Shown here piece after piece: positions 1 through 64,000 of a stretch of 64,000 nt of DNA. Below the pieces are notes generated by a model. It was not told the DNA's origin. It did no database searches and saw only the letters and a list, made by a program, of their open reading frames with translations. Numbering within the stretch: the first letter of the stretch is position 1; the number at the start of each line of letters is the position of its first letter. The position numbers and the translations under genes are program-made. The stretch comes from Microbacterium sp. W4I4 (GTDB taxonomy: Bacteria > Actinomycetota > Actinomycetes > Actinomycetales > Microbacteriaceae): positions 3,286,001 to 3,350,000 of the forward strand of contig NZ_JAUSXT010000001.1 of the NCBI RefSeq assembly GCF_030816235.1, given 5' to 3'.

Positions 1-233
1 CGTCGCGCGCGCGTGCCGAGCGGCGCGCGCAGGCCAGACGCGGTGGCTTCGCCGAGGGCGAGGTGCTGCACATCGATTGGCAGGTGCTGGACGCAGACGC
101 AGTGGATGCCGGTGCGGCATCCGGTCCTCTCGCGCTGCTCGACGGAGCGCCGGGGGTGCGCTGGTCGCCGAACGGTGGACTGATCCCGCTGGCCGGGTAT
201 CTCGACGAGAAGATCGGATTGCTGCGGGGTTGA
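1..233 (+). CDS. 3' end of an unrecognised protein (partial)
   Basis: An open frame enters from the left edge and ends at TGA 231-233, giving about 76 residues. The visible part is an Arg/Ala-rich stretch followed by a compact C-terminus that reads GEVLHIDWQVLDAD and ends in LAGYLDEKIGLLRG. I do not recognise the family, and the start lies outside the window. It converges on the SDR gene, with only 9 bases between the two stop codons. Confidence 0.5.
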   Translation, partial: SRARAERRAQARRGGFAEGEVLHIDWQVLDADAVDAGAASGPLALLDGAPGVRWSPNGGLIPLAGYLDEKIGLLRG

Positions 234-242
234 GCGGCGGGT

Positions 243-1004
243 CTACGTCCGGAAGTGCGAGGCGCCGTTCAGATCGAGGACGGCCCCTGACGCCCAGACG
301 GCCTCAGGTGAGGTCAGGTAGAGCACCGCGTTCGCGACCTCTTCCGGTGTGCCGACCCGGTGGAACGGACTCTGGTCGCGGATGCTGTCGCCGGCGGGCC
401 CGGTCAGCTTCGGAGTCTGCCGCTCGGTCGCGATGAATCCGGCGGCGACCGAGGTGACGGAGATGCCGTGCGGGGCGAGCGAGGCTGCCATGGTCTGGCC
501 GAATGCGTGCAGTCCGGCCTTCGAGGCGGCGTAGGCCGGATGATCCGGCTCGCCGCGGAATGCGCCGCGCGATCCGATGTTCACCACGGCACCGGGCCTG
601 CGCTGATCGATGAGGTGCTGGGCGACCAACATCGTGATGTTGGCCGCGCCCACGAGATTCACATCGATCATCTGACGCCAGGCCTGCTGCCATTCCGTGT
701 AGGACGTGCCGACGGCCGGGTGACGATTGCCGACATTCGGCGCGACGGCGGCGTTGTTGACGAGGATGTCGATCGATCCCAGCGTGGAGACGGCGGTCGC
801 GACGATGGTCTGCGCGGCCGCGGCATCGGCGATGTCTCCGCGGACGAGCACGTGGCCGCTGCCTGGCAGCGAATCCAGCGTCTCCTGCGCGGCAGCGGCG
901 TCCGAGCCGAAATGCACGGCTACGACGTCGCCGCGCCGTGCGAGGGCCTGCGCGATAGCCCGCCCGATGCCCCGGGAAGCGCCGGTCACGAGAGCGTTGG
1001 TCAT
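243..1004 (-). CDS. SDR family NAD(P)-dependent oxidoreductase
   Basis: A 253-residue classical short-chain dehydrogenase. The nucleotide-binding motif TGASRGIG is at residues 7-14, NNAAV at 83-87, and the catalytic Ser145, Tyr158 and Lys162 (YAASK) are in place. The start is the ATG preceded by GAGGA; a longer frame upstream is not protein-like. It follows the HisD-like gene on the same strand after 86 bases and is probably co-transcribed with it. Together the two could oxidise successive hydroxyls of one polyol or amino-alcohol. The exact substrate cannot be read from the sequence. Confidence 0.85.
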   Translation of the reverse strand: MTNALVTGASRGIGRAIAQALARRGDVVAVHFGSDAAAAQETLDSLPGSGHVLVRGDIADAAAAQTIVATAVSTLGSIDILVNNAAVAPNVGNRHPAVGTSYTEWQQAWRQMIDVNLVGAANITMLVAQHLIDQRRPGAVVNIGSRGAFRGEPDHPAYAASKAGLHAFGQTMAASLAPHGISVTSVAAGFIATERQTPKLTGPAGDSIRDQSPFHRVGTPEEVANAVLYLTSPEAVWASGAVLDLNGASHFRT

Positions 1005-1034
1005 GCTCGATCCTCGATTCCGCTGTCCTCGGCT

Positions 1035-1078
1035 CGATGCCGTCCTCGGCGCGGCACAGTGCGCCGAGGACAGCATCG
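1035..1078. repeat. hairpin between the HisD-like and SDR genes
   Basis: Arms 1035-1052 and 1061-1078 are inverted copies of 18 bases with one mismatch around an 8-base loop. The core GTCCTCGGC occurs a third time directly at 1025-1033, 17 bases earlier. The position inside an apparent operon suggests partial termination or RNA processing that would lower SDR expression relative to the upstream gene. Confidence 0.55.
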
Positions 1079-1090
1079 CAGAGAGGGGTC

Positions 1091-2407
1091 TCAGTTGCGG
1101 TAGCGATCCAGTCGCATCTGCGCGGTGGCTTCGTGCGCGGCCATGCCCTCCGAAGCTGAGATCGTGACGACGGCGTCGGCGAGCAGTGGCGTCGCCTCCT
1201 TCTCGATGCGCTGGTAGGTCAGCGGCTTCAGATAGCGAGAGACCGAGAGCCCGGCGCTGTGCTTCGCGCCGCCTGCGGTGGGCAGTGTGTGATTCGTGCC
1301 GGCCATGCCCTTGTCGGAGTAAGCCACCGTGCTCCACGGGCCGAGGAAGATCGAGCCGTAATTGCGCAGAGCGTCGTGGTACCACGCGTCGTCGGCGGTG
1401 ATGACCTCGAGATGCTCCGGGGCGAGATCGTCCATGAGCGCTGCGGCGACCTCGCGGCTGTCGGCCACTGTGACCGAGCCGTAGTCGCGCCAGGCCGGGC
1501 CGCAGATGTCGCGAGTAGCGATGGTCGTCAGCTGACGCTCCACAGCGGCGATGACGTCGTGACCATGCTGCTCGTCGGTCGTCACGAGTGCTGCGGGCGA
1601 GTTCGGCCCGTGCTCGGCCTGCCCGAGAAGGTCCGCGGCGACGAGCTCGGGAGAAGCGGTCTCGTCGGAGAGGACGGCGACCTCGGACGGTCCGGCGAGC
1701 AGGTCGATCGCCACCCGCCCGAACAACTGGCGCTTGGCCTCTGCGACGAAGGCGTTGCCCGCGCCCACCAGCATGTCGACGGGAAGGTCATCGATGAGTC
1801 CGAATGCCATGGCGGCGAGCGCCTGGACTCCACCGATCAGGAACACGCGGTCGGCGCCGGAGACGTGGGCGGTGTACAGGACGGCGTCGTTCGGGCCGCC
1901 GTCGGGCTGAGGGGGAGTGCAGGCGATGACGTGCGGGACGCCGGCGGCTTTGGCGACGCCCACGGTCATGAAGGCGCTGGCGGTGAGGGGGAAGCGTCCG
2001 GCGGGCATGTATGCGCCGACCCGGCCGACCGGGATGTAGCGGACTCCGGTGCGCAGCCCCGGGACGAGCTCGACCTCGAAGTCGGTGTGCCCCGCACGCT
2101 GATGCTTGGCGAAGGCCTGAGTGCGCTCCGCTCCAAGCTCGATGGCTTCGCGAAGGCGGGGGTCGATGCGGTCGCCACTCGTGGCGATGTCCTTCGCCGA
2201 GATCTCGAAGTCATCGCCCTCCCAGCGGTCGAGTCGCTTCGCGTAGTCGCGGACCGCGTCGAGGCCGCGCTTCTCGATGTCGAGCAGCATGGCGGAGACC
2301 GTCTCGACGACCTGGGGGTCACGCTGTGCAGCGGGGACGTCCAGAGGTGTCTTCAGCCGCGTGAAATGGCCGTCGTGCATCTTGAGAACCGGATCAGTGA
2401 ACTTCAT
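1091..2407 (-). CDS. histidinol dehydrogenase-family enzyme (catabolic paralogue)
   Basis: A 438-residue HisD-fold NAD-dependent, zinc-binding alcohol dehydrogenase. Metal and catalytic positions of the family are kept: Gln263 and His266 (GQAEHG), the Glu331-His332 pair (LAPEHLEV), Asp365 in YSDKGMAGTNH, and His425. The YSDKG segment differs from the GDYASGxNH I recall for biosynthetic HisD and recalls the sulfopropanediol dehydrogenase (HpsN) branch. No other his gene is nearby; the neighbours are an SDR, a LysR regulator and a polar-solute importer, so a catabolic two-step oxidation of a primary alcohol to an acid is more likely than histidine synthesis. The substrate is unknown. Confidence 0.8.
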   Translation of the reverse strand: MKFTDPVLKMHDGHFTRLKTPLDVPAAQRDPQVVETVSAMLLDIEKRGLDAVRDYAKRLDRWEGDDFEISAKDIATSGDRIDPRLREAIELGAERTQAFAKHQRAGHTDFEVELVPGLRTGVRYIPVGRVGAYMPAGRFPLTASAFMTVGVAKAAGVPHVIACTPPQPDGGPNDAVLYTAHVSGADRVFLIGGVQALAAMAFGLIDDLPVDMLVGAGNAFVAEAKRQLFGRVAIDLLAGPSEVAVLSDETASPELVAADLLGQAEHGPNSPAALVTTDEQHGHDVIAAVERQLTTIATRDICGPAWRDYGSVTVADSREVAAALMDDLAPEHLEVITADDAWYHDALRNYGSIFLGPWSTVAYSDKGMAGTNHTLPTAGGAKHSAGLSVSRYLKPLTYQRIEKEATPLLADAVVTISASEGMAAHEATAQMRLDRYRN

Positions 2408-2413
2408 GATCAG

Positions 2414-2419
2414 AGGTTA
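2414..2419 (-). promoter_or_regulatory. -10 box of the HisD-like gene (leaderless)
   Basis: TAACCT on the minus strand ends 6 bases before the ATG at 2407. This places the transcription start at or next to the A of the start codon, so the mRNA is probably leaderless. The same geometry recurs at many genes in the window. Confidence 0.5.
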
Positions 2420-2465
2420 GGAAGCAACCGCACACCTGCACAACGAGGGCATCAACTCTGGAATG

Positions 2466-2482
2466 CATAGGATGAGGCTATG
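2466..2482. promoter_or_regulatory. CATAG-N7-CTATG operator at the lysR start
   Basis: A perfect 5-base inverted repeat with a 7-base spacer. It covers the lysR -10 box (TAGGAT, 2468-2473) and its start codon. An identical half-site pair with identical spacing lies at 5960-5976 upstream of the ABC importer. Probably bound by the adjacent LysR protein, giving autorepression and coupling the enzyme and transport units. Confidence 0.55.
2468..2473 (+). promoter_or_regulatory. -10 box of lysR (leaderless)
   Basis: TAGGAT ends 6 bases before the ATG at 2480, so a leaderless transcript is likely. It lies inside the CATAG-N7-CTATG palindrome. Confidence 0.5.
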
Positions 2483-3418
2483 ACGATCACGCAGCTGCGC
2501 GCCTTCGTGCACGCCGTCGCCGGAAAATCGTTCACGGCGGCTGCGGAGGCGCTCGGCGTGTCCCAGCCGACAGTGTCCGCGCTGGTGCGCAAGCTCGAGG
2601 AGCACCACGGAGTGGCTCTCTTCATCCGGACGGGTCGAAGCCTCACACTGACGGCCGCAGGCCAGGAGCTGCTGGTGTGGGCGCGTCAGATCGTGGAGTC
2701 CGCGGGGCAGGCGGACAACGCCATCGCCGAGCTTCGTGGCCTGCGGCGAGGTTCGATCTCACTCGGCGTGCTGCGCAACGCCAACTTCTACTTCCTGCCC
2801 GAGATGATCGAGCAGTTCCACAGACTGCATCCCGACGTCCGGCTGCGCCTGTTCGGACAGAACTCGTTCGAGGTGGTCGAGGGCGTGCGCGAGGGCACGC
2901 TCGAGGCTGGCATCGTCGTGCTCCCGGTTCCGGATGCAGAGCTGGAAGTCTTCCCGCTCATCCGTGACGAGGTCCTCTGGGCGAGCGCGGATCCCTCCCA
3001 TGTCGCAGCGCCGGTGACGATCGAGCAGATCGTCACCCGACCGGTGGTGCTCTATGACGCGAGCTACAGCTGGAACGACCCCACGCGCCGCCAGCTGAGC
3101 GAGAGAGCTCAGGAGCGTGGGCTTCGATTGCAGCCGCAGGTGGAGGTCGAGTACCTGGAAGCGGCGCTCGAGCTCGTCGTCCGCGGAGTCGGAGACACGA
3201 TGGTCTCGCGGGCGGTGACGCAGAGCAGCAGCTTCCCGCGTAGCGTGCACGTCGTGCCCTTCGACGTCCCGATGTACGACACGATCGCGTTCATCCGTCG
3301 CAGGAACAGCGTCCTGTCGCCGGCGATGCTTGAGCTCATCGAGCTGGTCAGCGGGCTCCTGCAGCGGCGGGCGCCCGCAGAGGACCGACTGCAGCGCGCG
3401 GTTCCTCGCCCCGAGTAG
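2480..3418 (+). CDS. LysR family transcriptional regulator
   Basis: 312 residues. The N-terminal winged HTH covers about residues 1-60 (TAAAEALGVSQPTVSALVRKL, then a LFIRTGRSLTLTAAG wing), followed by a periplasmic-binding-like effector domain from about 90 to 300. It is divergent from the HisD-like/SDR unit across 72 bases and upstream of the convergent ABC importer. The shared palindromes at 2466-2482 and 5960-5976 suggest that it controls both. The inducer is presumably the imported solute or a breakdown product. Confidence 0.9.
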   Translation: MTITQLRAFVHAVAGKSFTAAAEALGVSQPTVSALVRKLEEHHGVALFIRTGRSLTLTAAGQELLVWARQIVESAGQADNAIAELRGLRRGSISLGVLRNANFYFLPEMIEQFHRLHPDVRLRLFGQNSFEVVEGVREGTLEAGIVVLPVPDAELEVFPLIRDEVLWASADPSHVAAPVTIEQIVTRPVVLYDASYSWNDPTRRQLSERAQERGLRLQPQVEVEYLEAALELVVRGVGDTMVSRAVTQSSSFPRSVHVVPFDVPMYDTIAFIRRRNSVLSPAMLELIELVSGLLQRRAPAEDRLQRAVPRPE

Positions 3419-3449
3419 GTGACCGGCTGGCGAATCGCGAACCGGTCAC
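3419..3449. terminator. bidirectional terminator between lysR and ABC ATPase
   Basis: GTGACCGG (3419-3426) and CCGGTCAC (3442-3449) form a perfect 8-base stem directly after the lysR stop. It sits between convergent genes. There is no T tract, as is usual in this group. Confidence 0.5.
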
Positions 3450-3463
3450 CGACGGAGCGGGAC

Positions 3464-4348
3464 TCAGTTCTCGTCTTCGATGTCGTCGTCCACGACGCTC
3501 AGCGCCTCGGTCTCGGGCGTCGCGAGGAGCCCGGAGCGGCGCAGCAGCGCCCTGGTCTTGCTGTGTCGAGGATTGCCGAACACGCTCTCTGGCGCGCCCT
3601 GCTCGACGATGAGGCCGCCGTCCATGACGACGATGCGATCGGCGATCTCCCGGGCGAACTGCATCTCGTGAGTGACGATCATCATGGTCGTGCCGCTCAC
3701 CGCGATCTTCTTGATGACCGCGAGCACCTCGCCCACGAGCTCCGGATCGAGCGCGGAGGTCGGTTCGTCGAAGAGCAGCACGCTCGGCTCCATGGCCAGC
3801 GCCCTCGCGATCGCCACCCGTTGCTTCTGGCCGCCGGAGAGGCGTGACGGGTAGTTCGCCATACGGTCTTGCAGACCGACAAGTGCGAGAGCCGGTTCGG
3901 CGAGTGAGCGTGCGGCGGCCTTCGACATCTTCTTGACATCGAGAAGAGGTGCCATCACGTTCTCGAGCGCCGTCTTGTTCATGAACAGGTTGAAGTGCTG
4001 GAAGACCATGCCGATATCGGTGCGCTTGCGTGCCGTCTCTCGCGCCGACTCGGGTGCGAGGACCCCGTTGCGCTCCCGGTAGCCGACGAGATGGTCGTTG
4101 ACCAGGATACGACCGGCATCGATCAGCTCGAGCTTGTTGATGCAGCGCAGCAGTGTCGACTTTCCCGAGCCGCTGGAACCGATGACCGCGACGACTTCGC
4201 CCGGTGAGACATCGAGATCGACGCCCTTGAGCACCTCGAGCGTCCTCCGGGTGTCCTTCCTGCCGATCATCCTCTGCCAGAGGGTCGGCTTCTCGCCGAT
4301 CTCGAAGCTCTTGTACACGTCCTGGATGCTGATGACGGGATTAGGCAC
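3464..4348 (-). CDS. polar amino acid-type ABC transporter ATP-binding protein
   Basis: 294 residues with a complete ABC cassette: Walker A GSSGSGKS, Q-loop VFQHFNLF, signature LSGGQKQRVAIARAL, Walker B LLFDEP and H-loop THEM. This is the GlnQ/HisP class that energises uptake of polar amino acids and related compounds. I chose the GTG at 4348, which overlaps the permease stop by 8 bases and has AAGGAAGG upstream; a TTG at 4369 is possible. An insert after the Walker A region and an acidic C-terminal tail (DDDIEDEN) make it longer than typical members (about 245 residues). Confidence 0.9.
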   Translation of the reverse strand: MPNPVISIQDVYKSFEIGEKPTLWQRMIGRKDTRRTLEVLKGVDLDVSPGEVVAVIGSSGSGKSTLLRCINKLELIDAGRILVNDHLVGYRERNGVLAPESARETARKRTDIGMVFQHFNLFMNKTALENVMAPLLDVKKMSKAAARSLAEPALALVGLQDRMANYPSRLSGGQKQRVAIARALAMEPSVLLFDEPTSALDPELVGEVLAVIKKIAVSGTTMMIVTHEMQFAREIADRIVVMDGGLIVEQGAPESVFGNPRHSKTRALLRRSGLLATPETEALSVVDDDIEDEN

Positions 4349-4994
4349 GGGCTCTCGCCTTCCTTTCAAGAACGATGACGAGGCGGGACAGCGGGAGCGA
4401 GAGCGCTAGGTAGAGCAGTGCCGCGGCCGTGTAGATCTCCACGGTCTGGAACGTCTGGGCGTTGACGGTGTTGGCTGTCTTCAGGATCTCCGACACAGCG
4501 ATCACCGATGTCAGAGCGGTGTCCTTCACCATCGCGATGAAGTAGTTGCCGATCGGGCCGAGGGCGATCTTGAACGACTGCGGAATCACGATCCGCCACA
4601 GGGCCTTTGTCGGCGTGTATCCCAACGAGAGCGCGGCTTCGGTCTGACCGCTGTCGACCGCGAGGATCGATGTGCGGTACACCTCTGAGAGGTAGGCGGC
4701 GTAGTTCAGGCCGAGTCCGATGATCCCCGCCGAGACCGGATCGAGCTGAATACCGATGACCGGCAGCACGAAGTAGATGTAAACCAGCTGCACGAGCAGC
4801 GGAGTGCCGCGCAGGATCTCGACGAAGACCGTCGCGATGGTGCGCAGTGCCCAGTTGTGCGACAGCCTCGCCAGCGCGACAAGCAGCCCGAGGCTCAGCG
4901 CCAGCGCCATGGCTCCGATGGCGAGCTGCGCGACGACGGGGATCGCCCTGATAAGGCTGGGGAAGACGCCGAGGACATTCTGGATGAACTCCAT
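4341..4994 (-). CDS. polar amino acid-type ABC transporter permease
   Basis: 217 residues with about five membrane segments. The HisM/GlnP-type arrangement is visible: an RGTPLLVQL segment and an EVYRTSILAVDSGQTEAALSLG coupling loop (EAA motif) that contacts the ATPase. It is the membrane channel of the importer encoded with the flanking ATPase and solute-binding genes. AAAGGA stands 6 bases before the ATG. A hairpin separates it from the binding-protein gene. Confidence 0.92.
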   Translation of the reverse strand: MEFIQNVLGVFPSLIRAIPVVAQLAIGAMALALSLGLLVALARLSHNWALRTIATVFVEILRGTPLLVQLVYIYFVLPVIGIQLDPVSAGIIGLGLNYAAYLSEVYRTSILAVDSGQTEAALSLGYTPTKALWRIVIPQSFKIALGPIGNYFIAMVKDTALTSVIAVSEILKTANTVNAQTFQTVEIYTAAALLYLALSLPLSRLVIVLERKARARA

Positions 4995-5012
4995 GGAGTT
5001 CCTTTCATGGGG

Positions 5013-5044
5013 CGGTCGGTGGGCATCGAGATGCCCACCGACCG
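5013..5044. terminator. intra-operon hairpin after the binding-protein gene
   Basis: Perfect 14-base stem (5013-5026 with 5031-5044) and loop CGAG, starting 4 bases past the solute-binding protein stop. In ABC operons such hairpins usually keep binding-protein mRNA in excess over permease and ATPase by partial termination or 3' stabilisation. Confidence 0.65.
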
Positions 5045-5048
5045 GTCG

Positions 5049-5855
5049 TCACTCGGCGATGTTGTCTTCGTTGAGACCGTACTTCTGCAGGATCTCGAGG
5101 TACTTCGGCGAGGCCTTGAGATCTGCCAGTGCGCCGTTCAGTTCGGTGATGAGCTTCTTGCTGTCCTCATCCTTGCGGAAGGCCGCGGCGATCGTCCCCG
5201 GGAAGTACGGCTCGTAGGGGGTGACCAGCTTGACCTTGTCGTTCGGGTTCTGGGTGAGGGCCCAGGCGACCACGGCCTGATCAGTGAAGGCCGCATCGAC
5301 CTGCTTGTTGGCGACGGCCTGCAGCATGTTCGCCTGCGAGTCGTACATCTTGATGTGCGACTCGGCGGTCAGCTTCTGCGCGATCTCGAGGTGCGTGGCG
5401 CCGGTCATGACGCCGATGGTCGTGCCCTTGGCATCATCGCGGGACTTCAGCGTGGATCCGGACGGCACGACCATGCCCTCTCCCTGGTAGTACCAGGTGT
5501 CCGAGTAGGCGAGGGTTTTCTTGCGCTGGTCCGTGACGTAGAGGCCGTCGGCGATGAAGTCAGCCTTCTTCGAGAGCACGGTCTGCGGCATCGTCGCGAA
5601 GTCGGTGACGACGACCTCGATCTTCCAGTTCAGCTCGTCCGCCATCGCCTGCAGCATGTCGCCGTCGACGCCGGTGAGCTTGTCGGTCTTCTCGTCGATG
5701 AAGGAGAACGGTGCGTCGTTGGAAGTGACGATGGTGACAGTCCGTGCACCGCCAGCCGCCGAGGGGGTCGATGTGCCGCCTGCACTGCACGCACTGAAGA
5801 CGAGGGTGGCCGCCGCGAGTGCGGCGATCAGGGCGGCGTTCTTGCGGATGCTCAT
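5049..5855 (-). CDS. ABC transporter substrate-binding lipoprotein (family 3)
   Basis: 268 residues. An N-terminal lipoprotein signal (MSIRKNAALIAALAAATLVF then SAC) predicts acylation at Cys24; Phe at the -3 position is atypical. The SBP family 3 fold follows, with PFSFIDEKTDKLTGVDGDML and a late DAAFTDQAVVAW region. The chosen ATG has AGGAAGG 8 bases upstream; a longer frame adds 11 unlikely residues. It is first in the importer operon and fixes its substrate range, which for this family is amino acids, opines or small polar organics. The ligand cannot be named from sequence alone. Confidence 0.9.
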   Translation of the reverse strand: MSIRKNAALIAALAAATLVFSACSAGGTSTPSAAGGARTVTIVTSNDAPFSFIDEKTDKLTGVDGDMLQAMADELNWKIEVVVTDFATMPQTVLSKKADFIADGLYVTDQRKKTLAYSDTWYYQGEGMVVPSGSTLKSRDDAKGTTIGVMTGATHLEIAQKLTAESHIKMYDSQANMLQAVANKQVDAAFTDQAVVAWALTQNPNDKVKLVTPYEPYFPGTIAAAFRKDEDSKKLITELNGALADLKASPKYLEILQKYGLNEDNIAE

Positions 5856-5947
5856 CGGGTTGAACCTTCCTGTTGGGCGAGGCTGCATCGTTGCGGCAGG
5901 TGCTGATCAGTTTCAAGAATGCGGGATCAATGGACAAGACCCCAATT

Positions 5948-5976
5948 CACTATGCAAGTCATAGTGTTCGACTATG
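5948..5976. promoter_or_regulatory. composite operator upstream of the ABC importer
   Basis: CACTATG (5948-5954) and CATAGTG (5960-5966) form a perfect inverted repeat that contains a T-N11-A box typical of LysR sites. The second half-site also pairs with CTATG at 5972-5976 as CATAG-N7-CTATG, exactly as at 2466-2482. Three half-sites in a row fit binding of a LysR tetramer. Confidence 0.6.
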
Positions 5977-6029
5977 GCGGGAGCGTGCGGGAGGGCGGGG
6001 CAGTTCTCACGAGGGCCGGAGCAGCCGAC

Positions 6030-6743
6030 TCAGCCGAGCAGGCTCGGGAACCGGCTCAGCAGGTCTGCGCCGTCCACCGATGACGCCAGCACCATCTTCT
6101 CGGTCGCGGCGTACTCGCTCGCGTCGAAGTAGCCGGATGCTCGGTACACCGCCATGCGGTCGGCGAAGTCCTGGGGCGACGCCTCCGGGTGGAACTGTGT
6201 CGCATACAGGCGGTTGCCGACGCGGTACGCCTGCACCGGGCAGGCATCGTTCGTGGCGAGCAGCACCGCGCCCGGGGGCGTCTCAGCGGCGGACTCCTTG
6301 TGCGCGGTGAACACCGACATCTCGGGCGCGTTCGGCCCGAACAGGGCATCAGCCGCACCCGCCTCGGTCAGCCGGATCCGTGCGGCCTGGACGCGCTCGG
6401 GATGATCCATGGTCACCTCGCCCCCCAGCATCCGCGTCACCACGCCGATGCCGTAGCAGGTGAACAGTGCAGCCGCCTTGCCGTCGATGGCGCGGGCGGC
6501 GATGCGCTCGAGGTCGCGCTCCACGACCCGCTGCTCGTCGCCTTTGTCGGCATCCGTGACGTTGAACGGCGACCCGCCGATCACGAAGCCGTCGTACTGC
6601 TCCCACTCGACCGTCTCCAGTGACGCGTGCAGGAGATCGAGTCGGTCGAGATCCCGGATGCCGAGATCGCGCGAGAAGGAGCGGTGCTCGGCATCCGCTG
6701 CACTGCGCTCCGGGCGCACGCAGACGTAGAGCACCGAGGACAT
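6030..6743 (-). CDS. class I glutamine amidotransferase (GATase1)
   Basis: 237 residues with the triad of the family: nucleophile Cys96 in FTCYGIG, and His185 with Glu187 in FHPEAS. Such domains release ammonia from glutamine or, as stand-alone proteins, hydrolyse gamma-glutamyl compounds. It resembles stand-alone GuaA-like amidotransferases of actinobacteria; no synthetase partner is adjacent. The start ATG has TAGACT 6 bases upstream, a leaderless promoter. Confidence 0.85.
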   Translation of the reverse strand: MSSVLYVCVRPERSAADAEHRSFSRDLGIRDLDRLDLLHASLETVEWEQYDGFVIGGSPFNVTDADKGDEQRVVERDLERIAARAIDGKAAALFTCYGIGVVTRMLGGEVTMDHPERVQAARIRLTEAGAADALFGPNAPEMSVFTAHKESAAETPPGAVLLATNDACPVQAYRVGNRLYATQFHPEASPQDFADRMAVYRASGYFDASEYAATEKMVLASSVDGADLLSRFPSLLG

Positions 6744-6749
6744 GCGACG

Positions 6750-6755
6750 AGTCTA
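6750..6755 (-). promoter_or_regulatory. -10 box of the GATase gene (leaderless)
   Basis: TAGACT on the minus strand ends exactly 6 bases before the ATG at 6743. Confidence 0.5.
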
Positions 6756-6806
6756 TTCGGCGGGTTTGACGGACACCGGGAATAGGCGTCATCATGTGAC
6801 GTTGAA

Positions 6807-6827
6807 GTTGATAGAACTGCACTCAAG
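6807..6827. promoter_or_regulatory. HAIR-like operator (HspR) upstream of the Clp ATPase
   Basis: GTTGATA-N7-ACTCAAG compared with the HspR consensus CTTGAGT-N7-ACTCAAG: the right half is perfect and the left half keeps TTGA at the correct spacing. It ends 16 bases before the start codon, where a repressor would block transcription or initiation. This fits heat-shock control of a Clp unfoldase. Confidence 0.55.
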
Positions 6828-6843
6828 TCTGAGAGGAAGCGAA

Positions 6844-9384
6844 ATGCCCAACGACTTCAACCAGGCGGGTTCGGGCTCGTTCGACGAGTTCCTCGCCCGC
6901 TACCTCGCCGGTGAGCAGGCCCGTCAGGGTCGGTCGATCGACCTCAGCCGGTTCCTCACCGCGCGCACCCAGCAGATCCTGCAGAGCGCAGGACGCTTCG
7001 CGCTGGAGCGCGGCCAGACCGAACTGGACGCCCTGCACATCCTGCGGATGATCGTCGAGGATGACAGCGTCTCGGCCGCCATCGAGCGCATCGGGGTCGA
7101 CCCGTCCGCGATCATCACCGCCGTCGAGGCGCGCCTGCCGCAGCACCGCGGCACGGCCGATGTGGATGCCGCGACCCTCACTCCCAGCGCCTCGCGGGCG
7201 CTGTTCCACGCCTACCAGGTCGCCCGCTCGTCGGGTTCGACGTACATCGACCCCGACCACCTGTTCTTCGCCCTCGTGCTCGGCCAGGACGTGCCCGCCG
7301 GGCAGATCCTCGGCCGCGCCGGCGTCACCGCCGAGGCGCTCACCCAGGGCCTGCGCGAGCCTGTTCCGGCCGGCGAGTCGCCTCAGCGCGAAGCCGCTGA
7401 CCCGGCATCCGAGACCCCCATGCTCGACCAGTACGGACTCGACCTCACCGCGCGCGCCCGCGCCGGCGAGCTCGACCCGGTGATCGGCCGGGCGAGCGAG
7501 ATCGAGCAGACCATCGAGATCCTCAGCCGCCGCACCAAGAACAACCCGGTGCTGATCGGCGAGGCCGGCGTCGGCAAGACGGCGATCGTGGAGGGTCTGG
7601 CCCGCGCGATCGTCGACGGCACCGTGCCCGCGCAGCTGAAGGACCGCCGTGTGGTCGCCCTCGACCTGCCGGCGATGCTCTCCGGCGCCCGCTACCGCGG
7701 CGACTTCGAGGAGCGGCTGACCAAGACCATGGACGAGATCGCCGAGCACAAGGGCGAGGTCATCGTGTTCATCGATGAGGTGCACACGGTCGTCGGCGCA
7801 GGCGGCTCCGGTGAGAGCGGCGGGATGGACGCCGGCAACATCCTCAAGCCGCGGCTGTCGCGGGGCGACCTGCACCTGGTGGGTGCGACGACGCTCAGCG
7901 AGTACCGCCGCATCGAGAAGGACCCGGCGCTGGAGCGCCGCTTCCAGCCCGTGAAGGTCGCCGAGCCGCTGATCGAGGATGCTGTCCGCATCCTCGACGG
8001 ACTGAAGCCCGCCTACGAGGAGCACCACGCGGTGTCGTACACCGACGAGGCGATCCGCAGTGCGGTCGAACTGAGCGCGCGCTACCTGCCCGACCGGGTG
8101 CTGCCCGACAAGGCGATCGATCTGATCGACCAGGCGGGTGCCCGGCTGCGGCTGCGCCTGGGGCTGGTCACCGACATCGAGGCGCTGGCCGACGAGCTCG
8201 TCGACCTGGAGATGCGCAAGGACATCGCCGTCGGCGCCGAGCACTACGAGGAGGCCTCGCGCCTGCGCGACGAGATCGCCCGCGTGCAGGCACGGATCGA
8301 CGAGGTGGACGTGCCGTCGTCCACGAGTGCGGATGCCGTGGTCGACGAGCCTGAGATCGCCGCGGTGATCTCGCGGGCCACCGGCATCCCGGTCAGTCGT
8401 CTCACCGAGACGGAGCGGGAGCGGCTGGGCGACCTCGAGGCAGACCTGCACTCCCGTGTGATCGGTCAGGACGACGCCGTGGCTGCCGTCGCGCGCTCCG
8501 TGCGGCGCAGCCGTACCGGCATGGGCGACGCCAACCGCCCGGTCGGATCGTTCCTGTTCCTCGGGCCCACCGGTGTCGGCAAGACCGAGCTGGCGAAGGC
8601 CCTGGCCGACCGCCTCTTCGACGACGAGACCGCCGTGATCCGCTTCGACATGAGCGAGTTCGGCGAGCGGCACACCGTGTCGCGCCTGGTCGGCGCCCCT
8701 CCCGGATACGTCGGCTACGACGAGGCCGGACAGCTCACCGAGCGCGTGCGGCGCAACCCGTACTCGATCGTGTTGTTCGACGAGATCGAGAAGGCGCACC
8801 CCGACGTGTTCAACCTGCTGCTGCAGGTGCTCGACGACGGGCGTCTGACCGACGGGCAGGGTCGCACGGTCGACTTCCGCAACACGGTGATCGTGATGAC
8901 CTCGAACATCGGCTCGGAGTTCCTCGCGTCGCGCTCGGGTGCGCTCGGCTTCGTATCCTCGCACGATGCCTCGGGCTTCGCCTCGCAGGAGGACCTGCGC
9001 GCCCGCGTGATGGGCAAGCTGCGTGAGGCCATGCGGCCCGAGTTCCTGAACCGGATCGACGAGATCGTCATCTTCCAGAAGCTCTCGCGTGAGGAACTCG
9101 GTCAGATCGTGCGGCTGATGCTGCAGGCGACCACCAAGCGGCTGGCCGGCCGTGAGATCGGATTCGACGTCACGGATGCCGCGGTCGCCTGGCTCGGCGA
9201 GCACGGGTACGAGCCGGAGTACGGCGCCCGGCCGCTGCGCCGGCTCATCCAGCGCGAGGTGGATGACCGCATCGCCGACCTGCTCGTCTCGGGCGGCCTG
9301 GCCGACGGCGGCGCGGTGCGAGTGGATGTCGTCGACGACGGCATCCGAGTCGATGCACGCGTCGATCTGGCATCCGCCGCCTGA
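6844..9384 (+). CDS. ATP-dependent Clp protease ATP-binding subunit (ClpC/ClpB-type AAA+ unfoldase)
   Basis: 846 residues, a two-AAA Hsp100 protein. The N-terminal repeat domain covers about 1-155, AAA-1 has Walker A GEAGVGKT at 239-246 and Walker [10 protein letters not shown], a short middle segment contains a UVR-like pair of helices ([13 protein letters not shown]), and AAA-2 has [10 protein letters not shown] from 574. A C-terminal D2-small domain ends the protein. The short middle domain and an LGF loop after AAA-2 resemble ClpC more than the disaggregase ClpB. It unfolds proteins, possibly for ClpP, which is not in this window. The ATG at 6844 has GAGAGGA upstream; in-frame upstream codons are poor. 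The HAIR-like site suggests heat-shock control. Confidence 0.9.
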
Positions 9385-9392
9385 CTCCAACA

Positions 9393-9459
9393 CCCGTCTA
9401 TATGGCGCAAACCGCCCTGGATTCGTATGAATCGGGGCGGTTTGCGCCATATAGACGGG
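9393..9459. terminator. large perfect inverted repeat after the Clp gene
   Basis: Arms 9393-9417 and 9435-9459 are perfect 25-base inverted copies; the loop itself pairs as GATTC-gtat-GAATC. It begins 8 bases past the Clp stop and ends 15 bases before the convergent CPBP stop, so it probably ends both transcripts. The outer end (CCCGTCTAT and AGACGGGCTTG) is shared with the element at 55736-55812. Confidence 0.7.
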
Positions 9460-9474
9460 CTTGTATCGCTCGGG

Positions 9475-10347
9475 TCAGCGGTGGCGAAGCGGGACCATGT
9501 TTCCGCGGCGGCGGGCCGTGCGGAGCAGGATGATCGAGGCGATCGTGCAGACTGCGATCGCGAACAGGCTCCCCTCCGGACCGAACGCGCCACCACTCAA
9601 CCAGTCCGGACCCGAGGTGGTCGCCGCCACGAGCGAACCGGCCATCTCGCTGCCCGAGGTCACGGTGCCGAAGAGCGCGACGATGGCGACGTTCCAGCCG
9701 AAATGCAGTCCGATCGACAGCCACAGCGAACCCGTCGCCAGATAGGCGGCACCGAGCAGGAGACCCGCCTCGATCGTGATCGCCAGTGCGCCCCAGAGCG
9801 TGGCGTCGGGGTTGAGCAGGTGGATGAGTCCGAAGAGTGCCGACGAAACCGCGAGGGCGAGCCAGGTTCCCCAGCGCTGCTGGACGAGCCGGAAGATGAT
9901 GGCGCGGAACAGCACCTCTTCGGCGATCGCCACGGCGACCATCGTGCCGATCACGGCCAGCGCGCCGCTCAGCGAGCCCCAGCCGGTGATCCGGTAGCCG
10001 CCGAACAGGGCCATCAGTCCGATCGTCACGGCCGCCAGCAGCACACCCGCCGCCACTCCGGTCAGCACGCGTCGCATCGCGGACGGCGCGGCGAGCTCGA
10101 TCACAGGGCGCTTCTCCAGTCGGCGGACACTGACCCGGTAGAGCCAGAGCACGAGCACCCCGAGAACTGGTCCGATCAGAAGTGCGGCGACCGGGTTCTG
10201 CAGCGCGGAGGTGATCGCGCCCGTCGCGATCATCACGACGGCGAAGCCGACGATCATCAGCGTCGCGGTGAGGGCCGGGCGGATGCGCCGGCCCGCATCG
10301 GGATGGGCGCCGGCAGTGCGGCGGGTGTCGGTGTGTGCGGTTTCCAT
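9475..10347 (-). CDS. CPBP family intramembrane glutamic endopeptidase
   Basis: 290 residues with about eight membrane segments. The Abi/CPBP motifs are complete: Glu143-Glu144 in AEEVLFRAI, His176 in FGLIHLL, and His215 with Asn219 in LHFGWNVA. The family cleaves proteins within the membrane (Rce1/CAAX-like) and includes bacteriocin-immunity members. The start ATG at 10347 has CGAGGAGC 5-6 bases upstream; a GTG ten codons earlier lacks one. No precursor peptide or partner is adjacent, so the substrate is unknown. Confidence 0.88.
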   Translation of the reverse strand: METAHTDTRRTAGAHPDAGRRIRPALTATLMIVGFAVVMIATGAITSALQNPVAALLIGPVLGVLVLWLYRVSVRRLEKRPVIELAAPSAMRRVLTGVAAGVLLAAVTIGLMALFGGYRITGWGSLSGALAVIGTMVAVAIAEEVLFRAIIFRLVQQRWGTWLALAVSSALFGLIHLLNPDATLWGALAITIEAGLLLGAAYLATGSLWLSIGLHFGWNVAIVALFGTVTSGSEMAGSLVAATTSGPDWLSGGAFGPEGSLFAIAVCTIASIILLRTARRRGNMVPLRHR

Positions 10348-10497
10348 CGGATGCTCCTCGTGCGTTTCTGCGGACACGAGAACGCTACGGAGCAGCGCGG
10401 TCCGGGCACATCACCCCGGAGAGCGCATCTGTCTCCCACCGGGGAGGGATGCCGAAGGGGCGGCTCTGGCTCCGGGGTACGAGTCAGGCGCTGCTGT

Positions 10498-10555
10498 ACA
10501 TGTGGCACACATGGTCGCTCTGCGCATCGCGGACGCGGCCATGTGTGCCACATGT
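10498..10555. terminator. inverted repeat downstream of the LysR-like effector gene
   Basis: Arms 10498-10514 and 10539-10555 are perfect 17-base inverted copies (core ATGTGGCACACATGG), extended inward by CGC/GCG after one T-G pair. It lies 16 bases past the stop of the minus-strand gene at 10572 and probably terminates it. The rest of 10348-10571 holds only the CPBP ribosome-binding region. Confidence 0.6.
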
Positions 10556-10571
10556 GCGTCGGAATGATCGG

Positions 10572-11300
10572 TCAGCGCGAGGAGTTCGCGGTGCGGCCGC
10601 GGACGATCCCGACGAACGCGTCGACATCGGGGGTGGTCGCATCGATCGGCCACGCCAGCGCGACCGTCGAGGTGCGTCCGCCCAGCAGGGGGCGGTAGTC
10701 GGCGTCCTTGCGACGGTGGAGGCGGGCGAGTGACATGGGGACGACGAGGATGCCGACGCCGGAAGCGACGGTCTCGACGGCATGCTCCGTGGTCGGTATC
10801 GTCGGGAAGTTCGGGGCGGCGGTGGGCAGATCCAGCGGACCCAGCACATCGTCACCCGGGGTGATCAGCACCTGGTCGACAAGATCGTCGGCGGTCAGCT
10901 CGTCGGCGGCCAGCAGGTGCGAGTCCTTCGCGGCCACCACCACGGGGACCTCGTCGTAGAGCGGGATGACGTGCAGATCCTGCGTGCGCTCGAGCGGCAG
11001 GCGCACCAGTGCGAGGTCGAGGTCGTCGAGGCGTTCGCGCTGATCGGCGAAGGAGATCGGCACGAGCTCGAGCTCGACGTGCGGCATCCGCTGCTTCCAG
11101 GCATCGACCCACTTGCCGGGGGTGGTGCCGGGGACCAGGCCGAGGCGCAGCGTGCGCGGCTCCTCCGCAGGACCCGGCATCGGCTTCTGGGGGGCGGGCT
11201 TCTTCTGGGACGGCTTCTGGCCGGACTTCTGAGGTGCGCCCTTCCTCTGCGCGGGCTTGCCGGGGCGCGGTCGTGCGGGGCGTCGCCGGTCGTTCCTCAT
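10572..11300 (-). CDS. LysR-type substrate-binding domain protein without HTH
   Basis: 242 residues. The first 45 residues are a basic, disordered Lys/Pro/Gln-rich tail (repeats of QKSGQKPSQKKPAPQKP type). The remainder is a type 2 periplasmic-binding effector domain as in LysR regulators (LRLGLVPGTTPGKWVDAW to VALAWPIDATTPDVDAF). The usual winged HTH is absent, and upstream sequence gives no alternative. The basic tail might contact nucleic acid or a partner. The start ATG has TACGCT 6 bases upstream, a leaderless promoter. It could be an accessory sensor; its function is not known. Confidence 0.8.
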   Translation of the reverse strand: MRNDRRRPARPRPGKPAQRKGAPQKSGQKPSQKKPAPQKPMPGPAEEPRTLRLGLVPGTTPGKWVDAWKQRMPHVELELVPISFADQRERLDDLDLALVRLPLERTQDLHVIPLYDEVPVVVAAKDSHLLAADELTADDLVDQVLITPGDDVLGPLDLPTAAPNFPTIPTTEHAVETVASGVGILVVPMSLARLHRRKDADYRPLLGGRTSTVALAWPIDATTPDVDAFVGIVRGRTANSSR

Positions 11301-11306
11301 CGCATC

Positions 11307-11312
11307 AGCGTA
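11307..11312 (-). promoter_or_regulatory. -10 box of the LysR-like effector gene (leaderless)
   Basis: TACGCT on the minus strand ends 6 bases before the ATG at 11300. Confidence 0.5.
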
Positions 11313-11341
11313 TCGGCGACCGGGTCGTGGATGCTGTGCGG

Positions 11342-12019
11342 TCAGCCCGCAGGACGGATCGCGACGCAGCACTGGCCGGCGTGCGGTTCGCCGTGCGCGT
11401 GCAGGTGCGGGCAGTCCATCCCCTCGAGGATGCCGCCGATGAGGGCGAGGTTCGCCGAGCAGACCAGCTCGGTGTGCTCGCGGGCGAGCGAGTCGAAGGG
11501 ACAGTTCGCGAGGGTCAGCGCGCCGTCCTCCTCGCGCGGCTCGAAGCCCTGCGCGGCCAGTACTCCCGCGACGCGATCGAGATCGTCCGGTGCGCCGGAC
11601 GCAGGAGCGGATGCCGCGATCACCCGGCCCTCGTCGCGGGCGACCTCGGCGACCGCCTCATCCAGAGCGGTGCCGCCGGCCGCACGTTCGATGGCGCCGG
11701 CCAGCAGGTGGCCGACCAGGTCGTAGCGTCGCTCGGGAAGCGACACCGAGATGGTCTGATCCACCCGTCGGTAGAGCTTCGACGGCCGGCCTGCGCCGGG
11801 GCCGGAACGCCCGGTCAGGCGGCGGAACTCGGTCTCGAGCAGCCCCGCCTCGACGAGCTTGTCCAGGTGAAAGCGCGCCATGTGCGGGGCGATCCCGACG
11901 GCATTCGCAGCGGACTCGCGGCTGACCGGCTCGGGCTGCCCCGCCACGTGCTCGTAGAGCGCTCGCCGGGTGTCATCGGCAAGGGTCCCGATGCTCGAGA
12001 CCTGTTCGGTGATGTCCAT
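11342..12019 (-). CDS. winged-helix regulator with cysteine cluster (SufR-like)
   Basis: 225 residues. A MarR/ArsR-like winged HTH covers residues 10-90 (PHMARFHLDKLVEAGLLE as recognition region), and the C-terminal half has cysteines at 173, 187, 203, 217 and 218 with spacing C-x13-C-x15-C-x13-CC. This resembles the [4Fe-4S] ligands of SufR-type regulators, so an iron-sulfur or redox signal is likely. It is divergent from the DoxX-like gene, and each start is flanked by an inverted copy of CTAAAAGAAG, consistent with repression of both. Confidence 0.8.
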   Translation of the reverse strand: MDITEQVSSIGTLADDTRRALYEHVAGQPEPVSRESAANAVGIAPHMARFHLDKLVEAGLLETEFRRLTGRSGPGAGRPSKLYRRVDQTISVSLPERRYDLVGHLLAGAIERAAGGTALDEAVAEVARDEGRVIAASAPASGAPDDLDRVAGVLAAQGFEPREEDGALTLANCPFDSLAREHTELVCSANLALIGGILEGMDCPHLHAHGEPHAGQCCVAIRPAG

Positions 12020-12028
12020 GGTGACCTT

Positions 12029-12038
12029 CTAAAAGAAG
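12029..12038. promoter_or_regulatory. operator half (CTAAAAGAAG), regulator side
   Basis: CTAAAAGAAG within GACCTTCTAAAAGAAG, 10 bases before the regulator ATG. Its inverted copy at 12083-12092 sits the same way in front of the DoxX-like gene. The AT-rich motif stands out in this GC-rich region. Confidence 0.6.
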
Positions 12039-12082
12039 AACTACTTGCATTTAGAACAGACTGCTTCTATGTTCGATAGTAA

Positions 12083-12092
12083 CTTCTTTTAG
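12083..12092. promoter_or_regulatory. operator half (CTTCTTTTAG), DoxX side
   Basis: Inverted copy of the 12029-12038 site, extended as AACTTCTTTTAGAAAGGTC, 16 bases before the DoxX-like ATG. The symmetric layout implies one regulator dimer at each promoter. Confidence 0.6.
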
Positions 12093-12108
12093 AAAGGTCG
12101 GCAGGAAA

Positions 12109-12537
12109 ATGGGTGGTCAGAGCGAGGCACGATCCGCATCGATGCAGAACGGCGATCATCTCGCGTTCCTGCTGCTGCGCACGGTCTTCACCGTCGCGCC
12201 GATCCTGTTCGGACTCGACAAGTTCATCAGGATCCTCACATCGGATTGGGAGCGCTACCTGGCTCCCTGGATGAACGACATCATCCCCGGCGACGCTCGC
12301 ACGGGCATGCTCATCGTGGGTGTCGTCGAGATCATCGCCGGTGTCCTGGTCGCCTTCCTGCCCAGGCTCGGCGGGCTGGTGGTGGCCGCGTGGCTGCTCG
12401 GGATCATCATCAGCCTGGTCAGCGTCGGCGGATACCTCGACATCGCCCTGCGCGACTTCGGGCTGCTCGTCGCGGCCCTGGCGCTGTCCTTCCTCGCTGC
12501 GGGCCAGGGCTACGGGTGGCTGCGGCGACGCAGCTGA
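12109..12537 (+). CDS. DoxX-like membrane protein
   Basis: 142 residues with four membrane helices (about 18-40, 65-85, 88-108 and 115-135) and the DoxX-type opening FLLLRTVFTVAPILFGLDKF. The family includes quinol-oxidase-associated and redox-linked membrane proteins. It is controlled, by inference, by the divergent Fe-S-type regulator, which suggests a role in oxidative or sulfur-related stress. AAAGG is placed 14 bases and AGGAAA 3 bases before the ATG. Its 3' end overlaps the convergent 12510-12869 gene by 28 bases. Confidence 0.75.
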   Translation: MGGQSEARSASMQNGDHLAFLLLRTVFTVAPILFGLDKFIRILTSDWERYLAPWMNDIIPGDARTGMLIVGVVEIIAGVLVAFLPRLGGLVVAAWLLGIIISLVSVGGYLDIALRDFGLLVAALALSFLAAGQGYGWLRRRS

Positions 12538-12869
12538 ACACGCCGCATCAGACCGACCGCGCCGGTGATGAGCACCAGCACTCCGACCGACAGCAGTGCA
12601 AGCGCGGTGATCGTGCCGGGGTTCAGCGAGGCGAACCAGTCGGTGACGTCGCCGCGTCGACCGACGCTGCTCAGCATCCAGATCCCGAACCAGGCGATCG
12701 CGGCGAAGCACGCACCCCACACGATCGCCGCCCAGCGGGTGCGGGGCAGAGGAGCGGATGCCGTGGGCTCCGCGTCTGCGGAGACACTCGCGGACTCTGC
12801 CATCGGCGCATCCTCGAAGCGACGCGTCTCGGTCAGATCGGACGTCGGCACGATCGGGTCGGTGCTCAT
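12510..12869 (-). CDS. two-helix membrane protein of the PspC locus
   Basis: 119 residues: an acidic, Ala/Glu-rich cytoplasmic tail of about 45 residues, two membrane helices (about 46-66 and 88-108) and a basic C-terminus RRVQLRRRSHP. The start overlaps the PspC gene stop by 4 bases (ATGA), so it is translationally coupled to it. Not assigned to a named family. The context suggests an accessory part of the envelope-stress locus. Confidence 0.75.
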   Translation of the reverse strand: MSTDPIVPTSDLTETRRFEDAPMAESASVSADAEPTASAPLPRTRWAAIVWGACFAAIAWFGIWMLSSVGRRGDVTDWFASLNPGTITALALLSVGVLVLITGAVGLMRRVQLRRRSHP

Positions 12870-14453
12870 TCAGGCTTCTCCTCGTCGGTGCGGGTGGAAT
12901 AGATCACCAGGATCTGTCCGGATTCCTGGTCGATCGTCACGGGTACCGTCAGCATCGTCTGCGAAGCCTCGGTGTTCGAGGGATCCGGCGCAGATGAGAC
13001 GGTCTCCCGGTAGAGGGTGCTGCCGTCCGCTTGCGGTATGCCGGTGAAGTCCCCGGTGGTGGTGGCAGCGTCTGCATCCACTTCATAGCTCTGCCAGCGC
13101 ACGCTGCCGTCGGCGAGCGTTGCCGTCAGCCGCAGTTCGACGCCCTCGCTCACGAAGATCTCGGTGTAGCCGGTGCCCTTGTAGAGCACCACCGGCTGCG
13201 AGCGCACATCCTTCAGATTCTGCAGGTGGATGCCCGTGTTCCCGAACGGCTGTCGGATCGAACTGTCGTCGGAGTTCGAGAGATTGGTGTCACCGAACCG
13301 CACGTTGCCCACTGATGCCGCGGCACCCGTGATCGTCCCCGCGATCAGCGTCGCGACCGCGACGAACGCGAGGAATCCACTGCGCCGGCGGGCGACGCCG
13401 GCGACGATCATGCCGAAGGCCAGCACGAGCGCGGCCGTGAACAGCGCCATGCCCGCGGTCGCGGCATCCGGATCCTGCGACCAGAGCCAGACGGCGGTCG
13501 CGGCAACCAGTGCCCACGCCGACGACGGTGGCGACATAGGCGAAGCTCGCGCGGGGGTTGGAGGCGCGACGGATGCGACGACGCTGAGCCGCCTCGGCGG
13601 CGAAGGCGGCCGCGGTCGACTGCCGTTCCGCACGTGCCTGATCGCGGGCCGCCTTCTCGGCATCCTGCTGCTGCTGGCGCCAGGCCTGATCCTGCTGCTG
13701 CCAGGCGGCGTGCTGCGCACGCCAGGCGTCCAGCGCATCGGCATCCGCCGGCTCGTCGGGAGGCTCGGGGAGGAGGGAGGATGCCGGCGACGTACCCTCC
13801 GTACCGGCATCCTCCTCTCGGATCTCCGCGTCGACGGCGGCTCCCGAATAGCCGGCCGGAGCGGAGGGACGAGGGGACGTCGAGACCGCTGGCCCTTCGA
13901 CAGGCTCAGGCACCGTTCGCGGATCCGACGAGACACCCCCCGGAGCGCGGCGCGCGGCGCGCACGATCAGGACGAGCAGGATGCCGACCAGCACCAGCCC
14001 GATGACGAACAGGAAGGCGCCGAACCCGCTGACCCCGTACGACTGGTACGAGTACGGGTTGAGGAAGCGCTCGACCAGGAACGGGCCGGAGACCGGTGCG
14101 ATCGTCAGCAGCCCGACCACGAGACCGCCGAGGATGCCGAGCTGCGCCGGTTCGAAGCGGCCGCGCAGCAGCTCGCGCAGGTGGATGCGCCCGTCGGGAT
14201 CGGGCAGCAGCGCCCAGGCGGCGGCGTACAGGAAGATGATCGGCAGGCCGAACAGCGCCGCCACCACCAGGATGCCGCGGATGACGAGCGGGTCGATGCG
14301 CAGCCGGGAGGCGATGCCGGCGGCGACGCCGCCGATCCATCCGTCCGAACGGGCCAGACCGAGTCCGGCGACCCACGCGAAGAAGCGGTCGGAGCGCTGC
14401 GACGATGCGGGGCGCTGCGTCTCGGGCGGTGGTGGGAGAGTCGGAAAGCTCAT
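12866..14453 (-). pseudogene. PspC domain membrane protein, apparent frameshift
   Basis: Read in two frames. The 5' part (14453 to about 13520) has a PspC domain (RSDGWIGGVAAGIASRLRIDPLVIRGILV), several membrane helices and a Gln/Ala-rich linker, then goes out of frame after FAYVATVVGVG. The continuation ALVAATAVWLWSQD, with more helices and a 200-residue extracytoplasmic C-terminus, is in the neighbouring frame down to 12866. One extra base near 13511-13524 explains it; the joined product would be about 528 residues. It may be a sequencing error or a real mutation. The linker also contains the dispersed 13893-13910 repeat. It is divergent from the PspC histidine kinase. Confidence 0.75.
13893..13910 (+). 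repeat. dispersed 18-base repeat, copy 1
   Basis: CCCTTCGACAGGCTCAGG inside the PspC gene, read there as PEPVEG. Other copies at 15973, 25261 and 37535. Confidence 0.7.
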
Positions 14454-14567
14454 GCTCCGATCCTGTCTGTCGCCGGGAGCCGGTCGCTATGGGGTGATCC
14501 CCTGACTCGACCCTGAACCTGGTTCGCGGGCCCGCAGAAGTGTGCCGGTGGGTGATTGGATGGCGTC

Positions 14568-15794
14568 ATGTCCTCTTCCGTGCTGCACTCGCCGCCGCGC
14601 CCGTCGCCTCCTCCTCGGCCGGAGTTGACGCGGGTGCGCGAGTGCCTGATCTCCGGAACCGCGGCGGGCCTGGCCCGGCATCTCGGCGTGCGGGCGTGGC
14701 TGGTGCGGGCGATGTTCATCGCACTCACGATGCTGGGCGGCGCGGGGGTGCTGCTCTACGTCTGGTGCTGGGTGTTCACACCGTGGGAACAGGGGGAGTC
14801 CGCGCCATCGCGGCGGGCCCCGGTGTCCTGGGTCCTCCTGGCCGTCGGCGGTCTGCTCGAGCTGATCGTGCTGCCGCAGCTGAACACCGGATACATTCTC
14901 AGCCTCCCCCTGTCTGACATGTACGCCATCGGCGACGGGCCGGTGATCTACGACCTGGGCATGCTGCTGATCGCGGTGGCACTGCTGGTCGGTGCGGCGC
15001 TGTGGGCAGACCTCATCGACCGGAGCGACCCGGCCCGCGGCCCGCGGCACGCGGCCGTGGTGCGGGGGATCGCCGTCGCGCTGATCCTCGTTCTGGTCGT
15101 CGTGATGCTGATGCGCTCGGTGAACCCGGTCCTGCTGCTCGCACCGTTCGCGGGCCTGCTGGCGATGTTCGCCTCGTCGCTCATCCACCGCTGGCGGGAG
15201 CTCTCGGGGGAGCGCATCCGCCGCATCCGCGAAGAACAGCGCAGCGAGATGGCCGCGCACCTGCACGATTCGGTGCTGCAGACCCTGGCTCTCATCCAGA
15301 ACCGTGCGGGTGCCTCGAGCGAGGCCGCGCGTCTCGCCCGCGCCCAGGAACGCGAACTGCGGGCGTGGCTCTACGACGGTGATGCGCCGGCCGACAGCGA
15401 CCTGGCCACCGATCTGCGCGACTACGCGGGTGCACTTGAGCTCGACTACCCCGTGCGCATCGATGTCGTCTCGGCAGGGCTGTCGACCGAACGCGCCAGC
15501 GGCGAGCTGGCGGCCGCCGCCCGCGAGGCGATGCTGAACGCGGCCCGGCACGCCGGTGGCGAGATCTCGGTCTACATCGAAGGATCCGTGACGGGCGTCG
15601 ACGTGTTCATCCGCGATCGGGGATCGGGCTTCGCCCTCGACGACGTGCCCGCCGACCGGTTGGGCGTGCGGCAGTCGATCATCGGACGGATGCGTCGCGT
15701 CGGCGGATCTGCGCGGGTGCGCAGCGACGAGGGCGGAACCGAGGTGCACCTGCAGATCGTGGGCACGCACGCGAGGGCGACGGAGGACGCATGA
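14568..15794 (+). CDS. PspC-domain sensor histidine kinase
   Basis: 408 residues. An N-terminal PspC domain (about 23-75, ISGTAAGLARHLGVRAWLVRAMF) is followed by four or five more membrane helices to about 205, a HisKA_3 dimerisation domain with His233 (HLHDSVLQTLALIQ) and a HATPase with AREAMLNAARHAGG and DRGSGF. It phosphorylates the LuxR-type regulator whose gene overlaps its stop by 4 bases. This pairing of PspC protein and PspC kinase resembles LiaRS/Psp-like cell-envelope stress sensing. The ATG at 14568 has TTGGAT 6 bases upstream; a TTG at 14556 is an alternative start. Confidence 0.88.
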   Translation: MSSSVLHSPPRPSPPPRPELTRVRECLISGTAAGLARHLGVRAWLVRAMFIALTMLGGAGVLLYVWCWVFTPWEQGESAPSRRAPVSWVLLAVGGLLELIVLPQLNTGYILSLPLSDMYAIGDGPVIYDLGMLLIAVALLVGAALWADLIDRSDPARGPRHAAVVRGIAVALILVLVVVMLMRSVNPVLLLAPFAGLLAMFASSLIHRWRELSGERIRRIREEQRSEMAAHLHDSVLQTLALIQNRAGASSEAARLARAQERELRAWLYDGDAPADSDLATDLRDYAGALELDYPVRIDVVSAGLSTERASGELAAAAREAMLNAARHAGGEISVYIEGSVTGVDVFIRDRGSGFALDDVPADRLGVRQSIIGRMRRVGGSARVRSDEGGTEVHLQIVGTHARATEDA

Positions 15795-16471
15795 GCGACA
15801 GCATCCGTGTGGTGATCGTCGACGACCACTCGATCTTCCGCTCCGGACTGCGCGCCGATCTCGACGGCTCTGTCGAGGTGGTCGGCGAGGCTGCCGACGT
15901 GCCTGCGGCGATCGCGGTCATTCGCGAGACCGCGCCGGATGTGGTGCTGCTGGACGTGCATCTGCCCGGCGGCCCTTCGTCAGGCTCAGGGACCCAGCTG
16001 CCCGAGGCGACCGGGGGTGAGTCCGTGATCCGCGGCAGCGCCCCGACATCGACGCGCTTTCTCGCGCTGAGTGTGTCGGATGCCGCGGAGGATGTCGTCC
16101 GCGTCATCCGTGCGGGTGCTCGCGGCTACATCACGAAGGGCTCGTCCGGCATCGAGGTCTCCCAGGCCGTGCGCGCGGTGGCGGACGGGGACGCCGTGTT
16201 CTCGCCGCGCCTCGCAGGATTCGTGCTCGACGCTTTCGGTGCGGTCGCAGGCGAGACCGCGGCGGTGGATGACGAGCTCGACCGGCTGTCGGCCCGCGAG
16301 CAGGAGGTGATGCGTCTGATCGCCCGCGGCTACGCCTACAAAGAGGTCGCAGCCGAACTGTTCATCTCGATCAAGACCGTCGAGACGCACGTGTCGGCGG
16401 TGCTGCGCAAGCTTCAGCTGTCCTCACGTCACGAGCTGACCGTCTGGGCCTCCGAGCGGCGGCTGCTCTAG
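15791..16471 (+). CDS. LuxR family response regulator
   Basis: 226 residues. The receiver domain has Asp11-Asp12 and phosphoacceptor Asp55 (VVLLDVHLPGG); the C-terminal LuxR HTH is at about 160-222 (LSAREQEVMRLIARGYAYKEVAAELFISIKTVETHVSAVL). It is the partner of the overlapping PspC kinase. An insert after Asp55 (PSSGSGTQLPEATGGE) comes partly from the dispersed 15973-15993 repeat and lengthens the beta3-alpha3 loop near the active site. Confidence 0.92.
   Translation: MSDSIRVVIVDDHSIFRSGLRADLDGSVEVVGEAADVPAAIAVIRETAPDVVLLDVHLPGGPSSGSGTQLPEATGGESVIRGSAPTSTRFLALSVSDAAEDVVRVIRAGARGYITKGSSGIEVSQAVRAVADGDAVFSPRLAGFVLDAFGAVAGETAAVDDELDRLSAREQEVMRLIARGYAYKEVAAELFISIKTVETHVSAVLRKLQLSSRHELTVWASERRLL
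15973..15993 (+). repeat. dispersed repeat, copy 2
   Basis: CCCTTCGTCAGGCTCAGGGA (one change from the 18-base core), read as PSSGSG inside the response regulator loop. Confidence 0.7.
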
Positions 16472-16480
16472 AAGTCGGGT

Positions 16481-18556
16481 GTGCGGGTGACCAGGGGGAA
16501 AGCGGTCGGCGGCGTTCGTTCGGAGGACGGGCCGTCGAGCGTGCGCGCCGACATCCAGGGCCTTCGCGCCGTGGCCGTGGCGCTGGTGGTCCTCTTCCAC
16601 CTGTCCGCGCGGACGCTCCCCGGCGGGTACGTCGGCGTCGACGTGTTCTTCGTCATCAGCGGCTACCTGATCACCGGTCACCTGCTCCGTGAGGTGAACC
16701 GCACGGGGACGGTGCGACTGGCGCGGTTCTGGGCGCGTCGCGCCCGTCGGCTCCTGCCCGCCTCCTTCACGGTCCTCGCCGTCTCGTGGCTCGTCGTGTG
16801 GCTCGTGCTTCCGGTCACGGCGCGCCATCAGAACTTCACCGAGATCGGCTTCGCAGCCGGCTATGCGCTCAACTGGCGCCTGGCGGCCATGTCGGTCGAC
16901 TATCTCGGAGCCGAGAACGCGCCGAGCGTCGTGCAGCATTTCTGGTCGCTCTCCGTGGAGGAGCAGTTCTACCTCGTCTGGCCGCTGCTCGTGCTGCTCG
17001 CCATCGCCGTGTCCGTGAGGCTGAGGCGGGGGCGCGTGACGCGGCGGGGATTGATCGCGACAACCCTCGGCGTGGTCTTCCTCGCATCGCTCGCCCACTC
17101 CATCATCGCGACGTCGATCTCGCAACCAGAGGCCTACTTCGCCACGACCACGCGCGCCTGGGAGTTCGCGGCCGGAGGGCTGCTGTGCTTCCCCCCGGCG
17201 TCGCGTCTGTCACCGCTCTGGCGCGCCGCGCTCAGCTGGGCTGCGGTCGCGGTGCTCATCGCCGTCGCCGTGACCTACTCGGGGAAGACGGACTTCCCCG
17301 GTTCCGCGGCACTGCTGCCGGTGGTCGCCTCTGCCGCACTCATCCGCGCGGGCGGTGACGACGGATGCCGATGGGCACCGCAGCGGATGCTGGGCTCTCG
17401 ACCCCTGCGCTTCCTGGGCGACACGTCGTATGCGATCTATCTCTGGCACTGGCCGGCGATCATCGTGGCGACATCGCTTTCCGGTGGGCCCCTCACCGTG
17501 CCCGCGGCGGTGATCGTGGTGGTCGTGACGATCGTGCTCGCCGCCCTGACGAAGCGGTACATCGAAGACCCGGTGCGTCGCGCTCCCGGCATCCTGAGCC
17601 GGCCCGCGCCGACTCTCGTCCTGACCGCAGCCGGGGTCGCGATCCTGCTCGCGCTGACCGTGGTCCCGTTGCGGGCCGCGCACGCGCACGCCGAGGCGTA
17701 CGAGCATCGTGTCGCCACGCAGATCGCCGACACCGACGGGTGCTTCGGCGCCTACGCCCTCATGAACGGATGCGCGCATCCGTTCTCTGCGCAGGGCACC
17801 GACCCCCTCGCGACCCAGGTCGGCTACCTGTCGCGCATGCCGGACCCGAAGCATTGCACAGCGGAAGACGTGGCGGGGCGGCAGGAGGTGCGCTGCCACG
17901 TCGAGGGCGACGGGCCGCGGGTGGCGTTCATCGGCGATTCGCACGCGGAGCACCTCGTCGAGCCGATGCTGCTGGTCGCCGAGCGCGACGGCTGGGATCT
18001 CGTCGTGCGCACCAGGGGTGGATGCTCGGCGTTGGAGGACCCGGACGACATCGGCGGCGCCGGGCACAGTCGTCGCTGTGAGGCGTGGGGTCGCGAGGTG
18101 CACGAGGAGCTTCTCGCGGACGACCGCATCGATGCCGTGGTGTTCAGCCTGCGTCCGACGACGAAGAAGCCGTCCACGGCGTTCGCGTCCGACAGGATGG
18201 CTCACCTCATCGCCTCCGGGCGACGCGTCGGCCTGATCAGGGACGTGCCAGGCACCGAAGACGAGAAGGGCGTGGGAGCGCCCGCCCGCACGGGCCCGGA
18301 ATGTGTCACCGGGTCGCCGGGGCGTGACGACCCGTGCGTCCGTGTCGATGCGGCCGGGCGGGACTGGGCATGGGATGCCGCCGTGCAGGCCGGAGCCACC
18401 GTGATCGACACGCACGAGCTGCTGTGTCCGGGCGGCGTCTGTCACGTGGTCATCGGCGGCACGATCGTCTATGGCGACAGCAACCACTTGGCCGTGCCGT
18501 TCGCGAAGACGCTCGCGCCGTGGCTTGCGACACGGCTTCGACCGCTGGCGGAGTGA
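16481..18556 (+). CDS. acyltransferase 3 / SGNH fusion (OafA/YrhL-like)
   Basis: 691 residues. The N-terminal half is an acyltransferase-3 membrane domain (DIQGLRAVAVALVVLFHL, GGYVGVDVFFVISGYLITGHL, about ten helices to residue 410). The C-terminal half is an extracytoplasmic SGNH hydrolase-like domain with GDSHAEHL near 486 and GDSNHL near 665. Such proteins move an acetyl or other acyl group onto exported glycans or the cell wall. The start is GTG at 16481, 9 bases past the response regulator stop; a good ribosome site is not evident. Confidence 0.88.
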   Translation: MRVTRGKAVGGVRSEDGPSSVRADIQGLRAVAVALVVLFHLSARTLPGGYVGVDVFFVISGYLITGHLLREVNRTGTVRLARFWARRARRLLPASFTVLAVSWLVVWLVLPVTARHQNFTEIGFAAGYALNWRLAAMSVDYLGAENAPSVVQHFWSLSVEEQFYLVWPLLVLLAIAVSVRLRRGRVTRRGLIATTLGVVFLASLAHSIIATSISQPEAYFATTTRAWEFAAGGLLCFPPASRLSPLWRAALSWAAVAVLIAVAVTYSGKTDFPGSAALLPVVASAALIRAGGDDGCRWAPQRMLGSRPLRFLGDTSYAIYLWHWPAIIVATSLSGGPLTVPAAVIVVVVTIVLAALTKRYIEDPVRRAPGILSRPAPTLVLTAAGVAILLALTVVPLRAAHAHAEAYEHRVATQIADTDGCFGAYALMNGCAHPFSAQGTDPLATQVGYLSRMPDPKHCTAEDVAGRQEVRCHVEGDGPRVAFIGDSHAEHLVEPMLLVAERDGWDLVVRTRGGCSALEDPDDIGGAGHSRRCEAWGREVHEELLADDRIDAVVFSLRPTTKKPSTAFASDRMAHLIASGRRVGLIRDVPGTEDEKGVGAPARTGPECVTGSPGRDDPCVRVDAAGRDWAWDAAVQAGATVIDTHELLCPGGVCHVVIGGTIVYGDSNHLAVPFAKTLAPWLATRLRPLAE

Positions 18557-18565
18557 AGTGCGGCG

Positions 18566-18973
18566 TCAGGCGGCGAGCCAGAGCCCCTTCGGGTCGGTGG
18601 CGATCCGCAGGCCGGCGGCGACTGTCTCGTCGTCGCCGATGCGCGCTCCTCGGGCGATGCGCGCTCCGGCGCCGATGTCGGTGCGGACGCCGACGTGCGC
18701 GCCGTCGCCGATCACCGCGCCCTGCCCGATGTGGGCGTGGGCGTCGATGTAGGCGTTCTCGCCGATCACGGCATCCGAGTCGACCCAGGCGCCGCGCACG
18801 ATCCGTGCGCCGGCTCCGATCTTCGCCCCGGGTTCGACATAGGCCCCGGCCTCGATGAGCGCCTTGGGGTTCACCTTCGCGCCGTGCGCGACGAAACCAC
18901 GACCATTGACGTGCTTGCGGTATCGCAGCGTCTCGCCCCGGTCGTCCTCGATGTCGATGTAGTTCTTACCCAC
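18566..18973 (-). CDS. left-handed beta-helix (hexapeptide repeat) protein
   Basis: 135 residues. From about 35 to 125 the sequence is a run of hexapeptide repeats (AYVEPGAKIGAGARIVRGAWV, then AYIDAHAHIGQGAVIGDGAHV) that form a left-handed beta-helix as in acyl- and sugar-O-acyltransferases. The polypeptide is short for an enzyme and lacks an obvious catalytic loop, so a structural or accessory role is possible. GTG start with a strong GGGAGGAACA site. Confidence 0.75.
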   Translation of the reverse strand: MGKNYIDIEDDRGETLRYRKHVNGRGFVAHGAKVNPKALIEAGAYVEPGAKIGAGARIVRGAWVDSDAVIGENAYIDAHAHIGQGAVIGDGAHVGVRTDIGAGARIARGARIGDDETVAAGLRIATDPKGLWLAA

Positions 18974-19053
18974 TGTTCCTCCCGTGTCCGGAGACTTCCG
19001 GATATAGCTACAACGACGACCGGTGCAAATTCATTCCCCGCAGGGGATGCCGG

Positions 19054-19827
19054 TCATCGCTGGCAGCTCGGGCACCAGAACGTGACGCGCTCGCGGGTCG
19101 GATCGGCGCCCAGTTCGCCGCGGAGGATGGGGGTTCCGCACCGCCGACACGGACGGTTCGCGCGACCGTACACCCAGTCGGTGAAGCCTCGGCGGGCATC
19201 GCCCGTGAAGGTTCGGTCGATGCGATCGCGATTCGCGCGGATGGTGCGCGCGCCGAGCGCGAGAAGAGCGTCGACATCGACATCCGGGGTGGGCGTCTCG
19301 GGCAGGACACCGCGCAGGAAGAGCAGTTCGGCGGCGTACTCGTTGCCGAAGCCGGCGACGTTGCGCTGGTCCAGCAGTGCGACATGAATGCTGCGGGTGT
19401 CGGCGCTGAGCCGGCGCACGGCTTCTGCGGCATCCCAGTCATCGGAGAGCGGATCCGGACCCAGATGCCCGACCAGCTCGCCCTCGTCGCGGGTCGCGAC
19501 GACGCGGACCTCGGCGATGTCGATGCCCACGGCATCCCTGGCTGCGGTGCCGACGATCGCGCGGACCTTGAACGCCGGATGACGCCACTTCTCGCCCGGC
19601 CGGTAGAGGCGCCAGGCGCCGTCCATGCGCAGATGGGAATGCAGGGTCTGATCGCCGATGCGCATGAGGATGTGCTTGCCGCGCGGCACGACCTGATGCA
19701 CCGTCTGACCGGTGAGATCGACCGTGGCGGCGCCAGGGACACGCAGGTCGAAACGGGTGACGACCTGTCCGCGCAACGCCTCGTCGAGTCGCCGCGTGGC
19801 CTGGAAGACGGTGTCGCCCTCAGGCAC
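19054..19827 (-). CDS. Nei-type DNA glycosylase/AP lyase
   Basis: 257 residues when started at GTG 19827, which gives the required N-terminus PEGDTV after the removed first residue; Pro2 is the Schiff-base nucleophile and Glu3 the acid. An H2TH region lies in the middle (about 145-200, LLDQRNVAGFGNEYAAELLF), and a C-terminal zinc finger has CRRC and CPSC. It removes oxidised pyrimidines in base-excision repair. The start overlaps the EI24 gene stop by 8 bases, so translation is coupled. Confidence 0.88.
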   Translation of the reverse strand: MPEGDTVFQATRRLDEALRGQVVTRFDLRVPGAATVDLTGQTVHQVVPRGKHILMRIGDQTLHSHLRMDGAWRLYRPGEKWRHPAFKVRAIVGTAARDAVGIDIAEVRVVATRDEGELVGHLGPDPLSDDWDAAEAVRRLSADTRSIHVALLDQRNVAGFGNEYAAELLFLRGVLPETPTPDVDVDALLALGARTIRANRDRIDRTFTGDARRGFTDWVYGRANRPCRRCGTPILRGELGADPTRERVTFWCPSCQR

Positions 19828-20569
19828 GAACAGGGCCCTGGGGCTGATCGAGCAGATCGCGGGCCAGGATCGTCGCGCCGGCAACCGCGGTCGGCATGAT
19901 GAACACGGCGCCGAGCGGCACCATGAAGCACAGCTGCGTCGCGACGCCGAAGCCGAGCAGACGCGAGCGTCGAGCGGCGAAGATCCTGGAGCGGATGTCG
20001 CTGGGGACGTCGCGGGCGTTGAGGGCGCGTCCGGTGAGTTCGCGAGCCAGCAGGCGGCCGGTCAGCAGGATGCTGACCACGGTCGCGAGCACCGCGCCGA
20101 CCACCGGTATGAGGCCGATCAGCAGAGCGAGAATGGCGACGAGCACGCCGAGCGCGACCAGTCGGATGCTCTCGCCGAACGCCACCCGCAGTCCGCCGTC
20201 GCCCTCGGGCACCTGTCCGCCGAGGTCGTTCTCCACCGCGCGCCAGATGCGCTGGTAGAACGGGTCGCCGATCAGCAGCGTGAGCGCCGTGAACACCACG
20301 CTGGCCAGCACCAGTGCGCCGATCGCGATGACGATGCCCACCGCCGATCTCAGCGCCGTGGCCCAGAACGGATCCCATCCGTCGGCGAACGGGGTCATCC
20401 ACTCGGTGATGGATCCGAGTGAGAGCAGCAGCGGCAGGAGTGCCGCGATCAAGAGCACCAGAGCGATGAGTCCGGGGATGAGACCGAGGAACATCAGGCC
20501 CGGGCGCTTGCGCCAGTATCCGAAGCCGCGGCCGAGGAACCGGATGCCGGTGAAGAACTCGCGGATCAC
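19820..20569 (-). CDS. EI24 domain-containing membrane protein (CysZ-like)
   Basis: 249 residues with four or five membrane helices and the EI24/CysZ pattern (FFTGIRFLGRGFGYWRKRPGLMFLGLIPG near the start, then GDPFYQRIWRAVE). CysZ is a sulfate channel; EI24 proteins of actinobacteria are mostly uncharacterised. GTG start, overlapping by GTGA a 25-codon frame upstream. Its stop overlaps the nei start. Confidence 0.8.
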   Translation of the reverse strand: MIREFFTGIRFLGRGFGYWRKRPGLMFLGLIPGLIALVLLIAALLPLLLSLGSITEWMTPFADGWDPFWATALRSAVGIVIAIGALVLASVVFTALTLLIGDPFYQRIWRAVENDLGGQVPEGDGGLRVAFGESIRLVALGVLVAILALLIGLIPVVGAVLATVVSILLTGRLLARELTGRALNARDVPSDIRSRIFAARRSRLLGFGVATQLCFMVPLGAVFIMPTAVAGATILARDLLDQPQGPVRA

Positions 20570-20643
20570 CGGGCGTACCCCGCAGCTGCGTGGCGGCGTG
20601 CGGTGGCGGTGACCTCCAGAAGGTCGTCGGACGTCGTCTTCAT
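20566..20643 (-). CDS. possible 25-residue leader peptide of the EI24 gene
   Basis: ATG at 20643 reads MKTTSDDLLEVTATARRHAA and ends in GYAR with a TGA that overlaps the EI24 GTG (GTGA). TTGGCT stands 6 bases before the ATG, the geometry of the leaderless promoters in this window. This fits a coupled leader frame, but there is no other coding evidence. Confidence 0.35.
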   Translation of the reverse strand: MKTTSDDLLEVTATARRHAAAGYAR

Positions 20644-20667
20644 GCGTTCAGCCAACCACACGGAGGT

Positions 20668-20753
20668 GCCGAGCAACCAAGCAAATGTCGAGCCACCAGG
20701 CGAACGACTGCCATCTGCCTGGTGGGTGGGTGATTGCTTGGTGGGTCGGCGAT
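20668..20753. repeat. 19-base-period double palindrome downstream of lhr
   Basis: Left arm: GCCGAGCAACCAAGC (20668) and GTCGAGCCACCAGGC (20687), 12 of 15 identical, 19 bases apart. Right arm: two 19-base units at 20716 and 20735, 16 of 19 identical. The arms are inverted copies, paired as 5+9+9 bases with unpaired 3- and 8-base blocks in register and a 15-base loop. It begins 24 bases past the helicase stop and may end that transcript. The rest of 20570-20776 holds the leader frame. Confidence 0.75.
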
Positions 20754-20776
20754 GTCGCATCTACGGGCGACAGTGG

Positions 20777-23700
20777 TCAGCTCGCCTTGCGGAGGGCGTA
20801 GCCGCGCGGGGTGGGAACGAAGCCGGCCTCCTGCAGTGCGAGGGCGAACGGGGTGCCGTAGACGCCGGCGCCGTTGATCTTCTCCACGGTGAGAGTCTCG
20901 AGGCGGCGGGCCCGCGACGTGGCGGCGAGATCGGATGTCGCGGCCCGCAGCGTCGCCGGGTCGTCGTCGAAGGCCAGCACGGTGCGTCCGCCGCGCTCCA
21001 GATACAGCACGAGCGCCCCGTCGACGAGCACCACCAACCCGCCGGCTTTGCGGCCAGGACGATGGGAGACTCCCTCGAGGCCGGGCCAGGCGAGCGCCGC
21101 CCCGTAGGGGTTCGCGGGGTCGGTTGCGGCGAGCGTGATCGCGTGCCGCGGTGGGGGATCGGTGAGCCCGGCGAACGTGCGCAGCCGGTCGACGGTGGTG
21201 GATGCCGCGAACTGTGCGGCCCCGAGCCTCTCGATCACGTAGCCGCGTCGAGCATGACCGGCCTCCTCGAACCCGGCCAGCACCCGATACGCCTGCGCGA
21301 ACCCGCCTGGTACGCCCTCGGCCTGCACGGAGCCGCGCGTCACGACCCCGTACCGGTCGAGCAGCAGTCCCGCCGTGACGGTCGCGCGTCGCGCGGCATC
21401 CGGATCTGCCTCCGGCAGCACGGCCCAGCGTCCGCCGAGGCCGGTCGACGACGGGCGCGCGGCGGTCCGCGCCAGCGAGATCCCGCGATACGTGCGGGTG
21501 CGCGGCGCACGCCGGGTCGTCTTGTGCGCCTGCGACCCGCCCGCCAGCAGCGCCCGCACCGGCGAGAACGTGTCGTTGGTGATGTGCCCCTGCCAGGTCA
21601 GCGTCCAGAGGGCGTCGAGTACGGACTGCTCGTTCTCGGCATCCGTCATCGCCTTCAGCGCACCGGCGAACGACGCGCCGCTGAGTCGCAGCGAGTCGAG
21701 GATCCTCTCCTCCAGGGAGCCCGGTGCCGGCGCCTCCTCCGGGATCGGCAGTGTGAACGGCGCGAGGTCAGTCGGATGCAGCGACACCCAGCCGTCCCGG
21801 CCCGGGAGCGCACCATGCCCCGCCCAGACGACCTCGCCGGCTGCAGTGAGCTCGTCCAGCAGCGCGGGCGCATAGTCGCGCACCCGGCCGGGCAGGACCA
21901 GCGACTCCCACGCGCTCGCCGGGATCGGCACCCCCGCGAACTGCTCGATGACGCTCAGCACCCCGTCCACACCTTCGAGCGGTCGGGTCAGATGCTGCCA
22001 GTCCGGCAGGAACCGCGCGAACGCCTGCGGGCTGACCGGCTCCACGCTGCCCCGGATCGCGGCGAGAGAGCGCATCCGCAGGCGGCGCAGCACCTCGGCG
22101 TCGCACCATTCCTTGGACCCGCTCGGGTCCGCGTCGGCTGCCGGCAGGAAGTATCCGCTGGTGAGCCTGCCCGCGGATTCGAGCCGCTGCAGCGTGTGCC
22201 TCGCGACCGCCGCGCCGATCCCGAAGCGGGTAGCGACGGCCTCGGTCGTGAAGGGACCGTGGGTGCGGGCATGGCGGGAGACGAGATCGCCGAGCGGATC
22301 GGCGACGGGGTTCAGGAACGCGACCGGGATGCCGGTGGGCAGAGCCGCGCCGAGGGCATCGCGCAGCCGCCCGGCGTCCTCGATCACGGCGAACCGGGCG
22401 TGCCCGGCGATCGTGACGGGAATCGCCCGCCGCGCGGTGACGAGCTCGGTGAGCAGGGTGGCGGCGTGTTCGGGTGTCGCAGAGGCGGCGGGAGGCGTTT
22501 CGTCTCGCTGCGCTCGCTCAACGACCGGAGAAGGTTCCAGGCGCTCGGCGACCTCGGCGGCATCCATCGGCCCGAGCATGCGCAGCAGATCCGCGACCCC
22601 TTCGAGGCCTCTCGCCCGACGCTGGATGTCGAGGCGCTGCACCTCGTGCTCGAACTGCGCGATCACGTCGGGGTCGAGCAGCTCGCGCATCTCGACCGTG
22701 CCGAGCAGCTCGCCGAGCAGCGCCGGGTCCACCGAGAGCGCCGCGGCCCGCCGCTCGGCGAGAGGCGAGTCGCCCTCGTACATGAACGCGCCGACGTAGC
22801 CGAACAGCAGATCGCGAGCATAGGGAGACGGCTGGGCGGGCTCCGTCTCGATCAGGCGGATGCGCCGCTCGGAGACATCCGTGATCAGCCGCCGCAGCGA
22901 CGGCAGGTCGTAGACGTCCTGCAGCACCTCGCGCAGCGTCTCCAGGATCACGGGGAACGTCGGATGCCGCCGTGCGACCTCCAGCAGCTGGGCGGAGCGC
23001 TGGCGCTGCTGCCAGAGCGGAGTGCGCTTGTTCGGGTTCATCCGCGGCATCAGCAGGGCGCGCGCGGCGCTCTCCCGGAACCGGGAGGCGAACAGGGCCG
23101 AGCCGCCGACCTCGCTCGTGACGATCTGCTCCAGCTCGTCGGCGTCGAACACGAACAGATCCGCGCCGGGTGGTTCGGCATCGGCATCCGGTATCCGCAC
23201 GATGATGCCGTCGTCGCTCGCGACGGCGGAGCCCTCCACACCCAGGCGCTCGCGGACGCGCGCGTTCACGGCCAGCGCCCACGGCGCATGCACCTTCATG
23301 CCGTACGGGGAATGCAGGATGACGCGCCAGTCTCCGACCTCGTCGTGACCACGCTCGACGGTCAGCGTGCGGTCGGTCGGCAGAGTGCCCGTCGCCTCGC
23401 GCTGCTCGGTGAGATAGCCGATCAGGTTGTCGCGAGCCCGTTCGTCCAGGCCCGCGTCGATCAGCCGCTGCTGCGCCTTGGCGGGCGTCGCCGTGGAGAC
23501 CTCGCGCGAGAACCTGCCCAGCGCCTCGCCCAGCTCGAAGGGTCGGCCGAGTCCGTCGCCGTGCCAGAACGGCACCTTGCCCGGTTGCCCGTAGGCGGGG
23601 ATCACGTTCACGCGGTCGTGGGTGATCTCGGCGATCCGCCAGCTCGTGGTGCCCAGCGTGAACACGTCGCCGACGCGGGATTCGTAGACCATCTCCTCGT

Positions 23701-25480
23701 CGAGCTCGCCGACGCGCGCGCCGGTCGTCTCACCGGCGACGAACACGCCGAACAACCCGCGGTCGGGGATGGTCCCGCCGCTGGTGACCGCGATGCGCTG
23801 CGCGCCGGGCCGGCCGGTGAGGGTGCCGGCATCCCGATCCCACACGACGCGCGGGCGCAGCTCGGCGAACTCGTCGGACGGGTACTTGCCGGCCAGCAGA
23901 TCCAGCGTCGCCTCGTACGCCGACCGCGGCAGCGTCTGGAACGGGGCGCTGCGCCGCACCGTCTCGTACCACTCCTCGACCGAGATCGGCTCGAGCGCGC
24001 AGGCGGCGACGGTCTGCTGGGCGAGGATGTCGAGCGGATTCCGCGGCACGCTGATCGCCTCGATCTGCCCCTTCAGCATCCGCTCGGCGACGATCGCGGT
24101 GTGCAGCACGTCGCCGCGCTGCTTGGGGAACATCGAGGCGCGGCTGATCTCGCCGACCTGGTGCCCCGCGCGGCCGATGCGCTGCAGACCGGATGCCGCG
24201 GACGGCGGTGCCTCCACCTGGATGACGAGGTCGACGGCACCCATGTCGATGCCGAGCTCCAGGCTGCTGGTCGCCACCACGCAGCGCAGGATGCCGGACT
24301 TCAGCTCTTCTTCGACGATCGCGCGCTGCTCCTTGGAGACCGAGCCGTGGTGCGCCTTCGCGAGCACCGGGTCTGCTCCGGCGGTGGAGCCTGCCTGCGC
24401 CGCCCCGACGGCCCCTCCAGACGGCGCATTCGCGCCGCCTGGAGCCTCTGCCGCGGGGGCCCGCGCGGCGGGCGGTCCTGCCGATTCAGGGAGCGCCACC
24501 CCGATCCGCTCCGAATAGATCTCGTTGAGTCGGCCGGTGAGCCGCTCCGCCAGTCGACGGGAGTTCGCGAACACGATCGTCGAGCGGTTCTCGAGCACCT
24601 TGTCGACGATCGCCTCTTCGACGTGAGGCCAGACCGAGCCGGTCACTTCCGTGTACTCGGCAGGCTCATCCGGGTCGGCCGCCGCAGCGCCCGGCGGCGG
24701 GGGAGGGTTGCGCATGTCGTCGATGGGCACGACCACGCCGAGCTCGAACGTCTTCACCGCTCGCGGCGCCACGATGTCGACCGGCGCCGAGCCGCCGAGG
24801 AATCGGGCGACCTCGTCGATCGGGCGCACGGTCGCAGACAGGCCGATGCGCTGCGCGGGGTACTCGGCCCCACGCGCCGTCCGCAGTGCATCCAGCCGCT
24901 CCAGACTGACGGCGAGGTGCGCGCCGCGCTTGGTCGCCGCGACCGCATGCACCTCGTCGATGATCACCGTGTGCACGTCGCGCAGCGTCTCGCCGGCGCG
25001 GCTGGTGAGCATGAGGTACAGCGATTCGGGCGTGGTGATGAGGATGTCCGGAGGCGCGCTCACGAGCTTGCGTCGGTCGCTGGCTGTGGTGTCACCGGAG
25101 CGCACCCCGACGGTCACGGACGGCACGGGCAGCCCCAGCCTGCGGGCCGACTGACCGATGCCGATCAGGGGCGAGCGCAGGTTGCGCTCGACGTCGACGC
25201 CCAGCGCCTTCAGCGGCGAGATGTAGAGCACGCGGGTGCCGGCTTCTGCTCCCCTGGGTTCCTGAGCCTGTCGAAGGGCCGCCTTCTCGCGGAACGTCCG
25301 GTCGATCGCCCACAGGAACGCGGAGAGCGTCTTGCCCGACCCGGTCGGCGCGACGACGAGGGCGTTGCGGCCTGCCGAGATCGCCTCCCAGGCTCCCGCC
25401 TGGGCGGGAGTGGGCGCGTCGAATGCCCCGCGGAACCAGTCCTGGGTCGCGGGAGTGAAGCGCTCGAGCACATCCGGCAC
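20777..25480 (-). CDS. Lhr family ATP-dependent helicase
   Basis: 1567 residues. Superfamily 2 helicase core: Walker A APTGSGKT at 44-51, DEVH box (VIIDEVHAV), LSATVRP, then the C-terminal helicase lobe (TSSLELGIDMG, QRIGRAGHQVG), a winged helix and the long Lhr-CTD with its extra domains. Lhr acts in DNA repair. Start taken at GTG 25480; a GTG at 25471 has better-spaced GGAGAGG. Two short repeat-derived inserts are in frame: ALRQAQEP (25261-25278) and VVERAQRDE (near 22500). A Pro/Ala/Gly-rich linker is also unusual (about residues 345-380). Confidence 0.9.
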   Translation of the reverse strand: MPDVLERFTPATQDWFRGAFDAPTPAQAGAWEAISAGRNALVVAPTGSGKTLSAFLWAIDRTFREKAALRQAQEPRGAEAGTRVLYISPLKALGVDVERNLRSPLIGIGQSARRLGLPVPSVTVGVRSGDTTASDRRKLVSAPPDILITTPESLYLMLTSRAGETLRDVHTVIIDEVHAVAATKRGAHLAVSLERLDALRTARGAEYPAQRIGLSATVRPIDEVARFLGGSAPVDIVAPRAVKTFELGVVVPIDDMRNPPPPPGAAAADPDEPAEYTEVTGSVWPHVEEAIVDKVLENRSTIVFANSRRLAERLTGRLNEIYSERIGVALPESAGPPAARAPAAEAPGGANAPSGGAVGAAQAGSTAGADPVLAKAHHGSVSKEQRAIVEEELKSGILRCVVATSSLELGIDMGAVDLVIQVEAPPSAASGLQRIGRAGHQVGEISRASMFPKQRGDVLHTAIVAERMLKGQIEAISVPRNPLDILAQQTVAACALEPISVEEWYETVRRSAPFQTLPRSAYEATLDLLAGKYPSDEFAELRPRVVWDRDAGTLTGRPGAQRIAVTSGGTIPDRGLFGVFVAGETTGARVGELDEEMVYESRVGDVFTLGTTSWRIAEITHDRVNVIPAYGQPGKVPFWHGDGLGRPFELGEALGRFSREVSTATPAKAQQRLIDAGLDERARDNLIGYLTEQREATGTLPTDRTLTVERGHDEVGDWRVILHSPYGMKVHAPWALAVNARVRERLGVEGSAVASDDGIIVRIPDADAEPPGADLFVFDADELEQIVTSEVGGSALFASRFRESAARALLMPRMNPNKRTPLWQQRQRSAQLLEVARRHPTFPVILETLREVLQDVYDLPSLRRLITDVSERRIRLIETEPAQPSPYARDLLFGYVGAFMYEGDSPLAERRAAALSVDPALLGELLGTVEMRELLDPDVIAQFEHEVQRLDIQRRARGLEGVADLLRMLGPMDAAEVAERLEPSPVVERAQRDETPPAASATPEHAATLLTELVTARRAIPVTIAGHARFAVIEDAGRLRDALGAALPTGIPVAFLNPVADPLGDLVSRHARTHGPFTTEAVATRFGIGAAVARHTLQRLESAGRLTSGYFLPAADADPSGSKEWCDAEVLRRLRMRSLAAIRGSVEPVSPQAFARFLPDWQHLTRPLEGVDGVLSVIEQFAGVPIPASAWESLVLPGRVRDYAPALLDELTAAGEVVWAGHGALPGRDGWVSLHPTDLAPFTLPIPEEAPAPGSLEERILDSLRLSGASFAGALKAMTDAENEQSVLDALWTLTWQGHITNDTFSPVRALLAGGSQAHKTTRRAPRTRTYRGISLARTAARPSSTGLGGRWAVLPEADPDAARRATVTAGLLLDRYGVVTRGSVQAEGVPGGFAQAYRVLAGFEEAGHARRGYVIERLGAAQFAASTTVDRLRTFAGLTDPPPRHAITLAATDPANPYGAALAWPGLEGVSHRPGRKAGGLVVLVDGALVLYLERGGRTVLAFDDDPATLRAATSDLAATSRARRLETLTVEKINGAGVYGTPFALALQEAGFVPTPRGYALRKAS
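25261..25278 (-). repeat. dispersed repeat, copy 3
   Basis: Minus strand CCCTTCGACAGGCTCAGG inside lhr, read as LRQAQE, a third reading frame of the same element. Confidence 0.7.
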
Positions 25481-25527
25481 CTCTCCATCATGCGGCAGGC
25501 CGCCGACACCGAGGCCATTCGTGCGGG

Positions 25528-25842
25528 TCACTCGGGTAGAGCTGCGAGCAAAGCGTCGTGATCGCGGCCACCGTAGTAGACGCCATGGACCTGGATGGAT
25601 GTGGGAGCTATCGCGAAGGCGATGATGACTCGACGGCGGAAACCGACTGTGCGCAACGTTGGGCGTATGTCTTCGCGGCTGATTCCGATGTATGGGTGGC
25701 GGGCCAAGCCGTCGCAGAAGTCGAGAATGTCCGTGACGAAAGCTTCCGCCCGGTCCGGGAATCCAGACTGCTCGGCTATCCACCCATACAGCTCGGTCAG
25801 TTGCTGTCGGGCCTCGGGTGAGTAGAGGACCTCGTAGCTCAC
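25528..25842 (-). CDS. RelE/ParE family toxin
   Basis: 104 residues with the ParE fold pattern: YSPEARQQLTELYGWIAEQSG at the start, a central FCDGLARHPYIG segment and RRVIIAFAIAPTSIQVHGVYYGGRD near the end. ParE toxins poison gyrase and RelE relatives cleave mRNA; the sequence favours ParE. Its start overlaps the antitoxin stop by 4 bases (ATGA). Confidence 0.85.
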   Translation of the reverse strand: MSYEVLYSPEARQQLTELYGWIAEQSGFPDRAEAFVTDILDFCDGLARHPYIGISREDIRPTLRTVGFRRRVIIAFAIAPTSIQVHGVYYGGRDHDALLAALPE

Positions 25843-26123
25843 GAGTCGGTGATGGCCGTTCGTGACCGATGCGCTTCCGAAAGATGGGCACGCATCTCAG
25901 CGGCGCTGACTGCTCGTGACGGATCAGCCTGAAGTGCGTCGTACGAGACTGCGACTTCGTCCTGCAGCCACATGTCGACAGCTGCTTCGCGGGCGAAAAG
26001 TGCACGTAACCCGTCACGTACGACTTCGCTTTCGCTTGCGTACTCGCCGGACGCCACGCGTTCCCGTAGCGCCGCCGCCATTTCTTTCGGGAGGGTGATG
26101 CTGAGCTGTTTGGTGGTGCGCAT
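25839..26123 (-). CDS. ParD-like ribbon-helix-helix antitoxin
   Basis: 94 residues. The N-terminal RHH domain is KQLSITLPKEMAAALRERV then YASESEVVRDGLRAL; the C-terminal tail that should wrap the toxin is at about 50-94. It neutralises the ParE partner and represses the operon through the palindrome at 26139-26157. The start ATG at 26123 matches family length; the longer frame upstream runs through the operator. Confidence 0.85.
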   Translation of the reverse strand: MRTTKQLSITLPKEMAAALRERVASGEYASESEVVRDGLRALFAREAAVDMWLQDEVAVSYDALQADPSRAVSAAEMRAHLSEAHRSRTAITDS

Positions 26124-26138
26124 GCAGAACCTCGATTC

Positions 26139-26157
26139 AGTAGGATTCAATCCTACT
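26139..26157. promoter_or_regulatory. antitoxin operator palindrome
   Basis: AGTAGGATT-c-AATCCTACT, perfect 9-base arms, 16 bases before the antitoxin ATG. Expected site of ParD autoregulation. Confidence 0.7.
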
Positions 26158-26184
26158 CGGCGGGCCGACATCCGGTGCTCGCGA

Positions 26185-26190
26185 TAGCGT
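26185..26190 (+). promoter_or_regulatory. -10 box of the nucleotidyltransferase-like gene (leaderless)
   Basis: TAGCGT ends 6 bases before the ATG at 26197. Confidence 0.5.
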
Positions 26191-26196
26191 GACGGG

Positions 26197-26811
26197 ATGG
26201 ATGATGCCGAATTCAGTCGTCTCTACGGCGAATGGAGGCCGCGAACCCCGGCCGACGTCCGTGACTTCTTCGACGGCTACCCCGGCATCTGGTGGATCGC
26301 CGGCGGCTGGTCCCTGCAGGCGTTCACCGGCGTCGAGCGACACCACGAGGACATCGATCCAGGCATCCTGCTTGCACAACTGCCGTTGATGCGCGCGCAC
26401 GCGCGGGGACGCCTGGACCTCTGGGCGGCGTTCTCGGGCGCGTTGAAGCCGGTGGCATCCGACGATCCCGCCGATCTGCCGGACGGTTGCAACCAGCTCT
26501 GGTCCCGGCCCAGTGCCGCCGACCCGTGGGAGTACGACATCCTGCTCGGCCCCGGCGACCCGGACGAGTGGCGGTACCGACGGGACCCCAGCATCCGGAT
26601 GCCGATGGCCGAGGCGCTCTGGGAGCGCGACGGCATCCGCTACCTGCAGCCAGAGATCCAGCTGCTCTACAAGGCGCGCGGCCTGCGCGAGAAAGACCGG
26701 GCAGACTTCGCCGCGACACTGCCGTTCCTCGACGGACGCCGCCGGTCGTGGCTTACGGATGCCCTGGAGCGGACCATCCCCGTGCATCCATGGACACCGT
26801 CTCTGCGCTGA
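26197..26811 (+). CDS. nucleotidyltransferase-like protein (aminoglycoside adenylyltransferase fold)
   Basis: 204 residues. The segment IAGGWSLQAFTGVERHHEDIDPGIL matches the GGWxL...G...H.DID active-site strand of aminoglycoside 2''-adenylyltransferase-like proteins, with Asp residues in HEDID as probable metal ligands. The C-terminus has YLQPEIQLLYKARGLREKDRADF, also typical of this group. Many members are not resistance enzymes, so the substrate is open. Confidence 0.7.
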   Translation: MDDAEFSRLYGEWRPRTPADVRDFFDGYPGIWWIAGGWSLQAFTGVERHHEDIDPGILLAQLPLMRAHARGRLDLWAAFSGALKPVASDDPADLPDGCNQLWSRPSAADPWEYDILLGPGDPDEWRYRRDPSIRMPMAEALWERDGIRYLQPEIQLLYKARGLREKDRADFAATLPFLDGRRRSWLTDALERTIPVHPWTPSLR

Positions 26812-26849
26812 CTATTGCCGATGTCGGCGCCGATGGCCAGGCTGTACCC

Positions 26850-27260
26850 ATGGCTGAGCACACGACGAACTACCAGAACACCTTCATCGAGGTGTCGGAG
26901 GACTGCCCGATCGATCACGGTGCCGAGCCGCCGATCGCCGAGAACGCGTCGATCGCCGCGCTGCACTATCGGCTGATCTCCGAGCGGCCCTACGAGCTCA
27001 CCTCCGACGACGTGCTCTTCGAGACCTACGCCCTGCGCAAGGGCATCGACACGGACGACGCCCAGGCGAGGGCCGAGTTCTTCTCGAAGGGTCAGGCCTG
27101 CCTGCGCTCCTCGCCGCTCGGCAAGCGCTACGGCTGGGGCACGCACCACGATGCGCAGGGTCGGGTCGGGCTGGTGCCGCGCGACTCGAACGAGTACGCG
27201 GCACTCGCCGCAGACCCCTCGGTCACCCACACGAGGGCGATGCGCTCCTCGCGCGCCTGA
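26850..27260 (+). CDS. DUF6157-like protein
   Basis: 136 residues, no membrane segment. The opening MAEHTTNYQNTFIEVSEDCP and a middle RPYELTSDDVLFETYA resemble the DUF6157 family, small soluble proteins of unknown role. It follows the nucleotidyltransferase-like gene after 38 bases and ends 14 bases before the convergent PspC gene. Confidence 0.65.
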   Translation: MAEHTTNYQNTFIEVSEDCPIDHGAEPPIAENASIAALHYRLISERPYELTSDDVLFETYALRKGIDTDDAQARAEFFSKGQACLRSSPLGKRYGWGTHHDAQGRVGLVPRDSNEYAALAADPSVTHTRAMRSSRA

Positions 27261-27274
27261 GAGGTCAGCGCCGT

Positions 27275-27457
27275 TCAGTACTCGTTCGGAATGATGATCC
27301 ACAGCAGGATGTAGGCCCAGAGCGACAAGCCCGCGAACAGCACGGCGAGTACCGTGACGACCCGGACGGTCGTGGGGCTGATGTCGAATCGCCGCGCGAC
27401 GGCTGCGCAGACTCCGGCGATGACACGGTCCTGGTGGGAGCGAACGAGAGGGTTCAT
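27275..27457 (-). CDS. small PspC domain protein
   Basis: 60 residues: one PspC domain (RVIAGVCAAVARRFDISPTTVRVV) and a membrane helix ending in LLWIIIPNEY. The start ATG at 27457 follows GGCTGGAGGC. Small PspC proteins act at the inner face of the membrane in stress responses. It is last in the minus-strand run and separated by 14 bases from the gene before it. Confidence 0.8.
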   Translation of the reverse strand: MNPLVRSHQDRVIAGVCAAVARRFDISPTTVRVVTVLAVLFAGLSLWAYILLWIIIPNEY

Positions 27458-27471
27458 GCCTCCAGCCTGCC

Positions 27472-28650
27472 TCACCACGGCATCCCGAACCAGCCGTGCT
27501 TCGCGATCACGACCTCTCGCATCGATCCCTCGGGTGAGACCAGCAGCACGACCGAGGTCACCGGAACCGAAAGGCTCGGCAGCACGCCGGGCAGGTAGCG
27601 ATCGACGATCAGCACGGAGCCTCCATCGGGACCTCGCCGCGCGTGGGTCGTCCCGCCTTCAGCGGGGTTCGTGCCGAGCAGCGCCCCGTCCACCGCGTCG
27701 ACTACACTGATCGCCCTGGCATCGTCGCGCGCGCTCGCATCGTGCTCGATGACGGCGTAGCCGGAGTCGGTGCCCAGTGCAACCGCCCGCGATTCACCCT
27801 CGGGGAACACGTCATCCGCCCACGCCGCATCGGGGCACGCGCCGGCGAGCGGTTCATTGTGGGTCGATTCGGCGACGAACCCCGGCGCGACGAACGCCTC
27901 CGTGCCCACAGTGGACGGCGAACCATCCGCACCCGGCCTGCTCAGTCGTTCGCCGGGGGTACCGGGTGCCGACCCGGCGGGCACTCCGAATCCGAGCTCG
28001 CCGGCATCGGTGTGCGTCCGCTCGCTGAGGACGGGATCCGGCACCGCGGAGAAGTACGCGTGTCCCATCCTGTCCAGAACGCACTCCCACGTGCTCCGCG
28101 TCCGGTCATCCACCACGACTGCAGTCAGGGAGTCGATCGCGATCGCCCGCACGCGCCCGTCGTCCGGTCGGAGCATGATCGCTCGTCGGGAGTCGCTGTA
28201 GAAGATCTCGGACTGGAAGACGTCGAGATCCTCAAGCCCATCGATGTCGCCCGAGCGCGCGATGACCGATCCATCCTCGAGATCGACCACGGTCAGCTCG
28301 AAGCTGTCGAGCAGGTAAGCGTAATCACGGCCGGCTGCCAGTGTGGTCGCCTCCATGGACCCATTGCCCAGGCTGCGATCCCAGACGCTCGCCCCGGTGT
28401 CGACGTCGATCGCCGCGACCCGTGTATCGAGCGCCCCAGGCAGGAAGAAGGGGAGCCCGGAATAGCCGGAATCCACGTATGCGAAGATCACGACGTCGCG
28501 GCCGTCGACCTGCGCGAAGGCGAGTCCGGGGCCGACGCGCGCCGCGGTGTTGATCAGCGGTCCGGGTACGACGGCGAACACCGCCACGAACGCGACGACG
28601 GCCAGCGAGGCCAGCGCCGTCAGCAGCACCTTCAGGCCCTTCTTCACCAT
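27472..28650 (-). CDS. PA2928-like protein, copy 2
   Basis: 392 residues. One N-terminal membrane anchor (about 7-30) and an extracytoplasmic domain with blade-like repeats (RVAAIDVDTGASVWDRSLG; LTVVDLEDGSVIA) as in PQQ-like beta-propellers. The start overlaps the upstream paralogue's stop by 7 bases (ATGGTGA). The pair looks like a tandem duplication of PA2928-type surface proteins of unknown role. Confidence 0.7.
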   Translation of the reverse strand: MVKKGLKVLLTALASLAVVAFVAVFAVVPGPLINTAARVGPGLAFAQVDGRDVVIFAYVDSGYSGLPFFLPGALDTRVAAIDVDTGASVWDRSLGNGSMEATTLAAGRDYAYLLDSFELTVVDLEDGSVIARSGDIDGLEDLDVFQSEIFYSDSRRAIMLRPDDGRVRAIAIDSLTAVVVDDRTRSTWECVLDRMGHAYFSAVPDPVLSERTHTDAGELGFGVPAGSAPGTPGERLSRPGADGSPSTVGTEAFVAPGFVAESTHNEPLAGACPDAAWADDVFPEGESRAVALGTDSGYAVIEHDASARDDARAISVVDAVDGALLGTNPAEGGTTHARRGPDGGSVLIVDRYLPGVLPSLSVPVTSVVLLVSPEGSMREVVIAKHGWFGMPW

Positions 28651-29678
28651 CCGAGGAACCCCCGCTCTCCGATCACGGAGGAGCGGATGCCGTCGGCCGT
28701 CGCCACCACGAGAAGACCGCGGTCGGAGTCGTCGTCGGTGAGGATCACGACGTGGCCGCGACCGTCGTCGACGACCGATACCGCCGCATCATCCGCCTCG
28801 ACCGTGCCGATCAGGCGTCCGCTCGCGAGCTCGCCCATCTGGAAGACATAGCTCGCATCCGATGACTCCGGCTCATAGGTCTGCGACACTGCGAACCCGT
28901 ACTGCGAGCCGGCGGCATAGCCCGAGGCGGCATCCAGCAGCACATCGCTGTCCCAGCCCTCGGACGCCCAGTCGGCATACACGGTCTTGTCGTCCGGCAG
29001 CGGTGCGCTGTAGCTCAGCAGCTCCCAGCTGTCGGGGTAGTAGACGTCACCCGAAGTGTGCTCCTCCGTGTTCAGCACATCGCGCCACCGGGCGTTGACG
29101 GCGCTCGACGCGGGCGCCGCGTCCAGAGAATCCAACGGGATGCTCAGGACGGTGCCGTGCTGATCGAGCAGCACGATCTCCTTCGCCTCGGCATCCCAGG
29201 CGTATGCATCGAGCGAAGCGATGTAGTCGTCGTCCAGGCCCCGGATCTCGGCATCCTCGGCGACGATCTCACCGGATGCGGCATCCAGCACGGTGAGTCC
29301 GTCGTCCGAGCGCACATAGGCATACTCGGAACCCACCGCGAGAGCTTCGGCATTCGGCGACGGATACGCGTTCGACAGCATCGTGTCCCAGATGCGCTCG
29401 CCGGTGTCGAGATCGAATGCTTCTGCCTGCACGCTGTGTCCCATCGACTCGACCCGGAAGAGATCGAGGTGCGGGAACGTGTCGGTCTCGTACACGACCA
29501 CCGCGATATCGCGTCCCTCGACCTCACCGACCGCGACGACACCGGAGACACGCGCGCGGATCGGCCCGGCGGTCGTCTCGATCAGGGTGAGAAAACCCCC
29601 GACGAGGAAGATCACCAGGATCGACCAGCCGATGAGCGGCTCCACCCAGGCGCGGCTCTTCTTCTCTGTCTCACGCAT
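28644..29678 (-). CDS. PA2928-like protein, copy 1
   Basis: 344 residues: short basic N-terminus, one membrane helix (about 12-33), then an extracytoplasmic propeller-like domain (VQAEAFDLDTGERIWDTML; LTVLDAASGEIVAEDAEI). It shares layout and several segments with the downstream paralogue. ATG at 29678 is preferred (AGAGGA 5 bases upstream); an ATG at 29684 overlaps the previous stop by 4 bases. Confidence 0.7.
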   Translation of the reverse strand: MRETEKKSRAWVEPLIGWSILVIFLVGGFLTLIETTAGPIRARVSGVVAVGEVEGRDIAVVVYETDTFPHLDLFRVESMGHSVQAEAFDLDTGERIWDTMLSNAYPSPNAEALAVGSEYAYVRSDDGLTVLDAASGEIVAEDAEIRGLDDDYIASLDAYAWDAEAKEIVLLDQHGTVLSIPLDSLDAAPASSAVNARWRDVLNTEEHTSGDVYYPDSWELLSYSAPLPDDKTVYADWASEGWDSDVLLDAASGYAAGSQYGFAVSQTYEPESSDASYVFQMGELASGRLIGTVEADDAAVSVVDDGRGHVVILTDDDSDRGLLVVATADGIRSSVIGERGFLGW

Positions 29679-29680
29679 GA

Positions 29681-30373
29681 TCATCCTCTGGTGTTCCAGC
29701 CGACCACCATGGAGCGTCGGCGTCCCGGATGTTCCGGGTCGTAGTGCAGGAGGAAGGTCTGCCTCTTCGTGACCGAGCGGATGCCGGCTGGCGCCGTCCG
29801 CGTGAACCACCGCTGCCTGCCCTCCCGATCGGTGAACGTCATCGTCGGACGGAAGAGGAACCGCTCATTGCGGTAGAGGGTGCGCACCTCGGTCACCGTC
29901 GCGGTGGCACTCGCCCCGGCGGACCGGATGCGGGAGTCGTGACGTGCACGCCGTGCGCGAGAGATCGCCAGCAGGTTCGGGGAGCCGTAGACGGCGACAC
30001 CGCCGATGAGCATCACGAGCGCCCAGAACACCAGGACGAACTCGGGGCCGCCGAGCACGGACGCGAGCAGAGCGCCGGTGCCAGCGCCGGTGAACCAGGC
30101 CCCCGGCAGGCGGGGGAGCGAGGAGGACTCCTCGACCTGGCGCCGCTGCGCCGTGTTGAGGTCCGCGAACAGCACCCCGATGCCGGCGAAGATGCTGATG
30201 TTGAAGGCGACCATCGACGGCGATGTCGCGGCAGGGTCGCCTTGCAGCATCCGGACCCAGAGCGCAGCCGCAGCGAACGCGATGCCGCCGACGACGCCCC
30301 ACAGGGCGGTGACGATGATGCGCGCGCCGCGGGCCGTTCCCCAGGGGCGGCGGCTCGGATCGTTCAGGCTCAT
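29681..30373 (-). CDS. DUF3592-like membrane protein
   Basis: 230 residues with four membrane helices in the first 135 residues and a soluble C-terminal beta domain (ATATVTEVRTLYRNERFLFRP; TFLLHYDPEHPGRRR) of the DUF3592 type. A strong AGGAGGT site precedes the ATG, so it may start a new unit 53 bases after the CHAT gene or continue its operon. It is coupled to the PA2928-like genes behind it. Confidence 0.7.
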   Translation of the reverse strand: MSLNDPSRRPWGTARGARIIVTALWGVVGGIAFAAAALWVRMLQGDPAATSPSMVAFNISIFAGIGVLFADLNTAQRRQVEESSSLPRLPGAWFTGAGTGALLASVLGGPEFVLVFWALVMLIGGVAVYGSPNLLAISRARRARHDSRIRSAGASATATVTEVRTLYRNERFLFRPTMTFTDREGRQRWFTRTAPAGIRSVTKRQTFLLHYDPEHPGRRRSMVVGWNTRG

Positions 30374-30426
30374 GTCGCACCTCCTGCCCCGAGACTAGGA
30401 AGGCGCAGGTGCTCCCGATCACAGCC

Positions 30427-31776
30427 TCAGACGAGCGGAGGCGGGGGAGCCCAGGCGGTCGCGAGGGTGCCCCAGATGATCGGGGAGTGGCGCGGATCAC
30501 CGGTCGCGGTCCATCGGCGACGCTGCTCGCGCTGCCATGCTCCCAGCACTGCGATCGGATCGACCGCTTCGTGTGCCGTGTTCACCGCGATGATCGCTTC
30601 GGCAAGCATGCCCTCGGCGCGTTCGGCCAGAGCAGGGACGAAACGGCGCAGCCCTGCCTCCGTCGGCAGCGTCCATCGGGTCGCGGTGACGTACTCCGCA
30701 CCGCGCGTCGTGAATGCGGCGACCAGTCCGGTCGGCTCGGCGAAGCGCAGGTCGCTTCCGGAATCGCAGGCGATCAGCGCCACCCGGTTCGGTGCGCGCA
30801 GAGGTGGCAGCTCGGGTGCGCCGATCGCGATGTCGGCCGCCGAGTACGGCCGGTGTCCGCCGATCGGCGGTGTGAGCCCGGGAGCATCCGCCCGATCGGA
30901 GAGGTGCATCCGCGAATCCAGCGCATAGGTCGATGCGGTCACGTGTCCCACGTACAGCAGCCGACCGGCATCCGTCACCGCGTCGGCCAGGGCCGAACGC
31001 CCGATGTCGCGACGCCGGAACGCCGCCTCTGCGGAGCCCGCGAGCGGGCGCACGCGATTTCCAAGGTCCGCGACCATCTCCGCCAGCGGCGACTCTGCGG
31101 CCACCGGGCCGAGCACGCTGCCCAGCGCGCTCGCCGCCGGAAATCCGGGAACCACCGGATCCAGCACGGCCGCGACCGTCGACTCCGGATGCCACGGCGA
31201 AACCACTCGCGCCGGGTCATTGCGCAGGGACGCGGGCAGCAGAACGGAGGCGTCGACCATGTCGATGCCGCGCTCGCCGCCGGAGGTGCTCATCAGCTCC
31301 CACGGCAGCTGGGCGGTGGAGGGCGAGAGCTGGATGCGCAGGTGCGGGCGACGCCCGGCGACCTCGAGGGCGTTCAGCTCCAGCGCCAGCCACTGCGGGA
31401 CGAGGGCGGACGTGAGTATCTCCGCCAGGTGCTGCTCGCGCTCCAGGTCGAGCATCGCCCCATCACTCAGCGCCCGACGGAGCGCCTGCTCTCCGCTCTC
31501 GCCGGCAAGGGGTGTGGGCAGAGCCTGTGCGAGGGCATCGAGAGCCGGAGCGACCAGCGACCGCTCGATCACGGTCATCCGCGGAGAATCGAGCTGATGG
31601 TCCCAGATCCAGTTGACGAAGAGATCATCGCCGTCGACGTACCGCAGGCGCGCGACCGGCTGGGCGCCGTCCGGAAGATCGGCGAGAACGATGTCGGGGT
31701 CGAACCGCGGTGCCGGCGCGAGCGGACCGAGATGCTTCATCTCGCGCCAGTTCTTCGGCGATCGCCACTTCACCAT
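30427..31776 (-). CDS. CHAT domain protein (caspase-like peptidase)
   Basis: 449 residues. The CHAT (caspase HetF-associated with TPRs) domain fills the C-terminal 290 residues: LSPSTAQLPWELM, then LLYVGHVTAS with His278 and NRVALIACDSGSDL with Cys337, the expected His/Cys dyad, ending PIIWGTLATAW. It is probably an active protease. Its ATG overlaps the TPR gene stop by 7 bases (ATGGTGA), so the two are translated together. The N-terminal 130 residues are not recognised. Confidence 0.82.
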   Translation of the reverse strand: MVKWRSPKNWREMKHLGPLAPAPRFDPDIVLADLPDGAQPVARLRYVDGDDLFVNWIWDHQLDSPRMTVIERSLVAPALDALAQALPTPLAGESGEQALRRALSDGAMLDLEREQHLAEILTSALVPQWLALELNALEVAGRRPHLRIQLSPSTAQLPWELMSTSGGERGIDMVDASVLLPASLRNDPARVVSPWHPESTVAAVLDPVVPGFPAASALGSVLGPVAAESPLAEMVADLGNRVRPLAGSAEAAFRRRDIGRSALADAVTDAGRLLYVGHVTASTYALDSRMHLSDRADAPGLTPPIGGHRPYSAADIAIGAPELPPLRAPNRVALIACDSGSDLRFAEPTGLVAAFTTRGAEYVTATRWTLPTEAGLRRFVPALAERAEGMLAEAIIAVNTAHEAVDPIAVLGAWQREQRRRWTATGDPRHSPIIWGTLATAWAPPPPLV

Positions 31777-33422
31777 GCGGCCACCACCGTCTCGGATCGC
31801 ACGGTGACGCCGTATTCCGCCTCCGCGATGCCGATCCACTTCTCCAGCGCCGGCGCTGTGCCGGGAATCGGCATCACCCGCGGCGGCGCGGCGAACCGGT
31901 AGGGCAGGGCTGTCGCCTCGGTGATGAATCCGGATGCCGCGGCCGGCAGCAGCGCGCCGGACTCGGGTGCGGATGCGGGGAGCATCTCGGCGACCGGTGC
32001 GAACGGCGCAGCATCCGGAGTCGTCTCAGCCGCCTCAGTCGTCTCAGCCGCCTGCGCCTCGAGCGCCTCGGTATGCAGGGTCGCGGACGCTGCGGCGTTC
32101 TCGATCAGGGCGAACAGCACCTCTCCGTCGCCGAGGGTGACTGCCAGACGGAACGCCAGTTCGCGGGCAGGAGCCGACACCTGCAGACTCCAGCGTTCCC
32201 GGATCGGCCCCGGTGCGAAGTCGGCGCGCAGCGCCTCGGTCGCCAGCAGCACGGGGATCGCCAGGTCCAGCCCGCGCTGCAGCCGTTGCGTCCGCTTGCC
32301 AGGCAGTGGGGTGAAACTCGCCCATTCCGCCTGCATCTCCGCACGCCGCAGGTCCACCCGGCAACGCTCGTGCGCCGAACGCGACAGTTCGCGGGCGGCG
32401 AGGTAGGCCTCATCAGCCAGCACGAACTTGCCGCGCTTCGACTCGGCATCGCCGAGGAAGCCGTACGCCTCGCGACGATCGTGGACGGCGCCGTCGGTAC
32501 CGAGGTCGGCGATGAGCATCCGCAGCACCTTCGCCGCCAGCACGGGGTTCCCTGTCTGCAGGTAGTTCGCGGCGACCCCCATGCGACTCGCGATCTCACG
32601 CGTGACGAGATCGCCTTCGCGGGCGAGCGCGACGGCCTGCCGGAACAGATCGTCGGCCTGCGCATGGTCGCCCTGCCGCATGGCGCTGCGCGCCCTGTTC
32701 TCCATGGTGATCTGTCGGGTGACGATGCTGCCGGCCGGATCCTGGACGGTGCCGGCCAACGCGATGAACTCCTGCGCCGCAGCCATGTCTCCGGTGTGCT
32801 GCGCGATCGCGCCGAGGGTGAGATAGGGGTGCGCCGCGAGAGTCGGGTCGACGCGGGCGGCCAGATCGAGGGCGCGCCGGGCTTCCGCCTCGGCATCCTG
32901 CATTCGACCGGTGAGGAGCAGCAGCGAGGCGCGGACATTGTGCGCCTGAAAGCGCATCAGCTCGGCCTGACCGATGTCGTCATGGGCGTCGAGGAGTGCC
33001 AGGGCCTCGTCGATCTGCGCGCCCGCCTCCTCGAATCGATCGCTCTGCACGAGGATCTGAGTGCGCGAGACCATGGCGTTCGCAACGACCGTGCGGGTAC
33101 CGCGCGCATCACCCGCCTCGTCGATGATCCCCGCGTTGATGGCGAGTGATTCGTCGACGAGTCGCAGCGCCTCCGTGAGTTCCGCACGGTAGTCGTGGGC
33201 GCCGGACAGATTGAGCAGCGCCCGGGCGCGCAGATCCCTGGCCTCGATCTGCGTGCTGCCCTCGGTGAGCGAGATCGCCTCGCGGAGCATCCGCACGCCC
33301 TCGTCGACCCTGCCCTGGCCCAGAGCCTGCGCCCCGTCGTTGTTGAGATCGCGCACCGGAATCCACGCCTCGCTGGTCGGCACCCGTCCGCGGATGTGAC
33401 GCGCGTCGTCGCCGTCCGTCAT
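31770..33422 (-). CDS. TPR-like repeat protein of the CHAT operon
   Basis: 550 residues. From about 20 to 370 it consists of paired helices with TPR-like spacing (GRVDEGVRMLREAISLTEG; DRFEEAGAQIDEALALLDAH; GRMQDAEAEARRALDLAAR; GDHAQADDLFRQAVALARE). A variable Ala/Glu/Thr-rich linker is at 465-500, with a small C-terminal domain after it. It likely serves as sensor or scaffold for the CHAT peptidase. Overlaps both neighbours (ATGA upstream, ATGGTGA downstream). Confidence 0.8.
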   Translation of the reverse strand: MTDGDDARHIRGRVPTSEAWIPVRDLNNDGAQALGQGRVDEGVRMLREAISLTEGSTQIEARDLRARALLNLSGAHDYRAELTEALRLVDESLAINAGIIDEAGDARGTRTVVANAMVSRTQILVQSDRFEEAGAQIDEALALLDAHDDIGQAELMRFQAHNVRASLLLLTGRMQDAEAEARRALDLAARVDPTLAAHPYLTLGAIAQHTGDMAAAQEFIALAGTVQDPAGSIVTRQITMENRARSAMRQGDHAQADDLFRQAVALAREGDLVTREIASRMGVAANYLQTGNPVLAAKVLRMLIADLGTDGAVHDRREAYGFLGDAESKRGKFVLADEAYLAARELSRSAHERCRVDLRRAEMQAEWASFTPLPGKRTQRLQRGLDLAIPVLLATEALRADFAPGPIRERWSLQVSAPARELAFRLAVTLGDGEVLFALIENAAASATLHTEALEAQAAETTEAAETTPDAAPFAPVAEMLPASAPESGALLPAAASGFITEATALPYRFAAPPRVMPIPGTAPALEKWIGIAEAEYGVTVRSETVVAAW

Positions 33423-34486
33423 TCGCCGGCCATCCGCTCCGCGATGCTCGCCGCGGGGTCGGCGAGGCGGCGTACCGCGTGGGCGCGCACCGCGTCGCGA
33501 TCTGCCTCGATCTCGGCAGGCCCAGGGGTCGGGGCGAGCACCGGGTCGCGCACCCAGAGGATGCGCTGGTCGAGCGGGAGGAGAGCGACGGATGCCACGA
33601 CCGGGATGCTGCCCGTGAACGCGTCACCGTCGCCGCGCAGCGGGAGATCGATCCGGAGGGACTCCGGCCCGAAACGTGCCCGGAGCCGGGCTGGGGCGCC
33701 GGGCACGCCGACGCCGGGGACCGCGACGACGGTGACCTGCAGATGTGGCACGCCGTCCACATGTCGCAGCGACCACTGCGCGTCACTGTCGGCGGCCACG
33801 GTCTGCGCAGGCACGTCGGACCAGCGGACAGGTGCGGTCCCGTGCCCGATCTCGATGCCTGCACCGACCGGTATGCGAGCGCCGGCGGCGAGCGCCCAGT
33901 CCTGGGAGGCGGCGGATGCCGCGGGGCGCAACTCGACGGCGTGATCCTCAGCCAGCTCAGCCAGAGCGTGGAGCAGTGCGGCGGCCTCGGCGCGAAGAGC
34001 CTGGGGCACCGCGGCGAGAGCCGTGGCCGCGTCCGCCGCGTCTCGAAGTGCGCGTTCGACAGCATCCTCGTCGTCGAGCAGATGCTCCACCGCGTGCACG
34101 GCGACAGCGATCTCGGCGGCGAGCACCGGAACGCTCAGCGCCGGGGTGCGGATGCCGGCCGGCCACCAGTCGCGGGCCCAGGTCAGCACGGCCAGATGGT
34201 GGGTGGCATCGACGAGCCCGGCATGGTCCGGCAGCGGCAGCGCGATGTCATCGCCGACATCGATGGCCGCGGCGATGTCGTGGCCGTAGATGTCGGCGAG
34301 CCAGCCCGCCGCCTCCACCGGACTGTGGATCTCCGCATCGGGGAAACGTGCGTCAGAGGCGGCGTCCCAGTGGAGCAGCGCTCCGCGCGCCTCGATCATC
34401 GCGGTGCGGATGACGGTGGATTCAGCGTCCGACCGGGAGTGCGAGAGGCTCGCCGTGCCGTCATGGATGCGGATCCGGATGCTCAT
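33419..34486 (-). CDS. unrecognised protein of the CHAT operon (355 residues)
   Basis: I do not recognise a family. The first 60 residues look beta-rich (MSIRIRIHDGTASLSHSRSD), the middle is helical and Ala-rich (ALAELAEDHAVELRPAAS), and the last 120 residues look like a beta domain (LQVTVVAVPGVGVPGAPARL; RIDLPLRGDGDAFTGSIPVV). No signal peptide or membrane helix. It overlaps its neighbours by 4 bases on both sides, so it belongs to the same unit as the TPR and CHAT genes and may be a partner or substrate. Confidence 0.75.
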   Translation of the reverse strand: MSIRIRIHDGTASLSHSRSDAESTVIRTAMIEARGALLHWDAASDARFPDAEIHSPVEAAGWLADIYGHDIAAAIDVGDDIALPLPDHAGLVDATHHLAVLTWARDWWPAGIRTPALSVPVLAAEIAVAVHAVEHLLDDEDAVERALRDAADAATALAAVPQALRAEAAALLHALAELAEDHAVELRPAASAASQDWALAAGARIPVGAGIEIGHGTAPVRWSDVPAQTVAADSDAQWSLRHVDGVPHLQVTVVAVPGVGVPGAPARLRARFGPESLRIDLPLRGDGDAFTGSIPVVASVALLPLDQRILWVRDPVLAPTPGPAEIEADRDAVRAHAVRRLADPAASIAERMAGE

Positions 34487-35775
34487 GCCGCGCCCTCCGT
34501 GTCGCGCGCGAGCGCGAGCTTCAATCGATGTCGCTGGTCCATCACGACCGAGCGGAGGATGCCGTCGAGCGTGTCCCACAGCTCGCTCGCCGGTGTCGGC
34601 AGGTCGCGCAGCTCTCGCCCGTGCATCCGCACCCACAACCGGCGCAGATATCCCTGACGCACGGTGTGCACGTCCGCACGGATCGCCTCGGGAACACCGC
34701 TGAGGTCGGCGGGAAGGCGCCGCACTCGCCGCACGTACGCCTCGCGGTCCCACCGCCCGCGCAGCAGCCGATGCGCGTTCGTCGGCCGCAGCAGCGCGAC
34801 CGGCTCCAGCGCGTGAGCAGCCTCGGCACCCAGCATCATGACCGCACGACTCCGCTCGTCGGCGAGCTCCCATCCCTGTGCGGTGCGGGCGATCTCGTCT
34901 GCCAGCACCTCTGCGGCATCGAGATCGGTCGCAGCCGTGCTGCCGGAGAGGGCGGCGAACAGCCGTTCATAGACCGAGCGGTCGAAGGGGAGGGGCAGGC
35001 TGCGCTTGGATGCGGTGGTTCCCAGCTCCGGCATCCCCGGGCGTACGAGCGTGGTCAGACCGAGCACGCGCGCGGCATCGGGGGATTCCAGAGCGGATGC
35101 CGCGGCGCTGCCCGCACACGTCGCGACGAGAGCCTCGAGATCAGGAGTCGCTTCCGTGCCGCAGGCGTTCAAGGCGTCGAAGACGAGTGCGGCAGCATCC
35201 GAAGTCGTGTTCTGCGGGAGCCCCCGCGAGCGCCAGGCGGCGAGGATCTCGCTGTGCAGCCGATCGGCTTCGTCCGCATCCTGCACGAGTTCGCGGATGC
35301 GTGTCATGACGTTCTCGCCGCTGGACTGCGCGATCTCCTGCACCGTGTCGGCGGCGGTCCGCTCGGCTGTCGCGGGGGTCGGCACGCCGTGCAGGCGAGC
35401 GAGCTCGAAGCAGCGCTGGAAGTACTTCTCCTGCGGGTTGCCGTCGCTGATGCGCAGCGCGCGACGGGCTGACTTCAGGGCGACGAACCACTGAGCGGTG
35501 GCAGTGAGCGCACCGCCCTCGTCCGCGATGCGCCCGACGAGTTCGGATGCGGCATCCGGAGTCAGCGACAGACCGGCCAGATGCGGGTTCTGCACCGGAC
35601 GGATCACCAGCGGGTCGAGGATCAGCTTGATCGTGCGTGCGAGGGGCCGCCCCGAGCCGTTGCTGAGGACCTCCACCCCTGCACCGAGAGCCGCCCACCC
35701 CTGGGCGATCGCCACCGCACGCGGGACGGTGGCGATCGCAGAGGTGAGGTCAGCGCCGCTCGTGGTCGAAGCCAT
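34483..35775 (-). CDS. unrecognised protein of the CHAT operon (430 residues)
   Basis: First gene of the unit. Mostly helical and soluble, with no membrane segment. Segments such as LKSARRALRISDGNPQEKYF and LRRLWVRMHGRELRDLPTP do not match a family I know. The ATG at 35775 follows AGGGTGGG; TAGGGT lies 8 bases before it and may be the -10 box. Its stop overlaps the next start by 4 bases. Confidence 0.75.
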   Translation of the reverse strand: MASTTSGADLTSAIATVPRAVAIAQGWAALGAGVEVLSNGSGRPLARTIKLILDPLVIRPVQNPHLAGLSLTPDAASELVGRIADEGGALTATAQWFVALKSARRALRISDGNPQEKYFQRCFELARLHGVPTPATAERTAADTVQEIAQSSGENVMTRIRELVQDADEADRLHSEILAAWRSRGLPQNTTSDAAALVFDALNACGTEATPDLEALVATCAGSAAASALESPDAARVLGLTTLVRPGMPELGTTASKRSLPLPFDRSVYERLFAALSGSTAATDLDAAEVLADEIARTAQGWELADERSRAVMMLGAEAAHALEPVALLRPTNAHRLLRGRWDREAYVRRVRRLPADLSGVPEAIRADVHTVRQGYLRRLWVRMHGRELRDLPTPASELWDTLDGILRSVVMDQRHRLKLALARDTEGAA

Positions 35776-35786
35776 GATCACCCACC

Positions 35787-37490
<1,704 letters not shown>

Positions 37491-37740
37491 GGGCGACTCC
37501 CGGGGTATGCGGGTGCGCGGATGCCGACGGGGGTCCCTGAGCCTGCCGAAGGGCACGTCGTGGAAGACGTGGAAAGACAGATGCCGGAGCGGAAGGATCG
37601 TCGGATCAGCGCGTGGATGAGAACGCGGAGAGGAGACGATTCAGATCAAAGGACTTCCAGACACGGCGGACAGGACTCTGAGACTTTAGCCGGTGCCGGT
37701 CGGCGCGCGCAACCCGGGCGTGTCGCACTGCCGGACTGCA
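37491..37740. other. upstream region of the ABC-F gene
   Basis: Part of the only gap above 300 bases (37491-37843). No convincing open frame or RNA gene is seen. It contains a copy of the dispersed repeat (37535-37553) and, from 37741, a large palindrome. Its length would allow a leader controlling the ABC-F gene, but I found no clear leader peptide with a start codon. Confidence 0.4.
37535..37553 (-). repeat. dispersed repeat, copy 4
   Basis: CCCTGAGCCTGCCGAAGGG, one change from the inverse of the 18-base core; here outside coding sequence. Confidence 0.7.
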
Positions 37741-37817
37741 CGATCTGCGGAGGCCTTTCCGATCCGCCGACGAATTCGGCGATGAGGCCCGCGGATCGGG
37801 AAACGGTCCGCAGATCG
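37741..37817. repeat. 19-base-period double palindrome downstream of the esterase
   Basis: Arms 37741-37767 and 37791-37817 pair as 11+9 bases with an unpaired 7-base block in register. Within each arm the unit recurs after exactly 19 bases (CGATCTGC at 37741, CGATCCGC at 37760; GCGGATCGGG at 37791, GCAGATCGGG at 37810). Loop 23 bases. It starts 27 bases past the esterase stop. Confidence 0.75.
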
Positions 37818-37843
37818 GGGCGGCCGCGGTTGGGCCGTGCCGC

Positions 37844-38494
37844 TCAGCCGATGGAGTCCTTCCACTGCGAGAGGAAGATGCGCACGTCGGCGAGCTCCTG
37901 CTCGGAGATGGAGTGCGTGAGTCCTGGGTAGACGCGGCCGGACAGCTCGGAGTGCGCGGGAAGCCACTGCGCGGTGTGGTCGACGAGATTCGGAGGGATG
38001 ACGTCGTCGCGGCTGCCGCGCCCCCAGAACACCGGCGGCTTCTGCTCCTGCAGGGCGGCATCGTTCGGCAGGTCGCCGGGGGCCGCGTAGCCGCTCAGCG
38101 CGACCACGGCGTCGATCTGCTCGGGCGCGAGGCGCAGGGCCTGCAGTGAGACGGCGGCGCCCTGCGAGAAACCCAGCAGGGCGACGGACGAGGCCCGGGC
38201 AGAGGCGGTGGTAAGCCACCGCAGCAGGGCCTCGGCGGCGGTGGTGATGCCCGCCGCATCCCGCGTGTTCAGCGAGTCGATCGCGTACCAGGAGCGCCCG
38301 GGCATCGGCCACGGCGGAGCCAGCGGGGCGGCGACGGAGGCCACGGCGATGCCGTCCGGCAGGTACGGGACCAGCCCGAACAGGTCGTTCTCGTCCGCTC
38401 CGTAACCGTGCAGGAGCACGAGCAGCGGCATCCCGTCGCGGTCCTGAGGAGACCAGAGCGTCAGGCTGTCCTCGAGCGTCAGCACAGCATCCAT
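37844..38494 (-). CDS. alpha/beta hydrolase (phospholipase/carboxylesterase family)
   Basis: 216 residues, full length for the family. Oxyanion segment LLHGYGADENDLFGL, nucleophile in GFSQGAAVS, acid in GSRDDVIPP and His in GLTHSISEQE. Cytosolic, acting on short acyl esters. ATG at 38494 preceded by CAAGAT 6 bases upstream. Longer in-frame extension upstream is not protein-like. Confidence 0.88.
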   Translation of the reverse strand: MDAVLTLEDSLTLWSPQDRDGMPLLVLLHGYGADENDLFGLVPYLPDGIAVASVAAPLAPPWPMPGRSWYAIDSLNTRDAAGITTAAEALLRWLTTASARASSVALLGFSQGAAVSLQALRLAPEQIDAVVALSGYAAPGDLPNDAALQEQKPPVFWGRGSRDDVIPPNLVDHTAQWLPAHSELSGRVYPGLTHSISEQELADVRIFLSQWKDSIG

Positions 38495-38564
38495 GCACCC
38501 ATCTTGCCTGCTCTCACCGACGTTCGAACGGGTGGGATCCAGCATCGGCTGGTAGAACTGACAC

Positions 38565-39152
38565 ATGGCGGTGCGCACCCCTGATCCTGACCCCGACGAC
38601 GACTTCGGATTCGACGGCGTGCCCGCCGCGGACGACAATCCCGGCTGGCTGAGCGACATCGAGCTCGAAGAGGCCCGTCGTCGACTGCCGATGCTGTACG
38701 TCGAGGCGATTCCCGTCGTCACCGACGGCGCGGGCCAGGTCACATCCATCGGCGTGCTGCTGCGCTCGACGCCGTTGGGCGAGATGACCCGCACCATCGT
38801 GTCGGGGCGGGTGCGCTACGGCGAGACCGTGCGCGATGCGCTGTTCCGTCATATCGAGAACGATCTCGGGCCGATGGCCTTCCCGCTGCTGCCCGTGTCT
38901 CCCACCCCGTTCACCGTGGCGGAGTACTTCCCGATCCCGGGAGTCAGCGCTTTCGACGACGACCGGCAGCATGCGGTGTCGCTGGTGTTCGTCGTGCCCG
39001 TCACGGGTACCTTTGAGCCGCGTCAGGATGCTCTCGAGGTCACCTGGTTCTCGCCGGAGGATGCGGGATCCGATGCCCTCTCCGCCGAGCTGGAAGGCGG
39101 GCGAGGCACCCTGATCCGCATGGCACTCGCCCACCTCGGCCTGCTGCGCTGA
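38565..39152 (+). CDS. Nudix-fold protein with degenerate Nudix box (DUF4916-like)
   Basis: 195 residues. The box region GRVRYGETVRDALFRHIENDLG keeps the outer Gly and first Glu but has RHIEND where REUxEE should provide metal ligands, so phosphohydrolase activity is doubtful. Resembles the DUF4916 Nudix relatives of actinobacteria. An acidic N-terminal stretch (DPDPDDDFGFD) is present. TAGAAC lies 6 bases before the ATG. Confidence 0.75.
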   Translation: MAVRTPDPDPDDDFGFDGVPAADDNPGWLSDIELEEARRRLPMLYVEAIPVVTDGAGQVTSIGVLLRSTPLGEMTRTIVSGRVRYGETVRDALFRHIENDLGPMAFPLLPVSPTPFTVAEYFPIPGVSAFDDDRQHAVSLVFVVPVTGTFEPRQDALEVTWFSPEDAGSDALSAELEGGRGTLIRMALAHLGLLR

Positions 39153-39165
39153 GGCAGCTCCAGCA

Positions 39166-39903
39166 TCAGCCGGCGGTCACTCCGCCATCGGCCACGAACT
39201 CCGAACCGGTGACGAAGGTCGCGTCGTCGCTGGCGAGGAAGGTGATCAGCGCGGCGATCTCCTCGGGGCGTCCCAGGCGGCCCATCGGAGTGCCGGCGAT
39301 CAGCATGTCGCGGTCGGTGTCGCCGAGGATCGGCGTGTCGATGAATCCGGGGTGCACCGAGTTCACGCGCACACCCTCCTTGGCCCAGCCCAGCGCGGTG
39401 GTCTTGGTGAGCAGCCGCACCGCGCCCTTGGCGGCGTGGTAGGCGGGGCTCACGCCCGAGCCGACGATGCCGTACATCGAGCTGATGTTGACGACCGAGC
39501 CCTTGCCGCTCTTCTTGAGTGCGTCGGCGGCGGCCTTCATGCCGAGGAAGACGCTGGTCTGCGTGACGGCGACGACCATGTTCCAGGTGTCCAGCGAAGT
39601 GACCTCGATCGCCTCGGTATCGCCGATGCCGGCGTTGTTGACGAGGATGTCCAGCGCACCGTAAGCGTCGACGACCTTGGCGACGGCGTCGTTCCAGCCG
39701 TCCTCGCTGGTGACGTCGAGGTGGACGAAGAGGGCCTTGCCGCCGTTCTTCTCGATCTCGGTGGCGACCTGTGCGCCGAGGTCGTCCTGCACGTCGGCGA
39801 TCACGACCGCTCCGCCCTCGGAGGCGATGCGCTGTGCCGTCGCCTTGCCGATTCCGCTCGCGCCGCCCGTGACCAGCGCCACACGTCCATCGAAACGAGT
39901 CAT
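39166..39903 (-). CDS. SDR family oxidoreductase
   Basis: 245 residues, classical SDR with TGGASGIG at 12-19, NNAGIGD and YHAAK. Ser/Tyr/Lys are in place. The start ATG at 39903 has AGAGGAGAT upstream. Resembles glucose 1-dehydrogenase / 3-oxoacyl-reductase-like SDRs; no partner enzyme is adjacent, so the substrate is open. Confidence 0.85.
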   Translation of the reverse strand: MTRFDGRVALVTGGASGIGKATAQRIASEGGAVVIADVQDDLGAQVATEIEKNGGKALFVHLDVTSEDGWNDAVAKVVDAYGALDILVNNAGIGDTEAIEVTSLDTWNMVVAVTQTSVFLGMKAAADALKKSGKGSVVNISSMYGIVGSGVSPAYHAAKGAVRLLTKTTALGWAKEGVRVNSVHPGFIDTPILGDTDRDMLIAGTPMGRLGRPEEIAALITFLASDDATFVTGSEFVADGGVTAG

Positions 39904-39981
39904 GATCTCCTCTTTCTTCGGTCGGGTCGTCCCGGCAGCCGCCGGCCCGATCATCATGTGCAACCGCGGGCGGTGCACTTA

Positions 39982-39995
39982 TATTCCATTGAATA
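39982..39995. promoter_or_regulatory. palindrome TATTC-N4-GAATA between SDR and M3 peptidase
   Basis: TATTC-catt-GAATA is a perfect AT-rich inverted repeat in the 129-base divergent region. Possible operator; no regulator gene is adjacent. Confidence 0.35.
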
Positions 39996-40020
39996 CAGTT
40001 TGGGTGGTCGCGAGTCCGCG

Positions 40021-40026
40021 TAGGCT
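40021..40026 (+). promoter_or_regulatory. -10 box of the M3 peptidase gene (leaderless)
   Basis: TAGGCT ends 6 bases before the GTG at 40033. Confidence 0.5.
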
Positions 40027-40032
40027 CGTCGG

Positions 40033-41946
40033 GTGATCGACAACATCGTCTTCCCCGCAGTCTCCGGCGACTGGCTCGCCTTCGTCACCACCCGCGTCTC
40101 GGAGCGGCTCGCTCGCGTGGACGCCCTCGCCGACCGCCTCAAGGACGGCCCCGCGCGCACGACGCTCGAGACTCTCGCGCTCTGGAACGATCTGCAGATC
40201 GCCCTGCGTCAGGCGCGCAGCGAGTCCGATGTGCTGTGCGAGGTGCACCCGGATGCCGAGGTGCGCGCTGCCGCGGAGAAGAGCGTCGCCGCTGCGCAGG
40301 CGGTCGAGGCCGCGCTGATGGCGGATGCCGCGCTCGCCGCCGTATTCGCCGGCACCGACCCCGCAGGCCTCGACGCGGATGCCGCACGGGTGCGCGATCA
40401 CCTGCTGCGCGACTTCCGTCGGGGCGGTGCCGACCGCGACGAGGCGACCCGCGCGAAGGCACAGGAGCTCGCCGCGCGCGATGCCGATCTCAGCCTCGCG
40501 TTCGCGCGGAACATCCGCGAGGGCAGGCGCGAGATCCGGGTGAAGCCCGAGGCGCTGGCGGGCCTGCCCGAGGACTTCATCGCGCAGCATCCGGTCGGAG
40601 ACGACGGGCTGGTCGCACTGAGCACGGATGCCATCGACGTGACCGCCGTGATGAACTACGCCCACGACCGCGACACCCGCATCGCGCTGCGCACCGCCCG
40701 CGCCGACCTCGCCTGGCCCGCGAACGACGAGGTGCTCGCCGAACTGCTCGATGTGCGCCAGCAGCGCGCCGACCTGCTCGGCTACGCCACCTGGTCCGAC
40801 TACGAGACCGAGAACCGGATGGCGGGCTCCGCGGCACGCGTCGCCGCGTTCCTCGACGAGGTCGACGAGGCTTCGCTGGCGGCTTCCGATGCCGAGTACG
40901 CCCTGCTGCTCGAGCGGTTCCGTCAGGACGTCCCGGATGCCGCGTCCGTCACCTCCGCCGACCAGGCGTACCTGCTCACCCGACTGCACGAGGAGCGCTT
41001 CGCGGCCTCCTCGCAGGAGGTGCGCCGACACCTCGACTTCGAGAAGGTGCTCGCCGGCCTGCTCGACACCACGGGGCGGCTGTTCGACATCGAGTACGTG
41101 CCGACCGCCGACACCGCCTGGCATGAGGACGTGCGCTCTTACGACGTCGTGCGCGCGGGGGAGCGGCTGGGCCGCATCCACCTCGATCTGCATCCGCGCG
41201 AGGGCAAGTTCAACCATGCGGCCTGCTTCCCGCTCGCTCCGGGCGTGCGCGGACGGGTGCTGCCCGAGGCGGCGCTGGTATGCAACTTCTCCCGCGGCCT
41301 GATGGAGCACCGTCAGGTGCAGACCTTCTTCCACGAGTTCGGGCACCTGGTGCACGACATCCTCGGCGGCGAGCAAGACTGGGTGGCCTTCTCGGGTGTC
41401 GCCACGGAATGGGACTTCGTCGAGGCGCCCAGCCAGATGCTGGAGGAGTGGGTGTGGGATGCCGACGTGCTGGCATCCTTCGCCACCGACGACTCCGGCG
41501 CGCCCATCCCGGCCGACCTCGTCGCCCGCATGCGCGAAGCCGACGCCTTCGGGCGGGCGCTGCTCGTGCGCACCCAGCTCGGCCACGCCCGCGTCTCGTA
41601 CCAGCTGCACAAGGACCGGCCGGCGGACCTCGCCGCCGCGACCGACCACTGGTACGCCGTGTCCACCCCGGTGGAGCACCTGGCAGGCACGCACTCCTAC
41701 GCGGCCTTCGGCCACCTCACCGAGTACGGCTCGTGCTACTACACGTACCAGTGGAGCCTCGTCATCGCCCGCGACCTGCTCACCGGCTTCACGGGCCTGA
41801 TGGATCCGGCATCCGCCACCCGGTACCGCAGGGAGATCCTCGAGCCCGGCGGAAGCCGGGATGCCGCCGATCTGGTCGAGGCGTTCCTCGGCCGTCCCTT
41901 CACGGTCGACGCGTACCGCGCGTTCCTGGGGGCGCCGGCCGCCTGA
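40033..41946 (+). CDS. M3 family metallopeptidase (oligopeptidase)
   Basis: 637 residues. Zinc site FHEFGHLVH with His434 and His438 as ligands and Glu435 as the base; the third ligand is expected in EAPSQMLEEW. Length and layout match Dcp/thimet-type oligopeptidases that degrade short cytosolic peptides. GTG start supported by TAGGCT 6 bases upstream. The coding sequence is rich in the GGATGC/GCATCC hexamer (12 counted). Confidence 0.92.
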   Translation: MIDNIVFPAVSGDWLAFVTTRVSERLARVDALADRLKDGPARTTLETLALWNDLQIALRQARSESDVLCEVHPDAEVRAAAEKSVAAAQAVEAALMADAALAAVFAGTDPAGLDADAARVRDHLLRDFRRGGADRDEATRAKAQELAARDADLSLAFARNIREGRREIRVKPEALAGLPEDFIAQHPVGDDGLVALSTDAIDVTAVMNYAHDRDTRIALRTARADLAWPANDEVLAELLDVRQQRADLLGYATWSDYETENRMAGSAARVAAFLDEVDEASLAASDAEYALLLERFRQDVPDAASVTSADQAYLLTRLHEERFAASSQEVRRHLDFEKVLAGLLDTTGRLFDIEYVPTADTAWHEDVRSYDVVRAGERLGRIHLDLHPREGKFNHAACFPLAPGVRGRVLPEAALVCNFSRGLMEHRQVQTFFHEFGHLVHDILGGEQDWVAFSGVATEWDFVEAPSQMLEEWVWDADVLASFATDDSGAPIPADLVARMREADAFGRALLVRTQLGHARVSYQLHKDRPADLAAATDHWYAVSTPVEHLAGTHSYAAFGHLTEYGSCYYTYQWSLVIARDLLTGFTGLMDPASATRYRREILEPGGSRDAADLVEAFLGRPFTVDAYRAFLGAPAA

Positions 41947-41953
41947 CGCCGAC

Positions 41954-42028
41954 ACCCCGTGATACCGCCGAGACCCCGTGCTGCAGACGACCGCAGCACG
42001 GGGTCTCGGCGAGAAGGCGGGGTCTCGG
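41954..42028. repeat. 19-base-period double palindrome downstream of the M3 peptidase
   Basis: Inner arms 41967-41984 and 41993-42010 are perfect 18-base inverted copies around an 8-base loop. Outer arms ACCCCG (41954) and CGGGGT (42018) pair after a 7-base unpaired block. ACCCCGTG recurs at 41954 and 41973, and CGGGGTCTCGG at 41999 and 42018, both 19 bases apart. It starts 8 bases past the stop and lies before the tetrose cluster. Confidence 0.8.
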
Positions 42029-42052
42029 AAACTCCACCACACCGCTGATCCA

Positions 42053-42066
42053 ATTTCCTATAGGAT
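42053..42066. promoter_or_regulatory. GntR-type operator, copy 1 (ATTTCCTATAGGAT)
   Basis: Contains the perfect palindrome TCCTATAGGA and a possible -10 box TAGGAT (42061-42066). The same 14 bases occur at 45887-45900. Site of the GntR repressor by inference. Confidence 0.65.
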
Positions 42067-42117
42067 AGCCAGACCAGCTGCACCACGAAGCGCCCGGAGC
42101 GCACGGAGGAGACCGCA

Positions 42118-43839
42118 ATGACGCGCTTGTTCAACGATCCAGGCGACTTCGCCAAGGAGGCGGCAGAGGGGCTCGCCCTCGCCTCGGCGCGATGGGTGCG
42201 TCCGGTCCTGGGCGGCGTGGTGCGATCGACCAGGGGGCCGGAGCCGACGGTCGCCGTAGTGATCGGCGGGGGCAGCGGTCACTACCCGGCGTTCGCCGGC
42301 CTGGTCGGGCCCGGCCTCGCTCACGGTGCGGCGATGGGGAACCTCTTCGCCTCGCCCTCCGCGCACCAGGTCCACTCTGTCGCGACTGCGGCGGACGAGG
42401 GCCGGGGAGTGCTGCTCAGTTACGGCAACTACGCCGGTGACGTGCTGCACTTCACGCAGGCTCAGGAGCGCATGCGGGCCGCGGGCATCGACTGCCGCAC
42501 GGTCACGATCACCGACGACATCTCCAGCGCACCTGTGCACGAGATCGAGAAGCGCCGCGGCATCGCGGGCGATCTCGTCGTCTTCAAGGTCGCGGGCGCG
42601 GCCGCCGAGTCCGGCGCCGACCTGGACGATGTGGAGCGCGTGGCCATCCACGCCAACGAGCGGACCCGCACCCTGGGTGTGGCCTTCGCCGGCTGCACTC
42701 TGCCCGGCGCCACCGAGCCGTTGTTCACCGTGCCGGAGGGGCGGATGGCGGTCGGACTCGGCATCCACGGAGAGCCCGGCATCGACGAGGTCGACGTCCC
42801 GTCCGCCCACGGCCTGGCCGAGCTCTTCGTCTCCTCGCTCCTGGAAGAGCTCCCCGACGGCGTCTCCCGCGAGGGTGCACGCGTCGTGCCCATCCTCAAC
42901 GGGCTCGGCAACGTCAAGTACGAGGAGCTGTACGTCGTGTACGCCTCCGTGCACCGGCTGCTTGAAGAAGCGGGTCTCACCGTCGTGTCGCCGGAGGTCG
43001 GCGAGTTCTGCACGAGCTTCGACATGGCCGGCGCCTCGCTGACACTGCTCTGGCTCGATGACGAGCTCGAAGAGCTCTGGCTCGCACCTTGCGACACCCC
43101 CGCCTTCCGCAGGGGAGCGGTCGAGGGGCGCGTCGAGGTGGAGCACGTCGATGTCGCGCAGGAGCAGCGGACCCTCGGCGAGGCCACGTCCGAGTCGCGC
43201 GAGGCGGCAGTCGTTCTCGTCCGAGCCTTCCAGGCGGTAGCGGGGGTGCTGGATGCCGAAGCCGACGAGCTGGGCCGCATCGACCGCATCGCCGGCGATG
43301 GCGACCACGGTATCGGGATGCAGCGCGGCAGCCGCGCGGCGGCGAAGGCTGCGCACGAGGCGTTCGAGATCGGTGGCGGCGCCGGCGGCGTGCTGCAGTG
43401 GGCGGCTGACGCCTGGGCCGACGACGGCGGCGGCACCTCGGGTGCCATCTGGGGCGAGATGCTGGCTGCGCTGGCCGTATCCTTCGGCGACTCGGCGGCG
43501 ATCGACGCGGAGCAGGTGCGCGTCGGGGTGCTGCGCATGAAGGACGCCGTGATGTCCTTCGGCAAGGCCAAGCCGGGTGACAAGACGATGATCGACGCGA
43601 TCGTGCCGTTCGCCGATCATCTCGACGAACAGGTGCGCGGCGGCGCCGGCCTGGTGCCTGCGTGGACGGATGCCGCCGCCGTCGCCACCGAGGCGGCCGA
43701 GGCCACCGCATCCCTCACCGCCAAGCTCGGCCGTGCCCGCTCGCACGGCGACAAGAGCCTCGGCACCCCGGATCCGGGCGCGGTGTCCTTCGCGCTCATC
43801 ACCCACACTGTTCTCGACATCCTGAAAGGGGATGACTGA
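42118..43839 (+). CDS. DhaK-DhaL fusion kinase (dihydroxyacetone/erythrulose kinase family)
   Basis: 573 residues. The N-terminal DhaK domain has [12 protein letters not shown] and the substrate-binding His217 in GLGIHGEPG; the C-terminal DhaL domain has [12 protein letters not shown] and [12 protein letters not shown] for ATP and Mg. In tetritol pathways this family phosphorylates L- or D-erythrulose (LerK/DerK). Next to RpiB- and TIM-type isomerases this is more likely than a dihydroxyacetone role. First gene of the unit behind the ATTTCCTATAGGAT site. Confidence 0.88.
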
Positions 43840-43840
43840 T

Positions 43841-44296
43841 ATGGGACTTCGACTCGTGATCGGCTCGGACGACGCCGGATTCGACTACAAGGAGCGCATC
43901 AAGGCCGACCTGCTGAACAATCCGCTGGTCTCCGAGGTGGTCGACGTCGGTGTCGACGCGGACGGCCACACCAACTACCCGACCGTCGCGACGACCGCGG
44001 CCGAGAAGGTGGCCGCAGGCGACGCCGACCGTGCCATCCTCATCTGCGGCACCGGACTGGGCGTCGCCATCGCGGCGAACAAGGTCGCCGGCATCCGCGC
44101 CGTCACCGCTCACGACTCCTACAGTGTGGAGCGCTCGGTGCTCTCCAACGATGCCCAGGTGCTGTGCATGGGGCAGCGGGTGGTCGGCATCGAGCTCGCC
44201 AGGCGCTTGGCCGCCGAGTGGCTCACCTACACGTTCGACCCGCAGAGCGCATCCGCCGAGAAGGTCCGCGAGATCTGCGCCTACGAGGGCGTCTGA
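43841..44296 (+). CDS. RpiB/LacA/LacB family sugar-phosphate isomerase (EryI-like)
   Basis: 151 residues with catalytic Cys69 in CGTGLG and the IGSDDAGF opening of RpiB. In erythritol-type pathways this family converts D-erythrulose 4-phosphate to D-erythrose 4-phosphate. The ATG at 43841 is preferred (GAAAGGGG 9 bases upstream); it follows the kinase stop by one base. Confidence 0.88.
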
Positions 44297-44306
44297 CGTC
44301 GCGACC

Positions 44307-45044
44307 ATGGCGAAGCGGATGCTGATCGGCGCGAGCCTGAAGATGTACTTCTCGCACGCGCAGACCGTGGCGTGGACCACCGCGGTCGCGGCACTGCTCG
44401 CGCAGCATCCGGCACGCGACCGGGTGGAGATGTTCGTCATCCCGCAGTATCCGTCGATCCCCGGCTGCCTCGAGGCGGCGGGCGGGCTCACCGTCGGCGC
44501 GCAGGACGTCTCCGAGCACGACTCGGGCGCGTTCACCGGCGAGGTGTCGGCCGCGGTCCTGGCGGAGCTCGGATGCCGATACGTCGAGGTCGGGCACGCG
44601 GAGCGGCGCCGGTTGTACGGCGACACCGATGAGGTCGTCGCCGCGAAGACCGCGGCGGCGATGCGCGCCGGACTCGTTCCGATCCTCTGCGTCGGCGAGG
44701 CGGAGCAGGTCGGGGACGAGGCCGCGGCCCTCGCCTGCTCCGCGCAGGTGGACTCCGCGCTCGCTCTCGTCGCCGACGTCGGCGAACTCGTCATCGCCTA
44801 CGAGCCGCTGTGGGCCATCGGCGCGCCCGCTCCGGCGCCGGCGGAGCACATCCGCGGCGTCTGCGACCGGCTGCGCGCACACGCGGATCTCCGGGGCCTG
44901 AGCGCCCGCGTGATCTACGGTGGTAGTGCAGGACCGGGAACCATCGCCGACATCGCAGACAGCGTCGACGGGATCTTCCTGGGCCGCTTCGCCCACGACC
45001 CGGAGGCGGTGCGGTCGATCCTGGATGAGGCCGCCGCAGTGTGA
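44307..45044 (+). CDS. triosephosphate isomerase-family enzyme (EryH-like)
   Basis: 245 residues with Lys12, His97 (VGHAERR) and catalytic Glu166 (AYEPLWAIG). The opening has SLKMY instead of NWKMN, a known mark of paralogues outside glycolysis. In erythritol catabolism a TIM paralogue (EryH) converts L-erythrulose 1-phosphate to D-erythrulose 4-phosphate. Placement next to the DhaK fusion and RpiB supports that. Confidence 0.87.
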   Translation: MAKRMLIGASLKMYFSHAQTVAWTTAVAALLAQHPARDRVEMFVIPQYPSIPGCLEAAGGLTVGAQDVSEHDSGAFTGEVSAAVLAELGCRYVEVGHAERRRLYGDTDEVVAAKTAAAMRAGLVPILCVGEAEQVGDEAAALACSAQVDSALALVADVGELVIAYEPLWAIGAPAPAPAEHIRGVCDRLRAHADLRGLSARVIYGGSAGPGTIADIADSVDGIFLGRFAHDPEAVRSILDEAAAV

Positions 45045-45074
45045 CGGGCGACGAGAGACGACGACGGAGAGCAG

Positions 45075-45794
45075 ATGGCTGGTGAGGGCCGCACGGCACC
45101 CGGATGGGACTCGACGATCGAGCGTCGGGGCCTGCGCGACCGCGTCTACGAGCGGATCCTGCAGCTGCTGCTGAGCGGTGAGGTCGCGCCGGGGGCGCGG
45201 CTCTCGATCGACACGCTCGCCCGCCAACTGGACGTGTCGCCGACCCCGGTGCGCGAGGCGATGGTGCATCTGGAGCGCACCGGCCTGGTCACCCGAGAGG
45301 CGCTCAAGGGCTACCGGGTCGCGCCGCCGCTGGGGGCGACACAGCTGCGCGAGCTGTTCGACGCGCGCATCATGCTCGAGATCGAAGCCGCCAGGCTGGC
45401 CACCCCCGCTGATCCCGACATGCTCGACGAGCTGCGAGAGGCCGAGGACGAGCATCGCCGCAGTGGTGAGCGCGTCATCGAGGCGATCCATGCGGGCAGC
45501 AACGACGTCGAGCTGACCACCGCGTACTTCGCCGCGGATGCGGCGTTCCATGAGGTGGTCTTCCGGCACTGCGGCAATCGCTATCTGCGACAGATGTCGG
45601 AGTCCCTCGGAGCTCAGCTGCACCGGATGCGGCAGAGCATGGTGCACGGGGTCACGGATGTGCGCGAGGCCATCGCCGAGCACGAGGCGATCCGCCAGGC
45701 GTTCCTCGCGGGCGACCCGGAGCAGCCCGCCCGGATGATGCGCCTGCACATCGAGGGAGTCCGGGCGAGATCGCTGGACCTGGAGAAGGACTGA
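45075..45794 (+). CDS. GntR family regulator (FCD type)
   Basis: 239 residues: winged HTH (LRDRVYERILQLLLSGEVAPG; LDVSPTPVREAMVHLERTG) and an all-helical FCD effector domain with FDARIMLEIEAARLA and the metal/ligand-type HEVVFRHCGNRYL. It lies between the two transcription units that both begin with ATTTCCTATAGGAT and is the likely repressor of both. The inducer is probably a pathway intermediate. Confidence 0.9.
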   Translation: MAGEGRTAPGWDSTIERRGLRDRVYERILQLLLSGEVAPGARLSIDTLARQLDVSPTPVREAMVHLERTGLVTREALKGYRVAPPLGATQLRELFDARIMLEIEAARLATPADPDMLDELREAEDEHRRSGERVIEAIHAGSNDVELTTAYFAADAAFHEVVFRHCGNRYLRQMSESLGAQLHRMRQSMVHGVTDVREAIAEHEAIRQAFLAGDPEQPARMMRLHIEGVRARSLDLEKD

Positions 45795-45886
45795 CCGCAG
45801 TCCTGGCGGCTGTGACGGCCGGCCTGCGATGCGCAGGGGAGTCGTGATGGCATCCCTGTCGAAAGCTGCCTCTTGCCTCTTTCTCT

Positions 45887-45900
45887 ATTTCCTATAGGAT
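45887..45900. promoter_or_regulatory. GntR-type operator, copy 2 (ATTTCCTATAGGAT)
   Basis: Same 14 bases as at 42053-42066. Here a promoter can be read: TTGCCT (45873-45878), 16 bases, TAGGAT (45895-45900), so the palindrome overlaps the -10 box as expected for repression. Confidence 0.7.
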
Positions 45901-45947
45901 CTAGGAAGACTCGAGATTCCGTCGAACACATCGTCAATGGAGCCGCA

Positions 45948-46946
45948 ATGACCGCAACGCCCGAACTCACCGCCGACAACTGGCCGATCGCCACCTGCAT
46001 GCATGGCTTCGCCGCGGTCGCCGCAGACGGAACCCGCCTGCACGACGCACCGTCCGAGCGGTGGGACGAGGTGTTCGGACAGGTCGAGCGCCTCGGGTTC
46101 GATGCGATCGAGATCGCCGACAGCCACATCCGTCCTTCCGACCTGACCCCCGCGCGTCGCGACGAGCTGAAGTCGATCGCCGACAGCCACGGCGTGCGCC
46201 TTCTCTCGGTGCACGTCCAGCGCCAGAGCGTCATCGAACCGGGCAAGGGCGAGCAGAACCTGGCCTACGCGCACCAGGCGATCGACGCTGCGGCCGAGCT
46301 GGGCATGCAGGTCTTCTCCACCGGGCTGCACCAGCCCTTCACCGAGGCCCAGCGCAAGGCGCTGTGGTTCTGGACGGTGCAGGGCCCGGTCGACCCCGAC
46401 GACGCGGAGACCCGCGCACTCGCCGTCCGCCGGCTGCGCGAACTGGGAGAGCACGCGGCATCCGTCGGCCTGCCGATGGCGCTGGAGATGTACGAGGACA
46501 CCTATCTCGGCACCGCCGACAGCGCCGTTCGGCTGATCGAGGAGATCGGGCTGGACAACGTCGGCCTCAACCCCGACATCGCCAACCTCATCCGACTGCA
46601 CCGTCCCATCGAGGACTGGCGCGAGATGCACGCGAAGACGCTGCCCTACGCCAACTACTGGCACGTGAAGAACTACACCCGCGACGAGGCCGGCGACGGC
46701 AGCTGGGCGACCTCCGTGCCGACCAGCATGCAGCTCGGGCTCATCGACTACCGCGCCATGGTCGCCGACGCCGTGCGCGTCGGCTTCCGCGGACCGTTCC
46801 TCATGGAGCAGTACGGCGGAGACAGCCTGGGCGTCTGCGCGACCAACCGCGACTACCTGCGCACGCTGCTTCCCGAAGACGGCGTGTCCGCATCGGGCGG
46901 CAACCGCACCCCGAACGCAACCGCCGCCCAGACCGTCAGCGCCTGA
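45948..46946 (+). CDS. TIM-barrel sugar isomerase/epimerase-like protein (AP endonuclease 2 family)
   Basis: 332 residues. The fold is the xylose isomerase-like TIM barrel: DAIEIADSHIRP, LLSVHVQRQ, ALEMYEDTYLGT, NVGLNPDIANL, NYWHVKNYTRD and FRGPFLMEQYGGD contain the Glu/Asp/His metal positions expected. Members epimerise sugars or, in the apionate pathway (OiaC), decarboxylate a 3-oxo sugar acid to L-erythrulose. The neighbouring 3-hydroxyacid dehydrogenase would suit the latter. An epimerase role is the alternative. Confidence 0.7.
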   Translation: MTATPELTADNWPIATCMHGFAAVAADGTRLHDAPSERWDEVFGQVERLGFDAIEIADSHIRPSDLTPARRDELKSIADSHGVRLLSVHVQRQSVIEPGKGEQNLAYAHQAIDAAAELGMQVFSTGLHQPFTEAQRKALWFWTVQGPVDPDDAETRALAVRRLRELGEHAASVGLPMALEMYEDTYLGTADSAVRLIEEIGLDNVGLNPDIANLIRLHRPIEDWREMHAKTLPYANYWHVKNYTRDEAGDGSWATSVPTSMQLGLIDYRAMVADAVRVGFRGPFLMEQYGGDSLGVCATNRDYLRTLLPEDGVSASGGNRTPNATAAQTVSA

Positions 46947-46971
46947 GCGCACCTACGAAGGAGACCGAGAA

Positions 46972-47943
46972 ATGACTCAGCAGGATCGTCCCGTCTACGC
47001 CGTCGTGGGCAGTGGCTACATGGGCGGCGGCATCGCGCAGTCGCTCGCGCTCTCGGGTGCGGACGTGCGCATCGCCGATGTCGACATCGAGATCGCCCGC
47101 AGCAATCGCGAGCGCCTGATCGCCGAGGCGGAGCAGTTCACCGCCGACGGACTCTTCCCCGAGGGGGCCTCCGCGACCATCGCCGAGCGCCTCACCGCCG
47201 CGACCATCGAGGATGCCGTCGCCGGCGCCTCGTTCATCGAAGAGGCGGTGCCCGAGAAGATCGAGATCAAGCACGCCACGCTGCGCCGCATCTCCGAGGC
47301 CGCAGCCCCCGACGCCGTCATCGGCAGCAACACCTCCACCATCCTCATCGAGAAGCTCGCCGAAGCGGTCACCAACCCCGGCCGCTTCCTGGGTGTGCAC
47401 TTCTCGAACCCGGCGCCGTTCATCCCCGGTGTCGAGCTGATCCCGCACGCCGGCACCGACGAGGCGACCCTTCCTGTCGTCGAGCAGATCGTCGCCGCCA
47501 CGGGCAAGGAGACAGCGCGCGTCAAGGACGCCACCGGCTTCGTGCTCAACCGCCTGCAGTACGCGCTGTTCCACGAGGCCACGCAGCTGGTCGAGGCCGG
47601 CGTCGCGACCGCAGAGGACATCGACACGATCGTGCGCACCACGTTCGGCTTCCGACTGCCCTTCTTCGGGCCGTTCGCGATCGCCGACATGGCAGGGCTC
47701 GACGTGTACGCGTTCTGCTACGCGTCGCTGCAGACCGAGTTCCCCGAGCGCTTCGCGACGCCGAAGGCCCTCTCCGACCTCGTCGAGGCGGGAAAGCTCG
47801 GCACCAAGACCGGCGCCGGCTTCCTCGACGTCCCCGCCGAGCGCACCCCCGAGCTCATCGCGTACCGCAACAAGGCGTACGTCGCGATGAAGAAGCTCAT
47901 CGACGAGCTCGGTCCGGCCCCCATCCACCCGGCAGCCGGCTGA
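46972..47943 (+). CDS. 3-hydroxyacyl-CoA dehydrogenase-family enzyme (3-hydroxyacid dehydrogenase)
   Basis: 323 residues. Rossmann motif GSGYMGGG at 13-20, SNTST with Ser122, and GVHFSNPAPF with catalytic His143 and Asn146. The stand-alone length matches L-gulonate 3-dehydrogenase and carnitine dehydrogenase rather than fatty-acid oxidation complexes. No CoA-pathway gene is nearby; in this cluster it likely oxidises C3 of a sugar acid to a beta-keto acid. AAGGAGA precedes the ATG. Confidence 0.78.
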   Translation: MTQQDRPVYAVVGSGYMGGGIAQSLALSGADVRIADVDIEIARSNRERLIAEAEQFTADGLFPEGASATIAERLTAATIEDAVAGASFIEEAVPEKIEIKHATLRRISEAAAPDAVIGSNTSTILIEKLAEAVTNPGRFLGVHFSNPAPFIPGVELIPHAGTDEATLPVVEQIVAATGKETARVKDATGFVLNRLQYALFHEATQLVEAGVATAEDIDTIVRTTFGFRLPFFGPFAIADMAGLDVYAFCYASLQTEFPERFATPKALSDLVEAGKLGTKTGAGFLDVPAERTPELIAYRNKAYVAMKKLIDELGPAPIHPAAG

Positions 47944-47954
47944 AGGGCATCCGC

Positions 47955-48725
47955 ATGGCAACTCCCTTCCCCGCCCCGCGCACGGTCATCCTGACCGGTG
48001 CGGCCAGCCCGCGCGGCATCGGTCGCGGCACCGCCTTCCACCTCGCCGAGCTCGGCTGGAACGTCGGCATCATCGACATCGACGCGGATGCCGCGGCGCG
48101 CACCGCCGCGGAGGTCGCCGACGCTCACGGAGTGCAGGCCGTCGGAGTCGGTGCGAACGTCGCCGACCGGGCGGCAGCCGTCGCCGCGGTCGATGAGCTC
48201 GAAGCGGCGCTTCCGCAGATCGTCGCGCTGGTGAACTTCGCAGGCGTGTCCTCTCCGGTGCCGTACCTCGAGGTCACGCCCGAGGAGTGGCACCGCGTCG
48301 AGTCGATCAACATCGACGGCGTGCACTGGGTCACCCAGCGCGTCGCGAGGACGCTCGCCGAGAACGGCGTGGGCCGGCTCATCGGCATCTCCTCGGTGTC
48401 CGCCCAGCGCGGCGGCGGGACCTACTCCAAGACGCCGTACTCCGCATCCAAAGCCGCCGTGATCGGCCTGATGCGCTCGATCGCCCGAGAGCTGGGACCG
48501 GTCGGCGTGACCGCGAACGTCATCTCTCCCGGACCCATCGACACCGACATCATGGGCGGGACCCTGTCGGAGGAGCGCAAGTCAGCGATGGCGGCCGACG
48601 GCGTGCTGACGCGGATCGGCACACCGCAGGACATCGCGGCCGCCGTCGCCTACCTGATCAGCGAGGACGCCGGATTCGTGACGGGCCAGACCCTGAACGT
48701 CGACGGCGGACTCTACATGCACTGA
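47955..48725 (+). CDS. SDR family oxidoreductase of the sugar cluster
   Basis: 256 residues: TGAASPRGIG at 14-23, NFAGVS, Tyr162 and Lys166 (YSASK), and a closing GQTLNVDGGLYMH. In related clusters such SDRs oxidise a polyol or aldose (for example D-threitol dehydrogenase). It follows the 3-hydroxyacid dehydrogenase after 11 bases. Confidence 0.82.
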   Translation: MATPFPAPRTVILTGAASPRGIGRGTAFHLAELGWNVGIIDIDADAAARTAAEVADAHGVQAVGVGANVADRAAAVAAVDELEAALPQIVALVNFAGVSSPVPYLEVTPEEWHRVESINIDGVHWVTQRVARTLAENGVGRLIGISSVSAQRGGGTYSKTPYSASKAAVIGLMRSIARELGPVGVTANVISPGPIDTDIMGGTLSEERKSAMAADGVLTRIGTPQDIAAAVAYLISEDAGFVTGQTLNVDGGLYMH

Positions 48726-48751
48726 CATCCCGCACCGACGAGGAGAACACC

Positions 48752-48853
48752 ATGCTCGGATCCTGGTCCAAAAGTCGTCTCATCTTCCTGATCATCGGGG
48801 TGACCTGCGTCGCCATCGGCCTCGCCCTGATCATCCCCGGGCTCGGGTCCTGA
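48752..48853 (+). CDS. 33-residue single-pass membrane protein
   Basis: Reads MLGSWSKSRLIFLIIGV and so on, with one hydrophobic helix at about 9-29 ending LIIPGLGS. GAGGAG stands 6 bases before the ATG, a strong site. It is placed between the SDR and the MFS carrier, both in the same direction. It could be an accessory peptide of the carrier. No family is known to me. Confidence 0.6.
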   Translation: MLGSWSKSRLIFLIIGVTCVAIGLALIIPGLGS

Positions 48854-48919
48854 CGCGCACAGCACCATCTGATCCATCACTGCCCGATCCCGGGCGCCGA
48901 TCTGCTCAAAGGAGAGTCA

Positions 48920-50317
48920 ATGTCACATCAGAAGTTCGGCGCGGCCACCCGCGCCAACGCCACAGTCGCGAAGGGGCTGCTGGCGAATCCGAATCTCACC
49001 AGCGGCATCCGCAAAGCCACCTTCCGGCTCATGCCGATGCTGATCATCCTGTACTTCATCGCCTTCCTCGACCGCACCAACGTCGGCTTCGCCGAGGCCG
49101 CGATGGAGGTCGACCGCGGGATCACCGCGGGCGCCTACGCGCTCGGCGCCGGCATCTTCTTCATCGGGTACGCGCTGTTCGAGATCCCCTCGAACCTGCT
49201 GCTCGACAAGTTCGGAGCCCGGTTCTGGCTGGCCCGCATCGCGGTCACGTGGGGCATCGTGGCGGCGGCGTTCGCGTTCGTCAACGGCGAGACGATGTTC
49301 ATCATCCTGCGCTTCCTGCTCGGTGTCACCGAGGCGGGGCTCTTCCCGGGCGTCATCATGTTCCTGGCGCAGTGGTTCCCGAACAAGCGGCGCGTGCAGA
49401 TGTTCGCGCTGTTCTACCTCGCGCAGCCGTTCTCGCAGATGCTCGGCGCCCCGCTGTCCGGCGGCCTGGTCAGCTTCGGTGACAAGGTCACGCCGTGGGC
49501 CGGATGGCAGGTCATGTTCTTCGTCGAGGGTGCACTGGCGGTCGTCGCCGGCATCGCGGCGCTCTTCTTCCTAGTCGACTCACCGCAGAAGGCCAAGTTC
49601 CTCACGGACGAGGAGAAGGCCGCGATGAAGGAGGTCATGGATCACGAGGACTCGGTCAAGGAGGCGGACGGTCCCCGGGGCATCGCCGCAGCGCTGGTGA
49701 ACTGGAAGGTGTGGTACTTCACCATCATCTACTTCTGCCTGCAGATCGCTGTCTACGGCACCACCTTCTACCTGCCGCAGCAGGTCTCCGCACTGATCGG
49801 TGAGAAGGTCGGCTGGCAGGTCGGTCTGGTCTCGGCCATCCCGTGGGCTGTGGGTCTCTTCGCCTGCTACTACGTCGGCAAGCACGCCACCACGGTCCGC
49901 CGTCGCCGCGTCTGGGGCGCTCTGTTCTTCATCGTCACCGGTCTCGCCATCCTCGCCTCGGCCTGGGCGGGAGCGAACGCACAGGGGCTGCTCGGAATCC
50001 TCGCGATCACCGTCGCCGTCGCGGCGTTCCTGTCCGTGGGGCCGATCACCTGGTCGTTCCCGACGTCGTTCCTCACCGGCGCCGCCGCGGCCACGGGCAT
50101 CGGCCTCATCAACTCGCTGGGCAACCTCGGTGGGTTCGTCGCGCCGATCATGCGCACGGGCATCAACGAGGCCGCTCCCACCGACAGCGGTGCGTGGGGT
50201 GTGGTTTCGCTCGGCGTGTTCGCCTTCCTCGCCGCCGCCATGATGTGGGCCACACGGTTCTTCAGCTCGAAGGCCGACGCCCTGCTGGTCGACGACGAGA
50301 AGGTTCTCGCTCACTGA
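48920..50317 (+). CDS. MFS transporter, anion:cation symporter (ACS) type
   Basis: 465 residues, 12 helices. The opening IILYFIAFLDRTNVGFA and GIFFIGYALFEIPSNLLLDKFGARFWLARI are typical of the ACS family (hexuronate, glucarate, tartrate, phthalate carriers). This points to an acidic sugar or small organic acid as the substrate of the whole cluster. AAAGGAG precedes the ATG. Confidence 0.88.
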   Translation: MSHQKFGAATRANATVAKGLLANPNLTSGIRKATFRLMPMLIILYFIAFLDRTNVGFAEAAMEVDRGITAGAYALGAGIFFIGYALFEIPSNLLLDKFGARFWLARIAVTWGIVAAAFAFVNGETMFIILRFLLGVTEAGLFPGVIMFLAQWFPNKRRVQMFALFYLAQPFSQMLGAPLSGGLVSFGDKVTPWAGWQVMFFVEGALAVVAGIAALFFLVDSPQKAKFLTDEEKAAMKEVMDHEDSVKEADGPRGIAAALVNWKVWYFTIIYFCLQIAVYGTTFYLPQQVSALIGEKVGWQVGLVSAIPWAVGLFACYYVGKHATTVRRRRVWGALFFIVTGLAILASAWAGANAQGLLGILAITVAVAAFLSVGPITWSFPTSFLTGAAAATGIGLINSLGNLGGFVAPIMRTGINEAAPTDSGAWGVVSLGVFAFLAAAMMWATRFFSSKADALLVDDEKVLAH

Positions 50318-50322
50318 GGTCG

Positions 50323-50366
50323 TACGCAGAAGGCGCGCGTGCAACCGCACGCGCCCCTTCTGCGTA
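50323..50366. terminator. bidirectional terminator after the MFS gene
   Basis: 20-base arms (50323-50342 and 50347-50366) with one mismatch and a 4-base loop AACC, starting 5 bases past the MFS stop and 35 bases before the convergent threonine aldolase stop. Confidence 0.75.
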
Positions 50367-50401
50367 TGCCCTGTGCGCTCGACGGAGTGCGAGCGCGGGG
50401 T

Positions 50402-51469
50402 TCAGGCAGTCGTCAGGCGGGAGAGCTCGGCGACGAAGGCGTCGACGTCGGACTCCTCGGTGTCGAAGCTGCACATCCAGCGCACCTCGTTGCGCGCGGC
50501 ATCCCAGTCGTAGAAGCGGAAGCTCTCGCGCAGTCGGTCGGCGATGCCGTCGGGCAGCGTCGCGAAGACGCCGTTGGACTGGGTGGGCTGGGCGAACCCG
50601 ACACCGCGGATGCTGCCGTCGGCGAGTCCCGCCTCGACCTCTCCGCGCAGGCGCTGCGCCATGGCGTTGGAGTGGCGTGCGTTGCGCAGCCACAGATCGC
50701 CCTCCAGGAGCGCGATCAGCTGGGCCGAGACGAAGCGCATCTTCGACGACAGCTGCATGTTGTACTTGCGGCTGTAGATGAGTCCGTCCGAGGCCTCGGG
50801 GTTCAGCACGACGATGGCCTCGCCGAGCATGGCGCCGTTCTTCGTGCCGCCGAAGCTGAGCACGTCCACGCCGGCATCCGTGGTGAAGGCGCGCAGCGGC
50901 ACGTCGAGTGCGGCGGCGGCATTCGAGATGCGGGCACCGTCCAGGTGCAGCTTCATGCCGCGCTCGTGCGCGTGGTCTGCGAGGGCGGTGATCTCCTCGA
51001 CCGTGTAGAGGGTGCCGAGCTCGGTGGACTGCGTGATCGAGACCACCAGCGGCTGCGCGCGGTGCTCGTCGCCCCAGCCCCAGGCCTCGCGATCGACCAG
51101 CTCAGGGGTGAGCTTGCCGTCGTCGGTGGGCACCGTCAGCAGCTTGAAGCCGCCGATGCGCTCCGGGGCGCCGCCCTCGTCGACGTTGATGTGGGCGGTG
51201 GATGCCGAGATCACGGCGCCCCAGCGCGGCAGCATCGACTGCAGTGCGGTGACGTTCGCACCGGTTCCGTTGAACACCGGGAATGCCTGCACGCGCTCAC
51301 CGAAGTGCTGTGCGAAGACCTGCTGCAGCCTCTCGGTGTACTGATCCTCGCCGTAGGCGATCTGGTGCCCGTCGTTGGCGGCGGCGATGGCCGCAAGAAC
51401 CTCGGGGTGGATGCCGGAGTAGTTGTCGGATGCGAAGCCGCGCACAGCGGTGTCATGCAGAGTGCTCAC
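50402..51469 (-). CDS. low-specificity threonine aldolase family enzyme
   Basis: 355 residues of PLP fold type I. Lys210 in SFGGTKNG binds PLP; HLDGAR (Asp177, Arg180) contacts the ring and phosphate. Cleaves L-threonine or allo-threonine to glycine and acetaldehyde. GTG start with TAGGCT 6 bases upstream. Confidence 0.88.
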   Translation of the reverse strand: MSTLHDTAVRGFASDNYSGIHPEVLAAIAAANDGHQIAYGEDQYTERLQQVFAQHFGERVQAFPVFNGTGANVTALQSMLPRWGAVISASTAHINVDEGGAPERIGGFKLLTVPTDDGKLTPELVDREAWGWGDEHRAQPLVVSITQSTELGTLYTVEEITALADHAHERGMKLHLDGARISNAAAALDVPLRAFTTDAGVDVLSFGGTKNGAMLGEAIVVLNPEASDGLIYSRKYNMQLSSKMRFVSAQLIALLEGDLWLRNARHSNAMAQRLRGEVEAGLADGSIRGVGFAQPTQSNGVFATLPDGIADRLRESFRFYDWDAARNEVRWMCSFDTEESDVDAFVAELSRLTTA

Positions 51470-51475
51470 TGGATC

Positions 51476-51481
51476 AGCCTA
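51476..51481 (-). promoter_or_regulatory. -10 box of the threonine aldolase gene (leaderless)
   Basis: TAGGCT on the minus strand ends 6 bases before the GTG at 51469. Confidence 0.5.
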
Positions 51482-51522
51482 GTTCGTTGTCGGCGTGCGG
51501 AATCCGTGAGGAGCCCTGTCGG

Positions 51523-53001
51523 ATGTCGGTCCCCGTGACTACCCTCGAACCCGTGAAGGGAACCGTCGAGACCAGGGCGTTCGCGAACGTCCTCGTGAAC
51601 ACGCTCATCGCCAATGTGACGACGAGCTTCCTCTGGTTCGCGCTCACATTCTGGGTCTACATCGAGACGCAGTCCGTGCTGGCGACCGGTGTCATCGGCG
51701 GGGCTTACATGCTTCTCGTCGCGTTCTTCTCGATGGTGTTCGGCACGATCGTCGACAGGTTTCGGAAGCACACCGTCATGGTGCTCTCCAGCGTCGTCTC
51801 GGCCGTCGCGTTCTCGGCGGCCGGGATGCTGTATCTCTGGCATCCGGAGTCCGAGCTGCTCGACATCGGCGCTGTGTGGTTCTGGCTGTTCGCGCTCATC
51901 ATCCTCTTCGGCGGTGTCATCGAGCAGCTGCGCAGTATCGCGCTGTCGACCACGGTCACGCTGCTGATCCCCGAAGAGAAGCACGCCAACGCCAACGGAC
52001 TGGTCGGCACGGTGCAGGGCATCGCGTTCCTCGTGACCAGCGTGTTCTCCGGGCTGTCGATCGGGTTCCTCGGCATGGGCTGGACGCTCGCGATCGCGAT
52101 CGCGGCGATGATCCTGACCTTCGTTCACCTTCTGTTCGTGCGCATTCCCGAGAGCGCACCGCTGCGCGACCCGGGTGCCCCGAGCGCACTCGATTTCCGC
52201 GGCAGCGTGCAAGCGATCCGCCAGGCACCGGGACTGTTCGCGCTGATCGTCTTCTCGACGTTCAACAACCTCATCGGCGGCGTCTACATGGCGCTGATGG
52301 ATCCGTACGGACTTACCCTGTTCTCCGCTCAGCTGTGGGGCATCGTGCTGGCCGTCGCCTCGACGGGCTTCCTCATCGGCGGCGCTCTGGTGGCGAAGTT
52401 CGGTCTGGGCCGGCGGCCCGTGCGCACCATGCTGCTGATCGTCATCGCCATGGGTCTGCTCGGAGCGGTGTTCATGCTGCGCGAGTGGTGGCCGCTGTAC
52501 GTGGTGGGCATGTGGATCTACATGATGCTGGTGCCGCCGGTGGAAGCCGCCGAGCAGACCGTCATCCAGAAGGTCGTGCCCTTCGCGCGCCAGGGGAGGG
52601 TGTTCGGCGTCGCCCAGGCGTGCGAGGCAGCGGCCGCACCGATCACCGCGTTCCTGATCGCCCCGCTCGCCGAGTTCCTCATCATCCCGTACATGCGCGC
52701 TGAGCAGGGGCGGATGCAGTGGGGCTGGCTGCTGGGTGAGGGCGAGGCCCGCGGCATCGCCCTGATCTGCCTGTTCGCCGGCATCATCATGATGATCGTC
52801 GGCGCGCTCGCGTTCCTCACGCGCTCGTACCGCCTGCTCACCGAGCTCTATGCCCGTGCGCCGGGCGAACCCGCCGGCGGGGAGAGCGCATCGACGGCTG
52901 CTGGGCCAGCGCCCGACCCGGTCGCCGCGCGCGGAGGTCGGGTGCCGCTCGAATCAGTCGATGGCCCGCACGACGACGGGCAGGTCGCCGGTAGGCGGTG
53001 A
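51523..53001 (+). CDS. MFS transporter (drug/macrolide efflux-like)
   Basis: 492 residues, 12 helices, with FANVLVNTLIANVTTSFLWFALTFWVYIETQS at the start as in MefA-like and enterobactin-exporter-like carriers. The C-terminal 50 residues are hydrophilic (GGESASTAAGPAPDPVAARG). ATG at 51523 with GAGGAG 11 bases upstream; an in-frame extension into the divergent gene is unlikely. Substrate unknown. Confidence 0.85.
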   Translation: MSVPVTTLEPVKGTVETRAFANVLVNTLIANVTTSFLWFALTFWVYIETQSVLATGVIGGAYMLLVAFFSMVFGTIVDRFRKHTVMVLSSVVSAVAFSAAGMLYLWHPESELLDIGAVWFWLFALIILFGGVIEQLRSIALSTTVTLLIPEEKHANANGLVGTVQGIAFLVTSVFSGLSIGFLGMGWTLAIAIAAMILTFVHLLFVRIPESAPLRDPGAPSALDFRGSVQAIRQAPGLFALIVFSTFNNLIGGVYMALMDPYGLTLFSAQLWGIVLAVASTGFLIGGALVAKFGLGRRPVRTMLLIVIAMGLLGAVFMLREWWPLYVVGMWIYMMLVPPVEAAEQTVIQKVVPFARQGRVFGVAQACEAAAAPITAFLIAPLAEFLIIPYMRAEQGRMQWGWLLGEGEARGIALICLFAGIIMMIVGALAFLTRSYRLLTELYARAPGEPAGGESASTAAGPAPDPVAARGGRVPLESVDGPHDDGQVAGRR

Positions 53002-53013
53002 GCGACCGGCGGA

Positions 53014-53667
53014 TCAGAGCGCGATGACGGTGTCGTTCAGGTCGGCGGCATCCGAATCCCACAGCGATACGACGGCACGGGCCAGCGCCTCGGGTTCCAG
53101 TGCGCCCTTGGCGCGGAAGACGACGGATGCCGCGCGCAGCGGCTCACCGGCATCCCGGGCCGCCTTGGCGTAGCCCTGCGCGACCGCGCGTGCCCACGCC
53201 TCGCCGGCCGCCTTCATCGCGGCGTAGTTCGCCCCACCCGCAAGCGGACGCTCCACCACCGTCGAGGACACGATCGCGAAGCGACCGGCATCCGACGCCC
53301 TGATCGACGCGTCGAAGGCGCGGCTCGTCGCGCGCACCGCCTGCAGCGCGGGCAGCAGTGCGTCTAAGTCCGCGTCGCTCTGCCCGGCGAGACCGCCGCC
53401 GCCGCGCCAGCCGCCGACCAGCGGGATCACCGCGTCGACCGCGCCGATCCGCTCGGCCAGTGCCGCCATCTCGGTCAGCGACGAGGCATCCGCGACCTCG
53501 GTCCGCGCTCCGGCATCCGCCAGCGCGGCCAGCCGTTCAGCCGAGCGGCCCGTCGCGATCACGCGCGCGCCGGCATTCAGGAGGGCACGAGCGGTGGCCA
53601 GACCCGCGGCGCTGGTCGCGCCGGCGAGAAGGACGGTGCATCCGGATGCTGTCATGCTCGTGCTCAT
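53014..53667 (-). CDS. SDR-like NAD(P)-binding protein
   Basis: 217 residues, shorter than classical SDRs. The nucleotide motif is LLAGATSAAGLATARAL, and the active-site segment reads SSTVVERPLAGGANYAAMKAAGE with Tyr and Lys kept. Start at ATG 53667 or 53655; neither has an ideal ribosome site. A large palindrome begins just upstream. Confidence 0.7.
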   Translation of the reverse strand: MSTSMTASGCTVLLAGATSAAGLATARALLNAGARVIATGRSAERLAALADAGARTEVADASSLTEMAALAERIGAVDAVIPLVGGWRGGGGLAGQSDADLDALLPALQAVRATSRAFDASIRASDAGRFAIVSSTVVERPLAGGANYAAMKAAGEAWARAVAQGYAKAARDAGEPLRAASVVFRAKGALEPEALARAVVSLWDSDAADLNDTVIAL

Positions 53668-53677
53668 TCCTTCAGGC

Positions 53678-53758
53678 GACGGATGTCGGACGAAAAGACG
53701 GATGTCAGTCAATACACCCATTCTGCGCCGACATCCGTCGTTCGCGCCGACATCCGTC
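53678..53758. repeat. 19-base-period double palindrome downstream of the DUF6421 gene
   Basis: GACGGATGTC at 53678-53687 and 53697-53706, then GACATCCGTC at 53730-53739 and 53749-53758; both spacings are exactly 19 bases. The four identical units pair as outer and inner stems with a 9-base unpaired block in register. Loop 23 bases. It ends 33 bases before the DUF6421 stop (53792) and 10 bases from the SDR-like start. Confidence 0.8.
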
Positions 53759-53791
53759 GAGCACGGGCCCGCGGTCCTGATTCGGGTGTGG

Positions 53792-55222
53792 CTACAGATC
53801 GGTGCCGCGGATGCCGACGGTCGACTCGATGACCGGCATCATCTTCTTGTTCAGCGTCTCGAAGAACATCGACAGCGGGAACTCGTCATCCATCACCGCG
53901 TCGGTGTAGCCCTTCGGCGCGCCGGCGAGGATCTCGTCCGACAGGCCGCGAGCCCACTGCGAGGCCGGGTGCGGGGTGAGGGTGCCGCGGACCAGCTCGT
54001 ACGCCGCGAGCCAGTGCGCGATCTTCGGACGGTCGATCGAGTGCCAGTACAGGTCGTCGATCGCATCACCGAGTGCAACCACCGCGTCGGGCACGTTGTC
54101 CCAGTCGAAGGCCAGAGCCGTGTCGGTCCAGTGCAGCACGCCGCGCTGGTGCAGCCAGGCGAACAGCAGCTGACCGCCGACGGCGTCGTAGTTGCGCGTG
54201 CGGTTGCCGGTGATCGCGAAGCGGAAGATGCGATCGAAGATCACCGCGTACTGCACGAGGTGCGCGTACTCGTGCATCTCCTGCTCAGTCTCGGTGAGCA
54301 TCTCGCCGGCGGCGACGCGGGCGTCGAAGGCCCGCTCGATCCTCACCGACTCGCGGAACGCCGTCATGTCGCAGCGCATCTCCTCGAGCGAGTAGAGGAA
54401 GAACGGCATCCGCTGCTTGATCATGAACGGGTCGAAGGGCAGGTCGCCGCGCATGTGCGTGCGGTCGTGGATGATGTCCCACATCACGAACGTCTTCTCG
54501 GTGACCTCCTGGTCATCGAGCATCTTCGCGGCGCGCTCGGGCAGCTCGAGGTTGGTGATCTCGGATGCCGCGCGCACGACGCGACGGTAGCGGGCGGCCT
54601 CGCGATCCTGGAAGATCGCGCCCCAGGTGAACGAGGGGATCTCGCGCATGGCGACGGTCTCGGGGAACAGCACGGCCGAGTTCGTGTCGTAGCCGGGCGT
54701 GAAGTCGACCAGGCGCAGCGAGACGAACAGCTTGTTGCCGTAGTCGCCGGACTCGAGCTCGGCGATGAACTCCGGCCAGATCGTCTCGACGATGAGGGCC
54801 TCGACGAGGCGCTCGCTGGAGCCGTTCTGCGTGTACATCGGGAACACGACGAGGTGACGGATGCCGTCGACGCGGTGCTGCTGCGGCTGGAAGGCCATCA
54901 GCGAGTCCAGGAAGTCGGGCTCGGCGAAGCCGCCGTCGGCCCAGCGCTGGAAGTCGACCACGAGCGCGTCGAGGTACTCCGCGTCGTGCGGGAAGGCGGG
55001 GGAGAGGGCGCGGATGCCGGCGATGATCGCGGCGACGTGCTGCGAGGCGGTCTCGCGGTCGGCGGCCTCGGGCACGGAGCCGTCCTTGATCTGCAGCGGG
55101 CGCAGCGCGATCGCGGCGTCCTTCAGCTGCAGCCAGGCGGCGCTGGTCTCCACGGTGGACGCATCCTCGACGACCTCAGGTTCGCCGATGATGGCCGGGT
55201 TGTGGGTGGTGATGAGGGACAT
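53792..55222 (-). CDS. DUF6421 family protein
   Basis: 476 residues. The segments FVMWDIIHDRTHMRGDLPFD and PFFLYSLEEMRCDMTAFRE are typical of DUF6421. HDRTH and a later HEYAHLVQ could be a metal site, but no activity is established to my knowledge. GGAGG precedes the ATG by 6 bases. It is divergent from the Lrp regulator across 72 bases, which probably controls it. Confidence 0.8.
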   Translation of the reverse strand: MSLITTHNPAIIGEPEVVEDASTVETSAAWLQLKDAAIALRPLQIKDGSVPEAADRETASQHVAAIIAGIRALSPAFPHDAEYLDALVVDFQRWADGGFAEPDFLDSLMAFQPQQHRVDGIRHLVVFPMYTQNGSSERLVEALIVETIWPEFIAELESGDYGNKLFVSLRLVDFTPGYDTNSAVLFPETVAMREIPSFTWGAIFQDREAARYRRVVRAASEITNLELPERAAKMLDDQEVTEKTFVMWDIIHDRTHMRGDLPFDPFMIKQRMPFFLYSLEEMRCDMTAFRESVRIERAFDARVAAGEMLTETEQEMHEYAHLVQYAVIFDRIFRFAITGNRTRNYDAVGGQLLFAWLHQRGVLHWTDTALAFDWDNVPDAVVALGDAIDDLYWHSIDRPKIAHWLAAYELVRGTLTPHPASQWARGLSDEILAGAPKGYTDAVMDDEFPLSMFFETLNKKMMPVIESTVGIRGTDL

Positions 55223-55247
55223 CGGAGCCTCCGATCGAAAAGGTAAG

Positions 55248-55260
55248 CGGAAATTTTCCG
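55248..55260. promoter_or_regulatory. palindrome in the DUF6421/Lrp divergent region
   Basis: CGGAAA-T-TTTCCG, perfect 6-base arms, followed by further CCGG half-sites (CCGGTGTAGTCCGG). Typical place for an Lrp/AsnC autoregulatory site. Confidence 0.5.
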
Positions 55261-55294
55261 GTGTAGTCCGGTTTCTACCGTTATTATTCCATTC

Positions 55295-55735
55295 ATGGAT
55301 GACTCTGTCGACCACACGATCCTCTCGGCCCTCGCCCGGGACGGGCGCGCCACGCTCGCGCAGCTGTCCGACGAGACAGGCTTGTCGACCTCCGCCGTGC
55401 AGTCGCGTCTGAAGCGCCTGGAGAGTCGGGGCGCGATCACCGGCTACCAGGCCGTGCTCGACCCCGAGGAGGTCGGCGTGCCGCTGTCGGCGTTCGTCGA
55501 GATCACGCCGCTCGATCCGGCTCAGCCCGACAACGCCCCCGAGCTGCTCGAGCACCTCGGTGCGATCGAGGCGTGCCACTCGATCGCGGGGGATGCCGCC
55601 TACATGCTGTTCGTGCGGGTGGCCACGCCGCGTGCGCTGGAGCAGCTGGTCAACGACATCCGGCTGACGGCGAACGTCAGCACCCACACCACCGTCGTCC
55701 TGCAGACGTACTACGAGCGCCGCCCCATCATCTGA
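55295..55735 (+). CDS. Lrp/AsnC family regulator
   Basis: 146 residues: HTH (LAQLSDETGLSTSAVQSRLKRLESRG) and a RAM effector domain (EACHSIAGDAAYMLFVRVATPRALEQLVNDI). Full length for the family. TATTAT stands 7 bases before the ATG, suggesting a leaderless mRNA. Divergent from DUF6421, its likely target; the ligand is probably an amino acid. Confidence 0.9.
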   Translation: MDDSVDHTILSALARDGRATLAQLSDETGLSTSAVQSRLKRLESRGAITGYQAVLDPEEVGVPLSAFVEITPLDPAQPDNAPELLEHLGAIEACHSIAGDAAYMLFVRVATPRALEQLVNDIRLTANVSTHTTVVLQTYYERRPII

Positions 55736-55812
55736 CCAAGCCCGTCTATTTGTGCCTTACGCGCCCCGAGAAGCGTTTTCCGCCTGCATACGGCACAAAC
55801 AGACGGGCTTGG
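55736..55812. terminator. inverted repeat directly after the Lrp gene
   Basis: Arms 55736-55756 and 55792-55812 are 21-base inverted copies with one mismatch and a 35-base loop, starting at the base after the stop. The ends (CCCGTCTAT, AGACGGGCTTG) and a downstream CGGGTCAG are shared with the element at 9393-9459. Confidence 0.65.
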
Positions 55813-55829
55813 GGCATCGGCCGGGTCAG

Positions 55830-55835
55830 TAGGAT
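55830..55835 (+). promoter_or_regulatory. -10 box of menA (leaderless)
   Basis: TAGGAT ends 7 bases before the GTG at 55843. Confidence 0.5.
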
Positions 55836-55842
55836 TCTGACC

Positions 55843-56787
55843 GTGGCATCCAGAAGCAAGAAGAAGCGCACCAGCGGCAACCCGGCCAAGCGTCCCGTGG
55901 TCGAGGCCGGCCCCGTGACCGTCGGCGACTGGATCGGCGCCGCGCGGCTGAGGACTCTGCCGCTCGCGGTCGCGCCGGTAATCCTCGGAACCGGCGCAGC
56001 GCAGGTGACCGACCGCGAGCTGCACTGGGTGATCGCGCTCGCCTGCCTCGCCGTGGCGGTGCTGCTGCAGGTCGGCGTGAACTTCGCGAACGACTACAGC
56101 GACGGCATCCGCGGCACCGACGCCGTCCGAGTCGGACCCGCCCGGCTGACCGCATCCGGACGCGTGTCCCCCCGGCAGGTGCTGATCGCCGCGCTGATCT
56201 TCTTCGCGCTCGCCGCTGTCGCAGGTCTCGCGATCGTGATCCGCACGCAGCAGTGGTGGCTGCTCGCGGTCGGCGCCATCAGCATCGTCGCCGCCTGGTT
56301 CTACACCGGGGGCAAGCGCCCCTACGGCTACAACGCCATGGGCGAGCTGTTCGTGTTCGTCTTCTTCGGGCTGGTCGCCGTGCTCGGCACGACCTGGGTG
56401 CAGTCGTCCGCACTGCCACTCGAGGCCTGGCTCGCGGCCGTCGCCGCAGGACTGTTCGCCTGCGCCGTGCTGCTCGCGAACAATCTGCGCGACATCGACC
56501 AGGATCGCGAGGTCGGCAAGCGCACGCTCACGGTGCTGATCGGCAAGCGCGCGACGCAGATCGTGTACACGCTGTTCGCCCTGGCCCCCTTCGTCATCGC
56601 CGCGATGTTCGCCCTGCTGCTCTACCCGATCGCCTGGCTGTCGCTGCTGGTGCTGCTGGCGATCATCCCTGCGATCCTCATCGTCTGGACCTACCGCGAG
56701 CCGCGTGAACTGGTGATCGCGCTGAGCCTCACGTCGCTGTCGTCGGTCGGCTATGCGGTGCTCATCTACTGGGCGCTCGTCGCCTGA
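55843..56787 (+). CDS. menA: 1,4-dihydroxy-2-naphthoate polyprenyltransferase
   Basis: 314 residues, UbiA superfamily with eight or nine helices. First Asp-rich motif NFANDYSDGIRGTD and second NNLRDIDQDREVGKRTL, both needed for Mg-prenyl diphosphate. It attaches the polyprenyl chain in menaquinone synthesis, at the membrane. menD and the DUF4229 gene further on are the usual neighbours. The GTG start is supported by the -10 box. Confidence 0.92.
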   Translation: MASRSKKKRTSGNPAKRPVVEAGPVTVGDWIGAARLRTLPLAVAPVILGTGAAQVTDRELHWVIALACLAVAVLLQVGVNFANDYSDGIRGTDAVRVGPARLTASGRVSPRQVLIAALIFFALAAVAGLAIVIRTQQWWLLAVGAISIVAAWFYTGGKRPYGYNAMGELFVFVFFGLVAVLGTTWVQSSALPLEAWLAAVAAGLFACAVLLANNLRDIDQDREVGKRTLTVLIGKRATQIVYTLFALAPFVIAAMFALLLYPIAWLSLLVLLAIIPAILIVWTYREPRELVIALSLTSLSSVGYAVLIYWALVA

Positions 56788-57584
56788 TGACGCCGGAACT
56801 GTTCTCCCTCTCGGCCGAGGTCGGGCAGGAGAGCGAGGACGCCTGCGCCATCGGCGTCGGCATCGGTGTCGTCGTCGACGGGGCGGGGCTGCCCGCGTCC
56901 ATGCGGAAGGGGTGCTCGCACTCGGTCGCCTGGTACGCGCGGATGCTGGCGGAGGAGCTGCGGATGCGACTGGAGTCGAGCCTCTCATCGATGACGGATG
57001 CTCTCGCCGGCGCCATCGCTGAGGTGACCGAGGCGCACGCGACCACCTGCGATCTCTCACAGGGGTCGCCCAGCGCGACGGTCGCCGCCTGGCGGATCGT
57101 CGGAGACGAGGTCGAACATCTGGTGCTCTGCGACGCCTCGGTCGTACTGATCGGAGTCGACGGGAGTGCGCGTGAGGTCACGGACGACCGGATCACGGCT
57201 GCAGTGCAGACGCGCGCCGAGTCGCTGGCGTCCGCTGCCGGTATCCCCACCGCGACAGCCGGCATGCGCTTCGCCGCGCTCGACGACGCCCGCAACGTCG
57301 AGGGCGGCTTCTGGTGCGCGCACATCGACCCGGATGCCGCACGGCATGCGCTCACCGGGCGCACTCCGATCAGTGAGCTGCGGGCCGTCGTCGCCGCCTC
57401 GGACGGTGCGACGCGCGGGTTCCAGCTCGTCGGCGCGCACACCCTGCGGGACTTCGCGGACCTCGCCGTGAACGGAGACGTCGCGCGAATCGCGGCGGAG
57501 ATCCGCGCCGCGGAGGATGCTCACGGCGTGCCGCCGTTCACCAAGCCGCACGACGACATCGCGCTGGTGTCCGTCAGGTTCTGA
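56787..57584 (+). CDS. PP2C-like phosphatase domain protein
   Basis: 265 residues. GQESEDACAIG near the start, AASDGATRGF in the middle and KPHDDIALVSVRF at the end match the Asp positions that bind metals in PP2C phosphatases. The domain is slightly short and other motifs are weak, so activity is uncertain. Its ATG overlaps the menA stop (TGATG). Confidence 0.6.
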   Translation: MTPELFSLSAEVGQESEDACAIGVGIGVVVDGAGLPASMRKGCSHSVAWYARMLAEELRMRLESSLSSMTDALAGAIAEVTEAHATTCDLSQGSPSATVAAWRIVGDEVEHLVLCDASVVLIGVDGSAREVTDDRITAAVQTRAESLASAAGIPTATAGMRFAALDDARNVEGGFWCAHIDPDAARHALTGRTPISELRAVVAASDGATRGFQLVGAHTLRDFADLAVNGDVARIAAEIRAAEDAHGVPPFTKPHDDIALVSVRF

Positions 57585-57587
57585 TCG

Positions 57588-58583
57588 TCAGAGGCCCGCG
57601 CCGACCAGCGCCTCACCGAGCGGGGTGCGCAGATGCAGCATCCGGTTCCCCTCGCGCGAGCTCGTGACCAGCCCGGCCCCGCGCAGCACGGTCAGGTGAT
57701 GGGATGCCGTGGACACGGCGATCCCGGCATCCGCGGCCACCTGCGACGTGGTGCGCGCGGTGTGGGCGCGCAGCAGGATCCCGGAGCGCACCGGCCCGAG
57801 CAGCGCGCCGAGCGACATCTCGAGCTCCGCGCTGTCCCGCGCCCATCCTGCGGTCACGCCGCGCGCCGGGTAGAACAGGGTGGGCTGGGCGGGCGGCTCG
57901 GTGATCACCATGCACCCCCATGACGACATGACCGACGGCACCAGTACGAGGCCGGATTCTCTGCAGTCGACGTCTTCGCTGTGCCGGCGCAGCTGCACCC
58001 GAACCGCTCCGTCGCTCCACTGCACGGTGCGGTGCAGGCCGCCGGCCATTCGTGCGAGCTCATCGGCTGTGACCGTGCGGGCACGCACGGCGATGTCTGC
58101 GCGCAGCATCCGCTCCAGTTGCGGCCAGACCGGCGCCAGCACGGCATCCCAGACCTGCTCGCACGCCTGAGCGACCAGCGCTCGCGTGCGTTCGGGATCC
58201 TTGCGCATCCGCGACAGCGCGGCCCGCTGCGCGCCAGTGGAGCGCGCGATGCGCTTGTCCAGGTCGATCAGGATGCCTGGAATCGGCGCCGCGGCGAGCG
58301 CGGCGAACTCATCGGCCGGGGTCATGTCCCAGCGGGCATCGGCGGTCAGGAAGTCCGGCATGTAGCCGTCGGCTCCGACGACCTGCGCAAGCAGTGCCAG
58401 CGGTTCGCGCGGGACGCGGTCGCGCACCTGTCGCAGCCAGACCCACTGCAGCGGATGCTGTGCGGGGCGGAGCAGGGTGCGAACGGCGTGCGTGAGTTCG
58501 TGGCCCGGTGAGATGCCGAACCGCACTGCCTGGATGTCGCCGGGGCTCAGGCGGAAGTCGACGCGGTGATCGGGATGATCCAT
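57588..58583 (-). CDS. ArsR-type HTH regulator with DUF5937-like domain
   Basis: 331 residues. The HTH is at the C-terminus (TSQVAADAGIAVSTASHHLTVLRGAGLVTSSREGN, then MLHLRTPLGEAL), and the N-terminal 240 residues form a DUF5937-like domain. It is divergent from the cupin gene, with the perfect palindrome GTTTCGAT-ccac-ATCGAAAC between them, the likely binding site. Confidence 0.82.
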   Translation of the reverse strand: MDHPDHRVDFRLSPGDIQAVRFGISPGHELTHAVRTLLRPAQHPLQWVWLRQVRDRVPREPLALLAQVVGADGYMPDFLTADARWDMTPADEFAALAAAPIPGILIDLDKRIARSTGAQRAALSRMRKDPERTRALVAQACEQVWDAVLAPVWPQLERMLRADIAVRARTVTADELARMAGGLHRTVQWSDGAVRVQLRRHSEDVDCRESGLVLVPSVMSSWGCMVITEPPAQPTLFYPARGVTAGWARDSAELEMSLGALLGPVRSGILLRAHTARTTSQVAADAGIAVSTASHHLTVLRGAGLVTSSREGNRMLHLRTPLGEALVGAGL

Positions 58584-58607
58584 GCCCTCGACAGGTTGCG
58601 CCCCTCT

Positions 58608-58627
58608 GTTTCGATCCACATCGAAAC
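58608..58627. promoter_or_regulatory. operator palindrome of the ArsR-type regulator
   Basis: GTTTCGAT (58608-58615) and ATCGAAAC (58620-58627) with a 4-base spacer, 24 bases before the regulator start and 64 before the cupin start. A further half-site ATCGAAC lies near 58674. Confidence 0.65.
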
Positions 58628-58691
58628 TCTAGGGAGTCGTGCCGCGCAGCGAAAGAGTGAGAGTGCACATCGAACACAGAAGGGTACGACG

Positions 58692-59045
58692 ATGAAGACA
58701 CTGGCTGAACCGACCCGGGTCAGGGCGGCCGAGATCCCGCTGGGGACGGGGTCGAGCAGACGATTCGAAGGACGCGACCACGGGGCGGCCGTGTCGTACT
58801 TCTACATCGATAACCAGCCGGGTCAGGGATCAGGGCTGCACTGGCATCCGTATCCTGAGACCTGGGTGCTGCTCGAAGGCGAGGCGACCTTCCAGGTCGA
58901 TGACCAGCTGATCCGTGCCGCGGCCGGCGACACCGTCACCGGTCCGGCGTTCGTGCCGCACCGCTACACGAACACCGGTACCGGAGCGATGCGACTGATC
59001 TGCATACACGCCTCGTCCGTGATGATCCAGACAGACCTCGACTGA
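58692..59045 (+). CDS. cupin domain protein
   Basis: 117 residues with cupin motifs (GLHWHPYPETWVLLEGE, metal His/His/Glu; and PAFVPHRYTN, His). Small single-domain cupins bind metals and act as isomerases, dioxygenases or sensors. Divergent from the ArsR-type gene and probably regulated by it; first of three genes in a row. Confidence 0.82.
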   Translation: MKTLAEPTRVRAAEIPLGTGSSRRFEGRDHGAAVSYFYIDNQPGQGSGLHWHPYPETWVLLEGEATFQVDDQLIRAAAGDTVTGPAFVPHRYTNTGTGAMRLICIHASSVMIQTDLD

Positions 59046-59079
59046 ACCACCATCGAACCTCCATCGAACGGAACACCTC

Positions 59080-59373
59080 ATGTCCTTCCAGGCATACCTC
59101 GACAACATCGAGACCAAGACCGGCCTGACCCCGCGCCAGTTCATCGAACTGGCCACGGAGCGCGGCTTCGGTCCCGACACGAAGGCCACACCGATCCTTG
59201 AGTGGCTGAAGGCCGACCACGACCTCTCCCGCGGCTACGGGATGGCTCTCGTGCACGTGATCACCAAGGGCCCGCAGATCAGTGCGAAGCACGTCGGGTC
59301 GGATGGCGCCCACGCCGATCCGACCGACCGGCTGTGGCTGGACGGTAGAGCCACGAACCCCGAGAACGCCTGA
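59080..59373 (+). CDS. DUF4287 domain protein
   Basis: 97 residues, soluble. The opening SFQAYLDNIETKTGLTPRQF and GYGMALVHVI are typical of DUF4287. Function unknown. It lies between the cupin and RibD-like genes in one probable unit. Confidence 0.8.
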   Translation: MSFQAYLDNIETKTGLTPRQFIELATERGFGPDTKATPILEWLKADHDLSRGYGMALVHVITKGPQISAKHVGSDGAHADPTDRLWLDGRATNPENA

Positions 59374-59385
59374 GGAGGCGCACCC

Positions 59386-60027
59386 ATGGCTGTGAAGGTC
59401 GATCTCAACATCTCTCTGGACGGCTTCGCCACGACGACCGATCAGACGCCCGAGAACCCGTTCGGCGATGACTGGCAGCGCCTGGTCGCCGCGTATGTCG
59501 GCACCCGGACGATGCGGGAGCGCGTGCTCGGCGACACCTCAGGAGCCGGCACGACGGGCATCGACGAGAAGTACGCGAGCGCTTACTTCGAGGGCACCGG
59601 CGCCGAGATCATGGGCGCGGGCATGTTCGGCCTGCACCAGAACGCCGACGACCCCGACTGGCGCGGCTGGTGGGGAGATGAGCCGCCGTTCCAGGTGCCC
59701 GTCTTCGTGCTCACGCACACAGCGCGCGCATCGATCGAGTTCGACACCGGCACGGTGTTCCACTTCATCGAGGCGTCACCGCAGGACGCACTGGCGCGAG
59801 CTGCAGAGGCGGCGGACGGCGGAGATGTGCGCGTGGGCGGCGGCGTCGACGTGGTGCGGCAGTTCCTGGCAGCGCGACTCGTCGACCGCATCCACTTCGC
59901 GGTCGCGCCGATCGTGCTCGGTCGTGGGGAGCGGATCTGGGACGGACTGCGCGGACTGGAAGCCGAGTACGAGGTCACCAGCGAGGTGGCCGAGAGCGGC
60001 GTGACGCACCTGAGCTTCCGGCGCTGA
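59386..60027 (+). CDS. dihydrofolate reductase-like protein (RibD C-terminal fold)
   Basis: 213 residues with VKVDLNISLDGFATT at the start and VDRIHFAVAPIVLGRGERIWDGL near the end, the RibD C-terminal/DHFR fold of NADPH reductases. No riboflavin genes are nearby, so it is a stand-alone member of unknown substrate. AGGAGG is present 10 bases before the ATG. Confidence 0.85.
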   Translation: MAVKVDLNISLDGFATTTDQTPENPFGDDWQRLVAAYVGTRTMRERVLGDTSGAGTTGIDEKYASAYFEGTGAEIMGAGMFGLHQNADDPDWRGWWGDEPPFQVPVFVLTHTARASIEFDTGTVFHFIEASPQDALARAAEAADGGDVRVGGGVDVVRQFLAARLVDRIHFAVAPIVLGRGERIWDGLRGLEAEYEVTSEVAESGVTHLSFRR

Positions 60028-60051
60028 CCGGCTTCCGGATGCCGACGCGGC

Positions 60052-60321
60052 TCACTCGGTCGCGCCGTCCTCCGCTGCCTCGTCTTCGATCTCCCCGACG
60101 GATCCGCCGCGCCGGCGCCGCTCGTAGAGCTCACGCGAACTCTGCGAGAGCGGCGTGCGCAGGAAGAGCAGCGAGATGCTCATGCCGATGAGAGCGGCGA
60201 AGAGTGCTGCGAGCCACCAGAACTCGCGGAAGATCGGGAAGAGCCACATGATCGCCAAGGGCACGAGGAACGCCAGCAGCCGCAGCACGGTGTAGACGAG
60301 GAGGGGTGGCAACTTCTTCAC
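60052..60321 (-). CDS. DUF4229 membrane protein
   Basis: 89 residues, two membrane helices (about 7-27 and 32-53) and an acidic C-terminal tail. Typical neighbour of men genes in actinobacteria; function unknown. GTG start with TAGACT 6 bases upstream. Confidence 0.8.
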   Translation of the reverse strand: MKKLPPLLVYTVLRLLAFLVPLAIMWLFPIFREFWWLAALFAALIGMSISLLFLRTPLSQSSRELYERRRRGGSVGEIEDEAAEDGATE

Positions 60322-60327
60322 GCCCCA

Positions 60328-60333
60328 AGTCTA
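60328..60333 (-). promoter_or_regulatory. -10 box of the DUF4229 gene (leaderless)
   Basis: TAGACT on the minus strand ends 6 bases before the GTG at 60321. Confidence 0.5.
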
Positions 60334-60417
60334 GGAGCGGCGATTAGGCGCCGGCTGTGCGGTGGCGATGGGTGCGGCTTCGGATGCCGTGCCCAGGCCG
60401 CTCATCGCAGGCGGACC

Positions 60418-60423
60418 TACACT
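60418..60423 (+). promoter_or_regulatory. -10 box of the PLDc_N gene (leaderless)
   Basis: TACACT ends 6 bases before the ATG at 60430. It drives the PLDc_N-menD pair. Confidence 0.5.
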
Positions 60424-60429
60424 GGAAAC

Positions 60430-60771
60430 ATGGCACGTTTCCTGATCATCGGCGGATTCCTCGCCGTTGTGTTCTGGGTCTACAGCATCGTCGACTGCGC
60501 CGTGCAGCCGGCGACGCGGCACCGGGGCGTCTCCAAGTCCGTCTGGGTGCTCATCGTCGTGCTGCTTCCCGTCATCGGCGGCATCCTCTGGTTCACCCTC
60601 GGTCGCCTGAGTCGCGGCGAGGTCGACACCGGGTACGTGGTCCCTCCGGATGATGACCCGCAGGTGCTGCGTCGCATGGGCAATGCCGAGCAGGACGCCC
60701 GCATCCGCGAGCTGGAAGAGGAGCTCGCTCGGCTCGATGACGAGTCCGACGGCGCGGATCCGCGCTCGTGA
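60430..60771 (+). CDS. PLDc_N domain membrane protein
   Basis: 113 residues: two helices (about 5-23 and 36-57) with SIVDCAVQPATRHRGVSKSVW between them, the PLDc_N pattern, and a charged coiled C-terminus (RIRELEEELARLDDE). No nuclease domain follows. Its stop overlaps the menD GTG by 4 bases (GTGA). Confidence 0.82.
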   Translation: MARFLIIGGFLAVVFWVYSIVDCAVQPATRHRGVSKSVWVLIVVLLPVIGGILWFTLGRLSRGEVDTGYVVPPDDDPQVLRRMGNAEQDARIRELEEELARLDDESDGADPRS

Positions 60772-62441
60772 CGGCGTCGCCGGCGAGTGACGCGGCGGCC
60801 GAGCTCCTCACCGAGCTGATCGGGAACGGCGTGCGCGACCTCGTGCTCTCGCCGGGGTCGCGGTCGCAGGCGATCGCTCTCGCCGCGATGGAGCTGTCGC
60901 GCAGCGGTGCACTGCGCGTGCATGTGCGCATCGATGAGCGGGTCGCAGGATTCACCGCCCTCGGGATCGCCCGCGAGACGGGTCTGCCGGTACCCGTGGT
61001 CTGCACATCGGGGACGGCGGCCGCCAATCTGCTGCCGGCCACGATGGAGGCGTTCCACTCGGGAGTGCCGCTTCTGCTGCTGACCGCCGACCGTCCGCCG
61101 GAGCTGCGCGGCGTGGGCGCGAACCAGGCCACCGTGCAGCCTGGGCTGTTCGGCGCCTTCGTGCGGATGGCTGTGGATGCCGAAGTGCCGTCGGCCGACG
61201 CAGGGGACGCGACTGTCTGGTCAGGTTTGGCTTCGCACGCGATCGAAGCGTCGCTGGGCATCGCGGGCAACGGAATCCCCGGCGTCTCGGGGCCGGTGCA
61301 TCTGAACCTTCCCGCGCGCGATCCGCTGTCCGCCGCCGGTTCCGTCAGCGCCGCGCCCGGTCCCGCGCCCGCACGGGTCGCGGCCGCGCCGCTCGTGCTG
61401 GAGCGCGGTCCGCGCACGATCGTGATCGCCGGTGCGGATGCCGGTGCGGATGCCGAGGCGCTCTCGCACGCGGGAAGCTGGCCGCTCATCGCCGAGATCG
61501 TCAGCGGAGCCCGGTTCGGCCGCCTCGTCGTGCACGGGTACCGCGAACTGCTGCGCGACGAATCGCTCGGCGGACGGGTGGAACGCGCGGTGATCTTCGG
61601 GCATCCCACGCTCAGCCGTGAGGTGGCCGCCCTGCTGGCTCGCACCGACGTGGACGTCGTCGCGGTGCGCCGCGGCGGCGAGGAGCTCAACCTCAACGGG
61701 CGGACGCGGCCGGCGGATGCCATGTCCGTGGCGGACGGGCCCGCCGACCGGCAGTGGCTCGGCGCCTGGATGAACGCCTCGGCTGCCGCCGTGGTGGATC
61801 TCAGCGCACCCGCCCCCGATCAGGAGGGCCTGTCTTCGGCGGACAAGAACGCACGGCTCGGTGCGGTGCGCGCCGAGTTGGAAGCCGTGCGGAAGCGGGT
61901 CGATCGGCAGCTGCTGGCGGATGCGGTGTGGCGTGCGACCTGGCCGCACGATCGGCTCGTGTTCGGGTCGTCGCGACTCGTCCGTGTCGCCGATCAGGTG
62001 CTCGGCGGCAAGAAGGTTCCGGTGCACTCCAACCGCGGGCTCGCGGGGATCGACGGCACCATCGCGACGGCGATCGGCATCGCCCTGGCCAGTCAGGCGG
62101 CGGGCGCCGCGGGCGTGACCCGGGTCCTGCTCGGCGATCTGGCGTTTCTGCACGATGTCGGCGCGCTGCTCCTGCCGGAGGGCGAAGCGCGACCTCGCAT
62201 CCAGGTGATCGTCGGCAACGACGGCGGCGGAACGATCTTCGACGGCCTCGAGGTGGCGGCATCCGCCCCCGCTGAGGATCTCGACCGAGCCTTCTACACG
62301 CCGCAGTCGGTGGGGCTGCGTGAACTCGCCGCCGCCTACGGGTGGGAGTTCACGCAGGTGGCGACGCGATCGGCCCTGGATCAGGCGCTGACCTCGCCCG
62401 CGGCAGGTCCGCAGATCATCGAGGTCCCGCTGGAGCGCTGA
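60768..62441 (+). CDS. menD: SEPHCHC synthase (MenD), thiamine-diphosphate enzyme
   Basis: 557 residues. LSPGSRSQAIALAA near the start, VVCTSGTAAANLLPA, LTADRPPELRGVGANQ and NDGGGTIFDGLE in the C-terminal ThDP-binding region match MenD. It condenses isochorismate with 2-oxoglutarate in menaquinone synthesis. GTG start coupled to the PLDc_N gene. The C-terminus ends 39 bases before the convergent rmuC stop. Confidence 0.92.
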   Translation: MTASPASDAAAELLTELIGNGVRDLVLSPGSRSQAIALAAMELSRSGALRVHVRIDERVAGFTALGIARETGLPVPVVCTSGTAAANLLPATMEAFHSGVPLLLLTADRPPELRGVGANQATVQPGLFGAFVRMAVDAEVPSADAGDATVWSGLASHAIEASLGIAGNGIPGVSGPVHLNLPARDPLSAAGSVSAAPGPAPARVAAAPLVLERGPRTIVIAGADAGADAEALSHAGSWPLIAEIVSGARFGRLVVHGYRELLRDESLGGRVERAVIFGHPTLSREVAALLARTDVDVVAVRRGGEELNLNGRTRPADAMSVADGPADRQWLGAWMNASAAAVVDLSAPAPDQEGLSSADKNARLGAVRAELEAVRKRVDRQLLADAVWRATWPHDRLVFGSSRLVRVADQVLGGKKVPVHSNRGLAGIDGTIATAIGIALASQAAGAAGVTRVLLGDLAFLHDVGALLLPEGEARPRIQVIVGNDGGGTIFDGLEVAASAPAEDLDRAFYTPQSVGLRELAAAYGWEFTQVATRSALDQALTSPAAGPQIIEVPLER

Positions 62442-62480
62442 CTCGGCGCGCTCGACGTGTTCGGCGCGCTCGCCGTACCG

Positions 62481-64000
62481 TCACTCCAGGCGCTGCGTGA
62501 TATCGCCGACGTCGGCACTGGCGTACCGCTCCCCCTCGTGCTCGCCCTGCTCGAGCTCGTACAGGTCGGCCTTCTGCGGGGCGATCGCCAGCGCCTCGAC
62601 GGGCGAGGTGTCCGAGAGCACCTCGTCCAGGCCCTGCAGGGCACTGAACCTGCGCGCCTGCGTGACGACGTTGCGATCCAGGGATCCCGCGAACCTGTTG
62701 TACGCGTCGACCGTGGTGTTCAGGCTCCGCCCCAGCTTCGCCAGGTGCTGTCCGAGCGTGCCCAGCCGCTTGTGCAGCTCTTTGCCGACCGTGAAGATCT
62801 GCTGCGCCTCCTGCGCGAGCTGGTCCTGACGCCAGGCGTGCCCGACCGTGCGCAACAGGGCGATCAGCGTCGACGGCGTGGCGATCACCACGTTGCGCTC
62901 GAACGCGTACTCGTACAGCGTCGAGTCCTGGTCGAGCGCCGCGGCGAGGAACGGCTCCGCGGGTACGAACATCACCACGAACTCGGGGGAGCCGGCCACG
63001 ACATCCCAGTACTCCTTCGTGCCGAGGTCGTCGATGTGCTTCTTGAGATGGCGGGCGTGGGCCTGCAGGCGCTGTGCGCGCACGGTGTCGTCGGTGGCCT
63101 CCATGGCCTCGAGGTAGCCGTTGAAGGCGACCTTCGAATCGACGACCACACGCTTGTCGCCGGCGAGGTGAACGACCATGTCGGGGCGCAGCGCACCTTC
63201 ATCAGTGGAGTGGTGCAGCTGCTCGTCGAAGTCGACGTGATTGATCATTCCCGACGCTTCCACCACGCGACGCAGCTGCAGCTCGCCCCATCGCCCCCGC
63301 ACCTGGGGGGCCCGCAGCGCGTTCACGAGCTTGCGCGTCTCGGAGCCGAGCGTCTCGGACGACTGCCGCATGAACTGCAGCTGCTCGGTGAGCGCGGCGT
63401 TCGCCTCGAGCCGCGTCTTCTCCGCGGTGGTCATCTCGGTCTTGACCGTGTCGAGCGTCTTCTGGATCGGCTCGATCAGCTGCTGCACGGCATCCTGACG
63501 CTTCTGCAGTTGCGGCAGCGCCCTCGCTCTGGCTGCGCTTGAGGCGCTCCTCCGCCTGCTCCAGGAACACCTTCGAGTTGGCTTCCAGCGCCCGTCTGCT
63601 CAGCGCGTCGAACTCGTCGGACAGCCGCTTCTGGTCGGCCTTCAGCTCTTCCAGCCGCTCGGCCGCGCGAGAGCGCTCGGCCGCGACATCCGCGTCCGCC
63701 TCCTCGCGCACCTCCGCGAGCCGGCGCACGTGCTCGGCGCGCACCTCGCCCAGCCGCGCCTCGGCATCCGTCTTCGCCTGCGCGACCGCTGCCTCGCCTG
63801 CCGCGCGCACCTCCGCGACACGGCGCTCGCTCAGTGCCCGCTCGTCCCGCACGCGCGCGGTCACCTCGGCGCGCAGCGCCTCGGCCTCCCGCTCGAGCGA
63901 GTCCGTGCGCAGACGGGCGGACTGCGCCTCTGCCCGCACTGCGGCATCCGATGCCCTGCCGCGCAGCATCCCGAGAACGAACCCGAGGCCACCGGCGAGA
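62481..64000 (-). pseudogene. rmuC: rmuC, partial, apparent frameshift
   Basis: RmuC domain (DNA recombination protein) in the 62481-63508 part: VNALRAPQVRGRWGELQLRRVVE, VVDSKVAFNGYLEA and FVPAEPFLAAALDQD. Upstream, in the neighbouring frame, lies the long coiled-coil of RmuC (63515-63969) and a membrane anchor that runs off the window edge. The frames would join (EGAAALQKRQDAV) if one base were removed near 63510 (GTTG to GTG). Either a sequencing error or a real mutation; the 5' end is outside the window. Confidence 0.8.

Follow-up and report, generated by a model that had tools for sequence, protein, structure and literature searches.

The locus lies in a window of 64,000 nucleotides (the whole stretch of DNA analysed, from Microbacterium sp. 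W4I4, contig NZ_JAUSXT010000001.1, positions 3,286,001 to 3,350,000), whose numbering is used throughout. It consists of two half-operons with eight genes, a short open reading frame (ORF) and two copies of a palindrome:

42053 to 42066, no strand assigned: palindromic operator ATTTCCTATAGGAT, before the kinase gene (motif search)
42118 to 43839, + strand: DhaK-DhaL fusion kinase (DAK), proposed L-erythrulose kinase, LerK-like (Pfam Dak1, 362 bits; Dak2, 153 bits)
43832 to 44296, + strand: RpiB-type isomerase, proposed D-erythrulose-4-phosphate isomerase, EryI/DerI-like (Pfam LacAB_rpiB)
44307 (first ATG) to 45044, + strand: TIM-family isomerase, proposed L-erythrulose-1-phosphate isomerase, EryH/LerI-like (Pfam TIM)
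45075 to 45794, + strand: GntR/FCD regulator, proposed operator binder (Pfam GntR and FCD)
45887 to 45900, no strand assigned: second operator copy ATTTCCTATAGGAT, before the TIM-barrel gene (motif search)
45948 to 46946, + strand: AP_endonuc_2 TIM barrel, proposed 3-oxo-acid decarboxylase (Pfam; remote hhalign kinship to OiaC-like proteins and UlaE)
46972 to 47943, + strand: 3HCDH-family dehydrogenase (HADH), proposed sugar-acid C3 dehydrogenase (Pfam 3HCDH_N and 3HCDH)
47955 to 48725, + strand: FabG-type SDR, accessory dehydrogenase (Pfam, NCBIfam)
48752 to 48853, + strand: hydrophobic-peptide ORF of 33 codons (tblastn conservation in relatives)
48920 to 50317, + strand: MFS carrier of the anion:cation symporter (ACS) type, proposed sugar-acid uptake (NCBIfam TIGR00893, below cut-off)

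All eight genes were verified with Pfam and NCBIfam and are real, at the positions given by an earlier, sequence-only reading of this DNA. The GntR/FCD regulator, the 33-codon ORF and the operator pair had gone unmentioned there. None of the kinase, TIM-family, TIM-barrel, HADH and MFS proteins reaches a substrate-specific NCBIfam equivalog cut-off, nor does the SDR among the best 25 of 218 NCBIfam families. The cluster genes recur jointly, in several gene orders, in 80 relatives (the named loci), which places their grouping above chance. These were the best 80 of 296 relatives of HADH, and hence all contain this gene. A further 37 extra loci comprised L092, L093, five plasmid loci (L098 to L101 and L103, from 96 plasmid records) and 30 hand-picked loci, mostly of low identity, from TIM-barrel matches in 19 of 394 and 66 of 249 genomes; L090 and L091 are the same places as L093 and L092 and were excluded from the counts. 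Genes in the loci were called by a GC-position script, which got some ORFs wrong, and counts were instead made by tblastn. Among the named loci, the TIM-barrel gene accompanies HADH in 78, an SDR gene lies within 8 kb in 72, and DAK, RpiB and TIM genes are present in 70, 68 and 64, respectively. Across the phylum, the TIM barrel was seen at an E value of 1e-40 or better in just 3 of 149 genomes. Of the 68 named loci with a close MFS gene, 52 have a tblastn match to the 33-codon ORF no more than 400 bp upstream of it.

The 14-base palindrome precedes both half-operons. In the 3.8-Mb genome TTCCTATAGGA occurs only twice, before the kinase and TIM-barrel genes, against an expectation of 0.23 from base composition. 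With at most one mismatch, operator sites were detected in 91 of the 117 loci, and 175 of the 176 sites in these loci have a cluster-type gene within 400 bp downstream (TIM barrel, 88; DAK, 54; GntR, 20; TctC, 6; MFS, 3; HADH, 2; PdxA, 1; GntP, 1). A genome-wide scan, covering 47 of 50 chosen relative genomes, found 85 sites distributed over 45 of the 47; a reversed-pattern control gave 0. Cluster loci contain 76 of the 85; of the nine sites elsewhere, all but those of G804 and G814 were inspected, and the flanks of the outside sites were confirmed. In L151 the operator precedes a separate SDR gene. The site is absent from L015 and L016, and the whole L015 genome has 0 sites. The two half-operons are one conserved regulon joined by a common operator. 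We propose that the GntR/FCD protein, a GntR gene being near 69 of the 80 named loci, may bind the operator pair.

PMC10733421 describes a route from L-erythrulose to erythrose 4-phosphate (E4P) through LerK, LerI and DerI, and the DAK, TIM and RpiB families required by this trunk co-occur in the cluster. The window kinase is 59 to 60% identical to kinases of apionate-type clusters (L094, L102) and 58% identical to that of L095, which adjoins a zinc dehydrogenase as a tetritol-type neighbour; it is about equally close to both kinds of relative. The TIM-family isomerase shares 49 to 51% identity with its TIM counterparts in apionate-type clusters, 41% with the genome's own canonical TIM and 37% with EryH of R. 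leguminosarum. The RpiB protein passes the RPI_actino ribose-5-phosphate isomerase equivalog and two general RpiB subfamily models of NCBIfam, and scores 143 bits, under the cut-off of 240, against the rhizobial D-erythrulose-4-phosphate isomerase model. As the TIM-family protein is closer to canonical TIM than to EryH, and as RpiB passes, of the two isomerase models, only that for ribose-5-phosphate, the isomerase roles are assigned from context. In the apionate-type clusters L094, L097 and L102, the kinase and TIM genes stand beside OiaC-like and ApnO-like genes, the OiaC assignment itself being one of gene context; L094 has RpiB and an ApnL-like gene as well. Apart from this cluster, the Microbacterium genome has an operon of DAK, RpiB and SDR genes together with ABC-type genes (L111), in which there is no exact copy of the operator core.

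The HADH had been taken for an enzyme of the gulonate-dehydrogenase kind, a view that the bit scores do not sustain: the lambda-crystallin homologue gives 137 bits, whereas FHMPC dehydrogenase reaches 188 and a hydroxybutyryl-CoA dehydrogenase 181. Judged by these scores, HADH is nearer to FHMPC dehydrogenase and the CoA enzymes. Residues S122, H143, E155 and N193, which we take to be the catalytic Ser, His, Glu and Asn of the 3-hydroxyacyl-CoA dehydrogenase fold, are invariant in 13 homologues. The same homologues have no invariant lysine at residues 37 to 78, a region whose lysines presumably form the CoA-binding arm of CoA-dependent 3-hydroxyacyl-CoA dehydrogenases. We propose HADH as a candidate C3 dehydrogenase of a sugar acid. 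In public records, proteins of this group are labelled 3-hydroxybutyryl-CoA or 3-hydroxyacyl-CoA dehydrogenase.

Dehydrogenase and carrier are exchanged between loci. PdxA and a TCT carrier replace HADH and MFS in both Rhizobiales and Actinobacteria, an LtnD-type dehydrogenase is paired with GntP in L103 and HADH with GntP in L092, and GntP takes the place of MFS in L020, L042, L058 and L069. L041 combines both gene sets, HADH/SDR/MFS and PdxA/TCT, with a single TIM barrel and a single kinase in a cluster that bears the operator. In 9 of the 37 extra loci none of HADH, PdxA and LtnD lies within 8 kb. The best NCBIfam match of the window carrier is the D-galactonate transporter family TIGR00893 (269 bits, under cut-off). 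An MFS (ACS type), GntP or TCT carrier occurs in 72 of the 80 named loci and in 22 of the 37 extra ones, and none of these three kinds in 8 named and 15 extra loci; as exceptions, L145 has an ABC-type binding protein, and one was identified by eye in L132. The acid-type carriers, the fact that the swapped-in enzymes are hydroxyacid dehydrogenases, the kinase and TIM genes common to apionate-type clusters and the single operator linking both halves all speak for the acid-to-erythrulose logic of the sequence-only reading.

We infer the following pathway, to which we give a probability of about 0.55. Under GntR/FCD control, the MFS carrier would import a pentonate, HADH would oxidize it at C3 to a 3-oxo-pentonate, and the TIM barrel, as a metal-dependent decarboxylase, would convert this to L-erythrulose and CO2. 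The DAK kinase would then yield L-erythrulose 1-phosphate, the TIM-family enzyme D-erythrulose 4-phosphate, and RpiB D-erythrose 4-phosphate, which would enter the pentose phosphate pathway. From a different stereoisomer, the same 3-oxo acid is probably formed by the FabG-type SDR.

The critical assignment is that of the TIM barrel, for which we propose a metal-dependent 3-oxo-acid decarboxylase. The protein matches AP_endonuc_2 (PF01261) with 102 bits (curated cut-off, 31.1), and its relation to OiaC-like proteins is remote (hhalign probability 95.5, 22% identity over 229 columns, with a comparator whose identity as OiaC comes from gene context). A less likely reading makes the barrel an EryC analogue that acts as a 3-epimerase on erythrulose or its phosphate, with CO2 being lost on the dehydrogenase or spontaneously in the same acid-to-tetrulose pathway. 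In hhalign, the 3-epimerase UlaE scores slightly better (E 2.6e-9) than the OiaC-like protein (E 1.5e-8), each being a single comparator sequence; four positions of the barrel, which we take to be metal ligands, align with those of UlaE; and among the 50 fold matches listed, none of them OiaC by name, those nearest to the barrel that have an assigned function are for the most part ketose 3-epimerases. The closest solved structure among the matches listed, 5tnv, a Mg complex from M. smegmatis, is 42 to 44% identical. PdxA and Iso_dh family enzymes themselves release CO2, so that a separate decarboxylase would be redundant in variants with these partners. The barrel goes with DAK in both loci where PdxA is on the other strand (L117, L118), and the set of isomerases is similar to EryC-EryH-EryI in L112, an erythritol cluster. 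However, a grouping with tetrulose epimerases had been named beforehand as part of what would refute the acid route, and a profile comparison of the barrel with the tetrulose-phosphate racemase EryC from the erythritol cluster gave no match (hhalign probability 0.8). Wherever DAK lies on the strand opposite HADH, the barrel stays with HADH (25 of 25 loci, all 22 named and all 3 extra), and among 89 loci with both TIM barrel and HADH, 11 lack a DAK nearby in the stretches compared. Residues R92, R216, R219 and K241 do not vary among 17 members of the family, and the position of R92 and K241 directly after predicted strands fits an anionic substrate, although phosphate would suit too. An HVK motif, considered as an OiaC-specific mark of decarboxylases, was discarded because UlaE carries it as well.

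Other entries to the kinase and isomerases appear improbable. DAK and TIM are the classical dihydroxyacetone kinase and triose isomerase families, and a C4 acid, a tetronate, might be oxidized at C3 and decarboxylated to dihydroxyacetone on the way to triose phosphates. Such a route would recall the tetronate pathway LtnD-OtnI-OtnK-OtnC (E. coli ygbJ-M), which likewise oxidizes and decarboxylates a sugar acid to a ketose and whose LtnD and DUF1537 relatives occur near about a quarter of the named loci (20 and 22 of 80). We regard it as improbable: RpiB is near most named loci, the cluster TIM is closer to apionate-type than to canonical TIM, the decarboxylase OtnC is absent from all 117 loci (tblastn), and the barrel has no match to the isomerase OtnI (probability 4.6). 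The D-apionate pathway reportedly described by Carter et al. in 2018, via ApnO, OiaC, LerK, LerI and DerI, is alike in that a dehydrogenase and a PF01261 TIM barrel feed the same kinase and isomerase families. That the window encodes this pathway with replaced enzymes is, despite the common kinase and isomerases and the remotely related barrel, very improbable. OiaC-like and ApnO-like genes accompany none of the 80 named and one of the 37 extra loci (L131, on the other strand and with their own TIM and RpiB), and the L015 genome carries the apionate-type cluster L094 separately. The comparison with ApnO that the earlier reading proposed points to different families, ApnO-like proteins being of the PGDH_C family and the window enzyme of the 3HCDH family; a PGDH_C ApnO-type oxidoisomerase was found in 0 of 80 named loci. 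C3 of D-apionate is a tertiary alcohol, for which a plain C3 dehydrogenase is unsuited. For catabolism of a tetritol (erythritol or threitol) we see only the slightest chance. PMC10733421 and PMC5992420 describe tetritol pathways (EltD/LerK/LerI/DerI; EryABC-EryH-EryI) that use the L-erythrulose-to-E4P trunk as our proposal does, the window has the DAK-RpiB-TIM trio and an SDR, and in L145 an ABC-type binding protein lies beside the SDR, this trio and the TIM barrel. Unlike in these pathways, the predicted entry is from an acid: most loci have acid-type carriers, EryC is found in 0 of 117 loci (tblastn), and the same genome has the separate L111 operon without an exact operator core.

Among known reactions, the proposed oxidation can be compared to that of the mammalian-type L-gulonate 3-dehydrogenase (lambda-crystallin homologue), followed by decarboxylation to L-xylulose. 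Both would use a 3HCDH-fold enzyme yielding a 3-oxo aldonate, but this is not the closest subfamily of HADH, and the product proposed here is one carbon shorter. A bolder reading, less likely than not, is a convergent pentonate trunk, in which unrelated C3 dehydrogenases (HADH, SDR, PdxA, HIBADH/LtnD and Iso_dh types) might each act on different pentonates and deliver a common 3-oxo acid to one new TIM-barrel decarboxylase and thence, via erythrulose, to E4P, with HADH and the FabG-type SDR perhaps serving opposite C3 stereochemistries. The substrate of the window pathway is most likely L-arabinonate or L-ribonate, L-arabinonate being weakly favoured by stereochemistry and by arabinose-gene neighbours. 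These neighbours, araA or ArfA within 8 kb, are found in 5 of 117 loci (L015, L016, L126, L132, L139) against about 1.1 expected from rounded genome and stretch sizes, a modest enrichment (P of about 0.005, or 0.02 with the sister loci L015 and L016 counted once).

The operator allows the regulon to be traced across genomes and makes our hypothesis directly testable. If the hypothesis is true, it would give a function to the TIM-barrel family of 5tnv, a structure whose title assigns none, and a role to proteins now labelled as CoA-dependent dehydrogenases of the two kinds named above. It would also assign a function to gene sets found among Actinobacteria and Rhizobiales of soil and plants, such as that on pSymB of Sinorhizobium meliloti. 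Pentonates would reach erythrose 4-phosphate by way of a decarboxylation, and the conversion of L-arabinonate and its stereoisomers to a C4 sugar would be distinct from the dehydratase (Weimberg/Dahms-type) routes.

The cluster lies on the forward strand of the window, in a host genome of 3.84 Mb on a single contig, and is likely to encode a conserved, co-regulated sugar-acid pathway that runs via erythrulose. The gene coordinates in the sequence-only reading were correct. The parts of the cluster are:

42053-42066 and 45887-45900: 14-base palindrome, putative operator
42118-43839, +: DAK kinase
43832-44296, +: RpiB
44307-45044, +: TIM-family isomerase (TIM)
45075-45794, +: GntR/FCD regulator
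45948-46946, +: AP_endonuc_2 TIM barrel
46972-47943, +: 3HCDH dehydrogenase (HADH)
47955-48725, +: SDR
48752-48853, +: 33-codon ORF
48920-50317, +: MFS carrier

The majority of named protein matches are from Microbacterium. The 33-codon ORF encodes a hydrophobic peptide that may assist the carrier as a small partner; of the 68 named loci with a close MFS, 52 have a match to it no more than 400 bp upstream of that gene.

Conservation was assessed in 80 named loci, the best of 296 relatives from a HADH scan, counting genes up to 8 kb from the TIM barrel, or from HADH where the TIM barrel was absent from the stretch. The TIM barrel is near HADH in 78/80; the two misses, L020 and L072, have only 2.3 and 0.8 kb of sequence upstream of HADH. 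In 63 of these 78 the two genes share a strand and are at most 250 bp apart, and where DAK is on the strand opposite HADH (22 named and 3 extra loci) the TIM barrel keeps with HADH in 25/25. Other genes are also frequent (DAK 70/80, RpiB 68/80, TIM 64/80, SDR 72/80, GntR 69/80, MFS 68/80), with LtnD-like genes in 20, DUF1537 in 22, GntP in 4, and PdxA and TctA in one locus each, both L041; EryC, OtnC, OiaC-like and ApnO-like genes were each found in 0/80 within 8 kb. TIM barrel and HADH occur with no DAK nearby in 9 named and 2 extra loci. Seven of these named loci (L015, L016, L018, L032, L044, L052 and L070) were searched genome-wide, and every genome yielded a kinase with 58% or higher identity; for L015 and L032, an RpiB and a TIM gene adjoin such a kinase (stretches L094 and L096). 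About a quarter of named loci, L001 and L056 among them, have LtnD-like and DUF1537 kinase genes near the cluster, without OtnC. L069, on a contig labelled Vibrio cholerae 35D, holds an actinobacterial-type copy with HADH 77% identical, probably through contamination or a wrong label.

Co-regulation is indicated by the operator. The spacers preceding DAK and the TIM barrel have ATTTCCTATAGGAT in common, and the host genome has just two exact copies of TTCCTATAGGA, one at each of these places (0.23 expected from base composition). With up to one mismatch, TCCTATAGGA is present in 91 of 117 loci, the named ones plus 37 extra, and 175 of 176 sites have one of the following genes within 400 bp downstream (TIM barrel 88, DAK 54, GntR 20, TctC 6, MFS 3, HADH 2, PdxA 1, GntP 1). 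Among 47 relative genomes, WTCCTATAGGAW has 85 sites, in 45 genomes, and the reversed control has none; 76 sites fall in cluster loci and 9 outside. Flanks were examined for seven of the nine: two sites precede DAK (L149, L087); the one in L151, from the same genome as L058 (a cluster without SDR), lies ahead of an SDR gene with 45% identity to that of the window; that in L146 adjoins a transposase-like gene (by eye); and those in L147, L148 and L150 are next to different GntR genes (34-41% to the window GntR) with other gene content, so related regulators may share the operator. By eye, the genes at these three are a GMC oxidoreductase, an enolase-family gene with ALDH, and DUF1537-PdxA. We infer that the window GntR binds the operator.

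The host genome has a second DAK-RpiB-TIM trio (67, 81 and 59% identical) at L110 (G000:C1:3187000-3206500), close to a LacI-type gene and to a divergent oxidoreductase/TIM-barrel pair (named by eye); a search of the host genome found no exact operator core there. A DAK-RpiB-SDR operon at L111 (G000:C1:1661500-1681000), with genes resembling those of an ABC transporter and an FGGY kinase (named by eye), looks like one for threitol use.

The extra loci are a non-random collection. Near their TIM barrel they have HADH (11), PdxA-family (13) or LtnD-like, HIBADH-type (5) genes, HADH and LtnD both being present in L140. None of the three is near the TIM barrel in 9/37; of these, an Iso_dh-family gene is found in L116 and L137, SDR homologues (49-67%) in L127 and L145, and no clear partner gene in the other five. 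An MFS, GntP or TCT carrier is present in 72/80 named and 22/37 extra loci. GntP occurs in L020, L042, L058, L069, L092, L103 and L120 (confirmed by NCBIfam for L020, L042 and L092), with a weak 28% match in L142; TctA is in 12/37 extra loci, and L145 has an ABC-type binding protein. L041 carries HADH-SDR-MFS and PdxA-TctCBA in one cluster with a single TIM barrel and a single kinase, which suggests that several dehydrogenases feed one downstream route; its operator sites precede DAK, the TIM barrel and PdxA. On S. meliloti pSymB (L098), PdxA, TctCBA, TIM barrel and DAK lie together, the DAK frame being absent from the PLSDB gene table, and a TIM-barrel relative is on 75 Sinorhizobium plasmid records.

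According to PMC10733421, L-erythrulose is converted to erythrose 4-phosphate by LerK, LerI and DerI. In the window, the kinase, TIM and RpiB assignments owe more to gene context than to sequence: the TIM shares 49-51% identity with that of apionate-type clusters, 41% with the host's canonical TIM and 37% with EryH from the erythritol cluster of R. leguminosarum (L112), the RpiB passes the ribose-5-phosphate isomerase model and falls outside the D-erythrulose-4-phosphate isomerase model, and the kinase is 58-60% identical to apionate-type and tetritol-type neighbours alike. Among proteins of solved structure, HADH matches FHMPC dehydrogenase best (188 bits), then hydroxybutyryl-CoA dehydrogenase (181) and the lambda-crystallin homologue (137). 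Its S122, H143, E155 and N193 are invariant among 13 homologues, in which the arm (residues 37-78) has no invariant lysine; with the roles that we take these residues and arm lysines to have, this hints at a substrate without CoA. No CoA ligase is among the eight operon proteins.

By nomenclature, enzymes of this HADH fold family are known to oxidize the 3S hydroxyl, and an L-erythrulose product requires 4S; L-arabinonate and L-ribonate satisfy both. TIM barrel-HADH immediately follows araB-araD-araA-type genes in L015 and L016, where araB was called by position (the NCBIfam match is XylB, below cut-off) and an arabinofuranosidase adjoins, on the other strand in L016. L126 has araB, araD and araA upstream, and L132 and L139 have an arabinofuranosidase nearby. 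Arabinose genes thus occur in 5/117 loci versus about 1.1 expected (P about 0.005, or 0.02 with L015 and L016 as one), taking one araA per genome (7/7 genomes) and 33 ArfA copies in 40 genomes; in G546, a genome outside the 117 loci, ArfA is 136 bp from the TIM barrel. These neighbours point to the substrate without proving it. Its identity is a guess, though a partly supported one, and other stereoisomers may be the substrates at other loci.

Analogous clusters are L094, L097 and Erwinia L102, which we read as D-apionate clusters. L094, in the genome of L015, has DAK-RpiB-TIM, then a TIM barrel of family PF01261, a PGDH_C protein matching 5t57 (ApnO-like), an SDR and a protein whose match to the model for D-apionate lactonase (NF049900) falls short of the cut-off; L097 and L102 have kinase, TIM, OiaC-like and ApnO-like genes. 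OiaC reportedly yields L-erythrulose in D-apionate clusters. Whereas those clusters have an ApnO/OiaC pair, the window has HADH and the TIM barrel instead, alongside the same kinase and isomerase families. Decarboxylase would be the best reading of the TIM barrel, though not the sole one. The known apionate route by OiaC is the same in outline.
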